This document shows, in pieces, positions 1 through 64,000 of a stretch of DNA of 64,000 nt. Source of the stretch: Meghimatium bilineatum (taxonomy: Eukaryota > Mollusca > Gastropoda > Stylommatophora > Philomycidae); assembly GCA_034231615.1 (NCBI GenBank), contig CM067299.1, forward strand, positions 18,070,498-18,134,497, written 5' to 3'. The first letter of the stretch is position 1. The number at the start of each line of letters is the position of its first letter. Both the position numbers and the translations under genes were made by a program. The notes beneath the pieces were generated by a model. The model was given only the letters and a program-made list of their open reading frames with translations. It ran no database searches and was not told the DNA's origin.

Positions 1-1185
1 AATTATGATCTAAGGTAATTGATTACAATACGATGTGAAACATATATCAAATCGTAACAGTATAATGTGAAAGATAAAACGATTGTAGTCAAATGTTACA
101 AAGACATCAAGTATCTACTCCAATTAGACATCAAATAATCCGTCATATATGAAACGTACATAAAAATGTATTCAGATGTGAAACAGACAACATCAAGTCA
201 TCACAATCAAATGGAAAATAAGACATTGAACATTAATCCGAGGTGAAACACACATAAAACCATTGTAAAAGTGTGAAACATATCACATCATAACAGCTCC
301 ATGTGAACCGACAACAGATCCAAGGTTAAACACACCAAATTATTAGTTCAATGTGAAACATGCATCAAAGCATTAGCCCAATGTCAAATAAATGAAATCA
401 TTAGTTCACTGTCAAGCAGACATCAAATCATTAGGCCAATGTGAAATATACATCGAATCATTAAGCAGACATCAAATCATTAGTTCAATGTGAAATAGAC
501 ATCGAATCATTAGTCCAATGTGAAATAGACATCAAATAATTAAGCAGACATCAAATCATTAGTTCAATGTGAAATAGACATCGAATCATTAGTCCAATGT
601 GAAATAGACATCGAATCATTAGTCCAATGTGAAATGGACATCGAATCCTTAGTCCAATGTGAAATAGACATCGAATCATTAAGCAGACATCAAATCATTA
701 GTTCAATGTGAAATAGACATCGAATCATTAGTCCAATGTGAAATAGACATCGAATCATTAAGCAGACATCAAATCATTAGTTCAATGTGAAATAGACATC
801 GAATCATTAGTCCAATGTGAAATAGACATCGAATCATTAGTCCAATGTGAAATAGACATCGAATCATTAGTCCAATGTGAAATGGACATCGAATCATTAG
901 TCCAATGTGAAATAGACATCGAATCATTAGTCCAATGTGAAATAGACATCGAATCATTAAGCAGACATCAAATCATTAGTTCAATGTGAAATAGACATCG
1001 AATCATTAGTCCAATGTGAAATAGACATCGAATCATTAGTCCAATGTGAAATAGACATCGAATCCTTAGTCCAATGTGAAATAGACATCGAATCATTAAG
1101 CAGACATCAAATCATTAGTCCAATGTGAAATAGACATCGAATCATTAAGCAGACATCAAATCATTAGTCCAATGTGAAACATATG
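1..1185. repeat. 30-bp minisatellite, degenerate 5' part
   Basis: From about 410 the unit catcgaatcattagtccaat plus gtgaaataga repeats with few changes. Shortened units containing aagcagacatcaaatcatt recur and give a higher-order pattern. Positions 30-410 are a diverged version. The period is a multiple of 3, so repetitive open frames appear on the minus strand; I do not regard them as genes. Confidence 0.9.
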
Positions 1186-1368
1186 AAATAACATAAGTTT
1201 ACAATGGATTTTGTGAGAAAGACACATTTTTATATTTCATAGATATAGAACGAGGAAAAAGAATCACCATCACGTATATAAAGCGTTGTACAATAAGTCT
1301 AAGCTATTTATCTCTGAACAATGAAAGAGAAAATAATAGAACACTTTTTATAGTACTGTAGTAATGCA

Positions 1369-1530
1369 AACCGCCGAAGACGGATGTGTAGGGCCATTGG
1401 CGCAAATAAAACGGCAACACAACGCATTTCCATTCTCTGGACTACATTCAACTGGAAATCTTGTAGGATCATTGTCCTGTTACAAGAGAAATCCAGTGGG
1501 AGTTTGAGAATGAACGCTGAAGAAGAAGAA
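1369..1530 (+). mobile_element. SINE-like retroposon family 1, full copy with target duplication
   Basis: About 160 bp, starting ccgccgaagacggatgtgt and ending gaacgctgaagaagaagaa. It is flanked by an 11-bp direct repeat gtagtaatgca (1358-1368 and 1531-1541), the mark of LINE-type insertion. The same sequence recurs throughout the window on both strands. No convincing tRNA A or B box, so its promoter origin is unknown. Confidence 0.85.
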
Positions 1531-1541
1531 GTAGTAATGCA

Positions 1542-2180
1542 GAATACAACTAAGTTAGAGGGATACAACTAAAATGCTCAGTAAGGCCTAACAGGCGTGG
1601 AGAATTGAGCGCATTGCACTTGAGTTTCATTACTTATGTCCAGCACCTCTCAAAATGTGTAGTACGTGAGGTTAAAGCGTTTGTGTAACAGCCGTGAAGT
1701 CTGGGATTCGACTCCAGATTCTGTTAGAATAACGTCCACCATGCACATGACATGGTGACAGCAAAGTCATGTGACCTTGATCGCAGAGCCTCAAGTACCT
1801 TCATGCAACCACCTAAAGGGAAACATGCAGTATTGACAAAGTTAAAAAAATTGTTAAAATCTCCCAACAGAACAGCACCTAGCTTGACAAGTAGTTCCGT
1901 AACTTTAAACGATAATCCGTAGTCCAATTTGTTTGTTTGTTTGTTAAATGGGGGATTAAAGCCTCTTAGCTGAGGCACGACCCTTTCAACCTAAGACAGA
2001 AGTCTATTTTGGTTATATCAGGCCGTATTAGCTTTTATCTAAATGTAACCTAATGATCTGGGTGTTTAGAAAGCCATGCGTGCTATTGCTATAAATTATC
2101 TATATTGCTAGGTGACTCCCATATTGAACTCACGACTTCATTAACACAAGGCAGATGTCTTAATCACTATGCCACAGATA
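1542..2180. other. Non-coding stretch with tRNA-like repeat pieces
   Basis: No coding signal. 1660-1720 contains a B-box-like gggattcgactcc. 2112-2175 on the minus strand reads like a tRNA head (A-box-like tggcatagtgattaagac, B-box-like gtgagttcaat). Both look like remnants of tRNA-derived SINEs; neither folds obviously into an intact tRNA. Confidence 0.45.
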
Positions 2181-2890
2181 TCTACATAAGACATCACTAT
2201 CACTCAATAGTTTATTTTTGGATCAACAACAACATCTACATTAGCTGACACCAACTCAATATGCTATGTTAGACATTAACATCTACATCTGTATACATCG
2301 CCTGCCACTCAATATGTTCTTTTAGATCAACAAGTACATGTGCAGACACTATCATTCATACACCCAGACCTACGTAAACATGCGCAGTTATTTCTCTTAT
2401 ACAGCCGTCATTTGGAAACATTATTATGTCTTAATCTGCAACATAAAATAGTTCTGTGTGGTCATGACAACAGTAATAACAACAGCAACTACAACAACAA
2501 CAAAATGTGAATATATGAACTTATCTCCAGCCACGTTTCGCCATTTTAAATCATTTTACCACACTGAAAAACCGCAAAGAAGTGCTGGTTCGTATCCATA
2601 GTAACCACATTAGACACTTCCGTCTAGCTACTCCGTACAAGCTAACCTTCCTTCAGGTTTAACGTTTGACTTACATCAGGTAGTAGGAAACAGTATAAAC
2701 TAAGTATTTTCTAAACTGATCAGAAGTGATAAGCAGGGAAGAACACGGTATGGGGGTCCATGTTTATTAAATTAATGAGGGTAAGTACGGAAAGAGAGTG
2801 GTAGAGACGTAGAGATAGAGGTATTGAGTGAAAGATGGACGTAAATGTAGGAGCTATTTTAGGAATATGTTTTTATATGATAAACAACTA
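2181..2890. other. Unannotated non-coding stretch
   Basis: Several loosely repeated phrases (acatctacat, aacaacaac) in 2210-2520, otherwise nothing recognised in either strand. Confidence 0.6.
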
Positions 2891-2894
2891 AAAA

Positions 2895-3545
2895 ATGAGC
2901 AAAATGAACAGAAAATTATCAGGCATAACTTTTAAAGTAACAGAGTTCAAATATCTCGGTAGTATTTTTACAGAAAATGGAAGCCTGGATAGAGAAATAG
3001 AGATGAGATGTCAAAAGGCAAATGCAGTAACATACCAACTGTCACCACTACTTCTTCATCCCAAGATCTAGATGGAAGTTAAGAGACAAATGATCTACAG
3101 TATATTCATACCAACACTGTGTTACCAGTGCCAAACCTCATCTTTACATTACAGAAAGATAGTGACATGTGAGATGAAATGCTTGAGGAAAGCTGCCGGG
3201 GTCACCAGGCTTGACAGATTGCGGAATGAATATATCAGGGAAATAATAGGTATAATATCTTGTACAGATTACATAGAGAGAGAACAGATCAAGTGGTTTG
3301 GCCACATTATGAGAATGTATTACGAAAAGTTGCCCGTACAAGCATATAACCAAATGAGATCAGGGTACAAAGCCAGAGGAAGACCATGAAAAAGATGGAT
3401 AGAAAACGTCAGGGACATTCTGTACAGACGCGGTCATAGCACAGCCGAGACCACACATCTGGCTTTAGAACGCAAGCTCGAGCTCCAATCGCCCCTACGC
3501 TTAACGGCAAGAGTGGATCACAAACCACATGGGGAAAGACAATAG
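2895..3545 (+). pseudogene. RTE-type non-LTR retrotransposon, C-terminal ORF remnant
   Basis: One frame reads TEFKYLGSIFTENGSLDREI, then (after a stop) MKCLRKAAGVTRLDRLRNE, IEREQIKWFGHIMRM and RGRP-stop-KRW. This is the typical thumb and C-terminal region after the reverse-transcriptase palm of RTE/CR1-like endonuclease-reverse transcriptases. Two in-frame stops (after HPKI and after RGRP) and absence of the catalytic palm show a 5'-truncated, dead copy. Confidence 0.8.
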
Positions 3546-3730
3546 ACAATAGTTTTAAAAAAATATTTAATTTTGGTAGACAAAATATTTTTTTATTGTA
3601 ATAATGAAGAGAAAAACCTAAGAAAACCATCGGATACTAGAAATGAGAGGGTTGGGGTAACACAAAGAAAATGTAAAAATTAACAGAAATATGTACATGT
3701 GTTACAATATAGGTAAAAAAAAAAAAAAAC

Positions 3731-3790
3731 AACGAGACACAGCGACAGCCAACGTTTCGACTAAAAGCCTTCATCAGGACGAAAGGCAAA
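3731..3790 (-). ncRNA. Hammerhead-ribozyme-like core, probable Penelope-like element remnant (site 1)
   Basis: On the minus strand, CTGATGA (3771-3777) is followed by a short GGC/GTC hairpin and GAAAC (3754-3758), the order of hammerhead core boxes 1 and 2. A similar motif occurs at 5605-5629 and decayed versions elsewhere. Known: Penelope-like retroelements carry hammerhead motifs in their terminal repeats. I could not fold convincing stems I and III, so activity is doubtful. Confidence 0.5.
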
Positions 3791-3881
3791 AAACACAACA
3801 AGCGATATACTAAACATAGAAAGCACATATGATGTAACAATGATAGGAGGGCGAGATTAAAGCGTGGTATGAAACATATCA

Positions 3882-4330
3882 TTGGTAAGAGAAATATCAA
3901 AGATGGAAAGGTCCTACAAGGTAAGAGAAATATCAAAGATAGAAAGGTCCAGCAAGGTAAGAGAAATATCAAAGATAGAAAGGTCCAGCAAGGTAAGAGA
4001 AATATCAAAGATAGAAAGGTCCAGCAAGGTAAGAGAAATATCAAAGATGGAAAGGTCCAGCAAGGTAAGAGAAATATCAAAGATGGAAAGGTCCTACAAG
4101 GTAAGAGAAATATCAAAGATGGAAAGGTCCTACAAGGTAAGAGAAATATCAAAGATGGAAAGGTCCAGCAAGGTAAGAGAAATATCAAAGATGGAAAGGT
4201 CCAGCAAGGTAAGAGAAATATCAAAGATGGAAAGGTCCTACAAGGTAAGAGAAATATCAAAGATGGAAAGGTCCAGCAAGGTAAGAGAAATATCAAAGAT
4301 GGAAAGGTCCAGCAAGGTAAGAGAAGACAG
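3882..4330 (+). repeat. 36-bp minisatellite, about 12 units
   Basis: Unit gtaagagaaatatcaaagat followed by ggaaaggtccagcaag. Units differ mainly at gatgg/gatag and cctac/ccagc. Because 36 is divisible by 3 and no frame of the unit contains a stop, long repetitive ORFs appear on both strands (GKRNIKDGKVQQ on +, FLLPCWTFPSLI on -). The protein is not credible as a gene: no start context, no homology, both strands equally open. Confidence 0.92.
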
Positions 4331-4339
4331 ACATAACGT

Positions 4340-4790
4340 GACGAGTAAATGTGGAGGACAAAAGAATGAAAGATAAGATTTGAGTGAGACGATACAATGG
4401 AACAAAATGTTAACAAAAAAATAAAAGTGTTACTTATCTCAGTGTTAGCCAGCTGGAGACCAACAGTAAAGGGACCAGTACATGCTAACCGTACCAAGAT
4501 GCGATGTGTCAAGTATCACATGATGGACACGCGAAGATTGAAATTAGATACATGACAAATACCTAAGCCAGAACATAAAAACACCACCACCTCGGACCAT
4601 AAATGGCAGTAAAGAATACTCACATGTTCTGACAAGCTAGGTAGATATTAAAAGGGGACAAGGAGTAGGTAAACAGGGCCCACGGGGGGTTAAAGTGATT
4701 AAAAGAGTAGGATCGGATAAGAAGACGGAAGGATGCGGTCCTACCTACAGGCGCAGATATTGCGGATATAACGTATTTGGGAACCAAGTC
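4340..4790. other. Unannotated non-coding stretch
   Basis: Nothing recognised; a G-rich cacggggggt tract near 4680. Confidence 0.55.
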
Positions 4791-5135
4791 TACATTAGAG
4801 ATATACCGTCTCCTGAACCATGTCTACATTAGAGATATAACGTCTGGTGAACCATGTCTGCATTAGAGATACAACGCGCTCGGGAACCAAATATACATTA
4901 GAGATATAACGTGCTCGGGAACCAGGTCTAGAGATATGACGTGTCTGTGAACTAAGTCAGCATCGAGAATGCTCGTGAATCACGTCTATATCGAAAATGC
5001 TCGTGAACCAAGTCTACATCGAAAATGCTCGTGAACCAAGTCTACATCGAAAATGCTCGTGAACCAAGTCTACATCGAGAATGCTCGTGAACCAAGTCTA
5101 CATTGAAAATGCTCGTGAACCAAGTTACATAGAAA
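4790..5135. repeat. Two-phase minisatellite (about 34-bp then 28-bp units)
   Basis: 4790-4940 has units with accatgtctacattagagat; 4960-5135 has about six copies of tctacatcgaaaatgctcgt plus gaaccaag (28 bp). The shared gaacca...tctacat core suggests the second array grew from the first. Confidence 0.8.
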
Positions 5136-5595
5136 ATATTGTATTTTGTTTTAAACATTAAAACCAAAATTTTCCATGCAACAAATATTTAACCAGGCTG
5201 GAGAATGAAATGCGCAGTGTCATGATTTTTGGCGCTGCTGCGATATCTGCTCCTTTAGTTTCGATACATAAAACTTCGGTATGACTTCTAGATCAATTTG
5301 TATCTCACTGGAATTGGAGAGCCATACTTACCCCCTCCTCTTCCCCTCACATCCAATAACTGAAAATAACAACCACTTTTACAGCCACCTCCTACGATAT
5401 ACACTGGCAGAACTCAGTGCCAACATCCTATGTTCCACCTTTTTTGTTGGGCTGGGGAAATAGACGGGTACATTGAAGGGTTAACGTTCCAGTTTCCGAA
5501 AATTGGTGGCTGCGATAACACAGGGCAAGTATCATAATGAACAAAAATAGGTGTAAATGTTACCAAAATAAGTCGATAAAACAACCTAACAGATC
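5136..5595. other. Unannotated non-coding stretch
   Basis: No conserved coding signal; a 60-residue open frame at 5281 has no recognisable features. Confidence 0.5.
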
Positions 5596-5640
5596 ACAGA
5601 TAACGTTTCGACTGAAAAACCTTCATCAGAACAAACAAAA
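5596..5640 (-). ncRNA. Hammerhead-ribozyme-like core, probable Penelope-like element remnant (site 2)
   Basis: Minus strand: CTGATGA (5623-5629), a small hairpin ggtttttcagtc, then GAAAC (5605-5609) and gttatctgtgatctg. It matches site 1 across core and flank (cgaaacgtt), so both belong to one family. Stems I and III not resolved. Confidence 0.48.
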
Positions 5641-6670
5641 AAAACCACTGTAAACAAATCTTACATAGATACACAAATGATGGTGATAGGAAGGAAAAAA
5701 AGGGGAGAAGGACAATAGCGAATGGACAGCGGAGGAAGTAAAGATAGACCAGCATGACCGGGCAAAAGAGGGTGTGAGGGGGAGATAGAGGTGGTAAGTA
5801 AGGAGGGGAAAGTGCACAGAAAAAGTGTAAATAGATAAGATATAATGCAAGTAAAATAAAATAAATTTAAAATAGTTATAATTGAAAAAAGGAGTATGAA
5901 GCAGAGATACCAGGTTAAATAGCAAACTGTAGTCAGTTCCCACCCGTAGAAGAACGCGGAGGCGAGAAAAACATAAATACAGTCAACAAAACATTTGGCT
6001 TGACCTCTTGGACAATATATTAATAAATACACTCTTAAACGACGTCACACGTGTTGATGTGCCGTAAGAGCACTAACACAATCCTTCTCAATGGACTTGG
6101 TTAACGAGTGACTATTGGCTAAAATTGGCTACTCTATTTCTTTGTTCTTGACAAATTGTGAAGGAGCAATCAGACGGCTTTGATCTCAACAGTGCAAGTG
6201 ACAAGTGTTCCTAGAAAGACTTGGAAGAAAGCTTTTCTGGAGAAAATTTCCATTTCACAAAGACGCATTAAGATAACAATAACATACATTCTGGAGAAGT
6301 CTTGTTTACGAACTGGCAAAAATAGCACGTCTTTTCAAACTGATTCAACTCTTTGTTTTTCTATAGGTGAATTAAGACACTTGTGTGCATAATCTTTTAT
6401 CAGAATAGGGCGAAATTTATTTTAAAAATAATTGTCGAATAAAAAAGACTAAGAATGCAGAGTAAACTATATTTCATCACCGTTTTTCACAGCTTTGGAT
6501 TTAAGTTTTGCTGCAATTACCACCTATGATCGATTTATGACTTTTTACATGTTGTTAACCACACCGATAAGTTGGCTGACACATCTGTTATGTAGACATG
6601 GTAGAGCATGTGATTTTTCAATCTTTGTGACATCTTTCATAAGTGGGAATGCTAGCTTGAGATTATATGC
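5641..6670. other. Unannotated non-coding stretch
   Basis: Purine-rich to 5830, then AT-rich. Open frames around 5626-6032 (-) and 6180-6392 (+) lack motifs or plausible splice structure. Confidence 0.5.
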
Positions 6671-6674
6671 ATAC

Positions 6675-6942
6675 ATCATCATCATCATCATCATCATCTT
6701 CATCGTCATCGTCATCATCATCATTATCATCATCATTATCAGCATCATCATTATCATCATCATCATCTTCATCATCTTCATCGTCATCGTCATCATCATC
6801 ATCATCATCATTATCATCATCATCATCATCATTATCATCATCATCATTATCATCATCATCATTAACATTATCATTATCATCATCATCATCATTATCATCA
6901 TTACCATCATCATCATCATTATCAGTATCATCATCATCAGGC
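6675..6942. repeat. (ATC)n trinucleotide microsatellite
   Basis: About 265 bp of atc/ttatc/cgtc repeats. Homopolymer-like Ser, Ile, Met and Asp ORFs over it in several frames are artefacts of the repeat. Confidence 0.96.
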
Positions 6943-7015
6943 ACTGTGCCGTCTGTCATATACCTTCCTGGCTCTCAATAACCCTATTTCTAGATTTATA
7001 AATGAAACGGTGATA

Positions 7016-7130
7016 CAGCACGTTTCCATTATCGTGACTACATCATGCTTGAAATCTAGTAGGACCATTGTCCTGCTACAAGAGAGATACAGCGGCAGTT
7101 TGAGAATGAACGCTGAAGAAGAAGAAGAAG
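7016..7130 (+). mobile_element. SINE-like family 1, 5'-truncated copy
   Basis: Begins within the cagcacgtttccatt segment and runs through aggaccattgtcctgctaca to gagaatgaacgctgaagaag and a (GAA)n tail. Clear target duplication not found. Confidence 0.75.
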
Positions 7131-7254
7131 TATTAGAGAATATCCTGACTCTGTGTCATAATGTTAAGCTACCTAACATTTCCCCATGTCGTCTGTCTGA
7201 TTTTATTAGGCTACTAAGGGGATTAGGAAGGTTGGGATCGTTTTTCAATGTCAT

Positions 7255-7440
7255 AGTTCAAAGTGTCTCAAAAGTCATGCTGAAGTCATGAAGAAATGCG
7301 CAGATAGCGCAGTAAAACTGCAAATTGTGATAAGATGCATTCCGTTCTCCAAACTAACCAGTAGGAGTTTCAGAAAGTTTCAAACTAACCAGCAGGAGTT
7401 TCAGAAAGTTTCAAACTAACCAGCAGGAGTTTCAGAAAGA
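7255..7440 (+). repeat. Family 2 SINE fragment whose 3' part is tandemly triplicated
   Basis: catgctgaagtcatg, gcgcagatagcgcag and gcattccgttctcc follow the family 2 order. Then aaactaaccagcaggagttt plus cagaaagtttc (31 bp) is repeated three times, a small minisatellite born from the SINE tail. Confidence 0.65.
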
Positions 7441-7499
7441 AAAGAGAAAGATAAATCTTTACGTCAAATATAAGCATGCTCCTGACGAACGATGTGAAT

Positions 7500-7978
7500 G
7501 TAAATGCACTCTACATGTCTAAAATACACCCTCCATGTATCAAATACACTCTACATGTATCAAATATACTCTCCATGTATAAAATACACCCTACATGTAT
7601 AAAATACACCCTCCATGTATCAAATACACTCTACATGTCTAAAATACACTCTTCATGTATAAAATACACTCTACATGTATAAAATACACTCTACATGTAT
7701 AAAATACACTCTTCATGTATAAAATACACTCTACATGTATAAAATACACTCTACATGTATAAAATACACTCTTCATGTATAAAATACACTCTACATGTAT
7801 AAAATACTCTCTACATGTATAAAATACACTCTACATGTATAAAATACACTCTACATGTATAAAATACACTCTACATGTATAAAATACAATGTACATGCCT
7901 AAAATAACCCCCCATATCTAAAATACACTCTCTGTATCTAAAATACACTCTCCATATATAAAATACACCTCCATGCAT
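7500..7978. repeat. 20-bp minisatellite, about 24 units
   Basis: Unit aaaatacactctacatgtat with minor variants; very regular from 7620 to 7900, degenerating at both ends. Confidence 0.94.
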
Positions 7979-8081
7979 TTACCGACAGGTGTAAGTGACG
8001 TTCAGGTTCAGAGAAAAGTGGGTGGGATTTGTTCAACCCTACCCCCTCCCCTTAGGAAATATAAACATTACATTTAGTGCT

Positions 8082-8220
8082 AGGAATCAATCTGAAACGC
8101 TGGCAACTCCCCACCCCTCTTCTCCGTACTAGGAATCAAGCTGAAACGCTGGCAACTCCCCACCCCTCTTCTCCGTACTAGGAATCAAGCTGAAACGCTG
8201 GTAGCCTCCCATCCTTCTTC
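8082..8220. repeat. 49-bp direct repeat, nearly three units
   Basis: ctaggaatcaagctgaaacg followed by ctggcaactccccacccctc ttctccgta, units two and three almost identical. Confidence 0.85.
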
Positions 8221-8975
8221 TCCTTAATGTGTTCCCCAATGAGGCCCCAAAAAGTACGGAAAACTAAAAAAAAAAGGCATTTATTTTCTCATTAAGGAAA
8301 ACGTTTCTACAGTCCCCTGGTGGTTTAAAGCATATCTCCAATGGACGCAAGAAATGCTTCAGGCAGAACTATGAAATACTCAACGACTAAGGCAAACTAA
8401 GTAGTGTCCATACATTATCTTGTTTCACTATGTCGTGATATCCTGTAACAAACTCATCCTGATAACGAACCGTGAACTGACACTATCTCCAGCCTGGTCA
8501 GGCCCAGCGTACTTATCAGCTGCATTCATGAACGGAAACAACCAGAACGTTCATATATAACGTAGCTTCACGATTGTTGGGGACTCACTATGTACCACCC
8601 CCCCCACACCCAACACCCCCAGGGTAGAATATTGCAGAAGGTGTGAACGTTGAAAATACATAGAAATGAACCTTTGCGAATCACTGAAAGCACACATAAA
8701 TGTTTGTTAAGATCAAAATTTATTTGTCAAGAATACATTATATAGACGATGTCCATAAATTAAGTACGTTAAAATATTAAGCCTAATTTTTTACCCCTTC
8801 CTTCCTCTTTGTCAGCGATTATTAGGAAATCTAGACCCCCTTGCTTAAATGTGTCAAAACCATATTCACTCATATTAAACATGTTTATTAGTTTAAAAAG
8901 TATGAAAAAAAAAATTATTTCACATTTTTATAAAAAAGTCTATCAATCTATCTATACGCTGTATCCCTTATTTGC
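8221..8975. other. Unannotated non-coding stretch
   Basis: Contains C-rich runs near 8597; nothing recognised. Confidence 0.55.
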
Positions 8976-9180
8976 CTTGCAGCATCAGTGGTAGAAGAGT
9001 TCTCTGGAGGTGGCCTTCCTGTGTATTGTTTGTAAGTTTGTTCCTGTAGCTTCCTTTATTTCTGTGATTAATCTTTTACACGGTCTGCCTTTGGCTTTAT
9101 AGTAAAAATATTTCACATTAAAATATTTAATCAGTATTTTAAAAACAGTATTGTTGGCGTCAACTTTTGTCAATCCTCTC
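8976..9180 (-). pseudogene. RTE-type retrotransposon C-terminal fragment
   Basis: Minus-strand reading KAKGRPCKRLITEIKEATG corresponds to the GRP-KRWITEIKE stretch of the copy at 47.5-48.0 kb, and the ttgcagc-tcag-agttgaagagttctctgga region is shared by both. Strongly decayed. Confidence 0.6.
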
Positions 9181-9840
9181 CACCTTTGTCAACAACTTTC
9201 ATAGCACATCACTCCCCTCCCTCTAATTGTTGACGTAATTTATGAACAACTCCCATATCACACTGCGAGTGAAGGACAGCGCTACCTATGATGACATTAC
9301 ACAACTATATCAAATCACAAATCCCAGAAGAACAAGAATAATAAATGATAATACACAAACTAAGGGAAAGAAGCGAAACAATATAAAACGATCGGACAAT
9401 TGACAAATAATAACAGCATATCTACACGTTAGAATGTCGGATGTTAAGACAATTAAGCCAGGGTACAAAATTAACGGATACAACGGTTCTCAAATGTATA
9501 CCGAGTCCGGGCATCCAGGAAGCAGGATTTGATGGTCGTCACCTGAATGAATAACATCTGGTATTCTTTCGCTATCAGAAAAGTCAAGTTCTAGATTTTA
9601 AAGTACAACTATGGGAAACTAGTTGTCTTCGAGTGTTTTTCCAGAAGGAAATAATAAAATCAAGAATTAAAGTGTCTAGAACAGCAAAAGAAGCCGGGAA
9701 TAAAGCCGACACCACTTCGTTTGACAAACAATGACAACTACAAATCACAAAATGAAAACATTCACTAAATAATTGAAATACATGTACTTGTACATGTAAA
9801 TATTAAGGGAACAGACACTGCATAGAAAACAAGAACAAGT
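9181..9840. other. Unannotated non-coding stretch
   Basis: No coding or repeat signal recognised on either strand. Confidence 0.5.
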
Positions 9841-10310
9841 TAAAGTGTCTTGTTCTTTGGAGTTACGAAAAATTGGTGAAATCATTCACAGTTAAGCAAT
9901 AATTTAACATGAATAGAGACTCCTGCCGCCCATGTGTTGCGGGGATAGAAAGGACAGCAAAGAATTGCTACACTGTTTACTTTTCATGCATATTGTAGGA
10001 GGCGACTAAGGATGTTGAGGGGTGGAGTTGACTATCCCGCCCCAAATAGAATCAAAGTCACACAGAGCCATGCTGAAGTAGAATGTGAGAGATATGAGCA
10101 GATATCGCAGCTATTTTGTAAACCATGACACACCATATTCCGTTCTCCGGGCTACATCCTGCTAATTTTCAGGAGTTTGAGAAAGAACGCAAAAGAAGAA
10201 AGCAATGATATACTGATTTTTTAAGCTGCTTTATTCTTTGGAGCTATGAAAGCCGATGAAGACGTGCAGATTTAAGCAATAAATTAACATGAATGGAGAC
10301 TTCTGAATAC
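9841..10310 (+). mobile_element. SINE-like family 2 copy inside a direct duplication
   Basis: About 9928-10205 follows the family 2 order: gcaaagaattgctacact, aggaggcgactaaggatg, catgctgaagtagaatgtg, gcagatatcgcagctat, ttccgttctccgggc, aggagtttgagaaagaacgc, GAA tail. Flanks 9841-9925 and 10217-10305 are similar to each other (ttctttggag, taagcaat, ttaacatgaat, gagac), so the insertion is bracketed by an older duplication of about 85 bp. Confidence 0.7.
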
Positions 10311-10904
10311 ATACTCCAACGCTGTACATATGTGATAGAACTACGAGACTAGACATGGCCATACCGGCCTGAGTTGGGGGAAAAAAACCGTTACACATCG
10401 GCTCTTACCTGAAGAAAATTGGCAGCGTCATTCTGGAGATTGGCTTGCAAATCTAATAAGATAAAAAATAATCATGAACGTAGAACATAGCCATTAATTT
10501 ATAGTTCCAAGAATTGTCAAATTCTTAGCAAAATCAGATAGCTTCTCACCATCTCTGGGAAATTAGGAATCGTTGCCGAAATAACTCTGCAAATGTTTTG
10601 CCATTGACACATCCAACTAGATGATAAATGGTAGCTATTAGCAAACATTAACGTAAACAATGTTTCTTATCACAGTTTCTGAACTATTTTGAAAATACAA
10701 AAGACTACTATGAAAAACCATTTTGGGTAGCATTTGGCAATATGGAAAATTGTAAGCCACATCAAGTCGAGTGTAGTATATTAGGAGTTTAAAAAAAACT
10801 GTAAAAAAGTCTGCATGTTTCCCGTTAGAGGGTTGCAGGTAGGTGGTATGTGTAGCTGTGTGATAAAGTCGCATGCTCTTGCTGTCGCCACGTGTGAGTT
10901 TTTA
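10311..10904. other. Unannotated non-coding stretch
   Basis: Nothing recognised beyond short open frames. Confidence 0.5.
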
Positions 10905-11005
10905 ATTTATCCCCGATAGAAGAAAATCCAGTCTTTACCGGGAGTTGAACCCTGGACCTCACGGATGTGAGACCAAAGCTTTAAACTCTCGATCATGCGT
11001 TACAC
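10905..11005 (-). repeat. tRNA-derived SINE head (degenerate)
   Basis: Minus strand reads gtaacgcatgatcgagag, then ccagggttcaactcccggt, a B-box match. The A box is poor and the acceptor stem absent, so this is a SINE head, not a tRNA gene. Confidence 0.5.
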
Positions 11006-11660
11006 GTTAAGAGTTAAACACATGAAAAGGGGGGGGGGGGGAACCTGCGCATGGGCATGCTGATTCTCATCTAGGTTCTAGTTTGTCCGGTTTCATTTTT
11101 CCTTCTATTTACTCGTAATTGATCACAGGCCGAAGAAACAATCAGTGATTTACAATCAATGATTTACAATGAATGATTTATAGCGAGGTTATCAATTTCC
11201 TTTTCTAGAGACAACTTTCTTCTACATAGGACATCTGTACTGAAACTCTTCAAGTAAATCCCGCAATTAATGGGATGGTTAAGTTGTTTATTTCCTTGAT
11301 TTTTCTTGTTGATTATCACACCTCCCATCAGTTGTCCTGTGCTGACACTAGTCCCCTCTAAAGATAATTCGGCTAACCTAAACAGAGCGCGGTTTTAAAA
11401 CCGTGCTACAAATTCCCTGGGGCAGACATAAAGATTACTTGAATTTGTTTCTTATCTCAGAGCTTATCTGGATGAAATTTTCCGTTCATTCCTTCACTGG
11501 AATCATGTTTTTCAAATGATGTTTTGATGCTTAGATTAGGTCGGCGCATAGCTCACTCGTGACTTACCAACACTATTCACAAGTATCCAGTCTGTCAGAA
11601 CCAGAGTTTCTGGATGTGGGATAAGTCTCGTGAATTTCTTTCTGGTATCTGAGATAGTTT
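11006..11660. other. Unannotated non-coding stretch
   Basis: A poly-G run at about 11029-11041; a threefold near-repeat of aatgatttaca at 11140-11180; nothing else seen. Confidence 0.5.
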
Positions 11661-11667
11661 GTGTGTG

Positions 11668-11945
11668 TTAGTTAGTTAGTTAGTTATTCCTCTAGGGCCA
11701 AAGACAGCACATAGGGCGGATGTCATAGATTTCCATGTCTCTCGTTGCATTGCAATTTGCTTTAGATCTTCATTGTTTCTGATACCGATGGTGAAACGTT
11801 CCCTTGTAATAGTTCTACGTACAGTTCCTTTTGGTCTTCCTCGTTTTCTCTTGCCCTTTAGTGACCACATCAAAGCTTGACATGGGAGTCTTTCAGTATT
11901 CATTCGTAGCGCGTGTCCGATGTAATTCCAGCGACGCTTTCTGAT
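11668..11945 (-). pseudogene. RTE-type retrotransposon 3' end with (TTAG)n tail
   Basis: Minus strand reads KRRWNYIGHALRMNTERLP, then KRKRGRPKGTVRRTI and WKSMTSALCAVFGPRG followed by stop. Same family as the + copies at 13 and 26 kb (RRWTYIGHILRM, WRAMTSALYAKLGRRG). The ORF end abuts a tetranucleotide run (ttagttagttag), which on this strand is the simple-repeat tail expected at an RTE 3' terminus. 5'-truncated. Confidence 0.8.
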
Positions 11946-12024
11946 ACAGGTGGATACATTTTGTGTGTTACTTCGACTATAATTCTATCAAATGTTGATT
12001 TTATTTTATTATAGGATGCTGCGT

Positions 12025-12212
12025 CCAACTCTGTAGCAAAGTGGTACAAATCGCGTCTGTGACGGCCAAGGTACCGAGTTCGATCCCCACCACAGGTAAT
12101 TGTGCATCCGAACCGTTCAGAAAACAATGGCACAATGCTAAACATATTTATATTGCCTAAAAAATCACTACAGCCACAAAATGCAGGGTTAATGGTTACG
12201 TCCTGAATACCA
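12025..12212 (+). mobile_element. tRNA-derived SINE (family 3) with target duplication
   Basis: Head: ctgtagcaaagtggtacaaa (A-box-like), then ggtaccgagttcgatcccca (B box). Body: gaaccgttcagaaaacaatgg, aaacatatttatattgccta, gctacgtcctgaata-type end. Flanks ataggatgctgcgt (12011-12024) and atagtatgctgtgt (12213-12226) are a 14-bp duplication with two mismatches. Other copies: 29863-30012 (+), 34205-34410 (-), 61560-61675 (+, 5' part). Confidence 0.8.
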
Positions 12213-12257
12213 ATAGTATGCTGTGTTTAAAAAAAAATTACATTTACTAGTCTCTTT

Positions 12258-12576
12258 GTCACTCACTCACTCACTCACTCACTCACTCACTCACTCACTC
12301 ACTCACTCACTCACTCACTCACTCACTCACTCACTCACTCACCCACCCACTCACTCACTCACTCACTCACTCACTCACTCACTCACTCACTCACTCACTC
12401 ACTCACACTCACTCACTCACTCACTCACTCACACGCACTCACTCACTCACTCACTCACACTCACTCACTCACACTCACTCACTCACACTCACTCACTCAC
12501 TCACTCACTTACTCACACTCACACTCACTCACACTCACTCACACTCACTCACTCACTCACTCACTCACTCACTCGT
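12258..12576. repeat. (ACTC)n tetranucleotide microsatellite
   Basis: About 318 bp of actc with occasional acac phase shifts; the Thr-His-Ser-Leu ORF across it is a repeat artefact. Confidence 0.96.
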
Positions 12577-12945
12577 ACACTGATTTACTTTTGTGCTCAT
12601 TAATTAACTCGCCTACTTATTTGCATACTCAATAACTCACCGAATTTCAATTACTACGACTGCTAAATAATTTCACTCATTTGCCTCGCTCTCTGTACAC
12701 TGACTCACAAGAAACAATATCAGTTTACAAAGATAATAACGCTATTTTAGACATTTGTTAACAACATGAAATTACAGAAACAATTACATATCAACCGCGT
12801 TAATTTCTCATAAGGACGACAAACACATCAAGAATATCAGTGTAATCAGGGATTCTCAACCTGTATTTCAAATGTTCATAATAGTATGTATTGATATAAT
12901 CATATTTCAAAATTTTATTTAATTTATTTGAGCATATTAGTAGAT
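12577..12945. other. Unannotated non-coding stretch
   Basis: AT-rich; nothing recognised. Confidence 0.5.
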
Positions 12946-12948
12946 TTT

Positions 12949-13745
12949 CGCGCAACAGATAGGCCTTCATATAAACACAGATAAAACGAAAATTATGAAC
13001 TTTACCGGCCTGACAGAATCAACTAAACTAGATGATAATATACTAATTTTCAAATATATTAATTATACTATAATTTCAAATTTCGTATAATTGGGAAGCA
13101 AGATAACAGCAGACGGCGATACCAACTCAGAAATCAAGACTCGAATCGCTCTCTCCTCCAACGTCTTCAACAAACTCTCAAACATCTGGAGATCGAAGAT
13201 CGCAAGTAAACACATCAGACTGCGACTATTCAACGCAATGTGATTCCATCATTGACATATGGTTGTGAAAGTTGAAAATCTACCACACAAATGGATAAGA
13301 AGTTAGTTTTCTTCGAGAATAGATGCCTCAGAAAAATCACAAATACAAATTGGAAAGATTTCAAATCAAACGACATACTAAGAAAGGAGTTAAAACAAGA
13401 ATATGTGACGAACATCATCAGAAAACGCCGCTGGACGTACATCGGCCACATACTTAGAATGAAGAAGACAGAATTCCACGACAAGCCTTCATGTGGACAC
13501 CAGACGCGAAAAAGCTAACAGGGATGACCAAAAGCAACGCCCAGAAGAACATTTATGAATAAATTTAAATAAACAGGCAAAATGGCACAAGACCTACAAT
13601 CCCTAACAACTGACCGACAGGCATGGAGAACTATGACATCCGCATTATGTGTCAAACTTGGCAAAAGAGGAACTGACTGTAGATTAGCAGAAAGTCAGAA
13701 AAAATACGTCGATCAGGTTTGTGCTGTAGTAACACAAATACGAAA
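12949..13745 (+). pseudogene. RTE-type retrotransposon remnant, palm end to C-terminus
   Basis: IGLHINTDKTKIMNF (end of the RT palm), LGSKITADGDTNSEIKTRIA (thumb), then, after frame changes, FENRCLRKITNTNWKDFKSN, KRRWTYIGHILRMKK and the C-terminal TDRQAWRTMTSALCVKLGKR. Several stops and frameshifts. Nearly the same protein as at 26 kb. Confidence 0.82.
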
Positions 13746-14014
13746 GTAAATATAGCAAATGATTAATTCTGTGTTACATATACATACTGCTGCCAGTTAA
13801 TTAAAAGATAATAGAAACATTTATAATAAATATAATTAACACATATATATTACATATATATTACATATATATTACATATATATATTCTTATTATTCTGTT
13901 TGTTTTAATTATTTGTTCTGACAAAGATCTTAGAAATGTCAATCGTACAATCGTTTTCATTCTTATTAATTTATTATTATAATTGTTACTAACATTGTTT
14001 TATATCATCATCAT

Positions 14015-14215
14015 CATGTGACATATTCTTTCCAGAACTTAGTCTTCCCTATGCATCTCTTGAATTCTCCGCGATCTCGAGCAAGTTGCCATGCCTATTT
14101 TAGTGACATGAGCATTCTTGAATATCTTTTCTCCAACGGCGTCGTGGGCGAACTTTACGCCTGTTTCCTTCTATCGTTCCCCACATTAACACTCTCCATG
14201 CCGTCTTGTCTCTGA
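14015..14215 (-). pseudogene. Retrotransposon ORF C-terminal fragment
   Basis: Minus strand reads AWQLARDRGEFKRCIGKTKF then WKEYVT, preceded by a stop. The fragment at 25.9-26.05 kb ends the same way (ITKTTFWKEYVV). The A-x-x-LARDR-x-x-x-R pattern is common at the end of RTE-like pol proteins. Confidence 0.55.
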
Positions 14216-14629
14216 ATGTGGCTGAAAAAAATAGCTTTTTCTTTAATATGTTGTTTAGAAGACAGCCTTCCGAGACGTTAAAAAAATTCTCACAAAAATG
14301 AGGAAATAAAACCCTTGTCTTAGGTTACCCCCTCCCCCCAATATATATATTTATGCTTAAAATGATATGAAAACTACATGTTAGATAGTCTACATGTGTT
14401 TGAGAACATGTTAACAAACCAGGAAGTAAAAGTGTGTTTGTATATCTGATTAAACTCATTTTTCATAGAGTGTATTTTTGTTTATGCACGCAATGAGTAA
14501 GCTAGTTGATACCTGCTGTGTATTTTAGAACATGTTTATATAGGTACGTGCTTAATACTCACTAGCGTATGCTATCAAGGTTACGTGAATGCATACACTG
14601 ACATTTTCAGGGCTGAATCATCAGGGATA
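14216..14629. other. Unannotated non-coding stretch
   Basis: Nothing recognised. Confidence 0.5.
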
Positions 14630-14895
14630 AGGTGTATGCTGTAAGCCAGTAGATTTCAATACTTGTAGAAATGCAAACCTGAAGTTTACGATGGTGTATG
14701 CTGTAAGCCAGTATATTTCAATACTTGTAGAAATGCAAACCTGAAGTTTATGATGGTGTATGCTGTAAGCCAGTAGTTTTCAATACTTGTAGAAATGCAA
14801 ACCTGAAGTTTATGATGGTGTATGCTGTAAGCCAGTAGTTTTCAATACTTGTAGAAATGCAAACTTGAAGTTTATGATGGTTTATGCTGTAAGCA
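14630..14895. repeat. 62-bp minisatellite, four to five units
   Basis: Unit tgatggtgtatgctgtaagc then cagtagttttcaatacttgt agaaatgcaaacctgaagttta. The last unit runs into the endonuclease fragment at 14900. Confidence 0.9.
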
Positions 14896-15465
14896 AGTCC
14901 ACATCCGAGGATACCAAACATTTCAGAATGATAGAGAAAAAAAAGACAGAAAGGTGGAGTTCTTATACTGGCCAAAAATAATATCGTTGCCTCTGAAATC
15001 CGAGTAAACACTGAAGAACAGACTGAAATATTTGAAATCTGATTAACCCTTACAACTAAAGAGGTTACAGTATATAGTTATTATTGTCCACAAGACAAGA
15101 ACCTATCTCTGCACACAATTAACACAGAAAAAGATACATGTCTTGTGGTTGGTGACTTTATTAGCCACTCACAGAGTTGGGGATATACAGAACAAGATAC
15201 AATAGGAGAAGTGGAAGACATGACAGTGCAATGAAATTTCAACTGCTTAATGAACCCGAAGATCACCGAACTGACTACTTTAGAAGATGGCACACCACCT
15301 CAATCCCAGAACTAACCTTTGCAACAGACGCTCTAGCCAAAATAACATACAGGGAAGTGCTGGAACAGCTTGGTGGAAGTGACCATCGCTCCATCAAACT
15401 CACCATTGACATTTTCCACACTCCTGCTGGCCCCACAACCACACCTAGATGGAACAACATCTAGT
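14896..15465 (+). pseudogene. Jockey-type non-LTR retrotransposon, endonuclease (EEP) domain fragment
   Basis: First frame: IRGYQTFQNDREKKRQKGGV, LILAKNNI, then a stop, VTVYSYYCPQDKN and VVGDF-SHSQSWGY (the GDFN-x-H motif of the AP-endonuclease-like domain). After a frameshift near 15225: WHTTSIPELTFATDAL and GGSDHRSIKLTID (the catalytic SDH motif). It ends at PRWNN, where a tandem array takes over. Probably the same element class as the pol relics at 43-50 kb. Confidence 0.82.
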
Positions 15466-16535
15466 ATGTCTTTAATAGACGAACAACATCTAGTTTGTCT
15501 TTAATAGACGAACAACATTTAGTATCTCTTAATCCACGAACACCATCTAGTATCTAATTAATACACGAACATCATCTAATATCTAATTAATCCACGAACA
15601 TTATCTAATTAATCCACCAACACCATCTAATATCTAATTAATACACGAACATCATCTAATATCTAATTAATACACGAACACCATCTAATATATAATTAAT
15701 ACACGAACATCATCTAATATCTAATTAATACACGAACATCATCTAGTATCTAATTAATACACGAACATCATCTAATTAATACACGAACATCATCTAATTA
15801 ATACACGAACATCATCTAGTATCTAATTACTCCACGAACATCATCTAATATATAAATAATACACGAACACCATCTAATATCTAATTAATACACGAACATC
15901 ATCTAATATCTAATTAATACACGAACACCATCTAATATCTAATTAATACAAGAACATCATCTAATATCTAATTAATACACGAACATCATCTAATATCGAA
16001 TTAATACACGAACATCATCTAATTAATACACGAACATCATCTAATATCTAATTAGTACACGAGTATCATCTAGTATCTAATTAATACACGAACATCATCT
16101 AGTATCTAATTAATACACGAACATCATCTAGTATCTAATTAATACACGAACATCATCTAATATCTAATTAATACACGAACATCATCTAATTAATACACGA
16201 ACATCATCTAATATCTAATTAATACACGAACATCATCTAATTAATACACGAACATCATCTAATATCTAATTAATAGACGAACATCATCTAATATATAATT
16301 AATAGACGAACAACATCTAATATCTAATTAATAGACGAACAACATCTAGTATCTCCTTAATAGACGAACAACATCTAATATCTAATTAATAGACGAACAA
16401 CATCTAATATCTAATTAATAGACGAACAACATCTAATATCTCCTTAATAGACGAACATCATCTAATATCTAATTAATAGACGAACAACATCTAGTATCTC
16501 CTTCATAGACGAACAACATCTAATATGTCTTTAAT
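15460..16535. repeat. 29-bp minisatellite, about 40 units with 22-bp short variants
   Basis: Unit acgaacatcatctaatatct then aattaatac; the short variant lacks the second half of the taatatct section. The first units (gaacaacatctagtatgtct ttaatagac) overlap the last codons of the endonuclease fragment. Confidence 0.93.
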
Positions 16536-17038
16536 GAGACAATTTTTAAACGATTTTTTTGTACAAAGAAGCGCAGGAACAGACCTTGCTAATTCTCTTA
16601 AAAGTATGGGCAGATCTTCCATCCACTTCTTACTTACACAAGCAAACAACCGCATGCTCAGCTGCTAGACCTCAAACATTTTACTTATGTGTCAGGAGAG
16701 AAACTCTAGTCTTATCTCACTTTATCCATTCCAACGATGCACCTACTTTTACAGTCATGATCGTCTAATGATATTTGCACGTCTGTGAAGTTTCCGTCGG
16801 TTTGTCTGGAGAAGAAACAAATACAACGCAAGAAAAAACCTATGGCATTTATAGAAATCTTCTCTGCGTATTCCCATATACATGACGTTAACAGAAACCT
16901 AGGAAACATTGGCTAATGGAAACACATGATGTGGAGGTTTCGTTCATTCTTTACTGTTCATGTTTGCATATGCATTTCGCATGACAGAATATTTATTTCC
17001 TTATTATTTACATTTCTGTTCATAGTTTTTGTCACACA
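16536..17038. other. Unannotated non-coding stretch
   Basis: Open frames of 65-69 residues on both strands lack recognisable motifs. Confidence 0.5.
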
Positions 17039-17039
17039 T

Positions 17040-18245
17040 TATTTTCACGCGTGTAGTCAACTTGCTCACATAATAATATCTTCGTGTGTGTAGTCAGTCC
17101 ACTTGCTCACATAATAATTTCTTCGTGTGTGTAGTCCACTTGCTTACTTAATCGTATCTTCGTGTGTGTAGTCCACTTGCTCACATAATAATTTCTTCGT
17201 GTGTGCAGTCCACTTGCTCACATAATAATCTCTTCGTGTGTGTAGTCCACTTTCTAACATAATAATCTCTTCGTGTATGTAGTCCACTTGCTCACATAAT
17301 AATCTCTTCGTGTGTGTAGTCCACTTGCTCACATAATAATCTCTTCGTGTGTGTAGTCCACTTGCTCACATAATAATCTCTTCGTGTGTGTAGTCCACTT
17401 GCTCACATAATAATCTCTTCGTGTGTGTAGTCCACTTGCTCACATACCCGTCTTGTCATGTGTGGAGTCCACTTACTAACATACCCATCTTCTCATTGTG
17501 GAGTCTATGTATTCGCATGCTACTCTCCGCATGTGTAGCCCAATGGCTCACATTCGAATCTTCTATGTATTCTGTGTATTTCATTTGCTCACATATTAAT
17601 CTCATCACTTGGGAGTCAACTTACGCACATACTACTTTTCTCACATGTGAGTCACTCACATACCAATCTCCTCGGCTGTGAGTCAACCTGTTTACTGAAT
17701 AATCTCCTCACATGTGATTCCACTTGCTCACATACTAAATTCCTAATGTGCAGTAAACTTGCTCAAACGCTAATCTCCTCACCTGCTAGTCCAATTTTTA
17801 CACACGATAATCTCCTCACCTGTGAGTCCAATTTTTACACACGATAATCTCCTCACCTGCGAGTCCAATTTTTACACACGATAATCTCCTCACCTGTGAG
17901 TCTACTTGCTCACATACTAATCTCCTAACCTGTGAGTCTACTTTCTCACATACTAATCTCATCACCTGTGAGTCCACTTGCTTACATACTAATCTCATCA
18001 CCTGTGAGTCCACTTGCTCACATACTAATCTCCTCACCTGTGAGGCAACTTGCTCACATACTAATCTCCTAACCTGTGAGTCTACTTTCTCACATACTAA
18101 TCTCATCACCTGTGAGTCCACTTGCTTACATACTAATCTCATCACCTGTGAGTCCACTTGCTCACATACTAATCTCCTCACCTGTGAGGCAACTTGCTCA
18201 CATACTAATCTCCTCACCTGTAAGTCCACCTGTTCAAATGCTAAT
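17040..18245. repeat. Compound 37/36-bp minisatellite
   Basis: 17040-17450: tcttcgtgtgtgtagtccac plus ttgctcacataataatc (37 bp). 17460-17780 is a diverged transition. 17780-18245: acctgtgagtccacttgctc plus acatactaatctcctc (36 bp). The shared cacttgctcacat core shows one origin. The 36-bp part is open in frame on the minus strand (VCEQVDSQVRRL); not considered coding. Confidence 0.9.
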
Positions 18246-19120
18246 CTGATTATCATCTCCAGTGATAACCTGCATTCATAACGCATAGTTTTATAACAAG
18301 TCTTACATTGTAACTGCCAGCATATAACCAAAAGTACTGCTGTCTATCGTTGAAAGCAGACCCCACTGGAAGACGTAAATAACCCCGCTTCTAACGATAT
18401 TCCAATATCAGGCCAACTACAGTCCAGTTAACTTGCGTTCAGTTGACCTATGTCAAGGTTGATTTAAGACGTGTCTATAGTAGAAGATAAAATACCAACC
18501 CAGTTATGATTATGCTGCCTCTTTGTGAGGGCAAGAGGGCAACAATACTCATATGAGGTCAACGCGTGGGGCGTGCCATGTCGACACAGCATATTCTGAT
18601 ATATTTAATTGGAACTCTACATGGTGAAATCGCAGACTTTCTGAATTTGGTAAGAAATTTGGAGCCAATGAACGCACGCATATAAAGGGGGAGGGGTGGT
18701 GGATGGTGGTGTTCAATTCTCTCTTCCCCCCCCCACTTCCAAAAATATAACATGACATTTAGTGCTAGTGAGCAAGTAAAAATGAGGAAAACACCCCCTC
18801 CCCGACGTCTTTCTTTCGTAATCGGTTCTCCCCCCCCCCACCCGATTATAAAAAAAAGAAAAAAAGATGATTACAGATATAAAGAAATACGAGGTGATTA
18901 ACTGTTTCTGTAAACCCTCACCTTTACCAAGGTATTATCTACAGAACTGAGCCAAATGTATATAAAATAAAATGTAAATTGAGGCATTATGTCACCATTG
19001 ATTTTTAGTTTGGCTATAGATTGGGTAATGAGAAAATTCGCTCCAAATGAGTACTTTGATATTACGCCCTGATATAACAAAGAAGGAACTCTTTGTTAGG
19101 TTGAAAGAGCGTGTCTTGGT
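18246..19120. other. Unannotated non-coding stretch
   Basis: C-runs near 18725 and 18830 and an A-rich tract at 18850; no gene seen. Confidence 0.5.
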
Positions 19121-19123
19121 CAA

Positions 19124-19235
19124 ATGATGCCAACCCTCCAGTTAATACTTTGATATAAAATGAGGCCAACCCACCAGTTAATACTTTGATATAAAATGAG
19201 GCCAACCCACCAGTTAATACTTTGATATAAAATGG
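19124..19235. repeat. 36-bp direct repeat, three units
   Basis: ccaacccaccagttaatact plus ttgatataaaatgagg. Confidence 0.88.
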
Positions 19236-19623
19236 AAGAGTGATATGAGTTAAAATGATCTTGATTTTGCAGACGACTTGAAGTCCTACTTCTGACAGAA
19301 TACAAGAAATATTGAATCGTCTTTGTCTACTTTCAGAATAAGTAGACCTTCAAATTAACACTTCGCAGACTAAGATAATATTTGTCAGTTTACATTTTGT
19401 TATCACTTTCAACGGAGGAACAGTTCACGCAGTGCATACATTTTCCTACTTGGTCAATAAAATGACAAAAGATGGGTATATAGCAAAATAAATGTCGATG
19501 TTTTGGTATTCAGTGCTTTCAACCACATGATATCTATAAAAAAAACATTAGCTGGGAAGAATTCATATCAAACATGCAAATAAGAGAAGACACGTAGCAG
19601 CAATTCGTTTCTTTAATAACAAC

Positions 19624-19723
19624 NNNNNNNNNNNNNNNNNNNNNNNNNNNNNNNNNNNNNNNNNNNNNNNNNNNNNNNNNNNNNNNNNNNNNNNNNNNNN
19701 NNNNNNNNNNNNNNNNNNNNNNN
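19624..19723. other. Assembly gap (100 N)
   Basis: Exactly 100 ambiguous bases, the conventional length for a gap of unknown size. Confidence 0.99.
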
Positions 19724-19734
19724 GGGTGCAAGAA

Positions 19735-19870
19735 CAGGGCCGCTTCTTCTTTCCAGCATGTCATAGAAGGCGACTATGGAAAGTTGGGGGATAGGCTGTC
19801 AACCGGTCAACTGTAAAAATCAAAAAATCATCGTCACTGTGTGTCGTGTCTTAACTTCTTACTGTTGTTT
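19735..19870 (+). repeat. Dispersed repeat fragment related to 63.56 kb
   Basis: catgtcatagaaggcgact, gttgggggataggctgtcaa, tcatcgtcactg and gtcttaactt occur in the same order at 63550-63670. The gtcgtaaaaggcgactaagg type sequence is also in family 2 SINEs. Confidence 0.6.
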
Positions 19871-19989
19871 TCTTTGAAATATCCCCAGGGATAGCATAGA
19901 TAATCACGCCAGCTGACATTGCACATTTGTCCTTTAGTGGCAGCCTGATTAGTGGCGGAATGCTAGATGTGCAGTTACTACAGATGGGC

Positions 19990-20335
19990 TAATAGATCTA
20001 ACAAAAGAATGATGAGCTAGTTGACCCAGACGTGGAAGCTGCAATTATTGCAGGAGGTGATGATCCTGGGATACTTTGGAGCATTCCTTCGGAGGTTAAA
20101 AATGCATCCAAAAATTACCATAACATAACCATGCCTTTGAAAAAATCTTCTACAAGTCTGGATACCACATCGATTTTTCATCTGAGTACTTTTGTCAGTA
20201 AGGCTATGGACTGTCAAGAGCTACCTGTTCACAGCTAAATGGGTTATTTCTTCATCATCTGAGTACTTTTGTCAGGAAGGCTATGGACTGTCAAGAGCTA
20301 CCTGTTCACAGCTAAATGGGTTATTTCTTCACCAT
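19990..20335 (+). other. Possible decayed coding fragment and 77-bp direct duplication
   Basis: An open frame before the first duplicated unit reads NDELVDPDVEAAIIAGGDD then PGILWSIPSEVKNASKN, which looks more protein-like than its surroundings; I do not recognise a family and see no splice sites. 20179-20255 and 20256-20332 are two nearly identical 77-bp units (catctgagtacttttgtcag...). Confidence 0.35.
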
Positions 20336-20411
20336 CATCGCGATGAAATATAAAATCGTGAATTTTATTAAATGAAATATATCTTCTTGAATTCAATAAT
20401 ATCACTAAATA

Positions 20412-20558
20412 TGGATGTATCGGGCCATTAGCGCAAATAAAACGGCGACACAATACCTTCCATTCTCTGGATTACATCTTGTGGGTAATCCAGACCATGA
20501 TCCTGCTACAAGAGAAATCCAGCAGGAGTTTGAGAGTGAATGCTGGAGAAGAAGAAGA
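20412..20558 (+). mobile_element. SINE-like family 1 copy, slightly 5'-truncated
   Basis: ggatgtatcgggccattagc to gagagtgaatgctggagaag plus (GAA)n. Flanks share gaattcaat-atat (about 20385 and 20556), a probable target duplication. Confidence 0.78.
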
Positions 20559-20679
20559 ATTCAATTATATGAAATATATAATCCTGATTTTAATAATATA
20601 ACAAAGATCATCCTGATTTTAATATCATCTAAATTTCAGGGCTTGGGGATTAGGGACCGTAGACATGATCGATAAAGAA

Positions 20680-21560
20680 GGGGGGAGGGGAATTTACCTT
20701 TATAATGGTCTTTCATTTGTTTTCTGGTTCCAGATCGTCATTTTCTAAGGTAAAATCTGATGATCTTTTTGAGAAATTTCGCTAAAGCTGATTTTAAAAA
20801 AAGAAGGCTTTTACTCGCTTTTGGTAAAGTTTTTGGTGCTACAAGTCATGTTATTGAAAGGGGGGTGGTGGTGGTGGTTAAACGTCCCCCTTTCATCTGG
20901 TTAGAATGCATTAAACTTAGTGGTGAATGGGACTAAACAGTAATAAGACTAAAAAAAAATATAACTATTTACAAACACATCTTATTAACCAACAAAATAA
21001 AAGATTCTGTGGGTTTTTTTTACAATTAATATTTGTGTTTTTGAGAAGCTGAGCTTGCATGAGAAAACTGAACAATTCTAATACAATCCCATCAACAAAT
21101 TAATTTTTGTTTCCGCAAATATATTCGTGGAAATTTATTTAATTCTTTGTATATGTATGTTGTCTATAGCCATATTTGTATGAGCTAGTCTGGCAAAAAC
21201 AAAAACTATTCAGTAGTTTTTCAGTTAAACTAGATCTATTTCTTTGCCAATCGAATAGTCTTGTAGTAAATTAGGAGTTAAACTAGTTTATTAACTTATC
21301 CAAGATTTGAAGTAGCTCAGAAATGTGTTTTGCAGTCTTTCAGTTGTCACGCTTACTCACATATCTGAAATGAATAAAATATTGAGTTTATTTCTTTAAA
21401 TTATCTCTTAATTTGATTCTGCACCATTTATTTTTATCCTGAGTGTCAACATGTTATTTTGTTTTTTATTTATTTTCACAATATCACAAAATTTGCCAGT
21501 TTTGATTTTTTAATCCAATCATATGCAACTAACACATGGCTTATTTTTGCATGGGGTGCC
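20680..21560 (+). other. Intron or upstream sequence before exon A
   Basis: AT-rich, with no recognised repeat. I looked for the preceding integrin exon (expected to end one base into a codon) and did not find one here. Confidence 0.5.
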
Positions 21561-21566
21561 TTCTAG

Positions 21567-21646
21567 CGGTGGATCGCTCGGATATAATTGACCAATATCA
21601 TCGACAAGGTTACTGTCAGGCTGGCTTTTCTGCAGTATTTTCGAGT
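21567..21646 (+). CDS. Integrin alpha exon A (first of two alternative CQAGF exons)
   Basis: 80-bp exon with acceptor ccttctag and donor gtaagt. It starts with two bases completing a codon and ends on a codon boundary. The translation contains VDRSDIIDQY followed by HRQGYCQAGFSAVFSS, matching the integrin alpha segment just before the GAPGS-YWQGQ strand; the RSDI piece resembles the CRSDI element common before this cysteine. It splices in frame to the exon at 42318. Exon B at 36083 repeats its 3' part. Of the 16 shared codons, 6 are identical, 7 differ synonymously and 3 change the residue, which indicates selection on both copies. It is longer than exon B by exactly six codons at the 5' end. 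Confidence 0.87.
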
Positions 21647-24600
21647 GTAAGTCATCAGTTGTCTATCTGTACGATATACTGTTTGCATGATTAGTATTAC
21701 TTGTACGTAGTACTGTATTTTCTCTTTGTGAGTTCGTGTATGTATTTTAAAATATTTCTGTATACTATGAAGACATATGCTCTGAGTTGCATTATTTGCA
21801 CGCCGTACTGCTCTGAGAAGAGATATTTTGTAATACATATTACAAAACTATAAATATAATGGAGTCCATTCTCTTCTTTTTTTATAGCAATTTGAGCCTT
21901 TTCTATTTGTTTGTATGTAAGTGTGTGTGTGTGTGTGTACGAAAGTGTAAAAGCATATGTCAGTCGTAAATCCTTTAAACTCACACATTTCGAGTGTCAA
22001 AAATAGGTCGAGAACAAAATGTTATAACAGTTTGTGTTTTAATTTTAAGCTGTTGGTATGCACCAGGGTCGTGTCATGACATGATGCAGAGAAGCGGCCG
22101 CATCAGGCGGATCAATCAAAATAAATTTAAGGGACATCATTTCGAAGACCTGTATCTCACCTAATACTTTGGGTCTTTGTTACCTCTAATATTTTATGGT
22201 AGTGCATCTTGATATAGCTTAATTGGATTCTATTGTCCGCTGGTTGAAAAGAGCGCGCCTCTCCAAAGTAGAGCTAAACTCATTTACTACCTACCTAGAC
22301 TTAAATTATATGGAGAAAATCTACTGGAGCTGGTGTGCACGATTGGTGCGAAGCTTTTTGAATCCTAAATGTCAGTATTTTTGGTTAGTGTCCTGATTTT
22401 GATTATAATTAGTATATGTAGGGTTAAAATAGGTGGTTTGGACTTTATTTTAGGTTTAGTTTTAGATCAAGGTTTGGAATCATTAACCGTGATTAACAAC
22501 ATAGTTAGCAACTGAAAACATCATTTTGTTATTTTATATATAGAAGATACATTAATATGAGGATAAATCCATAGTCTCCTGTGTATGAAAGAAGCACTGA
22601 GAAACTACCCCACTTCACATAGGAAGTAAGAGCACGTTTCTCGCAATTTCAGAGGATAGCAAATAACAACAGCCATTTGAGACCTGTAACTAAATGTGTG
22701 TGCCCAGGATACGTATGACATTCTCCGTAGTTGGAACATGCTTGAGATCTGTTATTGACCTTGTCATCTTCAGCACATCTCCGTAGTGGGAGCAATGATT
22801 GAGATCTATGTTATTGATCCTGTCATCTTCAGCACATCTCCGTAGTGGGAGCAATGATTGAGATCTATGTTATTGATCCTGTCATCTTCAGCACATCTCC
22901 GTAGTGGGAGCAATGATTGAGATCTATGTTATTGATCCTGTCATCTTCAGCACATCTCCGTAGTGGGAGCAATGATTGAGATCTATGTTATTGATCCTGT
23001 CATCTTCAGCACATCTCCGTAGTGGGAGCAATGATTGAGATCTATGTTATTGATATTGCCATCTTCAGCACATCTCCGTAGTGGGAGCAATGATTGAGAT
23101 CTATGTTATTGATCCTGTCATCTTCAGCACATCTCCGTAGTGGGAGCAATGATTGAGATCTATGTTATTGATCCTGTCATCTTCAGCACATCTCCGTAGT
23201 GGGAGCAATGATTGAGATCTATGTTATTGATCCTGTCATCTTCAGCACATCTCCGTAGTGGGAGCAATGATTGAGATCTATGTTATTGATCCTGTCATCT
23301 TCAGCACATCTCCGTAGTGGGAGCAATGATTGAGATCTATGTTATTGATCCTGTCATCTTCAGCACATCTCCGTAGTGGGAGCAATGATTGAGATCTATG
23401 TTATTGATCCTGTCATCTTCAGCACATCTTGAAGGTCGCAAGGATGTCTTAACAGTCACGATGCAGTTAGAAAATGTCTCCACTCGTGGCATTGTACTAT
23501 ACACTGTTATGCGACCCACTAGATTCAAAGAAAGCTTTAAGAAAAATGTATTTCACACTGTTTACTTTACTGTGTGGTCTTATCATAATTCTCTTTTTCT
23601 TCTTCTGCGATTAGTTTCCTATGCACAGAAGTCTATACAGACTGAAGGACGTATCCATGAAATCAATTTCAACAATATATCCTCACGTTTGTCACACAGC
23701 TTCACTTCCAGTTCTGTCTCTGGGAGAGGGGGGCAGGTTTCAGTCGTCAAGTAGATTTGGACCCATTTGACCATGACCAGTCTCCAGGAAAGACCTGTGT
23801 ACAGAATGTAAACAATGCCTTCAAGTCGGATTTTTATTATTTCCGTGCATTTCGTTTGTCGGACTTGGTTTTGTGGCATGCGACTCTAAGTTTATAAATT
23901 GGTGACCAACGAAAACACGACAATAATAAAAAAGTAACAAATGAAGGCTTGTTTACTTTCTGTACAGTGGTGTTTACAGCCGACCTTCTCGTTTTTGACA
24001 TGGACATTAGTCCTTTTGGATAATCTTTATTTTGTTGAGATGTGTATGTACTCTACAGTGTCTAGTGCAGAGCCTAGAGATAGCAGTTTTCTGTTGATCT
24101 GTTCAGCTTTAGAATGGAGTTCAGTGGAAATTTGCTGCCTCCGTGTATATTTGCGTGTCTTATTTTGATGGAATATTTTGCTTCAGTCAATAATATTATG
24201 TGATGGAATTAATTAAAACTGTGAATTCTAATTAATACAAACAAAATCTACTTATATATGTCGTTGAATTCACTGAGATTGAAATTGTATAGTTGTAGAA
24301 TAGCTTACACCAGCTTACACATAGAATACATAATGTACTTGAATTTTAGAGAGTGAATAAGACATATTTTATATAACAGTGCGCTAAAAAGGATGTTGAA
24401 GAAAAAAGTAGTATGGAGAAGTTAATTGATTTCATCTCTATACATATTTTGAACAATTGCAAAATGTTTGTATTTCTTTTCTGGTGTATCTAATTGGCTT
24501 TATTTCCACTTGTTTTCTGCTGTCATGTTATAGTTGACCATCTTAGCCAATAGCCTATATACGTTTATTATACAAGGAGTTTGCACACATATGCATGCAA

Positions 24601-26871
24601 TTGCCGTGCGCATGGCATGCACGTTTGTTTGTTGCACACTTTAGTTGTGATTGCATATTCGGCAATAGATATAGAAATACATCTGTGCTGCACACAACAC
24701 GCTTACAATATGAATACACTATGCGTTCATTGTAAGTCTAGTCTTTGAACTAGAAACCAAGAACGCTGACCCATTCATTGAACATATTACCATTCAAATA
24801 TTGAACAGTATTGAAACATGGGGGGGGGGGGGGGTTGTTCTCGTACATGCTTGAAGTGATAGTGACTATACTGTGAAAGTGGACAGGCAAATGTAATCCA
24901 ATATCTTTGGGGGTGGGTGGTGGGGGGTAGGGGGGGGTAGGGAGGTACACCTAGTAGACGGCAGTGTTGCAAAATAATTCATATTTAAAAAACGGTTACA
25001 TTTACACGGCTGAACTTTGACAGTAGACACCTGAATGAATGAACTATAATTATAATGTAATATATTTCTTTCAGTATAAAATTAAATAGAAATTATTTGG
25101 TCTAGAACAAAAATGTTACATTTTTCATGTTCACAATGGTAAAGTTAGTTCTGTTAAGATTTTGAGAATATATTAAGTACAAATGAGGTATAATTAAAAA
25201 TGTACGCATACAAATGGAATAGCTATGGCGTATACTAAGAATATCAGAATATATTTTCAAACTCTTCGTACAGGTTCAAAGATCACCCAATTTCCAAATT
25301 TGAACTACTGTAAAAATAGCAAATATACATAGGTACCAATGTTCTTAGTATGTGCTATAGGGAGCTAGTTAAAAAATATGCATACAAAATTTCATTAATA
25401 TCGGTTAATATTTGGAAACGTTATTATTGAAAAATGACAATTATATCAAAATTTTGCAAAATAAACGGGGAAAATTTAAACAATTAAATTAGAGAATTCC
25501 TAATTTTAAAAACACCATGCAAGATATGGGTATCTTTCAGCTTCAACTTACGCTTCATCCAGGCCCAAACTCATCCTGGCTCTTCTGACTTCTAGGTTTG
25601 CCTCGGTAACCTTAGTTTGTGTCTTTAACAGTCTTCTTAACATCAGTTATAATATGAACTGTTCACTGTTTTTCTCAAACACACAGAACATGTTTGCTAT
25701 ATTTCCTAAAATTCCCGGACCTACTACCTTTTTTAAAAGTCTGTATCTCAAAAACTATACTACGACATACTACGACAAATATTATCAAGCAAAATGTGCA
25801 TTAAATGGATACTCTATAATGTGATACCAATATCTTCGTACAATTAACAAATCGGTATTTTGTTTTCAACATTCCCGGTGTATAATAAATAGTGTATGTC
25901 CATATTACGGATACTGCCACTCATTCAGACGACATATTCTTTCCAAAATGTTGTCTTCGTTATGGATGTTCTCAGCACATCACGATCTGGGCGTGTTGCT
26001 CTGCCGCAGCCAAGGTCATGTTTTAGAAATTTGAGATGTCTCTTGTACATGGTAATAGTGGACGGCCATTATCTATGTGAAAGTTGGAAATATACCCCCA
26101 ATAATTGATAAGAAGTTAGTTGCCTTCGAGAATAGATGCCTCAGAAAAATTACTAATACTAATTGGAAAGATTTCAAATCAAACGATATACTAAGAAAGG
26201 AGACAAAACAAGAATATGTGATGAACATCATCAGAAAACGTCGCTGGACATACATCGGCCACATACTTAGAATGAAGGAAGACAGAATTCCACGACAAGC
26301 CTTCATGTGGACACCAGACGGGGAAAGAAAACAGGGAAGACCAAAAAACAAAGCACAGAAGAACATTTATGAATGAATTAAAACCAACAGACATAAATGC
26401 ACAAGATCTCCACTCCTTGGCAACTGACCGACAGGCATGGAGAGCTATGACATCCGCCCTATATGCCAAACTTGGCAGAAGAGGAACTGACTGACTGATT
26501 ATCTATGTTACCAGCAGCCATGCCTTCCATTATCAATTTTCCCATCCTGATATTTCTTTTTGTGTGAATAACAGCCTAGCCTTTTTGTTATGATGTTGCT
26601 CCCTTCAACGTTTACTGTTTTTATCAACTCTTGATTAATCTTCTTTGCTGTCTATGATGTTCTCAAAATTATTCTGTAGCATTCCATTTCAAAGGCACCA
26701 ATCTTCTTTGAATGTTTCACAGTCGTAAATTGCTACTGGAAATATGCTTGCTCTAATCGGGTGTAATTTATCTTTATTACTGATATCTTGTCAAAATTTT
26801 TTTTATTTGACGGATACTGTAACCGTTACAAATATAACATAATATACGGTATCTTGTAACAACCTGTCCTT

Positions 26872-26967
<96 letters not shown>

Positions 26968-29900
26968 CGGATTGTCGGGTGTAAATACAAATAACAATAT
27001 GGTATCATGTCAGGAATACATAGATTATTTAGTTACGCACGTTTATAAAGAGATGAGTTGTGCAGGCGAGTTTAATTCAACAAGAAGATTCTTACCAAGA
27101 ATTAGACAAGCATGTCTACTGTTGCTACTAATGAAATACTGCGTGTGAATTGTCTTATCTGTGTATAAATAAGTTGCACGAAAACAACTTAGAGTTGGTT
27201 AAAGTTGCATTATAGTATGATTAGTTGAAATTTAAACCTCTCACAGAAGACACGGGTCAATAATCACAACCACTTGGATCAGACGTGGAATAATTTGACT
27301 GAAATTAAACCTTAATTGCATAAAGTAGGGGATGAAAGATCGTTACTTCAGATATTAATTGAATATTTTTTTTAAAATCATGTTTCCAAGGATAATTCCT
27401 TGTTTGTCATCAAACATATGCCGTTTATTAGTAGTATCAGTTTTGATCAACCAATTCAATTCTTTTTGTCCAGATATTCTTTCAGTGATCTCAAAGTTAA
27501 CTTTTTAATTTCTCATTATCATAGTTCCAGAATGATCAGTGCATCTAAGCAAGTCACTGTAGATCTAGGTACGGCTGCAAGTGTGAGACGGTGTGGTCTG
27601 AAAGGTTCAAATCACACCCCGTAAATTAAATAATACAGTAGAATGTATACAACGGGGAACACACAAATCTTAGATAAAAGATTGTAAACAACCCCCTACC
27701 ATTTAGACAGTGCAACTAACGAAACCTTGTTTTCTTAAACAGGTCATCCGGTAGGAAGTAAAGAACTTTTAAAACTTGAAAACTGCTGTTCCCCTCTCAT
27801 GGTCACTTCTACGGACCTGATTTCAGGTGGCTATATCCAAACATTCGAAAGCATCATCTTCGACATTCTAAAGCATGGGTTCTGCATGATAACTACCGGT
27901 GATAAAGATCTCTGGGTCCACATAAAAGAACTTAAAGCCACGTTCAAACGTTGTTTACGAGATATTAGGATCTCTCACACAAAATATAATAACTGCAGAA
28001 AAACTTCAATTCCCGTCAGCCTTAAGAAATATGATCCGACAGGGAAAACTTGGAAAAGGTTGATGAAGTTTTACTAATTACTGGTAACATGCATGATAAC
28101 AAAAAATAATTGATGTTTCGACCAAAAGCCTTTATCAAGATTACACTATAACATACGACGAGTTAGAAACGATACTGTCTATAAACATGCATAGTTTGTA
28201 CTCCTCCTAACTTCTGGGATTTACCCCAAATAGCAAAAGGATATGAACATAGACAGCGCCGTTCCTTACCTGTCGTGTGTTATGATGTACTCTTGATAAT
28301 GGCATTTTGGTGGAAACATCAATTTGTGTATATTACCATACGTGTTACAATTGATAGATAACATTTAATCAACATTTTCCAAGTAGTTTCGTTTCCAAGT
28401 TTGTAAGATCTTTCCGGAGAGGATATACTTTCTATTCTCGTGTCTCGTGTCTCGTGTCTCGTACTACTTGTAGTCTCGTGTCTCGTACTACTTGTATTCT
28501 CGTGTCTCGTGTCTCGTACTACTTGTATTCTCGTGTCTCGTGTCTCGTACTACTTGTATTCTCGTGTCTCGTGTCTCGTACTACTTGTATTCTCGTGTCT
28601 CGTGTCTCGTACTACTTGTATTCTCGTGTCTCGTGTCTCGTACTACTTGTATTCTCGTGTCTCGTGTCTCGTACTACTTGTATTCTCTGTACATATATAT
28701 TATCAACTAAAATTATGATCATTTGTAAGAACAAAATCATATTCCGCTGTGTTCGATATCGATTTGGCGGTGATTAAATCTCACAATTATATCTGACAAC
28801 ATAGATTAAGGTGTATCAATGCGGAGGAAATGATGGAATCATCAACATGTATCTTGTGATGATTGGTTAATTAATAATTGCATTATGCAGGAATCCATCA
28901 TCTAACTAATCTGTTTACAATCGCTTGTAGCATCGTTTTATTATTTCTAGATTCATTTTTCAATATTTGTGTCATTATAAAATAGAATATTGTAGATTTT
29001 ATACAAAATACATCGTAAAGTATTTTTAGATTCCCGTTTTTTTATATACTTGTTGTTATTGTTGAGACTCCCCATTTTATGTATAAACTTTTTTTAGTTA
29101 TTTATTTAGACTCCCTATTTTATGTATATACATTTTGTTATTGTATAGACTGCCAATTTTATGTATATACATTTTGTTATTGTATAGACTGCCAATTTTA
29201 TGTATATACATTTTGTTATTGTATAGACTGCCAATTTTATGTATATGATTTTTGTTATTGCTTACTCACTATTTTATGTATAAATTCTTTGTTATTGTTG
29301 AGACTCCCCTTTTCATGTATATACTCGTTGTTATTGTTGATACTCCCTATTTTATGTATATACTTGTTGTTGTTGTTGTATTCAGACTTCATGGTTTCGG
29401 AATTTGAAGAAAAAAAAATAGTATGAATAAGATTGGTGAAAAAATAGACTTGGTGTGTCCAAATGTTTCATCTTGAAGAAGTAAAATAACCTCTTTACTT
29501 TATATAGCTTTTCAACATGACTAAGAAGGTTTTGGTTAAGTTGGACATTGTACAATATCAATCAATCAATGAACCCGTAACACTTCAGGGTTGTAGGGGT
29601 ACCACATTGGATGCTTCAGCACACAGAGTTCTCCAGCGAATTCTATCCTCAGTGATGTACAATATAGCATTCATTGATGTAGTTATTCTATGTTTGTGTG
29701 ACAGTACACGAAAGCTTTGGTGTAGGTTACACTGCAAAGATTGAACTCGAATAGATGTCTGCATGCTACAACAACAACAAATTGCACATTTTATTCTAGA
29801 AAATGATTGTGAATATTATCGTGAAAAACATCTAAACAATTAAAACAACTAAAAAAAAAATACTTCAAGGTACTGAATTCGATCTCTGCCACAGGCAGTT

Positions 29901-32900
29901 GTGCACCTGGACCGTTCATAAAGCAATGGCAAACTGTTAAACATATTTATATTGCCTAAGAAAATTACTACAGCCAAAAAATGCTGGGTTGGTGGCTACG
30001 TCTTGAATAGGACACTGTAGCAATAATAAACTTACATACGCGGTTTCTGTATCGATGTTGTGGCTTTAATTGGTTGGTGGTTTCTTTTCTAGTGGACAAT
30101 CTCGACATTTAAAAATTGTCTTATGTATGTGTGGTTGTATAAGGCATTCATGAGATTAGTTTTCAGGTTTGTCTCTACAAATGTGTGTGTATCTGACAGA
30201 TATCTTTACATAAATATTCTCCATGTTCTAATTTTAGAAACGGATATTTCACTAACATGTTCGAATTCTCGTATAGATATAGTAAAATATATAAACATCT
30301 ATGTACAACTGTAACATAAATATATACAACCAGGTATAGTTGGAGCTGCGATCGTTTAGCTGCTAGTGCATGCTTTTTCCTAGTCGATGTTCCACGTTTC
30401 ACCATCTCACGACTCATAGGTCGACGCAGTCCAAGAAGAAGATGGACCATGACCACCTGAGGTTATTGACCTCCAAACAGAATTCAGTACGACGTCATTG
30501 GTCGCGTTTTTTATTATTGTCATGTTGTTCATTGGTCACTATTTATATACTTGGAGTCGCATGTCAAATATAGTCAAAGCGATTCTGAGCATATAAATAG
30601 GGACCAACGAAAATAACGACAATAATAAAAAATGTAACGAATGAAATCCTAATTAATTGCGTGCAGATGTCTTTACTGTAGAAGAATGTGAATGGACAAC
30701 ATTTATTCTGGTAAAACGAAGATTGCGGGCGTGATACTGATTACATCATTTCTAGATAGGCCGAAGTTAGCCATATGAACTCAACAACACATTCTCGTAT
30801 ACACTAGAAGTCACCCACAGAGAACAGTAATAAATTTCTTGCGGAATGTATAGCAGATGTGAAAACATGAGTTAATTACTAACCTGCAATGCTGGTACAC
30901 GGACATTACAAAAACTGGAGTTAATTACTAACCTGCAATGCTGGTACACGGACATTACAAAAACATGAGTTAATTCTAACCTGCAATGCTGGTACACGGA
31001 CATTACACAAACAGGAGTTAATTAGTAACCTGCAATGCTGGTACACGGACATTACACAAACTGGAGTTAATTCTAACCTGCAATGCTGGTACACGGACAT
31101 TACAAAAACATGAGTTAATTCTAACCTGCAATGCTGGTACACGGACATTACAAAAACAGGAGTTAATTAGTAACCTGCAATGCTGGTACACGGACATTAC
31201 ACAAACTGGAGTTAATTCTAACCTGCAATGCTGGTACACGGACATTACAAAAACATGAGTTAATTCTAACCTGCAATGCTGGTACACGGACATTACAAAA
31301 ACAGGAGTTAATTCTAACCTGGAAAGCTGGTACACGGACATTACAAAAACAGGAGTTAATTACTAACCTGCAATGCTGGTACACGGACATTACAAAAACA
31401 GGAGTTAATTACTAACCTGCAATGCTGGTACACGGACATTACAAATACATGAGTTAATTCTAACCTGCAATGCTGGTACACGGACATTACAAAAACATGA
31501 GTTAATTCTAACCTGCAATGCTGGTACACGGACATTACAAAAACAGGAGTTAATTACTAACTGCGATGCTGGTACACGGACATTACAAAAACAGGAGTTA
31601 ATTACTAACTGCGATGCTGGTACACGGACATTACAAAAACATGAGTTAATTCTAACCTGCAATGCTGGTACACGGACATTACAAAAACAGGAGTTAATTA
31701 CTAACCTGCAATGCTGGTACACGGACATTACAAAAACAGGAGTTAATTACTAACCTGCAATGCTGGTACACGGACATTACAAATACATGAGTTAATTCTA
31801 ACCTGCAATGCTGGTACACGGACATTACAAAAACATGAGTTAATTCTAACCTGCAATGCTGGTACACGGACATTACAAAAACAGGAGTTAATTACTAACT
31901 GCGATGCTGGTACACGGACATTACAAAAACAGGAGTTAATTACTAACCTGCAATGCTGGTACACGGACATTACAAATACATTAGTTAATTCTAACCTGCA
32001 ATGCTGGTACACGGACATTACAAAAACATGAGTTAATTCTAACCTGCAATGCTGGTACACGGACATTACAAAAACAGGAGTTAATTACTAACTGCGATGC
32101 TGGTACACGGACATTACAAACAATTATAGGGCCTGGCCTACAACTTGGTGCCAACACTACAAACTTGGATTAATTATTACGGGGTTTAAGAAAGCAAGAT
32201 TAATCAATTAGATCTGAAATACAAAAACTACAAATCATGGTCATAGACGCGAACTTGCTCACTAGAATTCTTTTTCTGAAATACATGAAATTTAAATATC
32301 TTTTCACTGTTTCAAAACCGTGGGGAAAAAGGGGGGGGGGTATAGAGCTTAGATAAGACTTTGGTAAGGGGTGGGGGACGTTTTACCTAATATAATTTTT
32401 TTTTTTTTTTTGGGTTTCCGTTGAACTTTTTGTAACCCTTTTTTTTGGTTAAACTATTGGGTAGAGAAAGGAGAGGGGGCTGATCTGCTTTTTTGTGTTT
32501 CCATGTACTAAATGTCATATTCCTTCTTCTTAAAGGGGGGGGGGAGTGGTACGCTGTTATATCTGTATTTATGTCCAGCTTTCTGTCTTTCCGTCTCTCT
32601 GTCAGTTTGTATGTTTCTCTGTCTGACCTCGTATGTATGTCTGTCTCTGTTTGTCTGTTCTTCCATCTCATCAAGTAGGGGGCATTTATTCAAGGGCAGA
32701 CACTCTTACAGTACTGAGAATACTTAAAAACGAGTGCGACCATCCAGACTGCTGTAGCCATAAGTGTATTCTGTTATGACAACACCCAAGGGAGGTGCAT
32801 ATTTATGTAGTTCATAGTCAGCTTGCTAATATTCAAAAGTGCATGTCTATATGCAAGAATATACTATGCATTTTGAAACTTCACCGCAATAGTTGACTGT

Positions 32901-35900
32901 AAACAAGCATTGTCAGGAATTACTTTTACGGAAACTATACGTTTTTGAGCTATACGAGTATTGGTAAAAATGTGTCAAATTGCTCATAACGCTTGTGAGA
33001 CAATCTTTAACAGTACAGATAGACAATGCGTATACTATAAGAATCTACTATGAGTCAAAGGATATGAAGACATGGTCCGCTGGACCAGCAACCAATTAAC
33101 CAACCAACCAACCAAGAATCTACCATTAATGTATGTAAAGAACCAACTGTTACCGTGACGTGGCAAACACGTAGTACACCGGTACATATCCTTGTATCTA
33201 AAAAATACTGTGATTGAAAACAATTTGACCAAGGAAATAAAGAGCGAACAATTACATACAACTTTCATTTTATGTGTTCGTTCTTAAACTCTCACCAGAT
33301 TTCTTTTATAGCAGGACAGTGGTCTTACTAAATCTCTTATATCAGGACAATGACATACTAGACCTCTCTTATCGCAGGACCACAGTCCTACAAGATTTCC
33401 AGCAGGATATAGTTCAGAGAAAGGAAATGCGTTGTCGCCGTTTTATTTGCGCATCCGACTTCGGCGTTGATAACATACATTCAATGATTGTATACAATTT
33501 CAGTGAAGGGTGGACGGCTGTAATCATATCGATAGTATAGGCGACCAACCGTGCAAGAGAAACGGATACTGTACATACCTTCACGTCACGACTCTTAAAG
33601 CTAACCACGATTATGAATGCTTGACCATTTGACGCTGTCCTGCGTCTCTGACGTCACAGCCACGGCACATAATAAATTGTTATTTAACATATTGTCTAAA
33701 CAACATGATAAACATATTATGCGCATGCGTGGAACGGTCTACAACAACGAAGTCTATCGTAATTAGTTTTAAAACTATAATCTTGTTGACATTTTAAAAT
33801 TGATGTCATCAAATTAGTTTCCGTGAGCACAAACTCACTCAAACATGCAGGAAGTAATTAACATAGTGTGTTCTGTGTCAAACGAACTTTTACTAAAACA
33901 ATGCAATCCAGCTGAATTAGTGGATTCACCACGTGGTGTCGATCAGTTGGTGCAAATATTTTCCTGAACTGTCAAAAACCCGTTTAATGCCTTAATTAAT
34001 CGTGTAATCACAATAAAATTCATTTTCCCGTCTTTCTGTAGTTTACTTGAAAGTGAATGAATATAGCATCCTTGTTATTCCACCTTTCCGGAATTCGGTT
34101 AATTATGTAAATTATGTAAATTTTTGTATTGTTATAAATTTTAAATATGTCAATATTTTATTATGTTAATTAAAGGAAATTAATTCATATGTGTCTTTAA
34201 ACAAAATTGGTAGCATATCATATTCAGGACGTAGCTATCAACCCAGCATTTATTGGCTGTAGTGATTTTCTAGGCAATATAAATACGTTCAATAGTTTGT
34301 TATTGCTTTCTGAAAGGTCCGGATGCAAAATTACCCTTGGCGGAGATTGAAGTTGGTATTCTGGCCGTCACAGATGCGCTCTGTACCACTGTGCCAAAGA
34401 GCCGGACCATATGTATCTACCATACCCTTCGACAACCGATACCGGTATGTCTATACCCTTCGACTACCTATCCGATCTCGTTCTTTGTTATATTGACACT
34501 GGGAACTGTTCTAGGTCAGTGGACGGGGTGAAGATGTTAATTATCCCATAATTTGTTCTTTGTTTGTTTGAGAACCTCAGGAATTACAAGCAATTAACTC
34601 TTACTTCCTATGTACAATGGGGATGTTTCTGAGATTTCTTTCATACCCAGAAGACTATACCTTTCAGCTTGATGTAATGCCTGTTGGAGGAGCCATCTAC
34701 TCAGTGGCGGTTTCCATAATATGTATTTACTGCTGCAAAACTGAAATGCAACATACAATTATTATGTTAGTTAGTTAGTTAGTCGTTGGATCATCGTCAT
34801 TGCACTCTGGACAAGTCCATAGGTGCTCAGATCTTTCCTTGAGTATATCCGCCATTACACGTTGACTGACGGTCTCAGACCGTCACATTATGTGTGTGTT
34901 ATTATGTGTATATTCAGTGATTAGAAAAACTCCATTACCCTGTTCCTACCATTTCATGTTAAATTACCCAATAAAATGTGAGATTAAATGGCAATCCTAA
35001 CTTTTAAAGCTATTGTATATGGAGTGAAACGGTCTTATGTATAGAATAGCTGAATTCCATGTGTTAATGTGAATTTATATTGATTGGAATATAGGCCCTA
35101 CTCGAAATATTCAGTGATTGTTATGTGTTCTCGTAACAATACAGACGATTGGTATCTTTTTATTAAGGAAACATTTTTTTTCAGTGTAATGTGCTAAGTA
35201 GGGAAAAAAATCTGGGGTAACCACTAAAATGCATTTGCGACCCCTATTCTGGGTATACGTGGGTAGCGTATAGAACTTTAAAAAATAAACAAGGAAGAAA
35301 ATACTGATATTAAAAATTTCATGAAATCACAATCAATAAAAATCAGGATTGATTACATTCCAGTAGTAGGCTTCACAAAACATTAACAAACAAAAAAATA
35401 TTCGCGGAATAGAACTTTAATTGTATAGTATATGGATGATTTTTAGAGGTTGCTTAATGGCATATGCACTTCTTGATGGTAATATCTCAACATATATCTG
35501 TAATGTTGCATTGTTTCTGTGCTAAATTACTAATCTATTCACATATATCATATGTATGGTGATGCTATGACTTTTTTGGTGTTGTACTGGAGTATCGCAC
35601 ATATGTTTATGCGATATGTATCTCTCTGTTGTATATAATTTTTATATGTATGTTTATGCCATATATATGTTTTTGGTATTACGTAATTTCCACATACACG
35701 TTTATACGATGTGTATGTGTTTGCAGTGCTTCATTCCCATATATATGTTTACGCGATAGTTATGTATTTATAGTGCTTCATTCCAACATATATGTTTATG
35801 CTATATGTATGTGTTTGTAGTGCTCTATTCCAACATATATGTTTATGTGTAGGTCTATGTCTTTGTAATAACACATTCCCATATATACCCATATGTATAT

Positions 35901-38900
35901 GTCTTTGCAGTACCGCATTCTCATGTACATATACATATATATGTTTATGTGATATGTATAACTTAGCGGTAGTTCTATGTAAAAAGCATATAGTATAGTA
36001 AAATCTATCATTCATTTGCCTTGGTGTGCTACAGCGATAGATGTTGTCTTGACATGCTGTGTGTTTGTGTGTGTGTCTACAGACCAGTGGGGTTTTCATC
36101 GACAAGGTTACTGCCAAGCTGGGTTCAGTGCCGCATTGTCTCCAGTACGTGAGTCATCTCTCTAACATAACCCTTATGTCCCCCATAAGAACTTTTTTAA
36201 AAACTATTAGCAATATTACAGGTTCACAAATTCTGGGTTTTGTGTCGCACATTATGAGAACTGTTCATACCGTTAGTTATATTACAGGTTCACAAATTCT
36301 GGGTTTTGTGTCGCACATTATGAGAACTGTTCATTCTGTTAGCAATATTACAGGTCCACAAATCCCGCACACTATGAGAACTGTTCCTACTGTTAGCAAT
36401 ATTACAGGTTCACAAATTCTGGGTTTTGTGTCGCACACTATGAGAACTGTTCCTACTGTTAGCAATATTACAGGTCCACAAATTCTGGGTTTTGTGTCGC
36501 ACACTATGAGAACTGTTCCTACTGTTAGCAATATTACAGGTCCACAAATTCTGGGTTTTGTGTCGCACACTATGAGAACTGTTCCTACAGTTAGCAATAT
36601 TACAGGTCCACAAATCCCGCACACTATGAGAACTGTTCATATTGTTAGCAATATTTCAAGTCCACAAATCCTGGGTTTTGTATCGCACACTATGAGAACT
36701 GTTCCTACTGTTAGCAATATTACAGGTCCACAAATCCTGGGTTTTGTGTCGCACACTATGAGAACTGTTCCTACTGTTAGTAATATTACAGGTTCACAAA
36801 TCCTGGTTTTTGTGTGGCACACTATGAGAACTGTTCCTACTGTTAGCAATATTACAGGTTTCCAAATTCCGCACACTATGAGAACTGTTCATACTGTTAG
36901 CAATATTTCAAGTCCACAAATCCTGGGTTTTGTGTCGCACACTATGAGAACTGTTCCTACTGTTAGCAATATTACAGGTCCACAAATCCTGGGTTTTGTG
37001 TCGCACACTATGAGAACCGTTCCTACTGTTAGTAATATTACAGGTTCACAAATCCTGTTTTTTGTGTGGCACACTATGAGAACTGTTCCTACTGTTAGCA
37101 ATATTACAGGTTCACAAATTCCGCACGCTATGAGAACTGTTCCTACTGTAAGCAATATTACAGGTTCACAAATCCCGCACACTATGAGAACTGTTCCTAC
37201 TGTAAGCAATATTACAGGTTCACAAATCCCGCACACTATGAGAACTGTTTCATCATTTCAAGAAGACATAATAATAAATGGAGAGTTAGTGAGATTCTTA
37301 CATATATTTTATGATATTCAAACACTCAACCCCCCCCCCCCAAACAATCAGAACATGAATTTTAGTACTATGAGTGAAAAGGTGAGTAACCCGTATTCCC
37401 CATATTCTCCCTCTTCTTTAAGTTCTCCCCCCTCCCCCTTCTTTACGTTTCTCTCCAAAAAAGTGATTAATTTCCTGGGAGAAAAAAATAAGAGAATTAC
37501 ACGAAAACGGGCGAATGTCTTTTTTAAGGAACTAGATAAATACCCCCTACCCCCTGACTAATGACGAATATACCGCCCTGATTATGTTAACAGTATAATA
37601 ATATGTGCGAATAATATATATATATATATCAATTATTTAGAAAATGTAGATACTAAAGCATAAGTTTTTGTGAAACAATCTCAAAAAAAAATAGCTATAA
37701 AATGTTCGTAAGGAGATATTTTAGTCTGTTAATAAAAAATGCAGAAATAATAAATGTTGAAAACAGATGTAGCATTATGAAATAATCATCAAGAGATGAA
37801 TAAGTTCAGTCTGTAAGAGAATACCATCGATAGAAGAGATATCATTTGATGAAGGAACGAACTCAGAATGATGGAACAACATTGGGTCTGAGTTGATTGT
37901 TGCTGCTGCAAACGTCACTAGTTTATGTGTATGGTACTGCCCAATCTCCTATTACCATTTTACGATTAAGGGTCAGCTACCAGTTAGGATACAGTTATCA
38001 GAAGTCGACTCTGCCGATAGATAAGTGTCTTTAGCATTATGACTTCTTGGTCAACTAGGAGGAAGTCCACTTCAGGAATGACTCATGGTAACCATCCCTT
38101 CTTGTTTTTCTTTCGGGGCGTGTATGTGAGAGGCACTTTTGTTCCTTCGACATCGGACGCCATCACTTGTTCAATACTCTTTGAACATGTCGACCTTTTG
38201 TTCCCACCTCAACACACGTGTAACACTCATTGAACTGTGCTGCAATTTTGTTGCTACTAAATCGCGTGTGTAATATTCTTGAACAGCGTCGCACTTTTGT
38301 TCCTACGTCATCTGTCGTCATCACGTGTGTAATACCTCATTCAACATCATCATCATTAAGTGCCGTCTCCACAACGAAGGTTGGCTGCAACGTATCTCCA
38401 ACATCTCCTGTCTCTTGTCTTGGTGGTGCACTCTGCTAGACTGTAACCTGTCCATCGTGTGATGTTACTCTCCTACTTGTATCTCTGCCTACCCCTTGCT
38501 CGTCTCCCTTTGACTTTCCCTCAAAATCATTCAACAGCGTCACACTAATCTCAAACACGGAGACTAAAAGATTACATTTGTTTTTATTGTTCTTGATTCT
38601 TCCTAGAAATATAATGCCGTTTTAATTACATTGGGTCAAAGGGCATGAGCCCATGGACCGCTAGATCAGCAACCATTGTTGTTGGTCGTCAATTTTCCAG
38701 TTACTGTTTGGTAATATGATATAGTGCAGACAACGGAATGTGTTATTTCTTGACAGCTGAACTTTTAACAAGCCACATCCGGCTTCAGCATGCCGTTATA
38801 AACCAATTTGACATCCTCATGGATAAGATATCTAATCCCAATTACAATCATTAGTTCTTCTTCATCTTCTTTAGTGTTATTCTCAAAGTCCCGCCGGATC

Positions 38901-40356
38901 TTTATTGCAGTAGAACAATAGTCCTATTTGGTTTCCAGCAGGATGCAAATACGCGGTGTCGCCGTTTTGTTTGCACCAATCGCCCTACACATTCGATTTC
39001 GTCTTTGCTATATGTATATGCTCACTGTTCTACCAATTACACTGAATGGTTGACGTCAGTCTGTTACCTTTGTAGTGTTAATCACTAAAGGGAATAGCAA
39101 ATACACTGTCTACTTTGTGAGAGGATTGAGGACAATTACCGGTGCTTTCCCCAGTAAAACCCGTACTGCATGGAAGTGACTATTTAGAGGGGTGTTAAAT
39201 GCTCATCCGAAACACTTCCGTTTTGAAACTAGCGTCACTGATATGACAGACTGGCTCTCATAGGGACATTCACCTGTCCTATATGAGGAAATTCATGTGG
39301 TGACTATCCCAATCACAGCGTAATAGGTAGTGACATACATTACGCTTTACGTAACACCCCTCTAATAGGAAACGTACATGTAGCTCAGGTGGTAACGCGT
39401 AAAAAACACAAGTACCGTCATTTTTGTTGTACATCTTACATTTTATTTGATCTTTCCACTTTTGCTTTGCTAATATTGATGTATTTATATATACTATATA
39501 TATTTTATACTCTATATATTGTTCTAATACAAATTCGTATTAATCTTGTATATATTTTCTATAAATCAGTCATAAATTTAATTATACTCGTAGTAATCTG
39601 TTGACATTGGGATATGTACCCAAGTGTATTAATTGTGCCGTCATTAGAACTAACAACTATATTTATTTTTAAATCCTTGAACCTTTAAATAGAAAAAGTC
39701 ATGCATATATAGCCAGAGTACAGACGCTAACATATCTCTACATATATAGTCAGAGTACAGACGCTAACATATATCTATATATATAGCCAGAGTACAGACG
39801 CTAACATATCTCTACATATATAGTCAGAGTACAGACGCTATATCTAAATACAGAATGAATTGGCTAACATTCAGAACTATGTTAACATTAAATTAATCGC
39901 CCATGAGTTGGCGAGTTCGAAAGGGGAGCTAATTTGCCTCTTTATTATTGATTAGCAACACTGTTACCTGCCATGCATGTCATGGGAGACGACTAAGGAC
40001 GCTTGAGGTGGAGTTGGCTGTTCCATCTCAAATAAGATCAGTATCCCAGAATGCTTAAGTAAGATGCGTCAGACCGAAATGCGCAGATATAGCCGCCACC
40101 ATGTAAACCAATACACAACGCATTCCGTTCGACAGACAACATCCTGGTAACATGCAGGAATATGAGAACGGATGTCGAAAACGAAACAATGTTAAATTAA
40201 CGCTATAAATTACAAAGTTAAGTTACTTGTTTGCGAAAGCTGAAGCCATACATTGTGTTAAGCATATCAAAAACACAAAGTGCAAATTCACATTTTTGTA
40301 AAACCAAGACAAGATGGTTCGGTGTCAGTGGCTTTATCAAATGGTAAAGATTACAC

Positions 40357-40398
<42 letters not shown>

Positions 40399-41966
40399 CC
40401 TTGTCTATATGCTTCGCGCGATAGTGTCAGTTTGCTATCCAGAAGCAATAAACGCACTTCGCAACATCACACAAAAATCTCACATATGACAATGAGATGT
40501 CTTAAATTAGACTATAGAAAGCGCACTTAATAACATCACACTCAGATACCGCGATCATGGGTACCGCCTGACACGTCATATTTAACTCTTTCTTGTCGAT
40601 GAGATGATTATAAGGAATTGTTTCGGGAAGTAACGGGAATGCCATGGGATAAATCCATATAAACTCACCTTTTTTTCTGATTTATTCTGACAGTTTTGGG
40701 GCTTTTATGATAGCAAAATTAATATGGCCAAAATTTGTAAAAAGAAAGAATGCCATACTATGTGTACTTTCGATAATTTTCCCGGTTAATAAATAAAACA
40801 TCAAAATTTGCATGACAAGAATCGCGACGATAGATCTATAAGGCAATATATATGATATTGTATGTATATCAACCAAAGAAGGATGCATCGTACCCTTGGC
40901 GCAAATAAAACATCGACACAACGCATTTTCATTCTCTGGATTGCATCTTGCTGGAAACCTATCAGGACCATTATCCTGCTATAAGAGAGATCCAGTGGGA
41001 GTTTGAGAATGAATGCTGGAGAAAAAGGAGTATGTATACTAAAACGCACATTAAGTTATCAAGTGTGGGTCTTAAAGTACAGTTTCTTGTGACCCTTTGC
41101 TCCTGTCTGTAGTGGAGTACCGTGTGGGTCTTCCTGTACTCTTTTATATCATCATTTGCTTCTGTTTGTAGTGGAGTGCTTTGTGGGTCTTCCTGTACGC
41201 ATTCCTACGAATGTTCATACTTCCATGTACATATTCATAATGATGATTATATGTTTTACGTATAAAACTGTACGCTTGACAAATGTTGACAAAGATAATA
41301 TGTAATAGTATTTGTAGACCAGTATGAATATATTGACAAAAGTTCCTGATTACTTGCCACATTCGATGACGCAGCTAAAATTGTGTTCTTCAATCTTGAC
41401 TTGATGGATAGTTCATATAATAAATACATAGAAAATGAACGGTGCAAATGGAAAAAAAAAAAAACAACAACAAAACAACAAAAACGTAGAAGATTGATTT
41501 TTTAAATACTCGAGTTTCTTCATATGTGCTCTGTCCCCGTTTCATCGAAGCGGCACACATCCATTCGTACCATATAACTTCGTAGTTTCAAGAGAAAATT
41601 CCCAGGGATTCCCGAAAAAATCCACGTCGCAAACAAGACGTTGCGAGCGGAAATCGAACCCGTTAAGTCTTGAGCACAAAGCGAATGATCTACCCTCTAC
41701 TCCAGGAAGATCCCACTACATAGAAAATTCTGCTCAATAATCAGAGTGGGAGTATAGGTGGCATTCTGTAAATTAAAGTTTTACTATTTCTCCCTGACGT
41801 AGTGGTTTACTCCGTCTACCCTGTGTTCAAGAAGTCGTGTGTTCTAACCAGGCCGTAATGTTTGAAAGTGCATTTTTCGGAGATCCCTAAGGATAATCGC
41901 TTGAAACTACTGAGTTATTTGCTATTATTGGTACTTTTGGCACTGCAGCTTCGTTAAAAGAGGAGG

Positions 41967-42019
<53 letters not shown>

Positions 42020-45000
42020 AGAACTCGAGTACAATATAGTCAATCATCTACACCACTTGGACCATTTCTTAAACAATAAAATACAAAAACAGACAACGTT
42101 TCATCTAAACAGCATGTATCACAACGAAAAACGATCAACAAACAACGATGTGCCGTATATTTCCGTGTTATTAATGTCATTACTATTGCTAACACTTTCC
42201 ACGTGTTTGATTATCTCTGTCCAATAATCACCAAAAAATGCGTGTTGATATAATTTACTCAAATTATGAGCCATTTGTTTATACTTGATATATGGCGTAG
42301 TTTTGTGTTCGTTGCAGGATGGCAGAAGGCTGTTGATCGGTGCTCCTGGTAGTTGGTACTGGCAAGGTAAGTGTTTAACTTCTTAGTTGACATTTAAATA
42401 AAAATAATATATTAATATTCTACGCTCATTTATGAAAATGTTAGTTGTGTTTTGAGTGAAATTAAATCGTGAAGCGTATCTTGTATAGCAATGTTTCTCA
42501 ATTTCTTTGTTACCGCAAAGCAGCAATTTCTTTCCCAATCTGCTAGGGTCCGGTGTGTGTATGTTGAGTTTCAAATATATTATATAATGTATATAAGAAC
42601 TTTCACTGATGGCTTTGCGGAATTTCGGAAATATAACAAATGGCTTGCGGACCGGCATCGGAAAATAGACTGTCACTTTAAGAAACCCTCATATGTTTGA
42701 TTTACATAGCTAGAACTAATTGACAATTTTCTCATTTTGCAAGAAATTATTTCTACAACTTTTGTAGTTACGCTGTTGTTGCCTATTAGATGTATCTTCG
42801 TTGTGTGCACGCTGTTCTGCTTCATCCAGTTTCATATTTACAAGTACCCCGTGTCCTTTGTTGTTTTGAGCGGCCTCTTTTTCTCTTTTCTGGATTTCAA
42901 GATTATCATTTCCAACATGTTATGCATTGTTATCTGTCTAACATATATAAAATTGTTTTTCTGAAACCATTTTATTGTTATATTCACGTCTTTGCGAACA
43001 TGTTCGTCAGATTGGTTCCTGATAATTTAACGAATTTCTTTAGTATTTAATCTATTCCCTTTACAATAACTAAATTATCAGTAATAATGCTTGTAGTTTA
43101 ACTCGTTTATTTTATAAATAATAATGAATTGCTGGTTATAATCCTTGTCATTTATTATTTCCTGTAAGAACAATAATGAATTACCTGTTAAAATCATTAT
43201 ATATATATAATATTTCATTCTATGAACAAATAGTGAGGTACCCGTTATAATCTTAATATCTCTACTTTTCAATGAACAATATTGAAGTAGATATAAATGA
43301 ACGTGAGCCAATATCGAGAATGCGCGAATTGGGAGTGAGGATAGATGTAAACCAGTAGAGAAAAATTTAAAGATTTCTAAAAGAGCAGGGAACCGAAAAC
43401 ATCAGCCGTTATGCATTGAAAGATTTATTGAAGCGGAGATCTGAGAATCTATGGACATGTCCGATGTGCGAAGAGGATATTCAACATACGTAATATCTAA
43501 TATCTTAATCCTTGTACCCTTATTCTTTCATTTTATTAACAACATTGAATTTCTTATAGCAACCTCTGTACCCATTCTTCCATTTTATGAATAGTAGTGA
43601 AGTACCTATAATCCATGTACATCTATTATAACATTTTATGAAAAACAATGAATTACTTATAACCTTTGCTTATTTATTATGGATTTTATTCATAATAATA
43701 AATTATATGCTATAGTACTTCTATTTTTATTCGTTCATTTATGATTGATTCTTGATTCTTGATTAGGATCAAGCGTCACAGCACTGGTGGCATTCCCATA
43801 TATGCTCTGCTTGCCGTTCCGTCAGCTATCTAAAAGTGTATATTCTCAGTGTCCCAGTCAGTTGCTGATTACGCGTTCTTCTGATCTTTCTGGAGAGGGA
43901 GCACTTTCTCCATCGCCTGTAGTCACTCCCATTTCTATAATTCTCTGAATATGTACATTGTCTCGTTCGACTTCCTCCTCGTCTTCTCGTAGGTTATCCA
44001 TGACTGCTCTAATCAATTCAATCCTGTCTCTTCTTATCTCAGTGTCGTTCACCAAAGCCCTACCAGCCAACACATCGGCTCTTTCGTTTCCCCTGACCCC
44101 AGCATGACATGGACAGTAGATCCATGTAATGCTCTGCGCGTTTTTGAGAAGAGTGACCCATTCAGTTCGGATCAAACACTTTTCTATCTTGCGTAAGCAT
44201 ACTTTGAGAATCCGATAGAATCACTGAGTCTGTTGGTGGTTGCATCGCCAGCCAAGTGAGAGCTGCCGTCACCGCTTCTATTTCCATTCTCATACTCGAT
44301 GTTGTAGTGAGGTACGCATCTTACTTCTCAGCTAATTTCTTGCCATTTTGGTAGGCCACGAAACCCCAACCACACCTGTTTGTTTTTTTGTGCTACTGTG
44401 CCGTCTGTGTTAACTATTGTATCGTGTAGCTTCGAGTACTGCAGTATGAGTTCTTGGAGCATTCCCTCTGTTCTGTTTGCAGCCCAGTCGCGGCACTCTC
44501 TTCCCATGTGTATCACAACCGTTGTCAATAACTTTCTCTTTGCCAAATGTCACCCATTCACAGCCTCTTCCCACTTCCTCCAGCTCACAAACTCTGAGTA
44601 GGGTATCTTCTGCTTCTGCCATCCAGGACCTTCCTCTCTTGATACGCCTTCCTTTTGCTTTGTCTAGAGATTTGTGTTAGAGGTGAATATCATTCTTGGC
44701 GACCTTGAAGTATTCTTTAACTTGGGCTACGTTATGTCTTGATTTGATGCCCGGAAGGTCTAGGAGAAACCTTATGGTAACGATAGGTGTATCTCTTGTG
44801 CATCCTAAGACAGCTCTCATGGCCTCGTTTTGAACTCTCTCCAATGTATCCACCATTTGTTTGCGACAGTGTCAATAAACCTAAAATATAGTCCAACACA
44901 GATAATACCACTGCTTGCATCATCTTAAAAAGTGTTCGCTGCGGCATCTCTGCAGATGCCATGATTTGACTGCACTGACACCATTCCCATTTTTCTTAAT

Positions 45001-48000
45001 GATATTGTCCACATGTTTCGCGACAGATAGACTTCTATCAAAGGTGATACCTAGATATTCCGTAGTCTGCTCCCTGTCAATTTTGATGTCCATGCAGGAG
45101 ACTGCTGGTAATGTGTCTGTGACTATGTTGTTGTTCAGTGAGAACCAGGCAATGTTTACCTTGTTGGGATTGATGATTGCCTTGCAGTTAGTGCACCAGA
45201 GCGACACATCTTCTAGAATCTAGATTACTCTAGACGCCATCAATCATGTCTCTTCTGTTTCTGCCATGCTTGTACAGCAAGAGGTCATCTGCATATGTTA
45301 AAATCCTGCTGGTCATGTATGAACAATAGGCCTAATGAAGATAAGCTCATTATTTTATTGTAAACATCCGAGGGTAGCAGGCAGGAAGCGGTTCAGGTCT
45401 CGAAACAGATAAAATGCTGATAGCTTCAAAAGTTGTAGTGACCATTGTCATGTTCTCCAGACGGTACCACGAACCGTTTAGCACATCTTAGAATATATAT
45501 ATATATGTGTATGCCGCAAGGAACCATTTTTCAGATGATGCAAGCAGTGGTAGTATGGTCTAGGTTTGCTTACACTGTCGCAAAATACAGGTGGATAGAC
45601 TGGAGAGAGTTCAAAACAAAGCCATGAGAGCTGTCTTAGGATACACAAGAGATATATTGCTGCTATGCGGTTTCTCTTAGACCTTCCGGGTATTAAATTA
45701 AGACATAACGTAGCCCAAGTTAAAGAATACTTCAAGGTCGCCAATAATGATATTCACCTCTAACACCAATCTCTAGACAAAACAAAAGGTAGGCGTATCA
45801 AGAGAGGAAGGTCCTGGATGACAGAAGCAGAAGATACCCTACTCAGAGTTTGTGAGCTGGAGGAAGTGGGAAGAGGCTGCGAATGGGTGGCAGTTAGTAA
45901 CGATATAAAGTGATTGACAACGGTTGTGATACAGCTGGGAAGAGAGTGCCGCGATAGGGCTTCCAACAGAACAGAGGGAATGATCCAAGACTCATCCTGC
46001 AGCACTCGAATCCACACAATATAATAATTTTCACAGATGTCTTGGTAACACAAGAAACAAACAGGTGTGGTTGGGGTTTCGTGGCCTACCAAAATGGCAA
46101 GAAATTAGTTGAGAAGTCAGATTCGTACCCTACTACAACATCGAGTATGAGAATGGAAACAGAAGCGGTGACAGCAGCTCTTACTTGGCTGGCGACGCAA
46201 CCACCAACAGACTCAGTGATATCAGACTCTAAATGTATGCCGCACAAGATAGAAAAGTGTTTGATCAGAACTGAATGGGACGCTCTTCTCAAAACCACGC
46301 AGAGTATTACATAGATCTATTGTCCCGTTCATGCTGGGGTGAGGAGAAACGAAAGAACCGATGTTGTGACTGGTAAAGGTAAAGCTTTGATGAGTGGGAC
46401 TGAGATAAGAAGAGGGACAGGATTGAATTGATTAAAGCAGTCATATATACCCTACGAAAAGACAAGGACTAGGTCGAACGAGACAATGTACATATTCAGA
46501 GAATGGTAGATTGGGAGGGACTAAAGGAGGCGGGAGAAAGTGCTACCTTGTGGAAAGATCAGAAGAACGCGTAATCAGCAACTGGGACACTGAGCTTATA
46601 CACTTTTAGATGACTGACGGAACGACAAGCAGAGAAATATATGGGAATGTCCCCAGTGCTATAACGCTTGTTCCTAATCAAGTGTAGCACCTTTATAATG
46701 GCTCCCTAATGTGCAAAGAGAAGCACAGAACTGTTGTCACCCATGACGTGTGTTTATTGAGAACACGCCATAGGAAAATTGCCAAATGGATTGGTTTAAC
46801 TGATTAACCTGAGCCGAATTCAACAGTTATATTTATAAACTATACGAAAAAAAGTCGACTAATTAGAGAAATATTTATAAACTATACGAAAAAGTCGACC
46901 AATTAGAGACAATATTGGCATCGTAAGTTAATCAAATAATTATAGTAAGCCACAGAATTAAAATTTAAATATACTTCTGACAAAGCGGCAAGCCTAGTTT
47001 CCTGATACAATACGGTTTTACGGTGATGGAGGAAGTTGTTCGACATTTAAAGTTCAAAGTAATGAACTTAGAGGTGCCCGCACATTCCTTCAATTAGCTT
47101 TGAAATTGTATTACAACGGCGTTGGAATATTCCGTTTTTTGTGTGTTTATTTTTAAAGCATTAAACGATTTTTACGTTAGCGAAGTAATGATTAAGCGAT
47201 ATTTATTTTCGTATAAAATTTTGCCTTTGTCTTGAAGTCTATATTGTGTGTGGTATTTATTAGCTGGTATTTTGTAAAAGTTAATGTCTGGTGTACCGTC
47301 GATCATTCACTTCTGTTACCTCCATGTTACCCACATGCTACCTCCATGTCAGAAATGACAGAATTACAATTGGTGAATTAATTGGAGGTAGCAGGAATGA
47401 GTGTGTGTTGTTGTTTTTTTTTGTTTAAACAAAAAAAGTAATATAAGAATCTTCTTTCTTTCTTTTTCATTTCGCTTTATATGCATTTTATGTCTTGCAG
47501 CGTCAGCAGTTGAAGAGTTCTCTGGAGCTGACTTTTGTGTGTGCTTCATATATGTTTCTCTCTTCTTCTTCAGCGTTCATTCTCAAACTCCCGCTGGATT
47601 TCTCTTGTAACAGGACAATGATCCTACAAGATTTCCAGTTGAATGTAGTCCAGAGAATGGAAATGCGTTGTGTTGCCGTTTTATTTGCGCCAATGGCCCA
47701 ACACATCCGTCTTCGGCGGTTCATATATGTTTATTTTCGTTGACTCTTTTATTTCTGTAATCCATCGTTTGCAAGGTCTGCACTGGCTCTGTAACCATCG
47801 TGTCTGCATAGTAATGCTTTTTGAGGGGAACAGTCTGATATTAGTCTGGAAGCATGTGAAAACCACTTAATCTGTTGTCTTCTGATGTAATCCAGGATTG
47901 GCATTGGGTTTGTTAGTCTTCTGATGTTTTCGTTCCTGTTTCTGTCTCTTATTGTTACTGTGTAGACATTCATAAAAAGAGAGGGGTCAGATGGCGCGGA

Positions 48001-51000
48001 TTAAAATCCGGCTCGTGAATTCTTGTTTAAAAATTTCATTCTTTCAGAAATCCCTATGGATTATCGCATGTAGCTACGAATGCAGGTGTTATGAGTGGTA
48101 TTCTTGGCTGCTAGTAGCTGCGTACCGATAGGGAGAGATGTAGATGAATAAGATCAATCATCTACGCTTTTTAAATGTTTATTTCAATAGATTTCACCGA
48201 AGACGGATGTGTCTGGCCATTGGCGCAAATAAAACGGTGACACAACACATTTTCATTCTCTGGACTACATTCTGCTGGAAATCTAGTAGGACCATGGTCC
48301 TGCTACAAGGGAGATCCAGCGGGAGTTTGAGAATTAACGCTGAATAATAATAATAAAAATTTCAATAGATAAAGAATGTATTGCAGAATGTAACACATTG
48401 ACATGAAATTTGAGAACCACTGAACAACACCTTCTATATTGAGTTGATAACCATCTATCAGCTGCATCAGACAGCACCGGCTGTTTATAAAATAACAATT
48501 TGCTCCCAATGTTTATAACATGTGTTTATAAATGTTTAAACATAAAGACAATTAAAATAAATCATTGTTGTTAATGTATATGCCATATTAACATAAACAT
48601 AGACCACAGATTGATAGACAATGTAAAACAATAAAGAAACAAGGGGATGATAGTTGGTTCACGTATACACTGGAACATCTGGTTCAATCCGGCAAATTTT
48701 GTCTTTCTGTGTAAAGGAACCAGACATTACATTATGTATATTTATGTGAAGATCTTCCTAAGAATCTTCCTGGCATAGTAGTTAGGCCGTACGCGTTGCT
48801 AACAATACATTGTGCCTTCCTGTGTGAAGACACCTACAGATACAATGTGTGTTCAAATATAAGACAAATACAAATACATTGTTCCTTTCTGCTTGAAGAC
48901 ACCAACATATACATTTGTGCCTTCCTGTGAAGACACCTACCAATACATTGTATCCTGTGTGAAGACACCCACAAATACATTGTTCCTTCCTGTGTGAAGA
49001 CACTCACAAATACATTGTGCCTTCCTGTGTGAAGACACCCACAAATACAATGTGTGTTCAAATATAAGACAAATACAAATACATTGTTCCTTTCTGCTTG
49101 AAGACACCAACGTATACATTTGTTCCTTCCTGTGTGAAGACACCCACAAATACATTGTTCCTTCCTGTGTGAAGACACCCACAAATACATTGTTCCTTCC
49201 TGTGTGAAGACACACACAAATACATTGTTCCTTCCTGTGTGAAGACACCTACATATACATTGTGCCTTCTTGTGTGAAGACACCCACAAATACATCGCGC
49301 CTTCCTATATGAAGACACCTACCAATAAACTACATTTACTTATATGAAAATCACCTTTGCAACCTCTCGATTTTTCACATCAGATTTGGATACGGGGAAT
49401 TTCCATTCATGTAGATATTTAAACTTATATATTCTCAGTGACCCAGTGAGTTATTGGTTGTGACTTCTTCTAGTATTTCCAGAGAGGACTCGCTTCGTTC
49501 CCTCTCCCTTAGTCACTCCCATTTCTATCATTCTCTGAATATGTACATTCTTTCAGCACCCTCTACATCGCTTTGTAGTGTATCTGTGACTGTTCTAATT
49601 AACACAGGTCAGTCTTTTCTCATCGGTTTGCCATCCACTATAGTTTTAGCTTTCAATGTATCAATTCGTTCTTTACCGTGCATGATATGGACAGTAAATC
49701 CAGTTAAGAAGAGTATCCCACTCCACCTACATCATGCATTTTCCTGTCTTTGCGCAGAATACTCTTAGAGTCTATGTGGGTGTTGGTAGTTGCGTCGTAG
49801 ACCAAGTGAGAGCAGTTGTAACTAATACTCTTAGTGTCTCCGTGGGTGTTAGTGGTTGCGTCTTAGACCAAGTTAGAGCAGCTGTAACTGCCTTTATCAC
49901 CATTATGATGCTTGCTGTTGCGGTAGGATATGAAGTATATTTTTCGACAACTATCTTGCGATTTTGGTAGCCGACGAAGCCACATCCGCATTTTACCGTT
50001 TCCGCTACAACTGAGCCATCTGTGTAAATAATTATATAGTGTAGCTTTGAGTACTGTTGTGTGATTTCTTGCATCATTCCCTCAGTGGACCATGAAGGCC
50101 CCTATTTAATCCACGGTTGGGACAGGATTTCTTCTTTCGGAAGTACAATCAAAATCCCTCGTGTAAATGTTGCGCCATCTGCTATATCAAAGCGGCCTTT
50201 ATTTCTACAGCCCATAAAAAGCCTCCATGCACTCCTTCACAGGAAAACATACAGTAACCAAAGATTCCCTCAGCCTTGGTTGCAGCCACATGGCGACACA
50301 CTCTCCCCAGTTATATCACAACATTCGTCAAGGACTTTCTCTCTTTATTTACTTCCATCCATTCACACTAACTTCCTGCTTTTTCTAGACTCTGAGTAGA
50401 GTATAGTCTGCCATCCAAGACTTTCCTCGTTGGATGCGCCTTTTGTATATGGCATCTAGAGGTTGTTGTATAGACTGACGGTCATTTTTGGTAAATTTAA
50501 CGTATTCTTTTACCTACGCAACTGCATGTTTTACCTTGATGCTGGTTACTTTTAGAATCAAACTCATGGCAGTAATTTATGCTCGGTCAATGAATACTGA
50601 CCACAAGGTAGTACCCCAACACTGAAGTCAGCCATCCCAATAATGTCCTCAACCAACATGTAAGCTTATTTAAAACAACAGAAAAGGCTATAAGTCCATA
50701 AGTGAAATGTAGTGAAGAACGCGGTTCTGTTAATCCAGTCACCACGACCCCCGAGTTCATAAACAGTGTTGCCATTCTGTGCTCCCCTTTAAAGCCCCGG
50801 TAACACAGAAGCGAGGTAGTATTTAATTTAAACACACAAAAATCAACACAATAATAATGTCGATTAACAGATCATAGTGACATAACCTTGCACCCATGTC
50901 TAAATTTGTGTTATTTTGAACTAAAAATTTGTTTTATAGAACATAGATTACAACATATTCAATTTCAAGCTGATGGCTCGTGCTTTGGGTGTTTATCTGT

Positions 51001-54000
51001 AGAGTGTTTTGGGTGTCTATCTTATTTGGGTGTTTATCTTATTCATCTTGTTTTTAATGGTACATTTGTTGTTTGATGTTTTATTTTCTGCGTTCGCTTT
51101 TGTATGTCGACTGATATTTCTTTCTTGGAATCTAAGTAATTTTAACGTGAAAACGTTATAAAGTTAGTTTCACAGTAAAACTGCGATATTGGCGTCTTTC
51201 TGTTTAGCATATCTTATTTAGGCAAGTAGTACTCAAGCACGTGAAGACCCCCCAACACATCTGCAGGGCAGCGACTCTGTATCGAGTCCATATCTAGAGG
51301 AGGTAGGAAGTTCATTTCTTGTATCCCTCCGCACTGAAGATTTGTCCGAGACAGTAGTTCAGGCGATCACATGCCAGGCGATATCTTTTAGCGTAGCCCC
51401 TCAAAGCAAAAGTTCCTCAATGTAGCCCCTCAAATCAAATCTGTGTTTCTTGTTCTGTTCCTTCTCAAATTCCGACGGGATGCAGTACGGAGAAAGGAAT
51501 TGCGCCTTTCGATCTAACACATCCGTTGCTTCTCTATGGGATTGTACCCACCCAGGGCCGGTCTTAGGCCATTGCAACCTATGCGGCCGCATTGGGCCCC
51601 GCACTTCATAGGCTCATAAATTAATATTAGAATTTATTTTATTATCCTCTTCCCTACCCAGACTGGGCCCCGCGCAATCCGTTTCGCATTGGGGACCGGC
51701 CCTGTTAGGACCGGCCCTGTACCCACCCCCCAAAAACCCATCCTTAGTCGCTTCTTACGACATACATGACAAGTCACAATTCTCCTATTCTTTGCTCCTA
51801 TTTATAGCGACATTATCAATACTATGCATTATATCTTTCAATGTGGTAACTTAATATACTGTGTTTTATTTTTTTTCTTCGCACATTCAGAGTCCTCTAG
51901 GCCAGTGTTTCCCAACTTTTTTTTAACCATGCCCCAGCTAAGTCTTTCTAAAATTCTGATTTCCCCCCCCCCCCCCCCAAGTTACATATACATATTTTTT
52001 ATTCAAAAATTGTATTATTCCCCCATGAATTGCCCCCTGAACAATCAAATTGCCCCCCTGAACAATCAAATTGCCCCCATGTGTGGCGTGGGCCCCACGT
52101 TGGGAAACACTGCTCTAGGCGAAATCTGTTCTAGTCATCTGATCTTGTTCTAATCATCGGTATTATAGCTTTTGGATCGCCTACTAAGAAGAACCTGCAT
52201 TGATAAGCATAAATGAAGTCAAGAATATAGTTATAATATGACTGCCTCAGACTTCGCCTTTCATCGGAAATCCCGTCTCTCACCACAGCTGAGAAAATCC
52301 ATCATGATCTATAACCTAGCTTCATACACCAATATAAAAGCTTGACGTCTTTTCTAGATTTATTAGTTATAATTTCAGGGTTGGTTCTCAAATTCCCGCT
52401 GGAAATCTTTGCAGCCTGATAATGTCTCCTACCAGATTTCCAACAAGATGTAGTCCAGAGAACGGAAATGAGTTATTATTGCCATTTTATTTGCGTCTAT
52501 TACCCTACACATCCAACTTCGACGGGGGTGAATAATACTTTCATTGTTTTACTAATTTCACTGTATGGTGTACATCTGTAACCATATCGCTTCATACTGC
52601 ACGCTGGTCTCCAATCTGAAAATGTCCCACAGTCATTACTTGCTGTATTTCAATATCTGCTTTCTTATTGAAAACCATATCTGTATTGTTTGCTAGTGTC
52701 AGCTTTAAGCTCGTTCTGGCCGTGCTTTGGTTCGTTCTGACCGGCCATGATCAAGTTTGCTATTGAATGTACCGTAGTTACAAATATGTTCAAACTTTTC
52801 CATTCGTTACTTCTATGCTGTAATTCATTATTATACTCATGTTTACATTGTCATTATTATTGTCTTCTATTTGACCGATATCTCTAATCTACTGTATGGT
52901 ATTTATATGTTTTGCTTTGTTATACAGTGAAAATGAGCAACCAAAAAAGAGGGGATGTAACCAAAAATACTTTTTAAAAAATGTCTTTGAAATTCTGAAG
53001 GACGCTGTAGAATTTATTGCTAACAGCCAAAAATGTTTTCTTAACTGCAAAAGAGTGGTTGCTTTTGAAATGAACCTTCTTTTCGCCTTCACTGTCGAGT
53101 CCAATATCAAATGTTGACCACGAGTACTGTATCCGGTAGTCCATTTTGTTAGGAACACTGTTTTCAACTAGCAACATCTGAGACTTGCCAACATCTGAGC
53201 TTTATCATAATTTCCTCTATGTGACTGTTTAGCATGGAAGTTTACAGCTTGGCTGAGATATCGTATAATCATTTCGAAGCTCAGGGAGCAGTGCATATAG
53301 TCTTTTTAGATCAGTCTGGCGGGCCAGTTAAAATGGCTTGGTGGACTGAGCTGACCCTCGGGTCGTATTTTACCTGCACCTCGGTTAAATGCATATTTTG
53401 ATTTCAACAAAATCGATATTATTCTGTTTGGTGGTCTTGTGTGCAGAGTCATAGCACACTATATTAAACAGCTTCAAAGTGAATTTTACTGTCCCGCAGG
53501 CATTGTTGCGTGTTTACTGAATTAGCATATTTTGATGTCTCTATGTTTTACCCAGGCCAGTTGTTCAACTACAAAACAGATGATGGCGGGAAAAGCTTTA
53601 GTTCCACGCCTGAAGGAAGGCCGGAAGACGATGACACGTACATGGGTAAGCCAGCTTGTTACTTAGTCACGTGTTACTAACGTCTCTAACCTTTTGTTTC
53701 AACACAGGTCAGCTTTTCCAATACGATGCCACAAGTGGTCAGAAAGTTAAAGAAACCAAAGAGGGTCCGACAGATAATGATTACGGTTACTTGGGTAACA
53801 TTTTCCAATCTGGCAGTTTTCGTATTTGACTGAAATGTACATTGTTTTCGGCTTTGGGTCGATTTCTGTTCCGATTCTTAACTTTTTTTTTTTAAATTCC
53901 AAATTATAATTTCTGCTATTTTTTTTTTATTCTGCGCATAAACTTCAAAATTTGTTTTTAATTGCTTTATGTGTAACACAAGTGTTCTTACACACTTTTT

Positions 54001-57000
54001 TAAACAGCACAATTAAGGCTTTCAAATGCTTCTAAAACGTCACAACAGCTTGTTTTCATAAAAAAATGTTGGAAGGAAATAAATGAAAACTTTGCTATCT
54101 AACAGTTATTTTGACTAAAATTACATTTTGACAAACCTAACAACTTAACTAAACTATCGTCAGGACTAAGGAGTTATTGCCAAATGGGTGACTAATATAT
54201 TGGATGGAACAGCGAACTTCCGTCCAAAAATATGAATGCGTTATGAGCAGTCCATCTTTTAGTGGAATTGGTAGTAACAAGGAAAGAGCAATTATAATTA
54301 TGGCTTTCTATTCTTTTAAAACTAAGACGCAGGTTATTATTTTTTTTAAAATGTAGGAAAGTAAATTAAAACATTGCTATGTAACAGTAACTTTGACTAA
54401 AATTACGTTTTGAAGATTCATCAAATTAAACTATCGGTTGAGCTCAGTAGTTAAGTGCTATCAGCGGCCCTCTCGTTGGTCCTGTCGACGGTCCTTTCAT
54501 CTGAACTGGCTGATGGACAGAGTATATGTGCAGAAATCCGAGTACCATGAAACGTAAATATTTGAAATATAAGACTTGCTAGCTAATTGAAAAAAAGCCT
54601 TCTAAAATGATTCATGTGATTGTTCTTCGATGCCGACACAAAGTACAGGCATGACCTTGTGCTATTTATAAAGACCTTTCAACTGAATTAATTAGGCCCC
54701 CATTTGTTAAGTTTTCGATTATTCTTGTGAGTTTTGGTTGGTCACTATTTACATACTTGGAATCGCATGCCAAATATAGCCAAGGCGACTACAAGCATAT
54801 AAATAGTGACGAACCGAAAGCCTAACAAGGACCTTGTACGGTCACGTGTCAATTTTAGATAACGGGTCTTTTTTAAGACTGTCGTTGTATAGACCCTAAT
54901 CATTCCGACCAATAAAAATCACTGGAAAAGTCAAACTAATAATTATATAAGGTTTGTTTTCCAATTTTCCAACATGTCTTATAATGTCGATGGTCTCGGA
55001 TAAAGTCAACTATATAAAGCTAGGTCGCTGTGACTGAATTACCAGAACCGCGACCTCCGCTAAGTTTTTATTTTTAAAAGCACTATTACTTAATTCGACA
55101 AACGTATGCAGTTCAAATGAGCGTGTCTCATTGTAAGAGATACTTAGAGATGAAGCCCATGCTCTGCACATTTTACTATATTTTCCTAACATTTCAGCTC
55201 ACAGCTCATTGTAGCTAGAATTACTAACCCCTCTGAAGTGACGCAATAGCTAAATAGGTCCCATAATTGTAAAAAAGAACGACTAAGAGTGTCAAACTAG
55301 AACCGAATTGTTAAACACATTGAAGTTTCGAGCTGCAGGTCTGCGTATAGTTACATATTTTCCTAGATTGGTTAGCCACAATATAAAACAGGGTTTAATA
55401 AAAATTAGCACAGATTTAATTAATACTGAAGGCATAGCTGTGGCGTGGCCCTCACAAATAAGTCTATATATATTGTCAACGGTCACAGTTGTAAGTATGA
55501 TTGTGCTAAGATGGGGTTAGGTGGAAGGGTTTATATACAAAAACTAGGCACTTCATTTACGATTATATTTTTCTGGAAAATCCACTAAATTCCCCGTAGG
55601 TCTGTTGTAATAAATGTAAGGGTCGGTGTTTAAATCATCATTTAAAATGTTCAGGTGGGCTAAATATTCCACTTTCCTAAAAGTGGTTGAAACCCTACAT
55701 ACAAATACCTCCCCTCCCCCATCTGACATATCAGCAGGCACGCATGCATTAAAAAAATCTACTAATCTAATAAATCTATTTTTAAAAACCAGCAAAACAC
55801 ATGCTCTATCGCTTGTTCACACATACATATATATATATATATATACAAATATAATATGCGTGACTTTATTGAATCTATCAAAAGGAACATTCTCGAGCCC
55901 ACTGTTGAACAACAAAACTCACAACATAGAAGCTTAATTATTTATGTATTCATAGTCCACTCTTACCATTATATCCAAGCTACATGTAATAGTTTTCACT
56001 ATACTCACGAAAGTTATGCACTATTCAACAGTCATGCAAGTCACACGCTGTTACTGCAGTCCTATATATAGCCTATATATAGCATATATAGGCATATATA
56101 TTTATACAAGCGTACAGTACACATACATTTATAAGCATGACATGCTTTCTGCACGTTTTTACCTACCAATCGTTTAAATGTTTGCATGAGAAATATGTTT
56201 AATAACAACACTAACCTGCTTGAAAATAGATCCTGTTTGTGGTGAGAGAAACAACAATGATTTAATTCACTTTCATAATTGTTGTAATTAACCTTAAAAA
56301 TATAATCGTTAAACAAGAACTAACACGAATCAAATGAAAAACATGAAACACATCTAAAACAGAGATAGTGAAGTTAAGCAGAACACCGGGAAAGTTAAAT
56401 GTATCTGACAATGGTACAAAACTGAAGCAGGCCTCGGAATTCAAATATTTAGGAAGCGGCATTACAGATGATGGCAAACTCGATAGAGAGATTGAAACAC
56501 GGTCAAACAGCCAGCGTTGAGATTTATTAACTATCACCAGTACTCAAACACCAATCATTCTTCATGGCTAGAAAACGAGAATTGATAAACAATATTTTTA
56601 TATAAAATCTGTATTACCAACATCAAACATGGCCATTGACAAAGACACTAATTAAAAAGATCACAGCGTGTGTTGTGAGATTTTTTAGGAAAGCCATAAA
56701 TGTCATCAGAAGAAACCGAAGGAGAAATTAATATATGAAAGAAGTAAACACAATCTAATGTCAAGACTACATCGAAAGACATCACACTAATTGGCTCGTC
56801 GGCCATTTATTAGAATGGAACCAGCGAAATCAGCCCTTCGCACATACAACAGCAGAAGATCGATTTACAACCCGCGCGAGAGAGGAAGACCAAGAGCTGG
56901 ATGGTGGAGACAATCAAAGAAACCTTAAAGAGACACCGGCTGACCATGGCCAGTTGCTGCCCAAATGACCAAAGTCAGACTACTTCACACCCACCCCCCT

Positions 57001-60000
57001 CGATGTTTTACGGCACAAGTGTAAATCACAATATATAAATAAGATTGCTTATTTATTAACATATAGGCTTGCTGCAAACTCAGTTTGAGAACCACTAATG
57101 TCTATGCTTGCTTTGATATTGACTATTATGTCCTTTCAGAATTATCGCATGTTTTTGATTGACATCAGGGCAATAGATATAACTTTGTTAAAGAACGGAA
57201 AAGAAGAATGAGTTTTTACATACAAATATTCCTCTGTTTTTCTTCAGTGCTTATTCTCAAACTGCCACCGAATCTCTCCTGTATCAATACATTAGAAACC
57301 ATGTTAGGTTTCCAGCAGGATATAGCCCAAAGAGTGTTCCATGTATCGTTAATTCGGTTACTTAATGTATCTGAGGTTTGACCTTTAAAATCTTCCACAG
57401 TATCTGGTATCTACGGCCCTGATAGACATTTTTTTGTTGCTATTATCTTGCCAGCATGTGCATGTTACAGCCATACTAATATATAAGCCTACATGGCTTT
57501 TAAATGCAACTTTAAAAATGAAGGATTGTTAATAAAACTGAAACATATTTTTATTTCATACAACTTTTGAAAATGTTAAGATAGTTATCAAATATAATGA
57601 TTAACTCTTTGTATGCTGCAAGTCTATTACATAATGTATGGATGTGAGCATGATATGCATACGGTTCGCCTACTTAATAATCAGTTTTGTTCCTTCTGTC
57701 AATTAAGCTCGTAAATGCCCGGAGACCGTGCATATTGTCTTAAAATAAGAAAAGGGGAGTTTGCGAAAGACTTGTGCGATAAAAGCTGCATTCCCTTGCA
57801 GTAGCCATGTCATGTTTAGGGTGGGTAGTTAAAATTAATTTAAACTAAGTGTAACTAATTGGAAGATTCAATTAAGCTGTTTGTATTTGCTTAATAGGTT
57901 ACGGTCTCGAGTCTCGCTCGTGACGTCTTTATGAAGTGGATTTTTCTCAGAGGATTATCGCTTGTTATAGAGTTACGTGTCATGAGTGGCACTCTTGGTA
58001 AGGGTGTGCCGCTTTGTATAGAAAGATGGAGTGCATATAGGAAAACATGAGTAGAATTAAGTAAAACCTCTTTGACTTTTGAATGAAAGTTTGTAATACG
58101 TTAATTGTTGCATACATGAACAACAGACAATGATTAATGTTATATATATATATATATATATGCATATTATGGACGCTTTCAATATGTTAAATGATAGGAA
58201 CATTGTTAATTATATAATACTAAAAGGTAATGGTTGTTTTAATTCTTAGGGTTAGGGTTAGTACATGTTAGTGTTAGGGCTAGTATATGTTAGTTATTGA
58301 TTCATTATGGAACAGCAGCGAGGCACACATATAAGAAATGTATATATTACTTACAAATGTAAATTTGATTATACTTCTTACAAAGTAACAAAATATAGTA
58401 TAACATTGCATATGTAGTTCCTATATATATGAGATTCATCCAAAGTAGGGTAGTTAACATAATGTATTACAGAGTTACATGTAAGCAATGATCATATTAC
58501 TTTAGGAAGTAAAAGGTAGCCTGATCTTAATTTGATAGACGTTCACATGTAAATTGATGTAACTCTTCTATTAATTGGCAATATTTGGCATTGGCATAGG
58601 TTTGTGTCGTAATAATTTACATTCGTCGTCTTTTGTGCATTTCTTGATAAATACCTTTTGGTTGAAACGTTGAATATGTTTTGTGTATTGTGATGTGTAT
58701 GTTTTCTTGTGTTTTCACTTTTGGTATCTGCGTGTGTGTGTGTGCGTGTGTATAGGGGGCGGGGTGTTGGTGGGGAGAACTGCTATGGTGAAAGAGGAGT
58801 TAGGAGAAGTGGAGGGGGGGGGTCTACAAAAGTTCGACAGTTGTTGTCAAGTGATAGGAGGGTTGACAAAAGTTCGACAGTTGTTGTCAAGTGATAGGAG
58901 GGTTGACAAAAGTTCGACAGTTGTTGTCAAGTGATAGGAGGGTTGACAAAAGTTGACGTTAACAATACTGTTTTCTTACACAAATTAAATTATTTGAATT
59001 ATAAAAATATTTCTAAAAATATGAAACAAATCATAAGTTTTTCGTACTTTTCCAGCTAAACATTTTTAGAAATCAGGGGAAGGGGGTTTGATATATTTAT
59101 ACAAGGTCCTCTGAAATCTTGACAGTTGTTGACAAAGAATGTGGGGGGGGGGGGGGGGTATAGAAACAATATCGAAAACATTTTGACGTAATATATGAAC
59201 AAGTGCCAATACATTTTTCTCTCTTGATATGTCCTAAACAGCCTAAGACTGCTTTTTATGCTAAAATCTGGCTTATTCTGTGTTTTGACAATATCAATGA
59301 CATTTCAGAGTATATCTTCTTCTTCAGCGTTCATTCTCAAATTCCCACTGGATATCTCTTGTAACAGGACAATGATCCTACAAGATTTCCAGTTGGATGT
59401 AGTCCAGAGAATGGAAATGCGTTGAGTTGCCGTTTTATTTGCGCCAATGGCCCAACACATCCGTCTTCGGCGGGACAGAGTATATAATTTTAGAAATAAA
59501 TGTACGATTCGCGAACTATAACTATTGTATCTTTCTTTGGAGAACACGGGCAAGGGCAAAGATGCATGAAGTAGAAATGTGTTTGCAGCAAGACTCTTGG
59601 CTTGCAAGTCTCAGATGATGATTATGTATATTTCTTAACATACGCGAGTGCATTCATTGCTTGAATTGTGTATTTACTGTGTGTTAAAGGTGCATTATGT
59701 GATATGTGTTCTTTTGTATGTATTGGGTGATATGTATATTATGTGATATGTGATGTGCATCATATGTAATCTATGTATTGTGTTGTATGTGTTAAAAAGA
59801 AACTTTTTTTCTATTCATACATACATGTATATACATGTTCTCTCTCTCTTTATGGCGTATCCTTTACAGAACGTTCTCCTTACTGCCATTCCGTAAGCCT
59901 CTCGGTCTGTGCAAGCTGCCCAGCTTCTTCCAGTGTCATTTTCAGAAGGTCTTCGATGTCATGTGTCCATCATAGTCTTCATCTGCTTCTTGTTCTCTTC

Positions 60001-61317
60001 CCTGGAACTTTTCCCTCCATGAATAATTTTTCTAAACCGTTGTATACTAATATTAGAAAAGACAAACTCATTATCCTATTATGTTTTGATATATAAAAAT
60101 AAGTATCTTAAATTTCCGACAATGTGATATGCTTACAAATAGTTGATACATCATTGGATTAAATAAATGCTGACTTGTTGACATTTTAATCCGCTTTTCC
60201 ATTGAAATATCAGGGTATGCTAGTGCCATTGGAGAGTTTGATGGAGATAGTAGTGATGGTAAGTTACAAGTACAAGCTGTTATGTTTCTATATGTTTAGA
60301 GAAAATTGTTTTAGATAAAATAATGAACTCTCTCCCTCAGTCTCTCACTTGTTTGTTTCATTTTTCGGTCATAGAATGAGCTTTATTCATGATTTAGAAC
60401 CAATACTCACGTGGAAGACAGGTAATGAAGTGTTTTGTTTTGTTGTGTATACTATATCAATTCATGTAAACATCCGTCAGTGATAGTGTGTTAGTCGTCA
60501 TCAAGTAGAACTTCATTACCTGTCTTTCACGTGAGTATTATTTTCAATTATGTTCTACTAGCAGTACTCACTTCTATTGATTTAGAACACACCCGTGTGT
60601 TGTCGAGGCCCGAAAGGGGAGCAAAGAATAGCAACACTATTTACCTTCAGCGCATGTCGTAAAAGGTGACTAAGGAGGTTATGGGATGGAGTTGGCTGTC
60701 CCATCCCATATTGGGTCAGAGACCCAAAGCCATGCTGAAGTCGGATGTGTCAGGCCGAAAGGCGCAGATATCGCAGCTATGCTGTAAACCTTGACACAAC
60801 GCAATCCGTTCTCCGGACTACATCCTGCTAATATGTAGGAGTTTGAGAACGAACGCAGAAGAAGAAGACGAAGATTTAGAACCAGCGGGTCGGCATTGCG
60901 GTCAGTACCATAATTGTTCAGCTCTCCAGTCCATCCTCGGCGTCCCAATAAATTGTGATAATAGTTCCCTACAGCTTCATGTGGCATGCAGATAAATGAG
61001 CATTGCGTTTGTGTGTACTTTAAGGCTTGTCTCAAACAGGAGCTCTGAAAATACTTCCACGTGATGAATCCTGGAAATATGTAAATTCATGGGTAGTGAA
61101 TAGTCTGTATATTTAACGAATAAGCCCCGCACCAGGAATGGGTTGATCTTCAGGGTGAGGGATGGACGGGTACAATCATTTATTCGATTTTTATCATGAG
61201 AGTCATTAAAGTACTAGATGGATATTTCATCAGAGCAGACGTAAGCTACCCAAGCCAAATTCTACTGATGAACGTTTTCTTTTCCATTTTCGAGAAAATG
61301 TACGATATTCAGTAAAT

Positions 61318-61364
<47 letters not shown>

Positions 61365-63116
61365 CGTGCGTGCTTGTGTACGCGCATGTGTGTCTAGGTA
61401 TTCTGACACATACACATACAATCTACGCGTTTTAATACAAATTACCACACACATAAAATATATGTGTTTTAATACAAATGATCACGCACATAAAATATAC
61501 GTGTTTTAATACAGTTGATCACGCACATAAAATATAAACATTCATAAAGAAGTATTGATCTATGGTTGAGTGTGCATTTCTAGGATAGCCAAGGTACCTA
61601 GTTCAATTTCAGTTACAGACCATCCGAACTGGTCTGAAAGCAATGGCAACCCATGAGTGAATTCAATTTTAAAATATTGGGTAGAAAAGAGGGCCATATT
61701 TCTTTTTCTTCTGCATTTGTTCTCAAACTCCTGCAGATTAGCAGGATGCAATCCAGAGAACTGAATTCGTTGTGTCATAGTTTACAGCTTGGTTGCGATA
61801 TCTGCTACTTTCGGCCTAGCACATCCGACTTCAGCATTGCTTATGGGTCAATTTGAGACTGTGTAGGATGCAACATCAAACTCCACCCCAAAACATCCTT
61901 AGTAATCTTTTACACCGTGCTTGACAGGTAGCAGCGTTGCTATTCTTTTTTTCTCTTTCTGGCCACAGCACAGCACCGGGGTTACCATAGATACGACTTA
62001 CCGTATTTTACCGTATAGAAAGTTAGTAATTACGATTTATGAGATCGTTTTTGAATTTTTGTGTGTGCTTTTTTTCTGCGAGGGGAACTGCTAACGGCGG
62101 GAGGGGGGGTTTTACAATACAACCCCTCCCCCTTTCCCACTATATACGGGCTTTCTAGAAAACCACAACATCCAAATAATACACACACACAGGTGCTAAC
62201 TGTATCACGCACACAACACATACATATATATTGAGTTGTTAACTGCATCATAAATGGGATATGTTACCAACTTATATATACACACACATACTAAATTTTT
62301 AGCTGCATATGAATAGGATATGTTACTAACTTATACAAACACACACACATGTAGAAGAAGAGAAGATGTGAATTAACTTATGTTTTACGAGTGTATATGC
62401 GCATGTGGTTGCGTCTGCGGGTCTCACCAATGGCCCACTAGACATACCACCCATGCAACAGAAAACCTTAGTGGATGACATGCCGTTATATTGAGGTTAT
62501 CTTCTTAGAGAAGCTTCAAGGCACGTCATCTATACAATTGTGCTTTAATTTTGTTGTTGAAATGTGTTTCATGTTTACCTGAATTTACATATGCACCCTC
62601 TGTGGTTGGGAGGGAGCCAGAGATGTACTGTGCATCACTGGGGAGGAGGGAACTGACAGTACTTTTTTTTCCTATGGCTGAAACCCATCATAGAGGCACA
62701 GTGACTCAGGACGTGACAATTCTTTTGACTTGAACATCTGGTTGCATGCCTGGAGCAATAGAGAAGTTCGGCATAACCAGTAGTCAATTGGTGGCGGGGA
62801 ATGAGCACAGTGAACCCTATCTTGGCTACAGTGGCTGGGACCAGTGCATAGGTTTAAACCTACCTTCTTGGAGGTGTGATAGTTATTCTCTGGCTCTGTC
62901 CTCGGGTGGGCCGAAAATCCACAGACTTACCAGCAATATAATGCCATTTAATGGCATTGGGTCAAAGGACATGAGCCCATGGACCGCTGGATCAGCAACC
63001 AACCAACCAACCAACGAGTGTATGTGTTTATGTTGTCTTGATTGATAAACTGTGGTACAATGCTCTCCACAGATTATGCTGTTGGAACACCAAAGGGAGA
63101 GTATCATCTTGGAAAG
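21567..63116 (+). CDS. Integrin alpha subunit gene, partial (blade 3 region of the beta-propeller, 7 exons seen)
   Basis: Span of a split gene; individual exons are listed separately. Seen: seven short AG/GT-bounded segments whose translations join in phase into consecutive parts of an integrin alpha FG-GAP propeller: QGYCQAGFSA, then DGRRLLIGAPGSWYWQG, then GQLF...YMG or YLG, then YASAIGEFDGDSSD, then DYAVGTPKGEYHLGK. Known: integrin alpha chains are single-pass membrane receptors pairing with beta subunits at the cell surface to bind matrix ligands. The CQAGF / GAPGS-YWQGQ / YLGYS order is typical of the RGD-binding branch (alpha-5/V/8/IIb, insect PS2) rather than laminin-binding chains. 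Introns are 6-15 kb except the 62-nt intron between exons C and D. The gene continues beyond both window edges or into exons I could not recognise, so no start, stop or promoter is assigned. Subfamily assignment is inference; integrin alpha identity is strong. Confidence 0.9.
21653..22734 (+). other. Intron after exon A, first part
   Basis: A short (GT)n at about 21920-21940; otherwise nothing recognised. Confidence 0.5.
22735..23428. repeat. 59-bp minisatellite, about 11 nearly identical units
   Basis: Unit gatctatgttattgatcctg then tcatcttcagcacatctccg tagtgggagcaatgattga. Most units are identical; one has gatattgcc in place of gatcctgtc. The first unit at 22735 is more diverged. Its homogeneity makes it the youngest-looking array here. 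Confidence 0.95.
23835..23942. mobile_element. Foldback (MITE-like) element, partial copy
   Basis: tggcatgcgactctaag, attggtgaccaacgaaaaca and cgacaataataaaaaagtaa match the 3' arm of the palindromic element at 30496-30640; the 5' arm is decayed. Confidence 0.6.
23943..25890. other. Intronic stretch without recognised features
   Basis: Contains poly-G runs at 24820-24834 and 24908-24940; otherwise AT-rich and featureless to me. Confidence 0.55.
25900..26060 (-). pseudogene. Retrotransposon ORF C-terminal fragment
   Basis: Minus strand reads LRTSITKTTFWKEYVV then stop, matching the ending of the 14 kb fragment. It lies head-on against the + strand RTE fragment that follows. Confidence 0.5.
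26072..26500 (+). pseudogene. RTE-type retrotransposon C-terminal fragment
   Basis: One open frame from 26077 covers IIDKKLVAFENRCLRKITNT, then RRWTYIGHILRMKEDRIPRQ and FMWTPDGERKQGRPKNK. After a frameshift the end TDRQAWRAMTSALYAKLGRR continues to a stop in a (TGAC)n-like tail at 26488-26500. The best-preserved RTE fragment here, but missing the catalytic domain. Confidence 0.84.
26510..28090. other. Intronic stretch with an AT microsatellite and unrecognised ORFs
   Basis: A (TA)n tract at 26876-26967. 27799-28077 is a 92-residue open frame with no family I recognise. 27545-27625 contains aaggttcaaatcacacccc, a B-box-like sequence, perhaps a SINE head. Nothing else seen. Confidence 0.5.
28100..28345. 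repeat. Inverted pair of decayed hammerhead-like (Penelope-type) motifs
   Basis: 28115-28137 on the minus strand and 28292-28317 on the plus strand both read CTTGATAA-x-GGC-TTTTGGT-GAAAC-ATCAAT, a degenerate form of the core at 3.75 and 5.6 kb, about 155 bp apart in opposite orientation. Confidence 0.45.
28438..28690. repeat. 31-bp minisatellite, about eight units
   Basis: ctcgtgtctcgtgtctcgta plus ctacttgtatt, itself built from a ctcgtgt 7-mer repeat. Confidence 0.94.
28691..29045. other. Unannotated intronic stretch
   Basis: AT-rich; nothing recognised. Confidence 0.5.
29050..29375. repeat. About 39-bp minisatellite, eight units
   Basis: gactgccaattttatgtata plus tacattttgttattgtata, with variable edges. 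Confidence 0.85.
29376..29862. other. Unannotated intronic stretch
   Basis: Nothing recognised. Confidence 0.5.
29863..30012 (+). mobile_element. tRNA-derived SINE family 3, 5'-truncated copy
   Basis: Starts at the B-box region (gaattcgatctctgcc) and continues cctggaccgttcataaagca, aaacatatttatattgccta and gctacgtcttgaata as in the 12 kb copy. Confidence 0.75.
30013..30495. other. Unannotated intronic stretch
   Basis: Nothing recognised. Confidence 0.5.
30496..30640. mobile_element. Foldback (MITE-like) element, near-complete palindrome
   Basis: Left arm ttttttattattgtcatgtt, cattggtcactatttatata, gagtcgc; right arm is its reverse complement with a few changes (gcgattctgagcatataaat, gggaccaacgaaaa, cgacaataataaaaaatg). 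Arms of about 65 bp and a short AT-rich loop. Related copies: 23835-23942 and 54700-54840. No coding capacity; superfamily not identified. Confidence 0.75.
30868..32118. repeat. 48/49-bp minisatellite, about 26 units
   Basis: acctgcaatgctggtacacg gacattacaaaaacatgagt then taattcta or taattactaa. The two unit endings alternate in a block pattern, with a third variant (aactgcgatg) in the distal third, suggesting segmental amplification of groups of units. Confidence 0.95.
32119..33030. other. Unannotated intronic stretch
   Basis: Homopolymer tracts (G at 32331, T at 32397, G at 32537) and a pyrimidine-rich section 32580-32670; no gene. Confidence 0.55.
33035..33120 (+). repeat. (CCAA)n-tailed retroposon 3' fragment
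   Basis: gagtcaaaggatatgaagac, atggtccgctggaccagcaa, ccaaccaacc. The same 3' end occurs at 38635-38690 and 62940-63015. Confidence 0.65.
33273..33472 (-). mobile_element. SINE-like family 1 copy with internal duplication
   Basis: Reverse of family 1, but the gcaggac-agt-gtcctacaag section occurs about three times in succession, giving a longer element. Ends cgccgttttatttgcgc and atccgacttcggcg match the 5' half. Confidence 0.68.
33473..34200. other. Unannotated intronic stretch
   Basis: AT-rich; nothing recognised. Confidence 0.5.
34205..34410 (-). mobile_element. tRNA-derived SINE family 3, copy with tRNA head
   Basis: Minus strand begins ccggctctttggcacagtgg tacagagcgc (TGGCACAGTGG is an A-box match), then gacggccagaataccaactt caatctcc (diverged B box), then the body shared with the 12 and 30 kb copies. 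It shows the family is tRNA-headed. Confidence 0.8.
34765..34880 (-). pseudogene. Jockey-type pol C-terminal fragment with (TTAG)n tail
   Basis: Minus strand reads MADILKERSEHLWTCPECND then DD, matching LLKRRSENLWTCPMCEED at 43.4 kb, followed by an actaactaactaac tail. The W-x-CP-x-C motif marks the C-terminus of the RNase H-bearing family in this window. Confidence 0.6.
34881..35585. other. Unannotated intronic stretch
   Basis: AT-rich; nothing recognised. Confidence 0.5.
35590..35965. repeat. Degenerate about 47-bp minisatellite
   Basis: Units around catatatgtttatgctatat, gtatgtgtttgtagtgctct, attccaa; about eight diverged copies ending 120 bp before exon B. Confidence 0.8.
36083..36144 (+). 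CDS. Integrin alpha exon B (paralogous alternative to exon A)
   Basis: 62-bp exon with a T/G-rich tract, acceptor gtctacag and donor gtacgt. It has the same entry and exit phases as exon A. The translation QWGF-HRQGYCQAGFSAALSP shares HRQGYCQAGFSA with exon A but has a different, shorter N-terminal stretch and a different C-terminal end. Reading through the donor gives a stop seven codons later (VRESSL then taa), so this is an exon end and not a longer ORF. A 66/54-bp tandem array begins about 30 bp downstream of the donor. It could be a dead duplicate, but the intact splice sites, phase and synonymous-biased changes argue for use as an alternative exon. Confidence 0.83.
36174..37245 (+). repeat. 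66/54-bp minisatellite just downstream of exon B
   Basis: About 17 units of actatgagaactgttcctac tgttagcaatattacaggtc cacaaattctgggttttgtg tcgcac (66 bp) or a 54-bp form ending cacaaatcccgcac. Both lengths are multiples of 3, so a 500-residue frame stays open (MRTVPTVSNITGPQILGFVS); it is not in the exon B frame and is not a credible protein. Each unit carries attacag|gt, a decoy-like splice motif. Confidence 0.93.
37250..38115 (+). other. Unannotated intronic stretch
   Basis: C-rich and T-rich tracts (37330, 37400-37460) and a short (AT)n at 37615; nothing recognised. Confidence 0.5.
38120..38345. repeat. Degenerate about 58-bp repeat, three units
   Basis: gcacttttgttcct-c, acatc, cgtgtgtaa-a-t-ttgaac recur in order. 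Confidence 0.6.
38346..38530 (-). pseudogene. RTE-type retrotransposon 3'-terminal fragment with (ATG)n tail
   Basis: Minus strand reads SLAECTTKTRDRRCWRYVAA then NLRCGDGT and stop, the usual ECT-KA-DR--WR-IVAN-L-GDGT end of RTE ORFs. It is followed by a gatgatgatg tail (38345-38356). Confidence 0.68.
38866..39008 (-). mobile_element. SINE-like family 1 copy, diverged
   Basis: cttcttcatcttctttagtg, tctcaaagtcccgccggat, tttccagcaggatgcaaata, tgtcgccgttttgtttgca follow family 1 in reverse. Confidence 0.7.
39009..39689. other. Unannotated intronic stretch
   Basis: tagctcaggtggtaacgcg near 39380 is A-box-like; otherwise nothing recognised. Confidence 0.5.
39690..39845. repeat. 37-bp repeat, four units
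   Basis: catatatagccagagtacag plus acgctaacatatctcta. Confidence 0.9.
39905..40192 (+). mobile_element. SINE-like family 2 copy
   Basis: gcgagttcgaaaggggagc, gtcatgggagacgactaagg, gtggagttggctgttccat, accgaaatgcgcagatatag, acaacgcattccgttcga, aggaatatgagaacg in family 2 order. Confidence 0.75.
40193..40859. other. Unannotated intronic stretch
   Basis: A (TA)n tract at 40361-40396; nothing else recognised. Confidence 0.55.
40869..41029 (+). mobile_element. SINE-like family 1 copy with target duplication
   Basis: accaaagaaggatgcatcgt to gagaatgaatgctggagaaa. gtatgtata at 40860-40868 and 41030-41038 flank it; the tail is A-rich rather than pure GAA. Confidence 0.8.
41063..41215. repeat. Imperfect two-unit direct repeat
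   Basis: gtgggtcttcctgtac, tttgct-ctgt-tgtagtggag recur about 60 bp apart. Confidence 0.7.
41515..41960. mobile_element. Two tRNA-derived SINE copies (family 4) in opposite orientation
   Basis: Minus copy (about 41715 to 41515): head ggagtagagggtagatcatt and gggttcgatttccgc, body ttttcgggaatccctggga, cttgaaactacgaagttata. Plus copy (about 41795-41960): acgtagtggtttactccgtc, then ttttcggagatccctaagga, cttgaaactactgagttatt. Other copies: 47990-48145 and 57895-58035 (+). Confidence 0.65.
41973..42017. repeat. (TA)n microsatellite
   Basis: About 45 bp of uninterrupted alternation. Confidence 0.97.
42095..42135 (-). repeat. Decayed hammerhead-like / Penelope-type motif
   Basis: acaacgtttcatctaaacag catgtatcacaacg resembles, with several changes, the aacgtttcgactaaaagcct tcatcaggacg sequence at 3.75 kb. 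Confidence 0.3.
42318..42366 (+). CDS. Integrin alpha exon encoding the GAPGSWYWQG strand
   Basis: 49-bp exon with acceptor gttgcag and donor gtaagt. It starts on a codon boundary and leaves one base. It encodes DGRRLLIGAPGSWYWQ plus the first base of the next Gly codon. This is the hallmark G-P/A-GS-[FWY]YWQGQ strand of blade 3 in RGD-type integrin alpha chains; the aromatic residue before WQG lies at the ligand groove in the human alpha-V and alpha-5 structures. In the two wrong frames the exon carries a stop (TGA after seven codons, or TAG after about ten), so it acts as a frame checkpoint for the A/B choice. No second copy was seen. Confidence 0.92.
42373..43280 (+). other. Intron after the 42318 exon, first part
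   Basis: AT-rich; nothing recognised. Confidence 0.5.
43285..43500 (+). pseudogene. Jockey-type pol C-terminal fragment
   Basis: EREPISRMRELGVRIDVNQ, then stops, ISRYALKDLLKRRSENLWTC, PMCEEDIQH. The first part aligns with VHIQRIIEMGVTTG at the C-terminus of the RNase H relics; the W-x-CP-x-C motif recurs at 34.8 and 46.65 kb. Confidence 0.62.
43845..45335 (-). pseudogene. Jockey-type non-LTR retrotransposon: RT catalytic box to RNase H and C-terminus
   Basis: Minus strand, in order: SRILTYADDLLLYKHG (RT catalytic YADD at 45283-45294), INPNKVNIAWFSLNNNIV, TEYLGITFDRSLSVAKHVD (thumb), LERVQNEAMRAVLGCTRDTP, RIKRGRSWMAEAEDTLLRV, VNTDGTV (first RNase H Asp), WIYCPCHAGVRGNERADVLA (last RNase H motif), then VHIQRIIEMGVTTGDG. 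Numerous frameshifts and stops. The RT 5' half is missing. Confidence 0.85.
45500..46690 (+). pseudogene. Second jockey-type pol relic, inverted relative to the first
   Basis: Plus strand: MPQGTIFQMMQAVV, AMRAVLGYTRD, RIKRGRSWMTEAEDTLLRVC, IFTD (RNase H Asp), CGWGFVAYQNGKKLVEKSDS, METEAVTAALTWLA (Glu), VISDSK (Asp), then after stops FHAGVRRNERTD-like and RNIWECPQC. It collapses into several frames. Head-to-head with the preceding copy, forming a large imperfect palindrome around 45.4 kb. Confidence 0.82.
46691..47490 (+). other. Unannotated intronic stretch
   Basis: A 45-bp unit (aatatttataaactatacga aaaagtcgac-aattagaga) occurs twice at 46845-46915. Nothing else recognised. Confidence 0.5.
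47495..47980 (-). pseudogene. RTE-type retrotransposon fragment interrupted by a SINE
   Basis: Minus strand: NIRRLTNPMPILDYIRRQQI, KWFSHASRL, then after a frameshift CRPCKRWITEIKESTKINIY, cut at 47733; it resumes at 47557 with the sequence also found at 9.0 kb (agttctctgga, tcttgcagcgtcagcagttg). The family 1 SINE fills 47558-47719. Confidence 0.75.
47558..47719 (-). mobile_element. SINE-like family 1 inserted into an RTE fragment, 13-bp target duplication
   Basis: Element bounded by ctcttcttcttcagcgttc and cgtcttcggcg. The host RTE sequence is split, and ttcatatatgttt occurs on both sides (47545-47557 and 47720-47732). The clearest proof here that family 1 is a mobile unit of about 162 bp. 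Confidence 0.9.
47990..48145 (+). mobile_element. tRNA-derived SINE family 4 copy
   Basis: gcgcggattaaaatccggct, tttcagaaatccctatggat tatcgcatg, gttatgagtggtattcttgg, agtagctgcgtaccg. It shares its body with 57895-58035 and 41515-41960. Confidence 0.65.
48193..48358 (+). mobile_element. SINE-like family 1 copy with (AAT)n tail
   Basis: ttcaccgaagacggatgtgt to gagaattaacgctgaataat. The 12-bp duplication atttcaatagat lies at 48181-48192 and 48359-48370. The tail is (AAT)n instead of (GAA)n. Confidence 0.88.
48371..48814. other. Unannotated intronic stretch
   Basis: tggcatagtagttaggccgt at 48771 is A-box-like; nothing else recognised. Confidence 0.5.
48815..49325. repeat. 35-bp minisatellite, about 14 units with a higher-order block
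   Basis: tgtgtgaagacacccacaaa plus tacattgttccttcc. A block with acaatgtgtgttcaaatata and agacaaatacaaatacattg is repeated at 48845 and 49045, about 200 bp apart, so part of the array was duplicated as a block. Confidence 0.92.
49425..50620 (-). pseudogene. Third jockey-type pol relic (linker and RNase H)
   Basis: Minus strand: YIIIYTDGSVVAETVKCGCG then FVGYQNRKIVVEKYTSYPTA (RNase H first strand with Asp), AVTAALTWSKTQP duplicated as ALTWSTTQLPTPT; 50080-50400 carries the linker matching the other copies at low identity. A different subfamily from the 43-46 kb pair. Confidence 0.75.
50621..51400. other. Unannotated intronic stretch
   Basis: tttgggtgtttatc-t occurs three times at 50985-51045; nothing else recognised. 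Confidence 0.5.
51405..51800 (-). mobile_element. SINE-like family 2 copy split by a hAT MITE
   Basis: Two parts: 51440-51552 (ttctcaaattccgacgggat, gcagtacgga, ttgcgcctttcgatc, acacatccgt) and 51720-51800 (catccttagtcgcttcttac gacatacatgacaag, ctattctttgctcc), in reverse family 2 order. The hAT element sits between them. Confidence 0.72.
51553..51719. mobile_element. hAT-type MITE (167 bp) with perfect 8-bp target duplication
   Basis: Terminal inverted repeats cagggccggtc (51553-51563) and gaccggccctg (51709-51719); the right end is doubled (also 51694-51704). Target duplication tacccacc at 51545-51552 and 51720-51727. 8-bp duplications plus CAGGG-type ends are diagnostic of the hAT superfamily. 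No transposase. Confidence 0.92.
51903..52112. mobile_element. Second hAT-type MITE (210 bp) with perfect 8-bp target duplication
   Basis: Inverted ends cagtgtttcccaac and gttgggaaacactg. Target duplication ctctaggc at 51895-51902 and 52113-52120. Internal poly-C and a repeated ccctgaacaatcaaattgcc. A different subfamily from the neighbour; no coding capacity. Confidence 0.93.
52385..52530 (-). mobile_element. SINE-like family 1 copy, diverged
   Basis: ttctcaaattcccgctgga, accagatttccaacaagatg, tagtccagagaacggaaatg, ccattttatttgcg, acacatccaacttcgacgg in reverse family 1 order. Confidence 0.75.
52531..53555 (+). other. Intron before exon C
   Basis: AT-rich; a 73-residue open frame at 52896 lacks motifs. 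No further copy of the GQLF exon noticed. Confidence 0.5.
53556..53645 (+). CDS. Integrin alpha exon C (first of two tandem alternative GQLF exons)
   Basis: 90-bp exon, phase 1 at both ends, acceptor ttttacccag and donor gtaagc. After the shared Gly it encodes QLFNYKTDD...PEGRPEDDDTYMG. GQLF continues YWQGQ from the 42318 exon, and DD-T-YMG leads into Y-ASAIGEFDGD of exon E, like the DDSYLGYS element of vertebrate alpha-V/5/8. The Asp two residues before the Tyr matches the position known in alpha-V (Asp218) and alpha-IIb (Asp224) to contact the Arg of RGD; this alignment is from memory. Exon D, 62 bp downstream, is a same-phase alternative. Confidence 0.9.
53646..53707 (+). promoter_or_regulatory. 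62-nt intron between alternative exons C and D, with branch-point consensus
   Basis: Intron bounded by gtaagc and ttcaacacag. It carries a perfect TACTAAC branch motif at 53675-53681 (branch A at 53680, 34 nt after the donor's first base) and a second weaker site ctctaac at 53684-53690. In animals, a branch point this near a 5' splice site usually blocks lariat formation, the classic steric mechanism that makes neighbouring exons mutually exclusive. Motif and spacing are seen; the block is inferred. Confidence 0.7.
53708..53794 (+). CDS. Integrin alpha exon D (second tandem alternative GQLF exon)
   Basis: 87-bp exon, phase 1 at both ends, acceptor tttcaacacag and donor gtaaca. It encodes QLFQYDATSGQKVKE...EGPTDNDYGYLG. 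Start (GQLF-Y) and end (D-Y-G) match exon C while the middle is strongly diverged, as expected for an old tandem exon duplication. Both exons enter from the 42318 exon and exit to exon E in the same phase. Exon D has Tyr-Gly where exon C has Asp-Thr before the YLG/YMG motif. The donor is weaker than that of exon C (A at +5 instead of G), so exon D may be the regulated choice. Confidence 0.88.
53800..54480 (+). repeat. Intron after exon D with an old direct duplication
   Basis: 54060-54170 and 54345-54455 share aatgt-gga, aaattaaaac-ttgctat, taacagt, ttgactaaaattac-ttttg and aaactatcg in order, a diverged segmental duplication. Confidence 0.6.
54700..54840. mobile_element. Foldback (MITE-like) element, third copy
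   Basis: ttggttggtcactatttaca, tcgcatgccaaatatagcca and caagcatataaatagtgacg, aaccgaaagcctaacaagg form unequal inverted arms around the same loop as the 30.5 kb copy. Confidence 0.68.
54841..56340 (+). other. Unannotated intronic stretch
   Basis: AT microsatellites at 55826-55846 and 56055-56105; several ORFs of 60-105 residues without motifs. Confidence 0.5.
56345..56985 (+). pseudogene. RTE-type retrotransposon C-terminal remnant
   Basis: KQASEFKYLGSGITDDGKLD, REIETR (thumb), then in shifted frames TACVVRFFRKAINVIRRNRR, YIERHHTNWLVGHLLEWN and RERKTKSWMVETIKETLKRH. Same class as the 2.9-3.5 kb copy, more decayed. Confidence 0.75.
56990..57235. other. Unannotated intronic stretch
   Basis: Nothing recognised. 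Confidence 0.5.
57236..57350 (-). mobile_element. SINE-like family 1 fragment, 5'-truncated
   Basis: tcttcagtgcttattctcaa actgccacc, ggtttccagcaggatatagc ccaaagag in reverse family 1 order; the 5' half is missing. Confidence 0.65.
57351..57894. other. Unannotated intronic stretch
   Basis: Nothing recognised. Confidence 0.5.
57895..58035 (+). mobile_element. tRNA-derived SINE family 4 copy
   Basis: ggtctcgagtctcgctcgtg, tttttctcagaggattatcg, gtgtcatgagtggcactctt gg, gtgccgctttgta correspond to the 47990-48145 copy. Confidence 0.6.
58036..58640. other. Unannotated intronic stretch
   Basis: (TA)n at 58141-58162; a ttagggttagggttag doublet at 58250 is too short to be telomeric. Confidence 0.5.
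58641..58690 (+). repeat. Decayed hammerhead-like / Penelope-type motif
   Basis: cttgataaataccttttggt tgaaacgttgaata matches the CTGATGA-x-GGC-TTTTxG-GAAACGTT pattern of 3.75 kb with changes in the first box. Confidence 0.4.
58820..58960. repeat. 41-bp repeat, three units
   Basis: aaagttcgacagttgttgtc aagtgataggagggttgaca a. Confidence 0.93.
58961..59305. other. Unannotated intronic stretch
   Basis: A poly-G run at 59142-59158; nothing else. Confidence 0.55.
59316..59475 (-). mobile_element. SINE-like family 1 copy with 10-bp target duplication
   Basis: cttcttcttcagcgttcatt to acatccgtcttcggcggga. cagagtatat lies at 59306-59315 and 59476-59485. 160 bp, very similar to the copy at 47.6 kb. 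Confidence 0.9.
59486..60213 (+). other. Intron before exon E
   Basis: A gtgatatgtg-type degenerate repeat at 59695-59790; nothing else recognised. Confidence 0.5.
60214..60258 (+). CDS. Integrin alpha exon E (GEFDGDSSD segment)
   Basis: 45-bp exon, phase 1 at both ends, acceptor gaaatatcag and donor gtaagt. It encodes YASAIGEFDGDSSD after the shared Gly, completing a YLG-Y-A-S-AIGEF motif typical of the end of blade 3 in integrin alpha chains (GEF/GDF-x-GD-x-x-DD). It follows exon C or D equally well. Confidence 0.88.
60402..60539. mobile_element. MITE-like element with 30-bp inverted ends
   Basis: aatactcacgtggaagacag gtaatgaagt (60402-60431) and its reverse complement with one mismatch (60510-60539) enclose 78 bp of AT-rich sequence. 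No target duplication recognised, so the superfamily is unknown. Confidence 0.8.
60589..60872 (+). mobile_element. SINE-like family 2, full copy with target duplication
   Basis: acacccgtgtgttgtcgagg cccgaaaggggagcaa at the start; gtcgtaaaaggtgactaagg, gatggagttggctgtcccat, catgctgaagtcggatgtgt, gcgcagatatcgcagctat, acgcaatccgttctccggac, ggagtttgagaacgaacgca and (GAAG)n at the end. gatttagaac lies at 60579-60588 and 60873-60882. The reference copy for family 2 (284 bp). Confidence 0.85.
60885..61320. other. Unannotated intronic stretch
   Basis: Nothing recognised. Confidence 0.5.
61321..61540. repeat. (GT)n microsatellite followed by a 37-bp repeat (three units)
   Basis: gtgtgtg to 61360, then gcgtgcgt; 61425-61535 has gttttaatacaaatgatcac gcacataaaatatacgt three times. 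Confidence 0.9.
61560..61965. mobile_element. tRNA-derived SINE fragment (+) followed by an inverted family 2 copy (-)
   Basis: 61560-61675: agccaaggtacctagttcaa tttc, accatccgaactggtctgaa agcaatggcaac (family 3 head). 61690-61965 in reverse: ttctcaaactcctgcagatt, gttgcgatatctgc, ttcggcctagcacatccgac ttcagcat, aaactccaccccaaaacat, gtagcagcgttgctattctt. Confidence 0.68.
61966..62575. other. Unannotated intronic stretch
   Basis: G-rich (62098) and CA-rich (62170-62350) tracts; nothing recognised. Confidence 0.5.
62576..63017 (+). mobile_element. (CCAA)n-tailed retroposon, longest copy
   Basis: Runs into aatataatgccatttaatgg cattgggtcaaaggacatga gcccatggaccgctggatca gcaa and a ccaaccaaccaac tail. 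The 3' part is shared with 33035-33120 and 38595-38690. The 5' limit is a guess. Confidence 0.5.
63073..63116 (+). CDS. Integrin alpha exon F (DYAVGTPKGEYHLGK segment)
   Basis: 44-bp exon with acceptor gctctccacag and donor gtaaat. It enters in phase 1 and ends on a codon boundary. The first codon is completed to Asp by the last base of exon E; it encodes DYAVGTPKGEYHLGK, the usual [DE]D[FY]-x-x-G-x-P-K/R...LG-x-V strand after GEF-x-GD in integrin alpha. The next exon, expected to begin with a V/N-type strand and the next FG-GAP repeat, is not within the remaining 0.9 kb. A 27-bp tandem array starts about 35 bp after the donor. Confidence 0.87.
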
Positions 63117-63149
63117 GTAAATTGAAAAACACACAATCTGTGATTTTGT

Positions 63150-63425
63150 ATTAATTTAATTACAGGAACTAGTAACACACATTTAATTACAAGAACTAGT
63201 AACACGCATTTAATTATAAGAACTCGTAATACACATTTAATTACAAGAACTAGTAACATACATTTAATTACAAGAACTAGTAACACACATTTAATTACAA
63301 GAACTAGTAACACACATTTAATTATAGGAACTAGTAACCCACATTTAATTACACGAACTAGTAACCCATATATAATTACAAGAACTAGAAACATACATAT
63401 AATTACAAGAACTAGTAACACACAA
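63150..63425. repeat. 27-bp minisatellite downstream of exon F
   Basis: About ten units of ttaattacaagaactagtaa cacacat, starting about 35 bp after the exon F donor. The minus-strand ORF across it (LVLVIKCVLL) is a repeat artefact of the period being divisible by 3. Confidence 0.92.
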
Positions 63426-63549
63426 TTTTTTTCGTGCTACAAAAACTGGAAAAAAATGCTGCATTTTGTTACTGTAAAGCTAGTGTTTACAGATGCATTC
63501 ACTATAAATGTAGTTAGAAATGAAGGTTCTGACATTTGTATAACATATT

Positions 63550-63700
63550 CTCATCATTGCACAATATGTCGAAGGAGGCGACTAAGAGAAGTTGGGAGAT
63601 AGGCTGATAACCTACCACCTGTGGAAAAAAGTCATTGTCACTGCATGTTTTGTCTCAATTTGTCTTTTGTTCTACAATTCACAGTGCTTCAGGACACGGG
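63550..63700 (+). repeat. Dispersed repeat fragment related to 19.74 kb
   Basis: gaaggaggcgactaagagaa gttgggagataggctgataa cctaccacctgtgg, gtcattgtcactgca match the 19735-19870 sequence. Confidence 0.6.
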
Positions 63701-64000
63701 TGTAAATCGCTACAGAAACTTTAGGGATGAGCCCCAAAAGCAGTTGTTGGTGTCTTAAATCATCCTCTGGCACCTCCTGCAATTCTGCTGGTTGCCAAGC
63801 GTATTTGCTTTGCCTTTCCTTTGGAACTAATCCACAGAGTCAAGAGGGTGTTAGTGCAAATGGGCAAGACACTATCTTCATAAAACCTACTTGGACAAGC
63901 ACTAATGCATGAAATAAAGGAACAATATCTCGGCAATTTACACTGGCATGCTTCCTGTTTTTGTGTAAAGATGCAAAATGCCATCATATTATTGCCCTGA
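63701..64000 (+). other. Unannotated intronic end of window
   Basis: Open frames of 61 and 75 residues on opposite strands; no motif or integrin-like exon recognised. Confidence 0.5.

Follow-up and report, generated by a model that had tools for sequence, protein, structure and literature searches.

A candidate double switch of mutually exclusive exons around the ligand groove of an RGD-class snail integrin alpha chain

Splicing within the integrin beta-propeller is known from vertebrates and insects. ITGA6 produces, besides a form with exon X1 alone, an X1X2 form that holds both exons (PMC12564407, excerpt), and in mouse Itga7 the protein QKI acts on an ACUAAC near the X1 acceptor (PMC8860092, excerpt). 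The insect chain alphaPS2 is itself of the RGD class (PMC9218073, excerpt), so that the exons described here are not the first case in a chain of that class; an earlier note on this DNA had named alphaPS2 as a precedent and counted these exons as a third, probably independently evolved, case. In alphaV, the ligand arginine is held by Asp150 and Asp218 in a groove of two propeller loops (PMC3267166, excerpt). With respect to the exclusion of one exon by another, a frame-shift class of mutually exclusive exons has been described (PMC5740500, excerpt), and steric interference is called, in vertebrate work, when the branch point lies less than about 50 nt from the donor (PMC5740500 and PMC7969005, excerpts). 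Among the papers listed, a search of the mollusc and gastropod literature found nothing on integrin alternative exons there, and a search on Drosophila alphaPS2 splicing found no primary paper.

Here we describe a snail integrin alpha gene in which two propeller segments each appear to be encoded twice. The window, that is, the whole stretch of DNA analysed (64,000 nt, G000:C2:18070498-18134497), contains the tandem exons C and D between the constant exons E and F (Table 1). The exon preceding E, one exon upstream of C/D, is duplicated too, as exons A and B, a pair missing from the earlier note. We put at about 0.87 the probability that C/D and A/B are mutually exclusive switches round the ligand groove of an RGD-class integrin. 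This predicted double switch round an RGD-class groove would be a new form of the known integrin propeller splicing, and it is larger than first noted.

Table 1. Features of the locus in window coordinates; A to D are predicted alternative exons, and primes mark the paralogue.
Feature	Position	Strand	Description	Support or counterpart
Exon A	21567-21646	+	80 nt, phase 1-0, VDRSDIIDQYHRQGYCQAGFSAVFSS	A', 80 nt
Exon B	36083-36144	+	62 nt, phase 1-0, QWGFHRQGYCQAGFSAALSP	B', 62 nt, identical donor GTACGTGAG
Constant exon E	42318-42366	+	49 nt, phase 0-1, DGRRLLIGAPGSWYWQ/G	neighbour upstream of C and D
Exon C	53556-53645	+	90 nt, phase 1-1, GQLFNYKTDDGGKSFSSTPEGRPEDDDTYMG	splice anatomy, profile search; C', 90 nt
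C/D intron	53646-53707	+	62 nt, donor GTAAGC, acceptor ACACAG	58 nt in paralogue
TACTAAC, candidate branch site of D	53675-53681	+	begins at intron base 30, branch A at base 35	
Exon D	53708-53794	+	87 nt, phase 1-1, GQLFQYDATSGQKVKETKEGPTDNDYGYLG	splice anatomy, profile search; D', 93 nt
Constant exon F	60214-60258	+	45 nt, phase 1-1, YASAIGEFDGDSSD	neighbour downstream of C/D
Assembly gap	19624-19723		100 N	may contain the missing constant exon before A, an exon present in the paralogue
Tandem duplication copies	-42808..-41863 and -38766..-37830		G000:C2, about 18027689-18028634 and 18031731-18032667	

The gene was traced with 100 kb added on each side of the window, in a genome of 1.61 Gb and 32 contigs. 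It spans ~155 kb, from a first coding exon at about -42.8 kb to a last one at about 111.7 kb in window coordinates. From A through the exon ending at 97682 the joined part of the model is free of stops with either C or D; the stretch before A and that matching about residues 923-955 of the Lymnaea protein P0003 lie outside the joined model. Between exon 3 and A, no counterpart could be located for the constant exon that should precede A (P0003 residues ~205-237), and the 264 kb traced gave no match to P0003 residues about 923-955.

In a tree of 21 proteins, the gene is sister to Bradybaena P0006 (100/99), with which it shares 81.5% identity over 660 residues, and both group with another Bradybaena protein and one of Candidula (97/96). 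Since Bradybaena and Candidula are stylommatophoran genera, the DNA very probably comes from a land snail or slug of the Stylommatophora. P0003, which is 68% identical to the window gene over 687 residues, was compared with chains of known structure. Its scores against full-length PDB chains were 499 bits for alpha5, 496 for alphaV, 378 for alphaIIb and 327 for alpha4, and against headpiece chains (~600 residues) 369 for alpha5, 357 for alphaV, 279 for alpha4, 249 for alphaIIb and 220 for alpha6. Because P0003 is closest to alpha5 and alphaV, and because its predicted model (mean pLDDT 77.6) finds its best fold match in alphaV-beta3, the gene is, as judged from sequence, an RGD-class integrin alpha of the alphaPS2/alpha5/alphaV group, closer to alpha5/alphaV than to the laminin-class chains.

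Several other features of the locus were recorded. The first coding exon lies inside a recent tandem duplication of 948 columns at 97.7% identity, its copies about 4 kb apart. The introns hold minisatellite arrays with units of 27-66 bp (15452-16526, 17096-18247, 22722-23429, 30862-32120, 36203-37229, 48804-49327 and 63154-63424), and the array at 30862 has repeated TTACTAAC, which inflates raw window counts of that motif. Broken open reading frames at about 43850-44900 (minus strand) and 45500-46600 (plus strand) look by eye like non-LTR retrotransposon fragments, RNase H-like and others, and are two copies in opposite orientation. A further integrin-alpha Ig-like match with one internal stop, at G000:C1:102344556-102344732, probably belongs to a different alpha gene, the match running on beyond the end of an exon. 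A search of the window against Rfam gave no match.

With regard to C and D, the reading frame is kept by E-C-F, by E-D-F and also by E-C-D-F. The splice anatomy and the in-frame joins confirm the coordinates, shared phase and common neighbours given in the earlier note. The ending that it had described for both exons, D-x-Y-[ML]-G, fits C, and fits D inexactly, which ends in D-Y-G-Y-L-G. The donor of D, GTAACA, is weak, having no G at +5. When aligned, the two exons are identical in 13 of 31 columns, with a score of 54 against a shuffled mean of 3.0 (sd 7.3) that none of 5000 shuffles attained. A profile built from 121 relatives and the two window exons, of which C and D are themselves members, matched both at E about 1e-11 in a search of the 264 kb on both strands in frames of at least 20 residues; the same search yielded no third C/D-like exon better than E 1.1. 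C and D are homologous tandem exons with the same phase and the same neighbours, as in a mutually exclusive pair. Because of this anatomy and of the relatives considered below, the reading of C and D as alternative exons of an RGD-class chain, at the junction in the propeller that insect alphaPS2 exon 8 also uses, is supported, and from the same evidence we infer that their use would be mutually exclusive.

The upstream pair would rely on a different device. The lengths of A and B are both 2 mod 3; because of this, inclusion of both or of neither shifts the frame and leads to stops. A and B would then exclude each other by reading frame, which fits the frame-shift class mentioned above. By motif, the A-type sequence (VD...DQxHxQG) was found in 7 of the 197 fetched relatives, among the matches listed: Lymnaea, Elysia chlorotica, Pomacea P0004, the bivalve Mya, the brachiopod Lingula, the nemertean Lineus and, only with a loosened motif, Physella. 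To judge by eye, the B type (WGYHRQG) prevails among the remaining relatives, including the arthropods. The Pomacea proteins P0004 (A) and P0008 (B) come from contigs listed with one and the same length and have an identical C segment, which fits a single gene with both A and B exons; given that they are just 88% identical over 867 columns, two separate genes or an erroneous gene model are possible as well. A and B within one gene are seen only in the present genome, in both paralogues, and other relatives show one form each. The pair is probably older than molluscs.

A DNA search with the C-D stretch returned the stretch itself and at least one other place in the genome, G000:C1:81005536-81005699 on the minus strand of another large contig. 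This paralogue keeps A', B', E' (49 nt), C', a short intron and D' in the same order and phase, and also the constant exon preceding A'. Amino-acid identity between the copies is 20/26 for A, 14/20 for B, 15/16 for E, 19/29 for C and 16/28 for D, and the donor of D' is GTAACA, the same as that of D. The values of pS are 0.35 for A, 0.78 for B, 0.58 for C and 0.80 for D, with corresponding pN values of 0.12, 0.16, 0.17 and 0.22; on the 13 to 18 synonymous sites available per exon, the pattern in each of the four alternative exons looks like selection acting on the protein. Additionally, the two copies differ in their E-C intron, at 11.2 and 1.7 kb, while the C-D introns remain close in length and can be aligned (score 19.5 against a shuffled 6.7, sd 2.9, with none of 1000 as high, the ends being held fixed). 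Because the one intron differs so greatly while the other stays short and alignable, these data suggest that the short C-D intron is itself kept by selection, and the paralogue is the best evidence for this.

The geometry of this intron offers a mechanism for the exclusion. The perfect TACTAAC described earlier was confirmed, with its candidate branch A 34 nt from the donor and 27 nt before the 3' splice site; a CTAAC just 3' of it is a second candidate branch site. In the paralogue, the 58-nt intron has TACTAAT with the branch A again at base 35, so that the candidate lies less than 50 nt from the donor in both copies. In the 62-nt intron, every branch point lying over 12 nt 5' of the acceptor would share this property, and an ordinary one could not lie much beyond the mid-40s from the donor. 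Within this gene, the shortest of the 25 other introns that were joined, each by its best-scoring GT-AG pair, measures 1014 nt. Some invertebrates do splice introns of about 60 nt. Since the threshold comes from vertebrates, we regard a steric block of C-D joining as likely; the earlier statement that this geometry blocks splicing of the adjacent exons stands in so far as the distance falls below the vertebrate limit. A U12/U2 incompatibility was rejected as the cause of exclusion, the donors of C and D both looking U2-like by eye.

We take the A/B exon to be the stretch that carries Asp150 in alphaV; by eye, A and B both have His in place of Asp150. C/D covers about Q182 to G223 in alphaV numbering and ends in the loop with the Asp218 equivalent. 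This residue does not vary among the 14 segments chosen for comparison, C and D included, and either exon supplies the acidic residue that would clamp the arginine. In the P0003 model, the A segment is a low-confidence loop (pLDDT about 51-63) and the D segment consists of two strands and a loop.

These observations allow us to propose a model for the locus. An old tandem duplication would have given rise to C and D, used as mutually exclusive alternatives that each supply the same piece of the beta-propeller, including the loop with the Asp218 equivalent. Joining of C to D would be prevented by the 62-nt intron, with its putative branch point 34 nt from the donor, and A or B would be chosen by reading frame for the segment that holds Asp150 in alphaV. 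The combination of A or B with C or D could yield up to four receptor forms, varying both stretches round the arginine groove. The switches would then alter the surroundings of a kept arginine contact and so change ligand choice or affinity. Because of the analogy with ITGA7 X1/X2, which act in this way on laminins, such an effect of the A/B and C/D choice on ligand preference or affinity is probable.

The choice between C and D could also involve a regulator. The sequence ACTAAC-GTCTC-TAAC at 53676-53690 overlaps the candidate branch site of D and fits the bipartite STAR/QKI element; the D' acceptor region of the paralogue reads ACTAAT-TTCA-TAAT. It is possible, though doubtful, that a STAR-family protein (QKI/HOW type) bound to ACTAAC-N5-TAAC blocks D and leaves C, an explanation compatible with a steric block. 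The presence of the motif in the C/D intron of both paralogues points in this direction, as do the Itga7 precedent (PMC8860092, excerpt) and the finding that exact ACTAAC within 70 nt upstream of an acceptor occurs only at A and D, 2 of 28 acceptors (2/4 alternative against 0/24 constant, a count made after seeing the data). However, the motif doubles as an ideal branch point, and ACTAAY stands at 4 of the 28 acceptors, two of them belonging to constant exons with ACTAAT, both with a nearby TAAY. Moreover, the putative site is a sequence match, and the ACTAAC upstream of A has no counterpart at A', where no ACTAAY is seen by eye; a conserved STAR motif at A was rejected for this reason. Both D-type proteins, those of Lymnaea and Physella, carry A (n=2). 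It is unlikely that a single STAR-family (QKI/HOW-type) switch governs A/B and C/D together, so that A+D and B+C receptors with differing ligand choice would predominate in both paralogues; if true, an ACUAAC-reading switch of the integrin propeller would be a recurring solution in snails and vertebrates.

A cassette arrangement, in which either C or D is constant and the other optional, would give C+D and one-exon forms, as in alphaPS2 exon 8 and ITGA6 X1X2. Since E-C-D-F is in frame, a protein including both exons is possible, and an extra segment at or near this site is tolerated in insects and in ITGA6 X1X2 (PMC12564407, excerpt). In line with this, 62 of the 188 measurable relatives have 51-64 residues at the C/D site, the named ones among those listed being arthropods. 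The relatives came from three protein listings, one of them the best 120 of 825, in a database clustered at 90% identity, and 27 lophotrochozoan proteins (25 plus 2 mollusc-like) were checked among the 197 fetched. Against a cassette, none of these 27, among the matches listed, is long or holds C and D together: each has one exon-size segment, which is of the D type in the protein models Lymnaea P0003 and Physella P0118 and of the C type in the other 25. Little weight attaches to the lack of C+D, because the 90% clustering and the best-120-of-825 listing hide isoforms; that each exon occurs alone in relatives, in protein models and not reads, is nevertheless what a mutually exclusive pair would show. 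Additionally, C and D are of near-equal length and both have the invariant Asp218 position, whereas the insect extra is a shorter, different segment of 25 residues, and the very short intron is retained in the paralogue. Altogether, we consider the cassette very unlikely and retain mutually exclusive use.

As for the origin of the pair, an exon tree of 30 columns unites the D exons of Lymnaea, Physella and the window (96/93) and places this group next to two bivalve exons (80/77). D may be older than gastropods. The independent evolution of C/D suggested in the earlier note is slightly favoured by the grouping of the snail D exons and weakened by the bivalve exons beside them.

The remaining alternatives have little in their favour. 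It is highly improbable that competing RNA structures, a docking site with selectors, pick C or D: the pairing of the intron with four 600-nt stretches was matched by 24, 46, 79 and 11 of 100 mononucleotide shuffles, and the local fold, in this one genome, equals its shuffles (one more duplex, upstream against downstream flank, was computed without a shuffle control). That D is a decaying or never-used copy is barely credible in spite of its weak donor, given that it is open in both paralogues with pN of 0.22 against pS of 0.80, that D-type protein models exist in two other snails and that the three D exons group together.

Under the preferred reading of two mutually exclusive pairs, one gene appears to swap both arginine-holding segments by means of two known devices, the reading frame for A/B and a short intron for C/D. 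Because it exists in two diverged copies, and the A-type is found in gastropods, a bivalve, a brachiopod and a nemertean, it would offer a natural test of splicing-tuned integrin ligand choice.

We take ITGA7 X1/X2 to follow the same W-x-G junction as C/D, the ITGA6 X1X2 site to correspond to the C/D site, and the alternative segment of insect alphaPS2 to be that called exon 8. Insect alphaPS2 (inflated) belongs to the same gene group as the snail gene and shares its junction after GSWYWQG, but 25 residues are added or omitted there before a constant C-type exon, in long and short forms, whereas the snail has two near-equal exons. The insect case looks like a cassette and not like a mutually exclusive pair, although the earlier note lists it among its precedents. 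Of the vertebrate precedents named alongside it, ITGA7 X1/X2 are, like C/D as we read them, mutually exclusive extracellular exons, and they alter laminin preference (PMC8860092, excerpt); they differ in belonging to a laminin-class chain, whereas the snail gene is of the RGD class and has the 62-nt intron and a second pair, A/B. In ITGA6, X1 and X2 are likewise two beta-propeller exons, alternatively included (PMC12564407, excerpt), but it has X1-alone and both-exon forms, whereas both exons together were seen in none of the 27 lophotrochozoan proteins among the matches listed. In Drosophila betaPS, one of two 29-residue exons, 4A or 4B, is used in a ligand-preference region of the integrin (PMC9218073, excerpt), in this case in the beta subunit and with an unrelated exon. 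OGDH exons 4a/4b and the human steric class share with C/D a branch point less than about 50 nt from the donor (PMC7969005 and PMC5740500, excerpts), although OGDH is a different gene whose branch points are distant from the acceptor, unlike the snail branch A at 27 nt. The present gene bears on the question why insects, vertebrates and snails all came to use alternative splicing at this site of the propeller.
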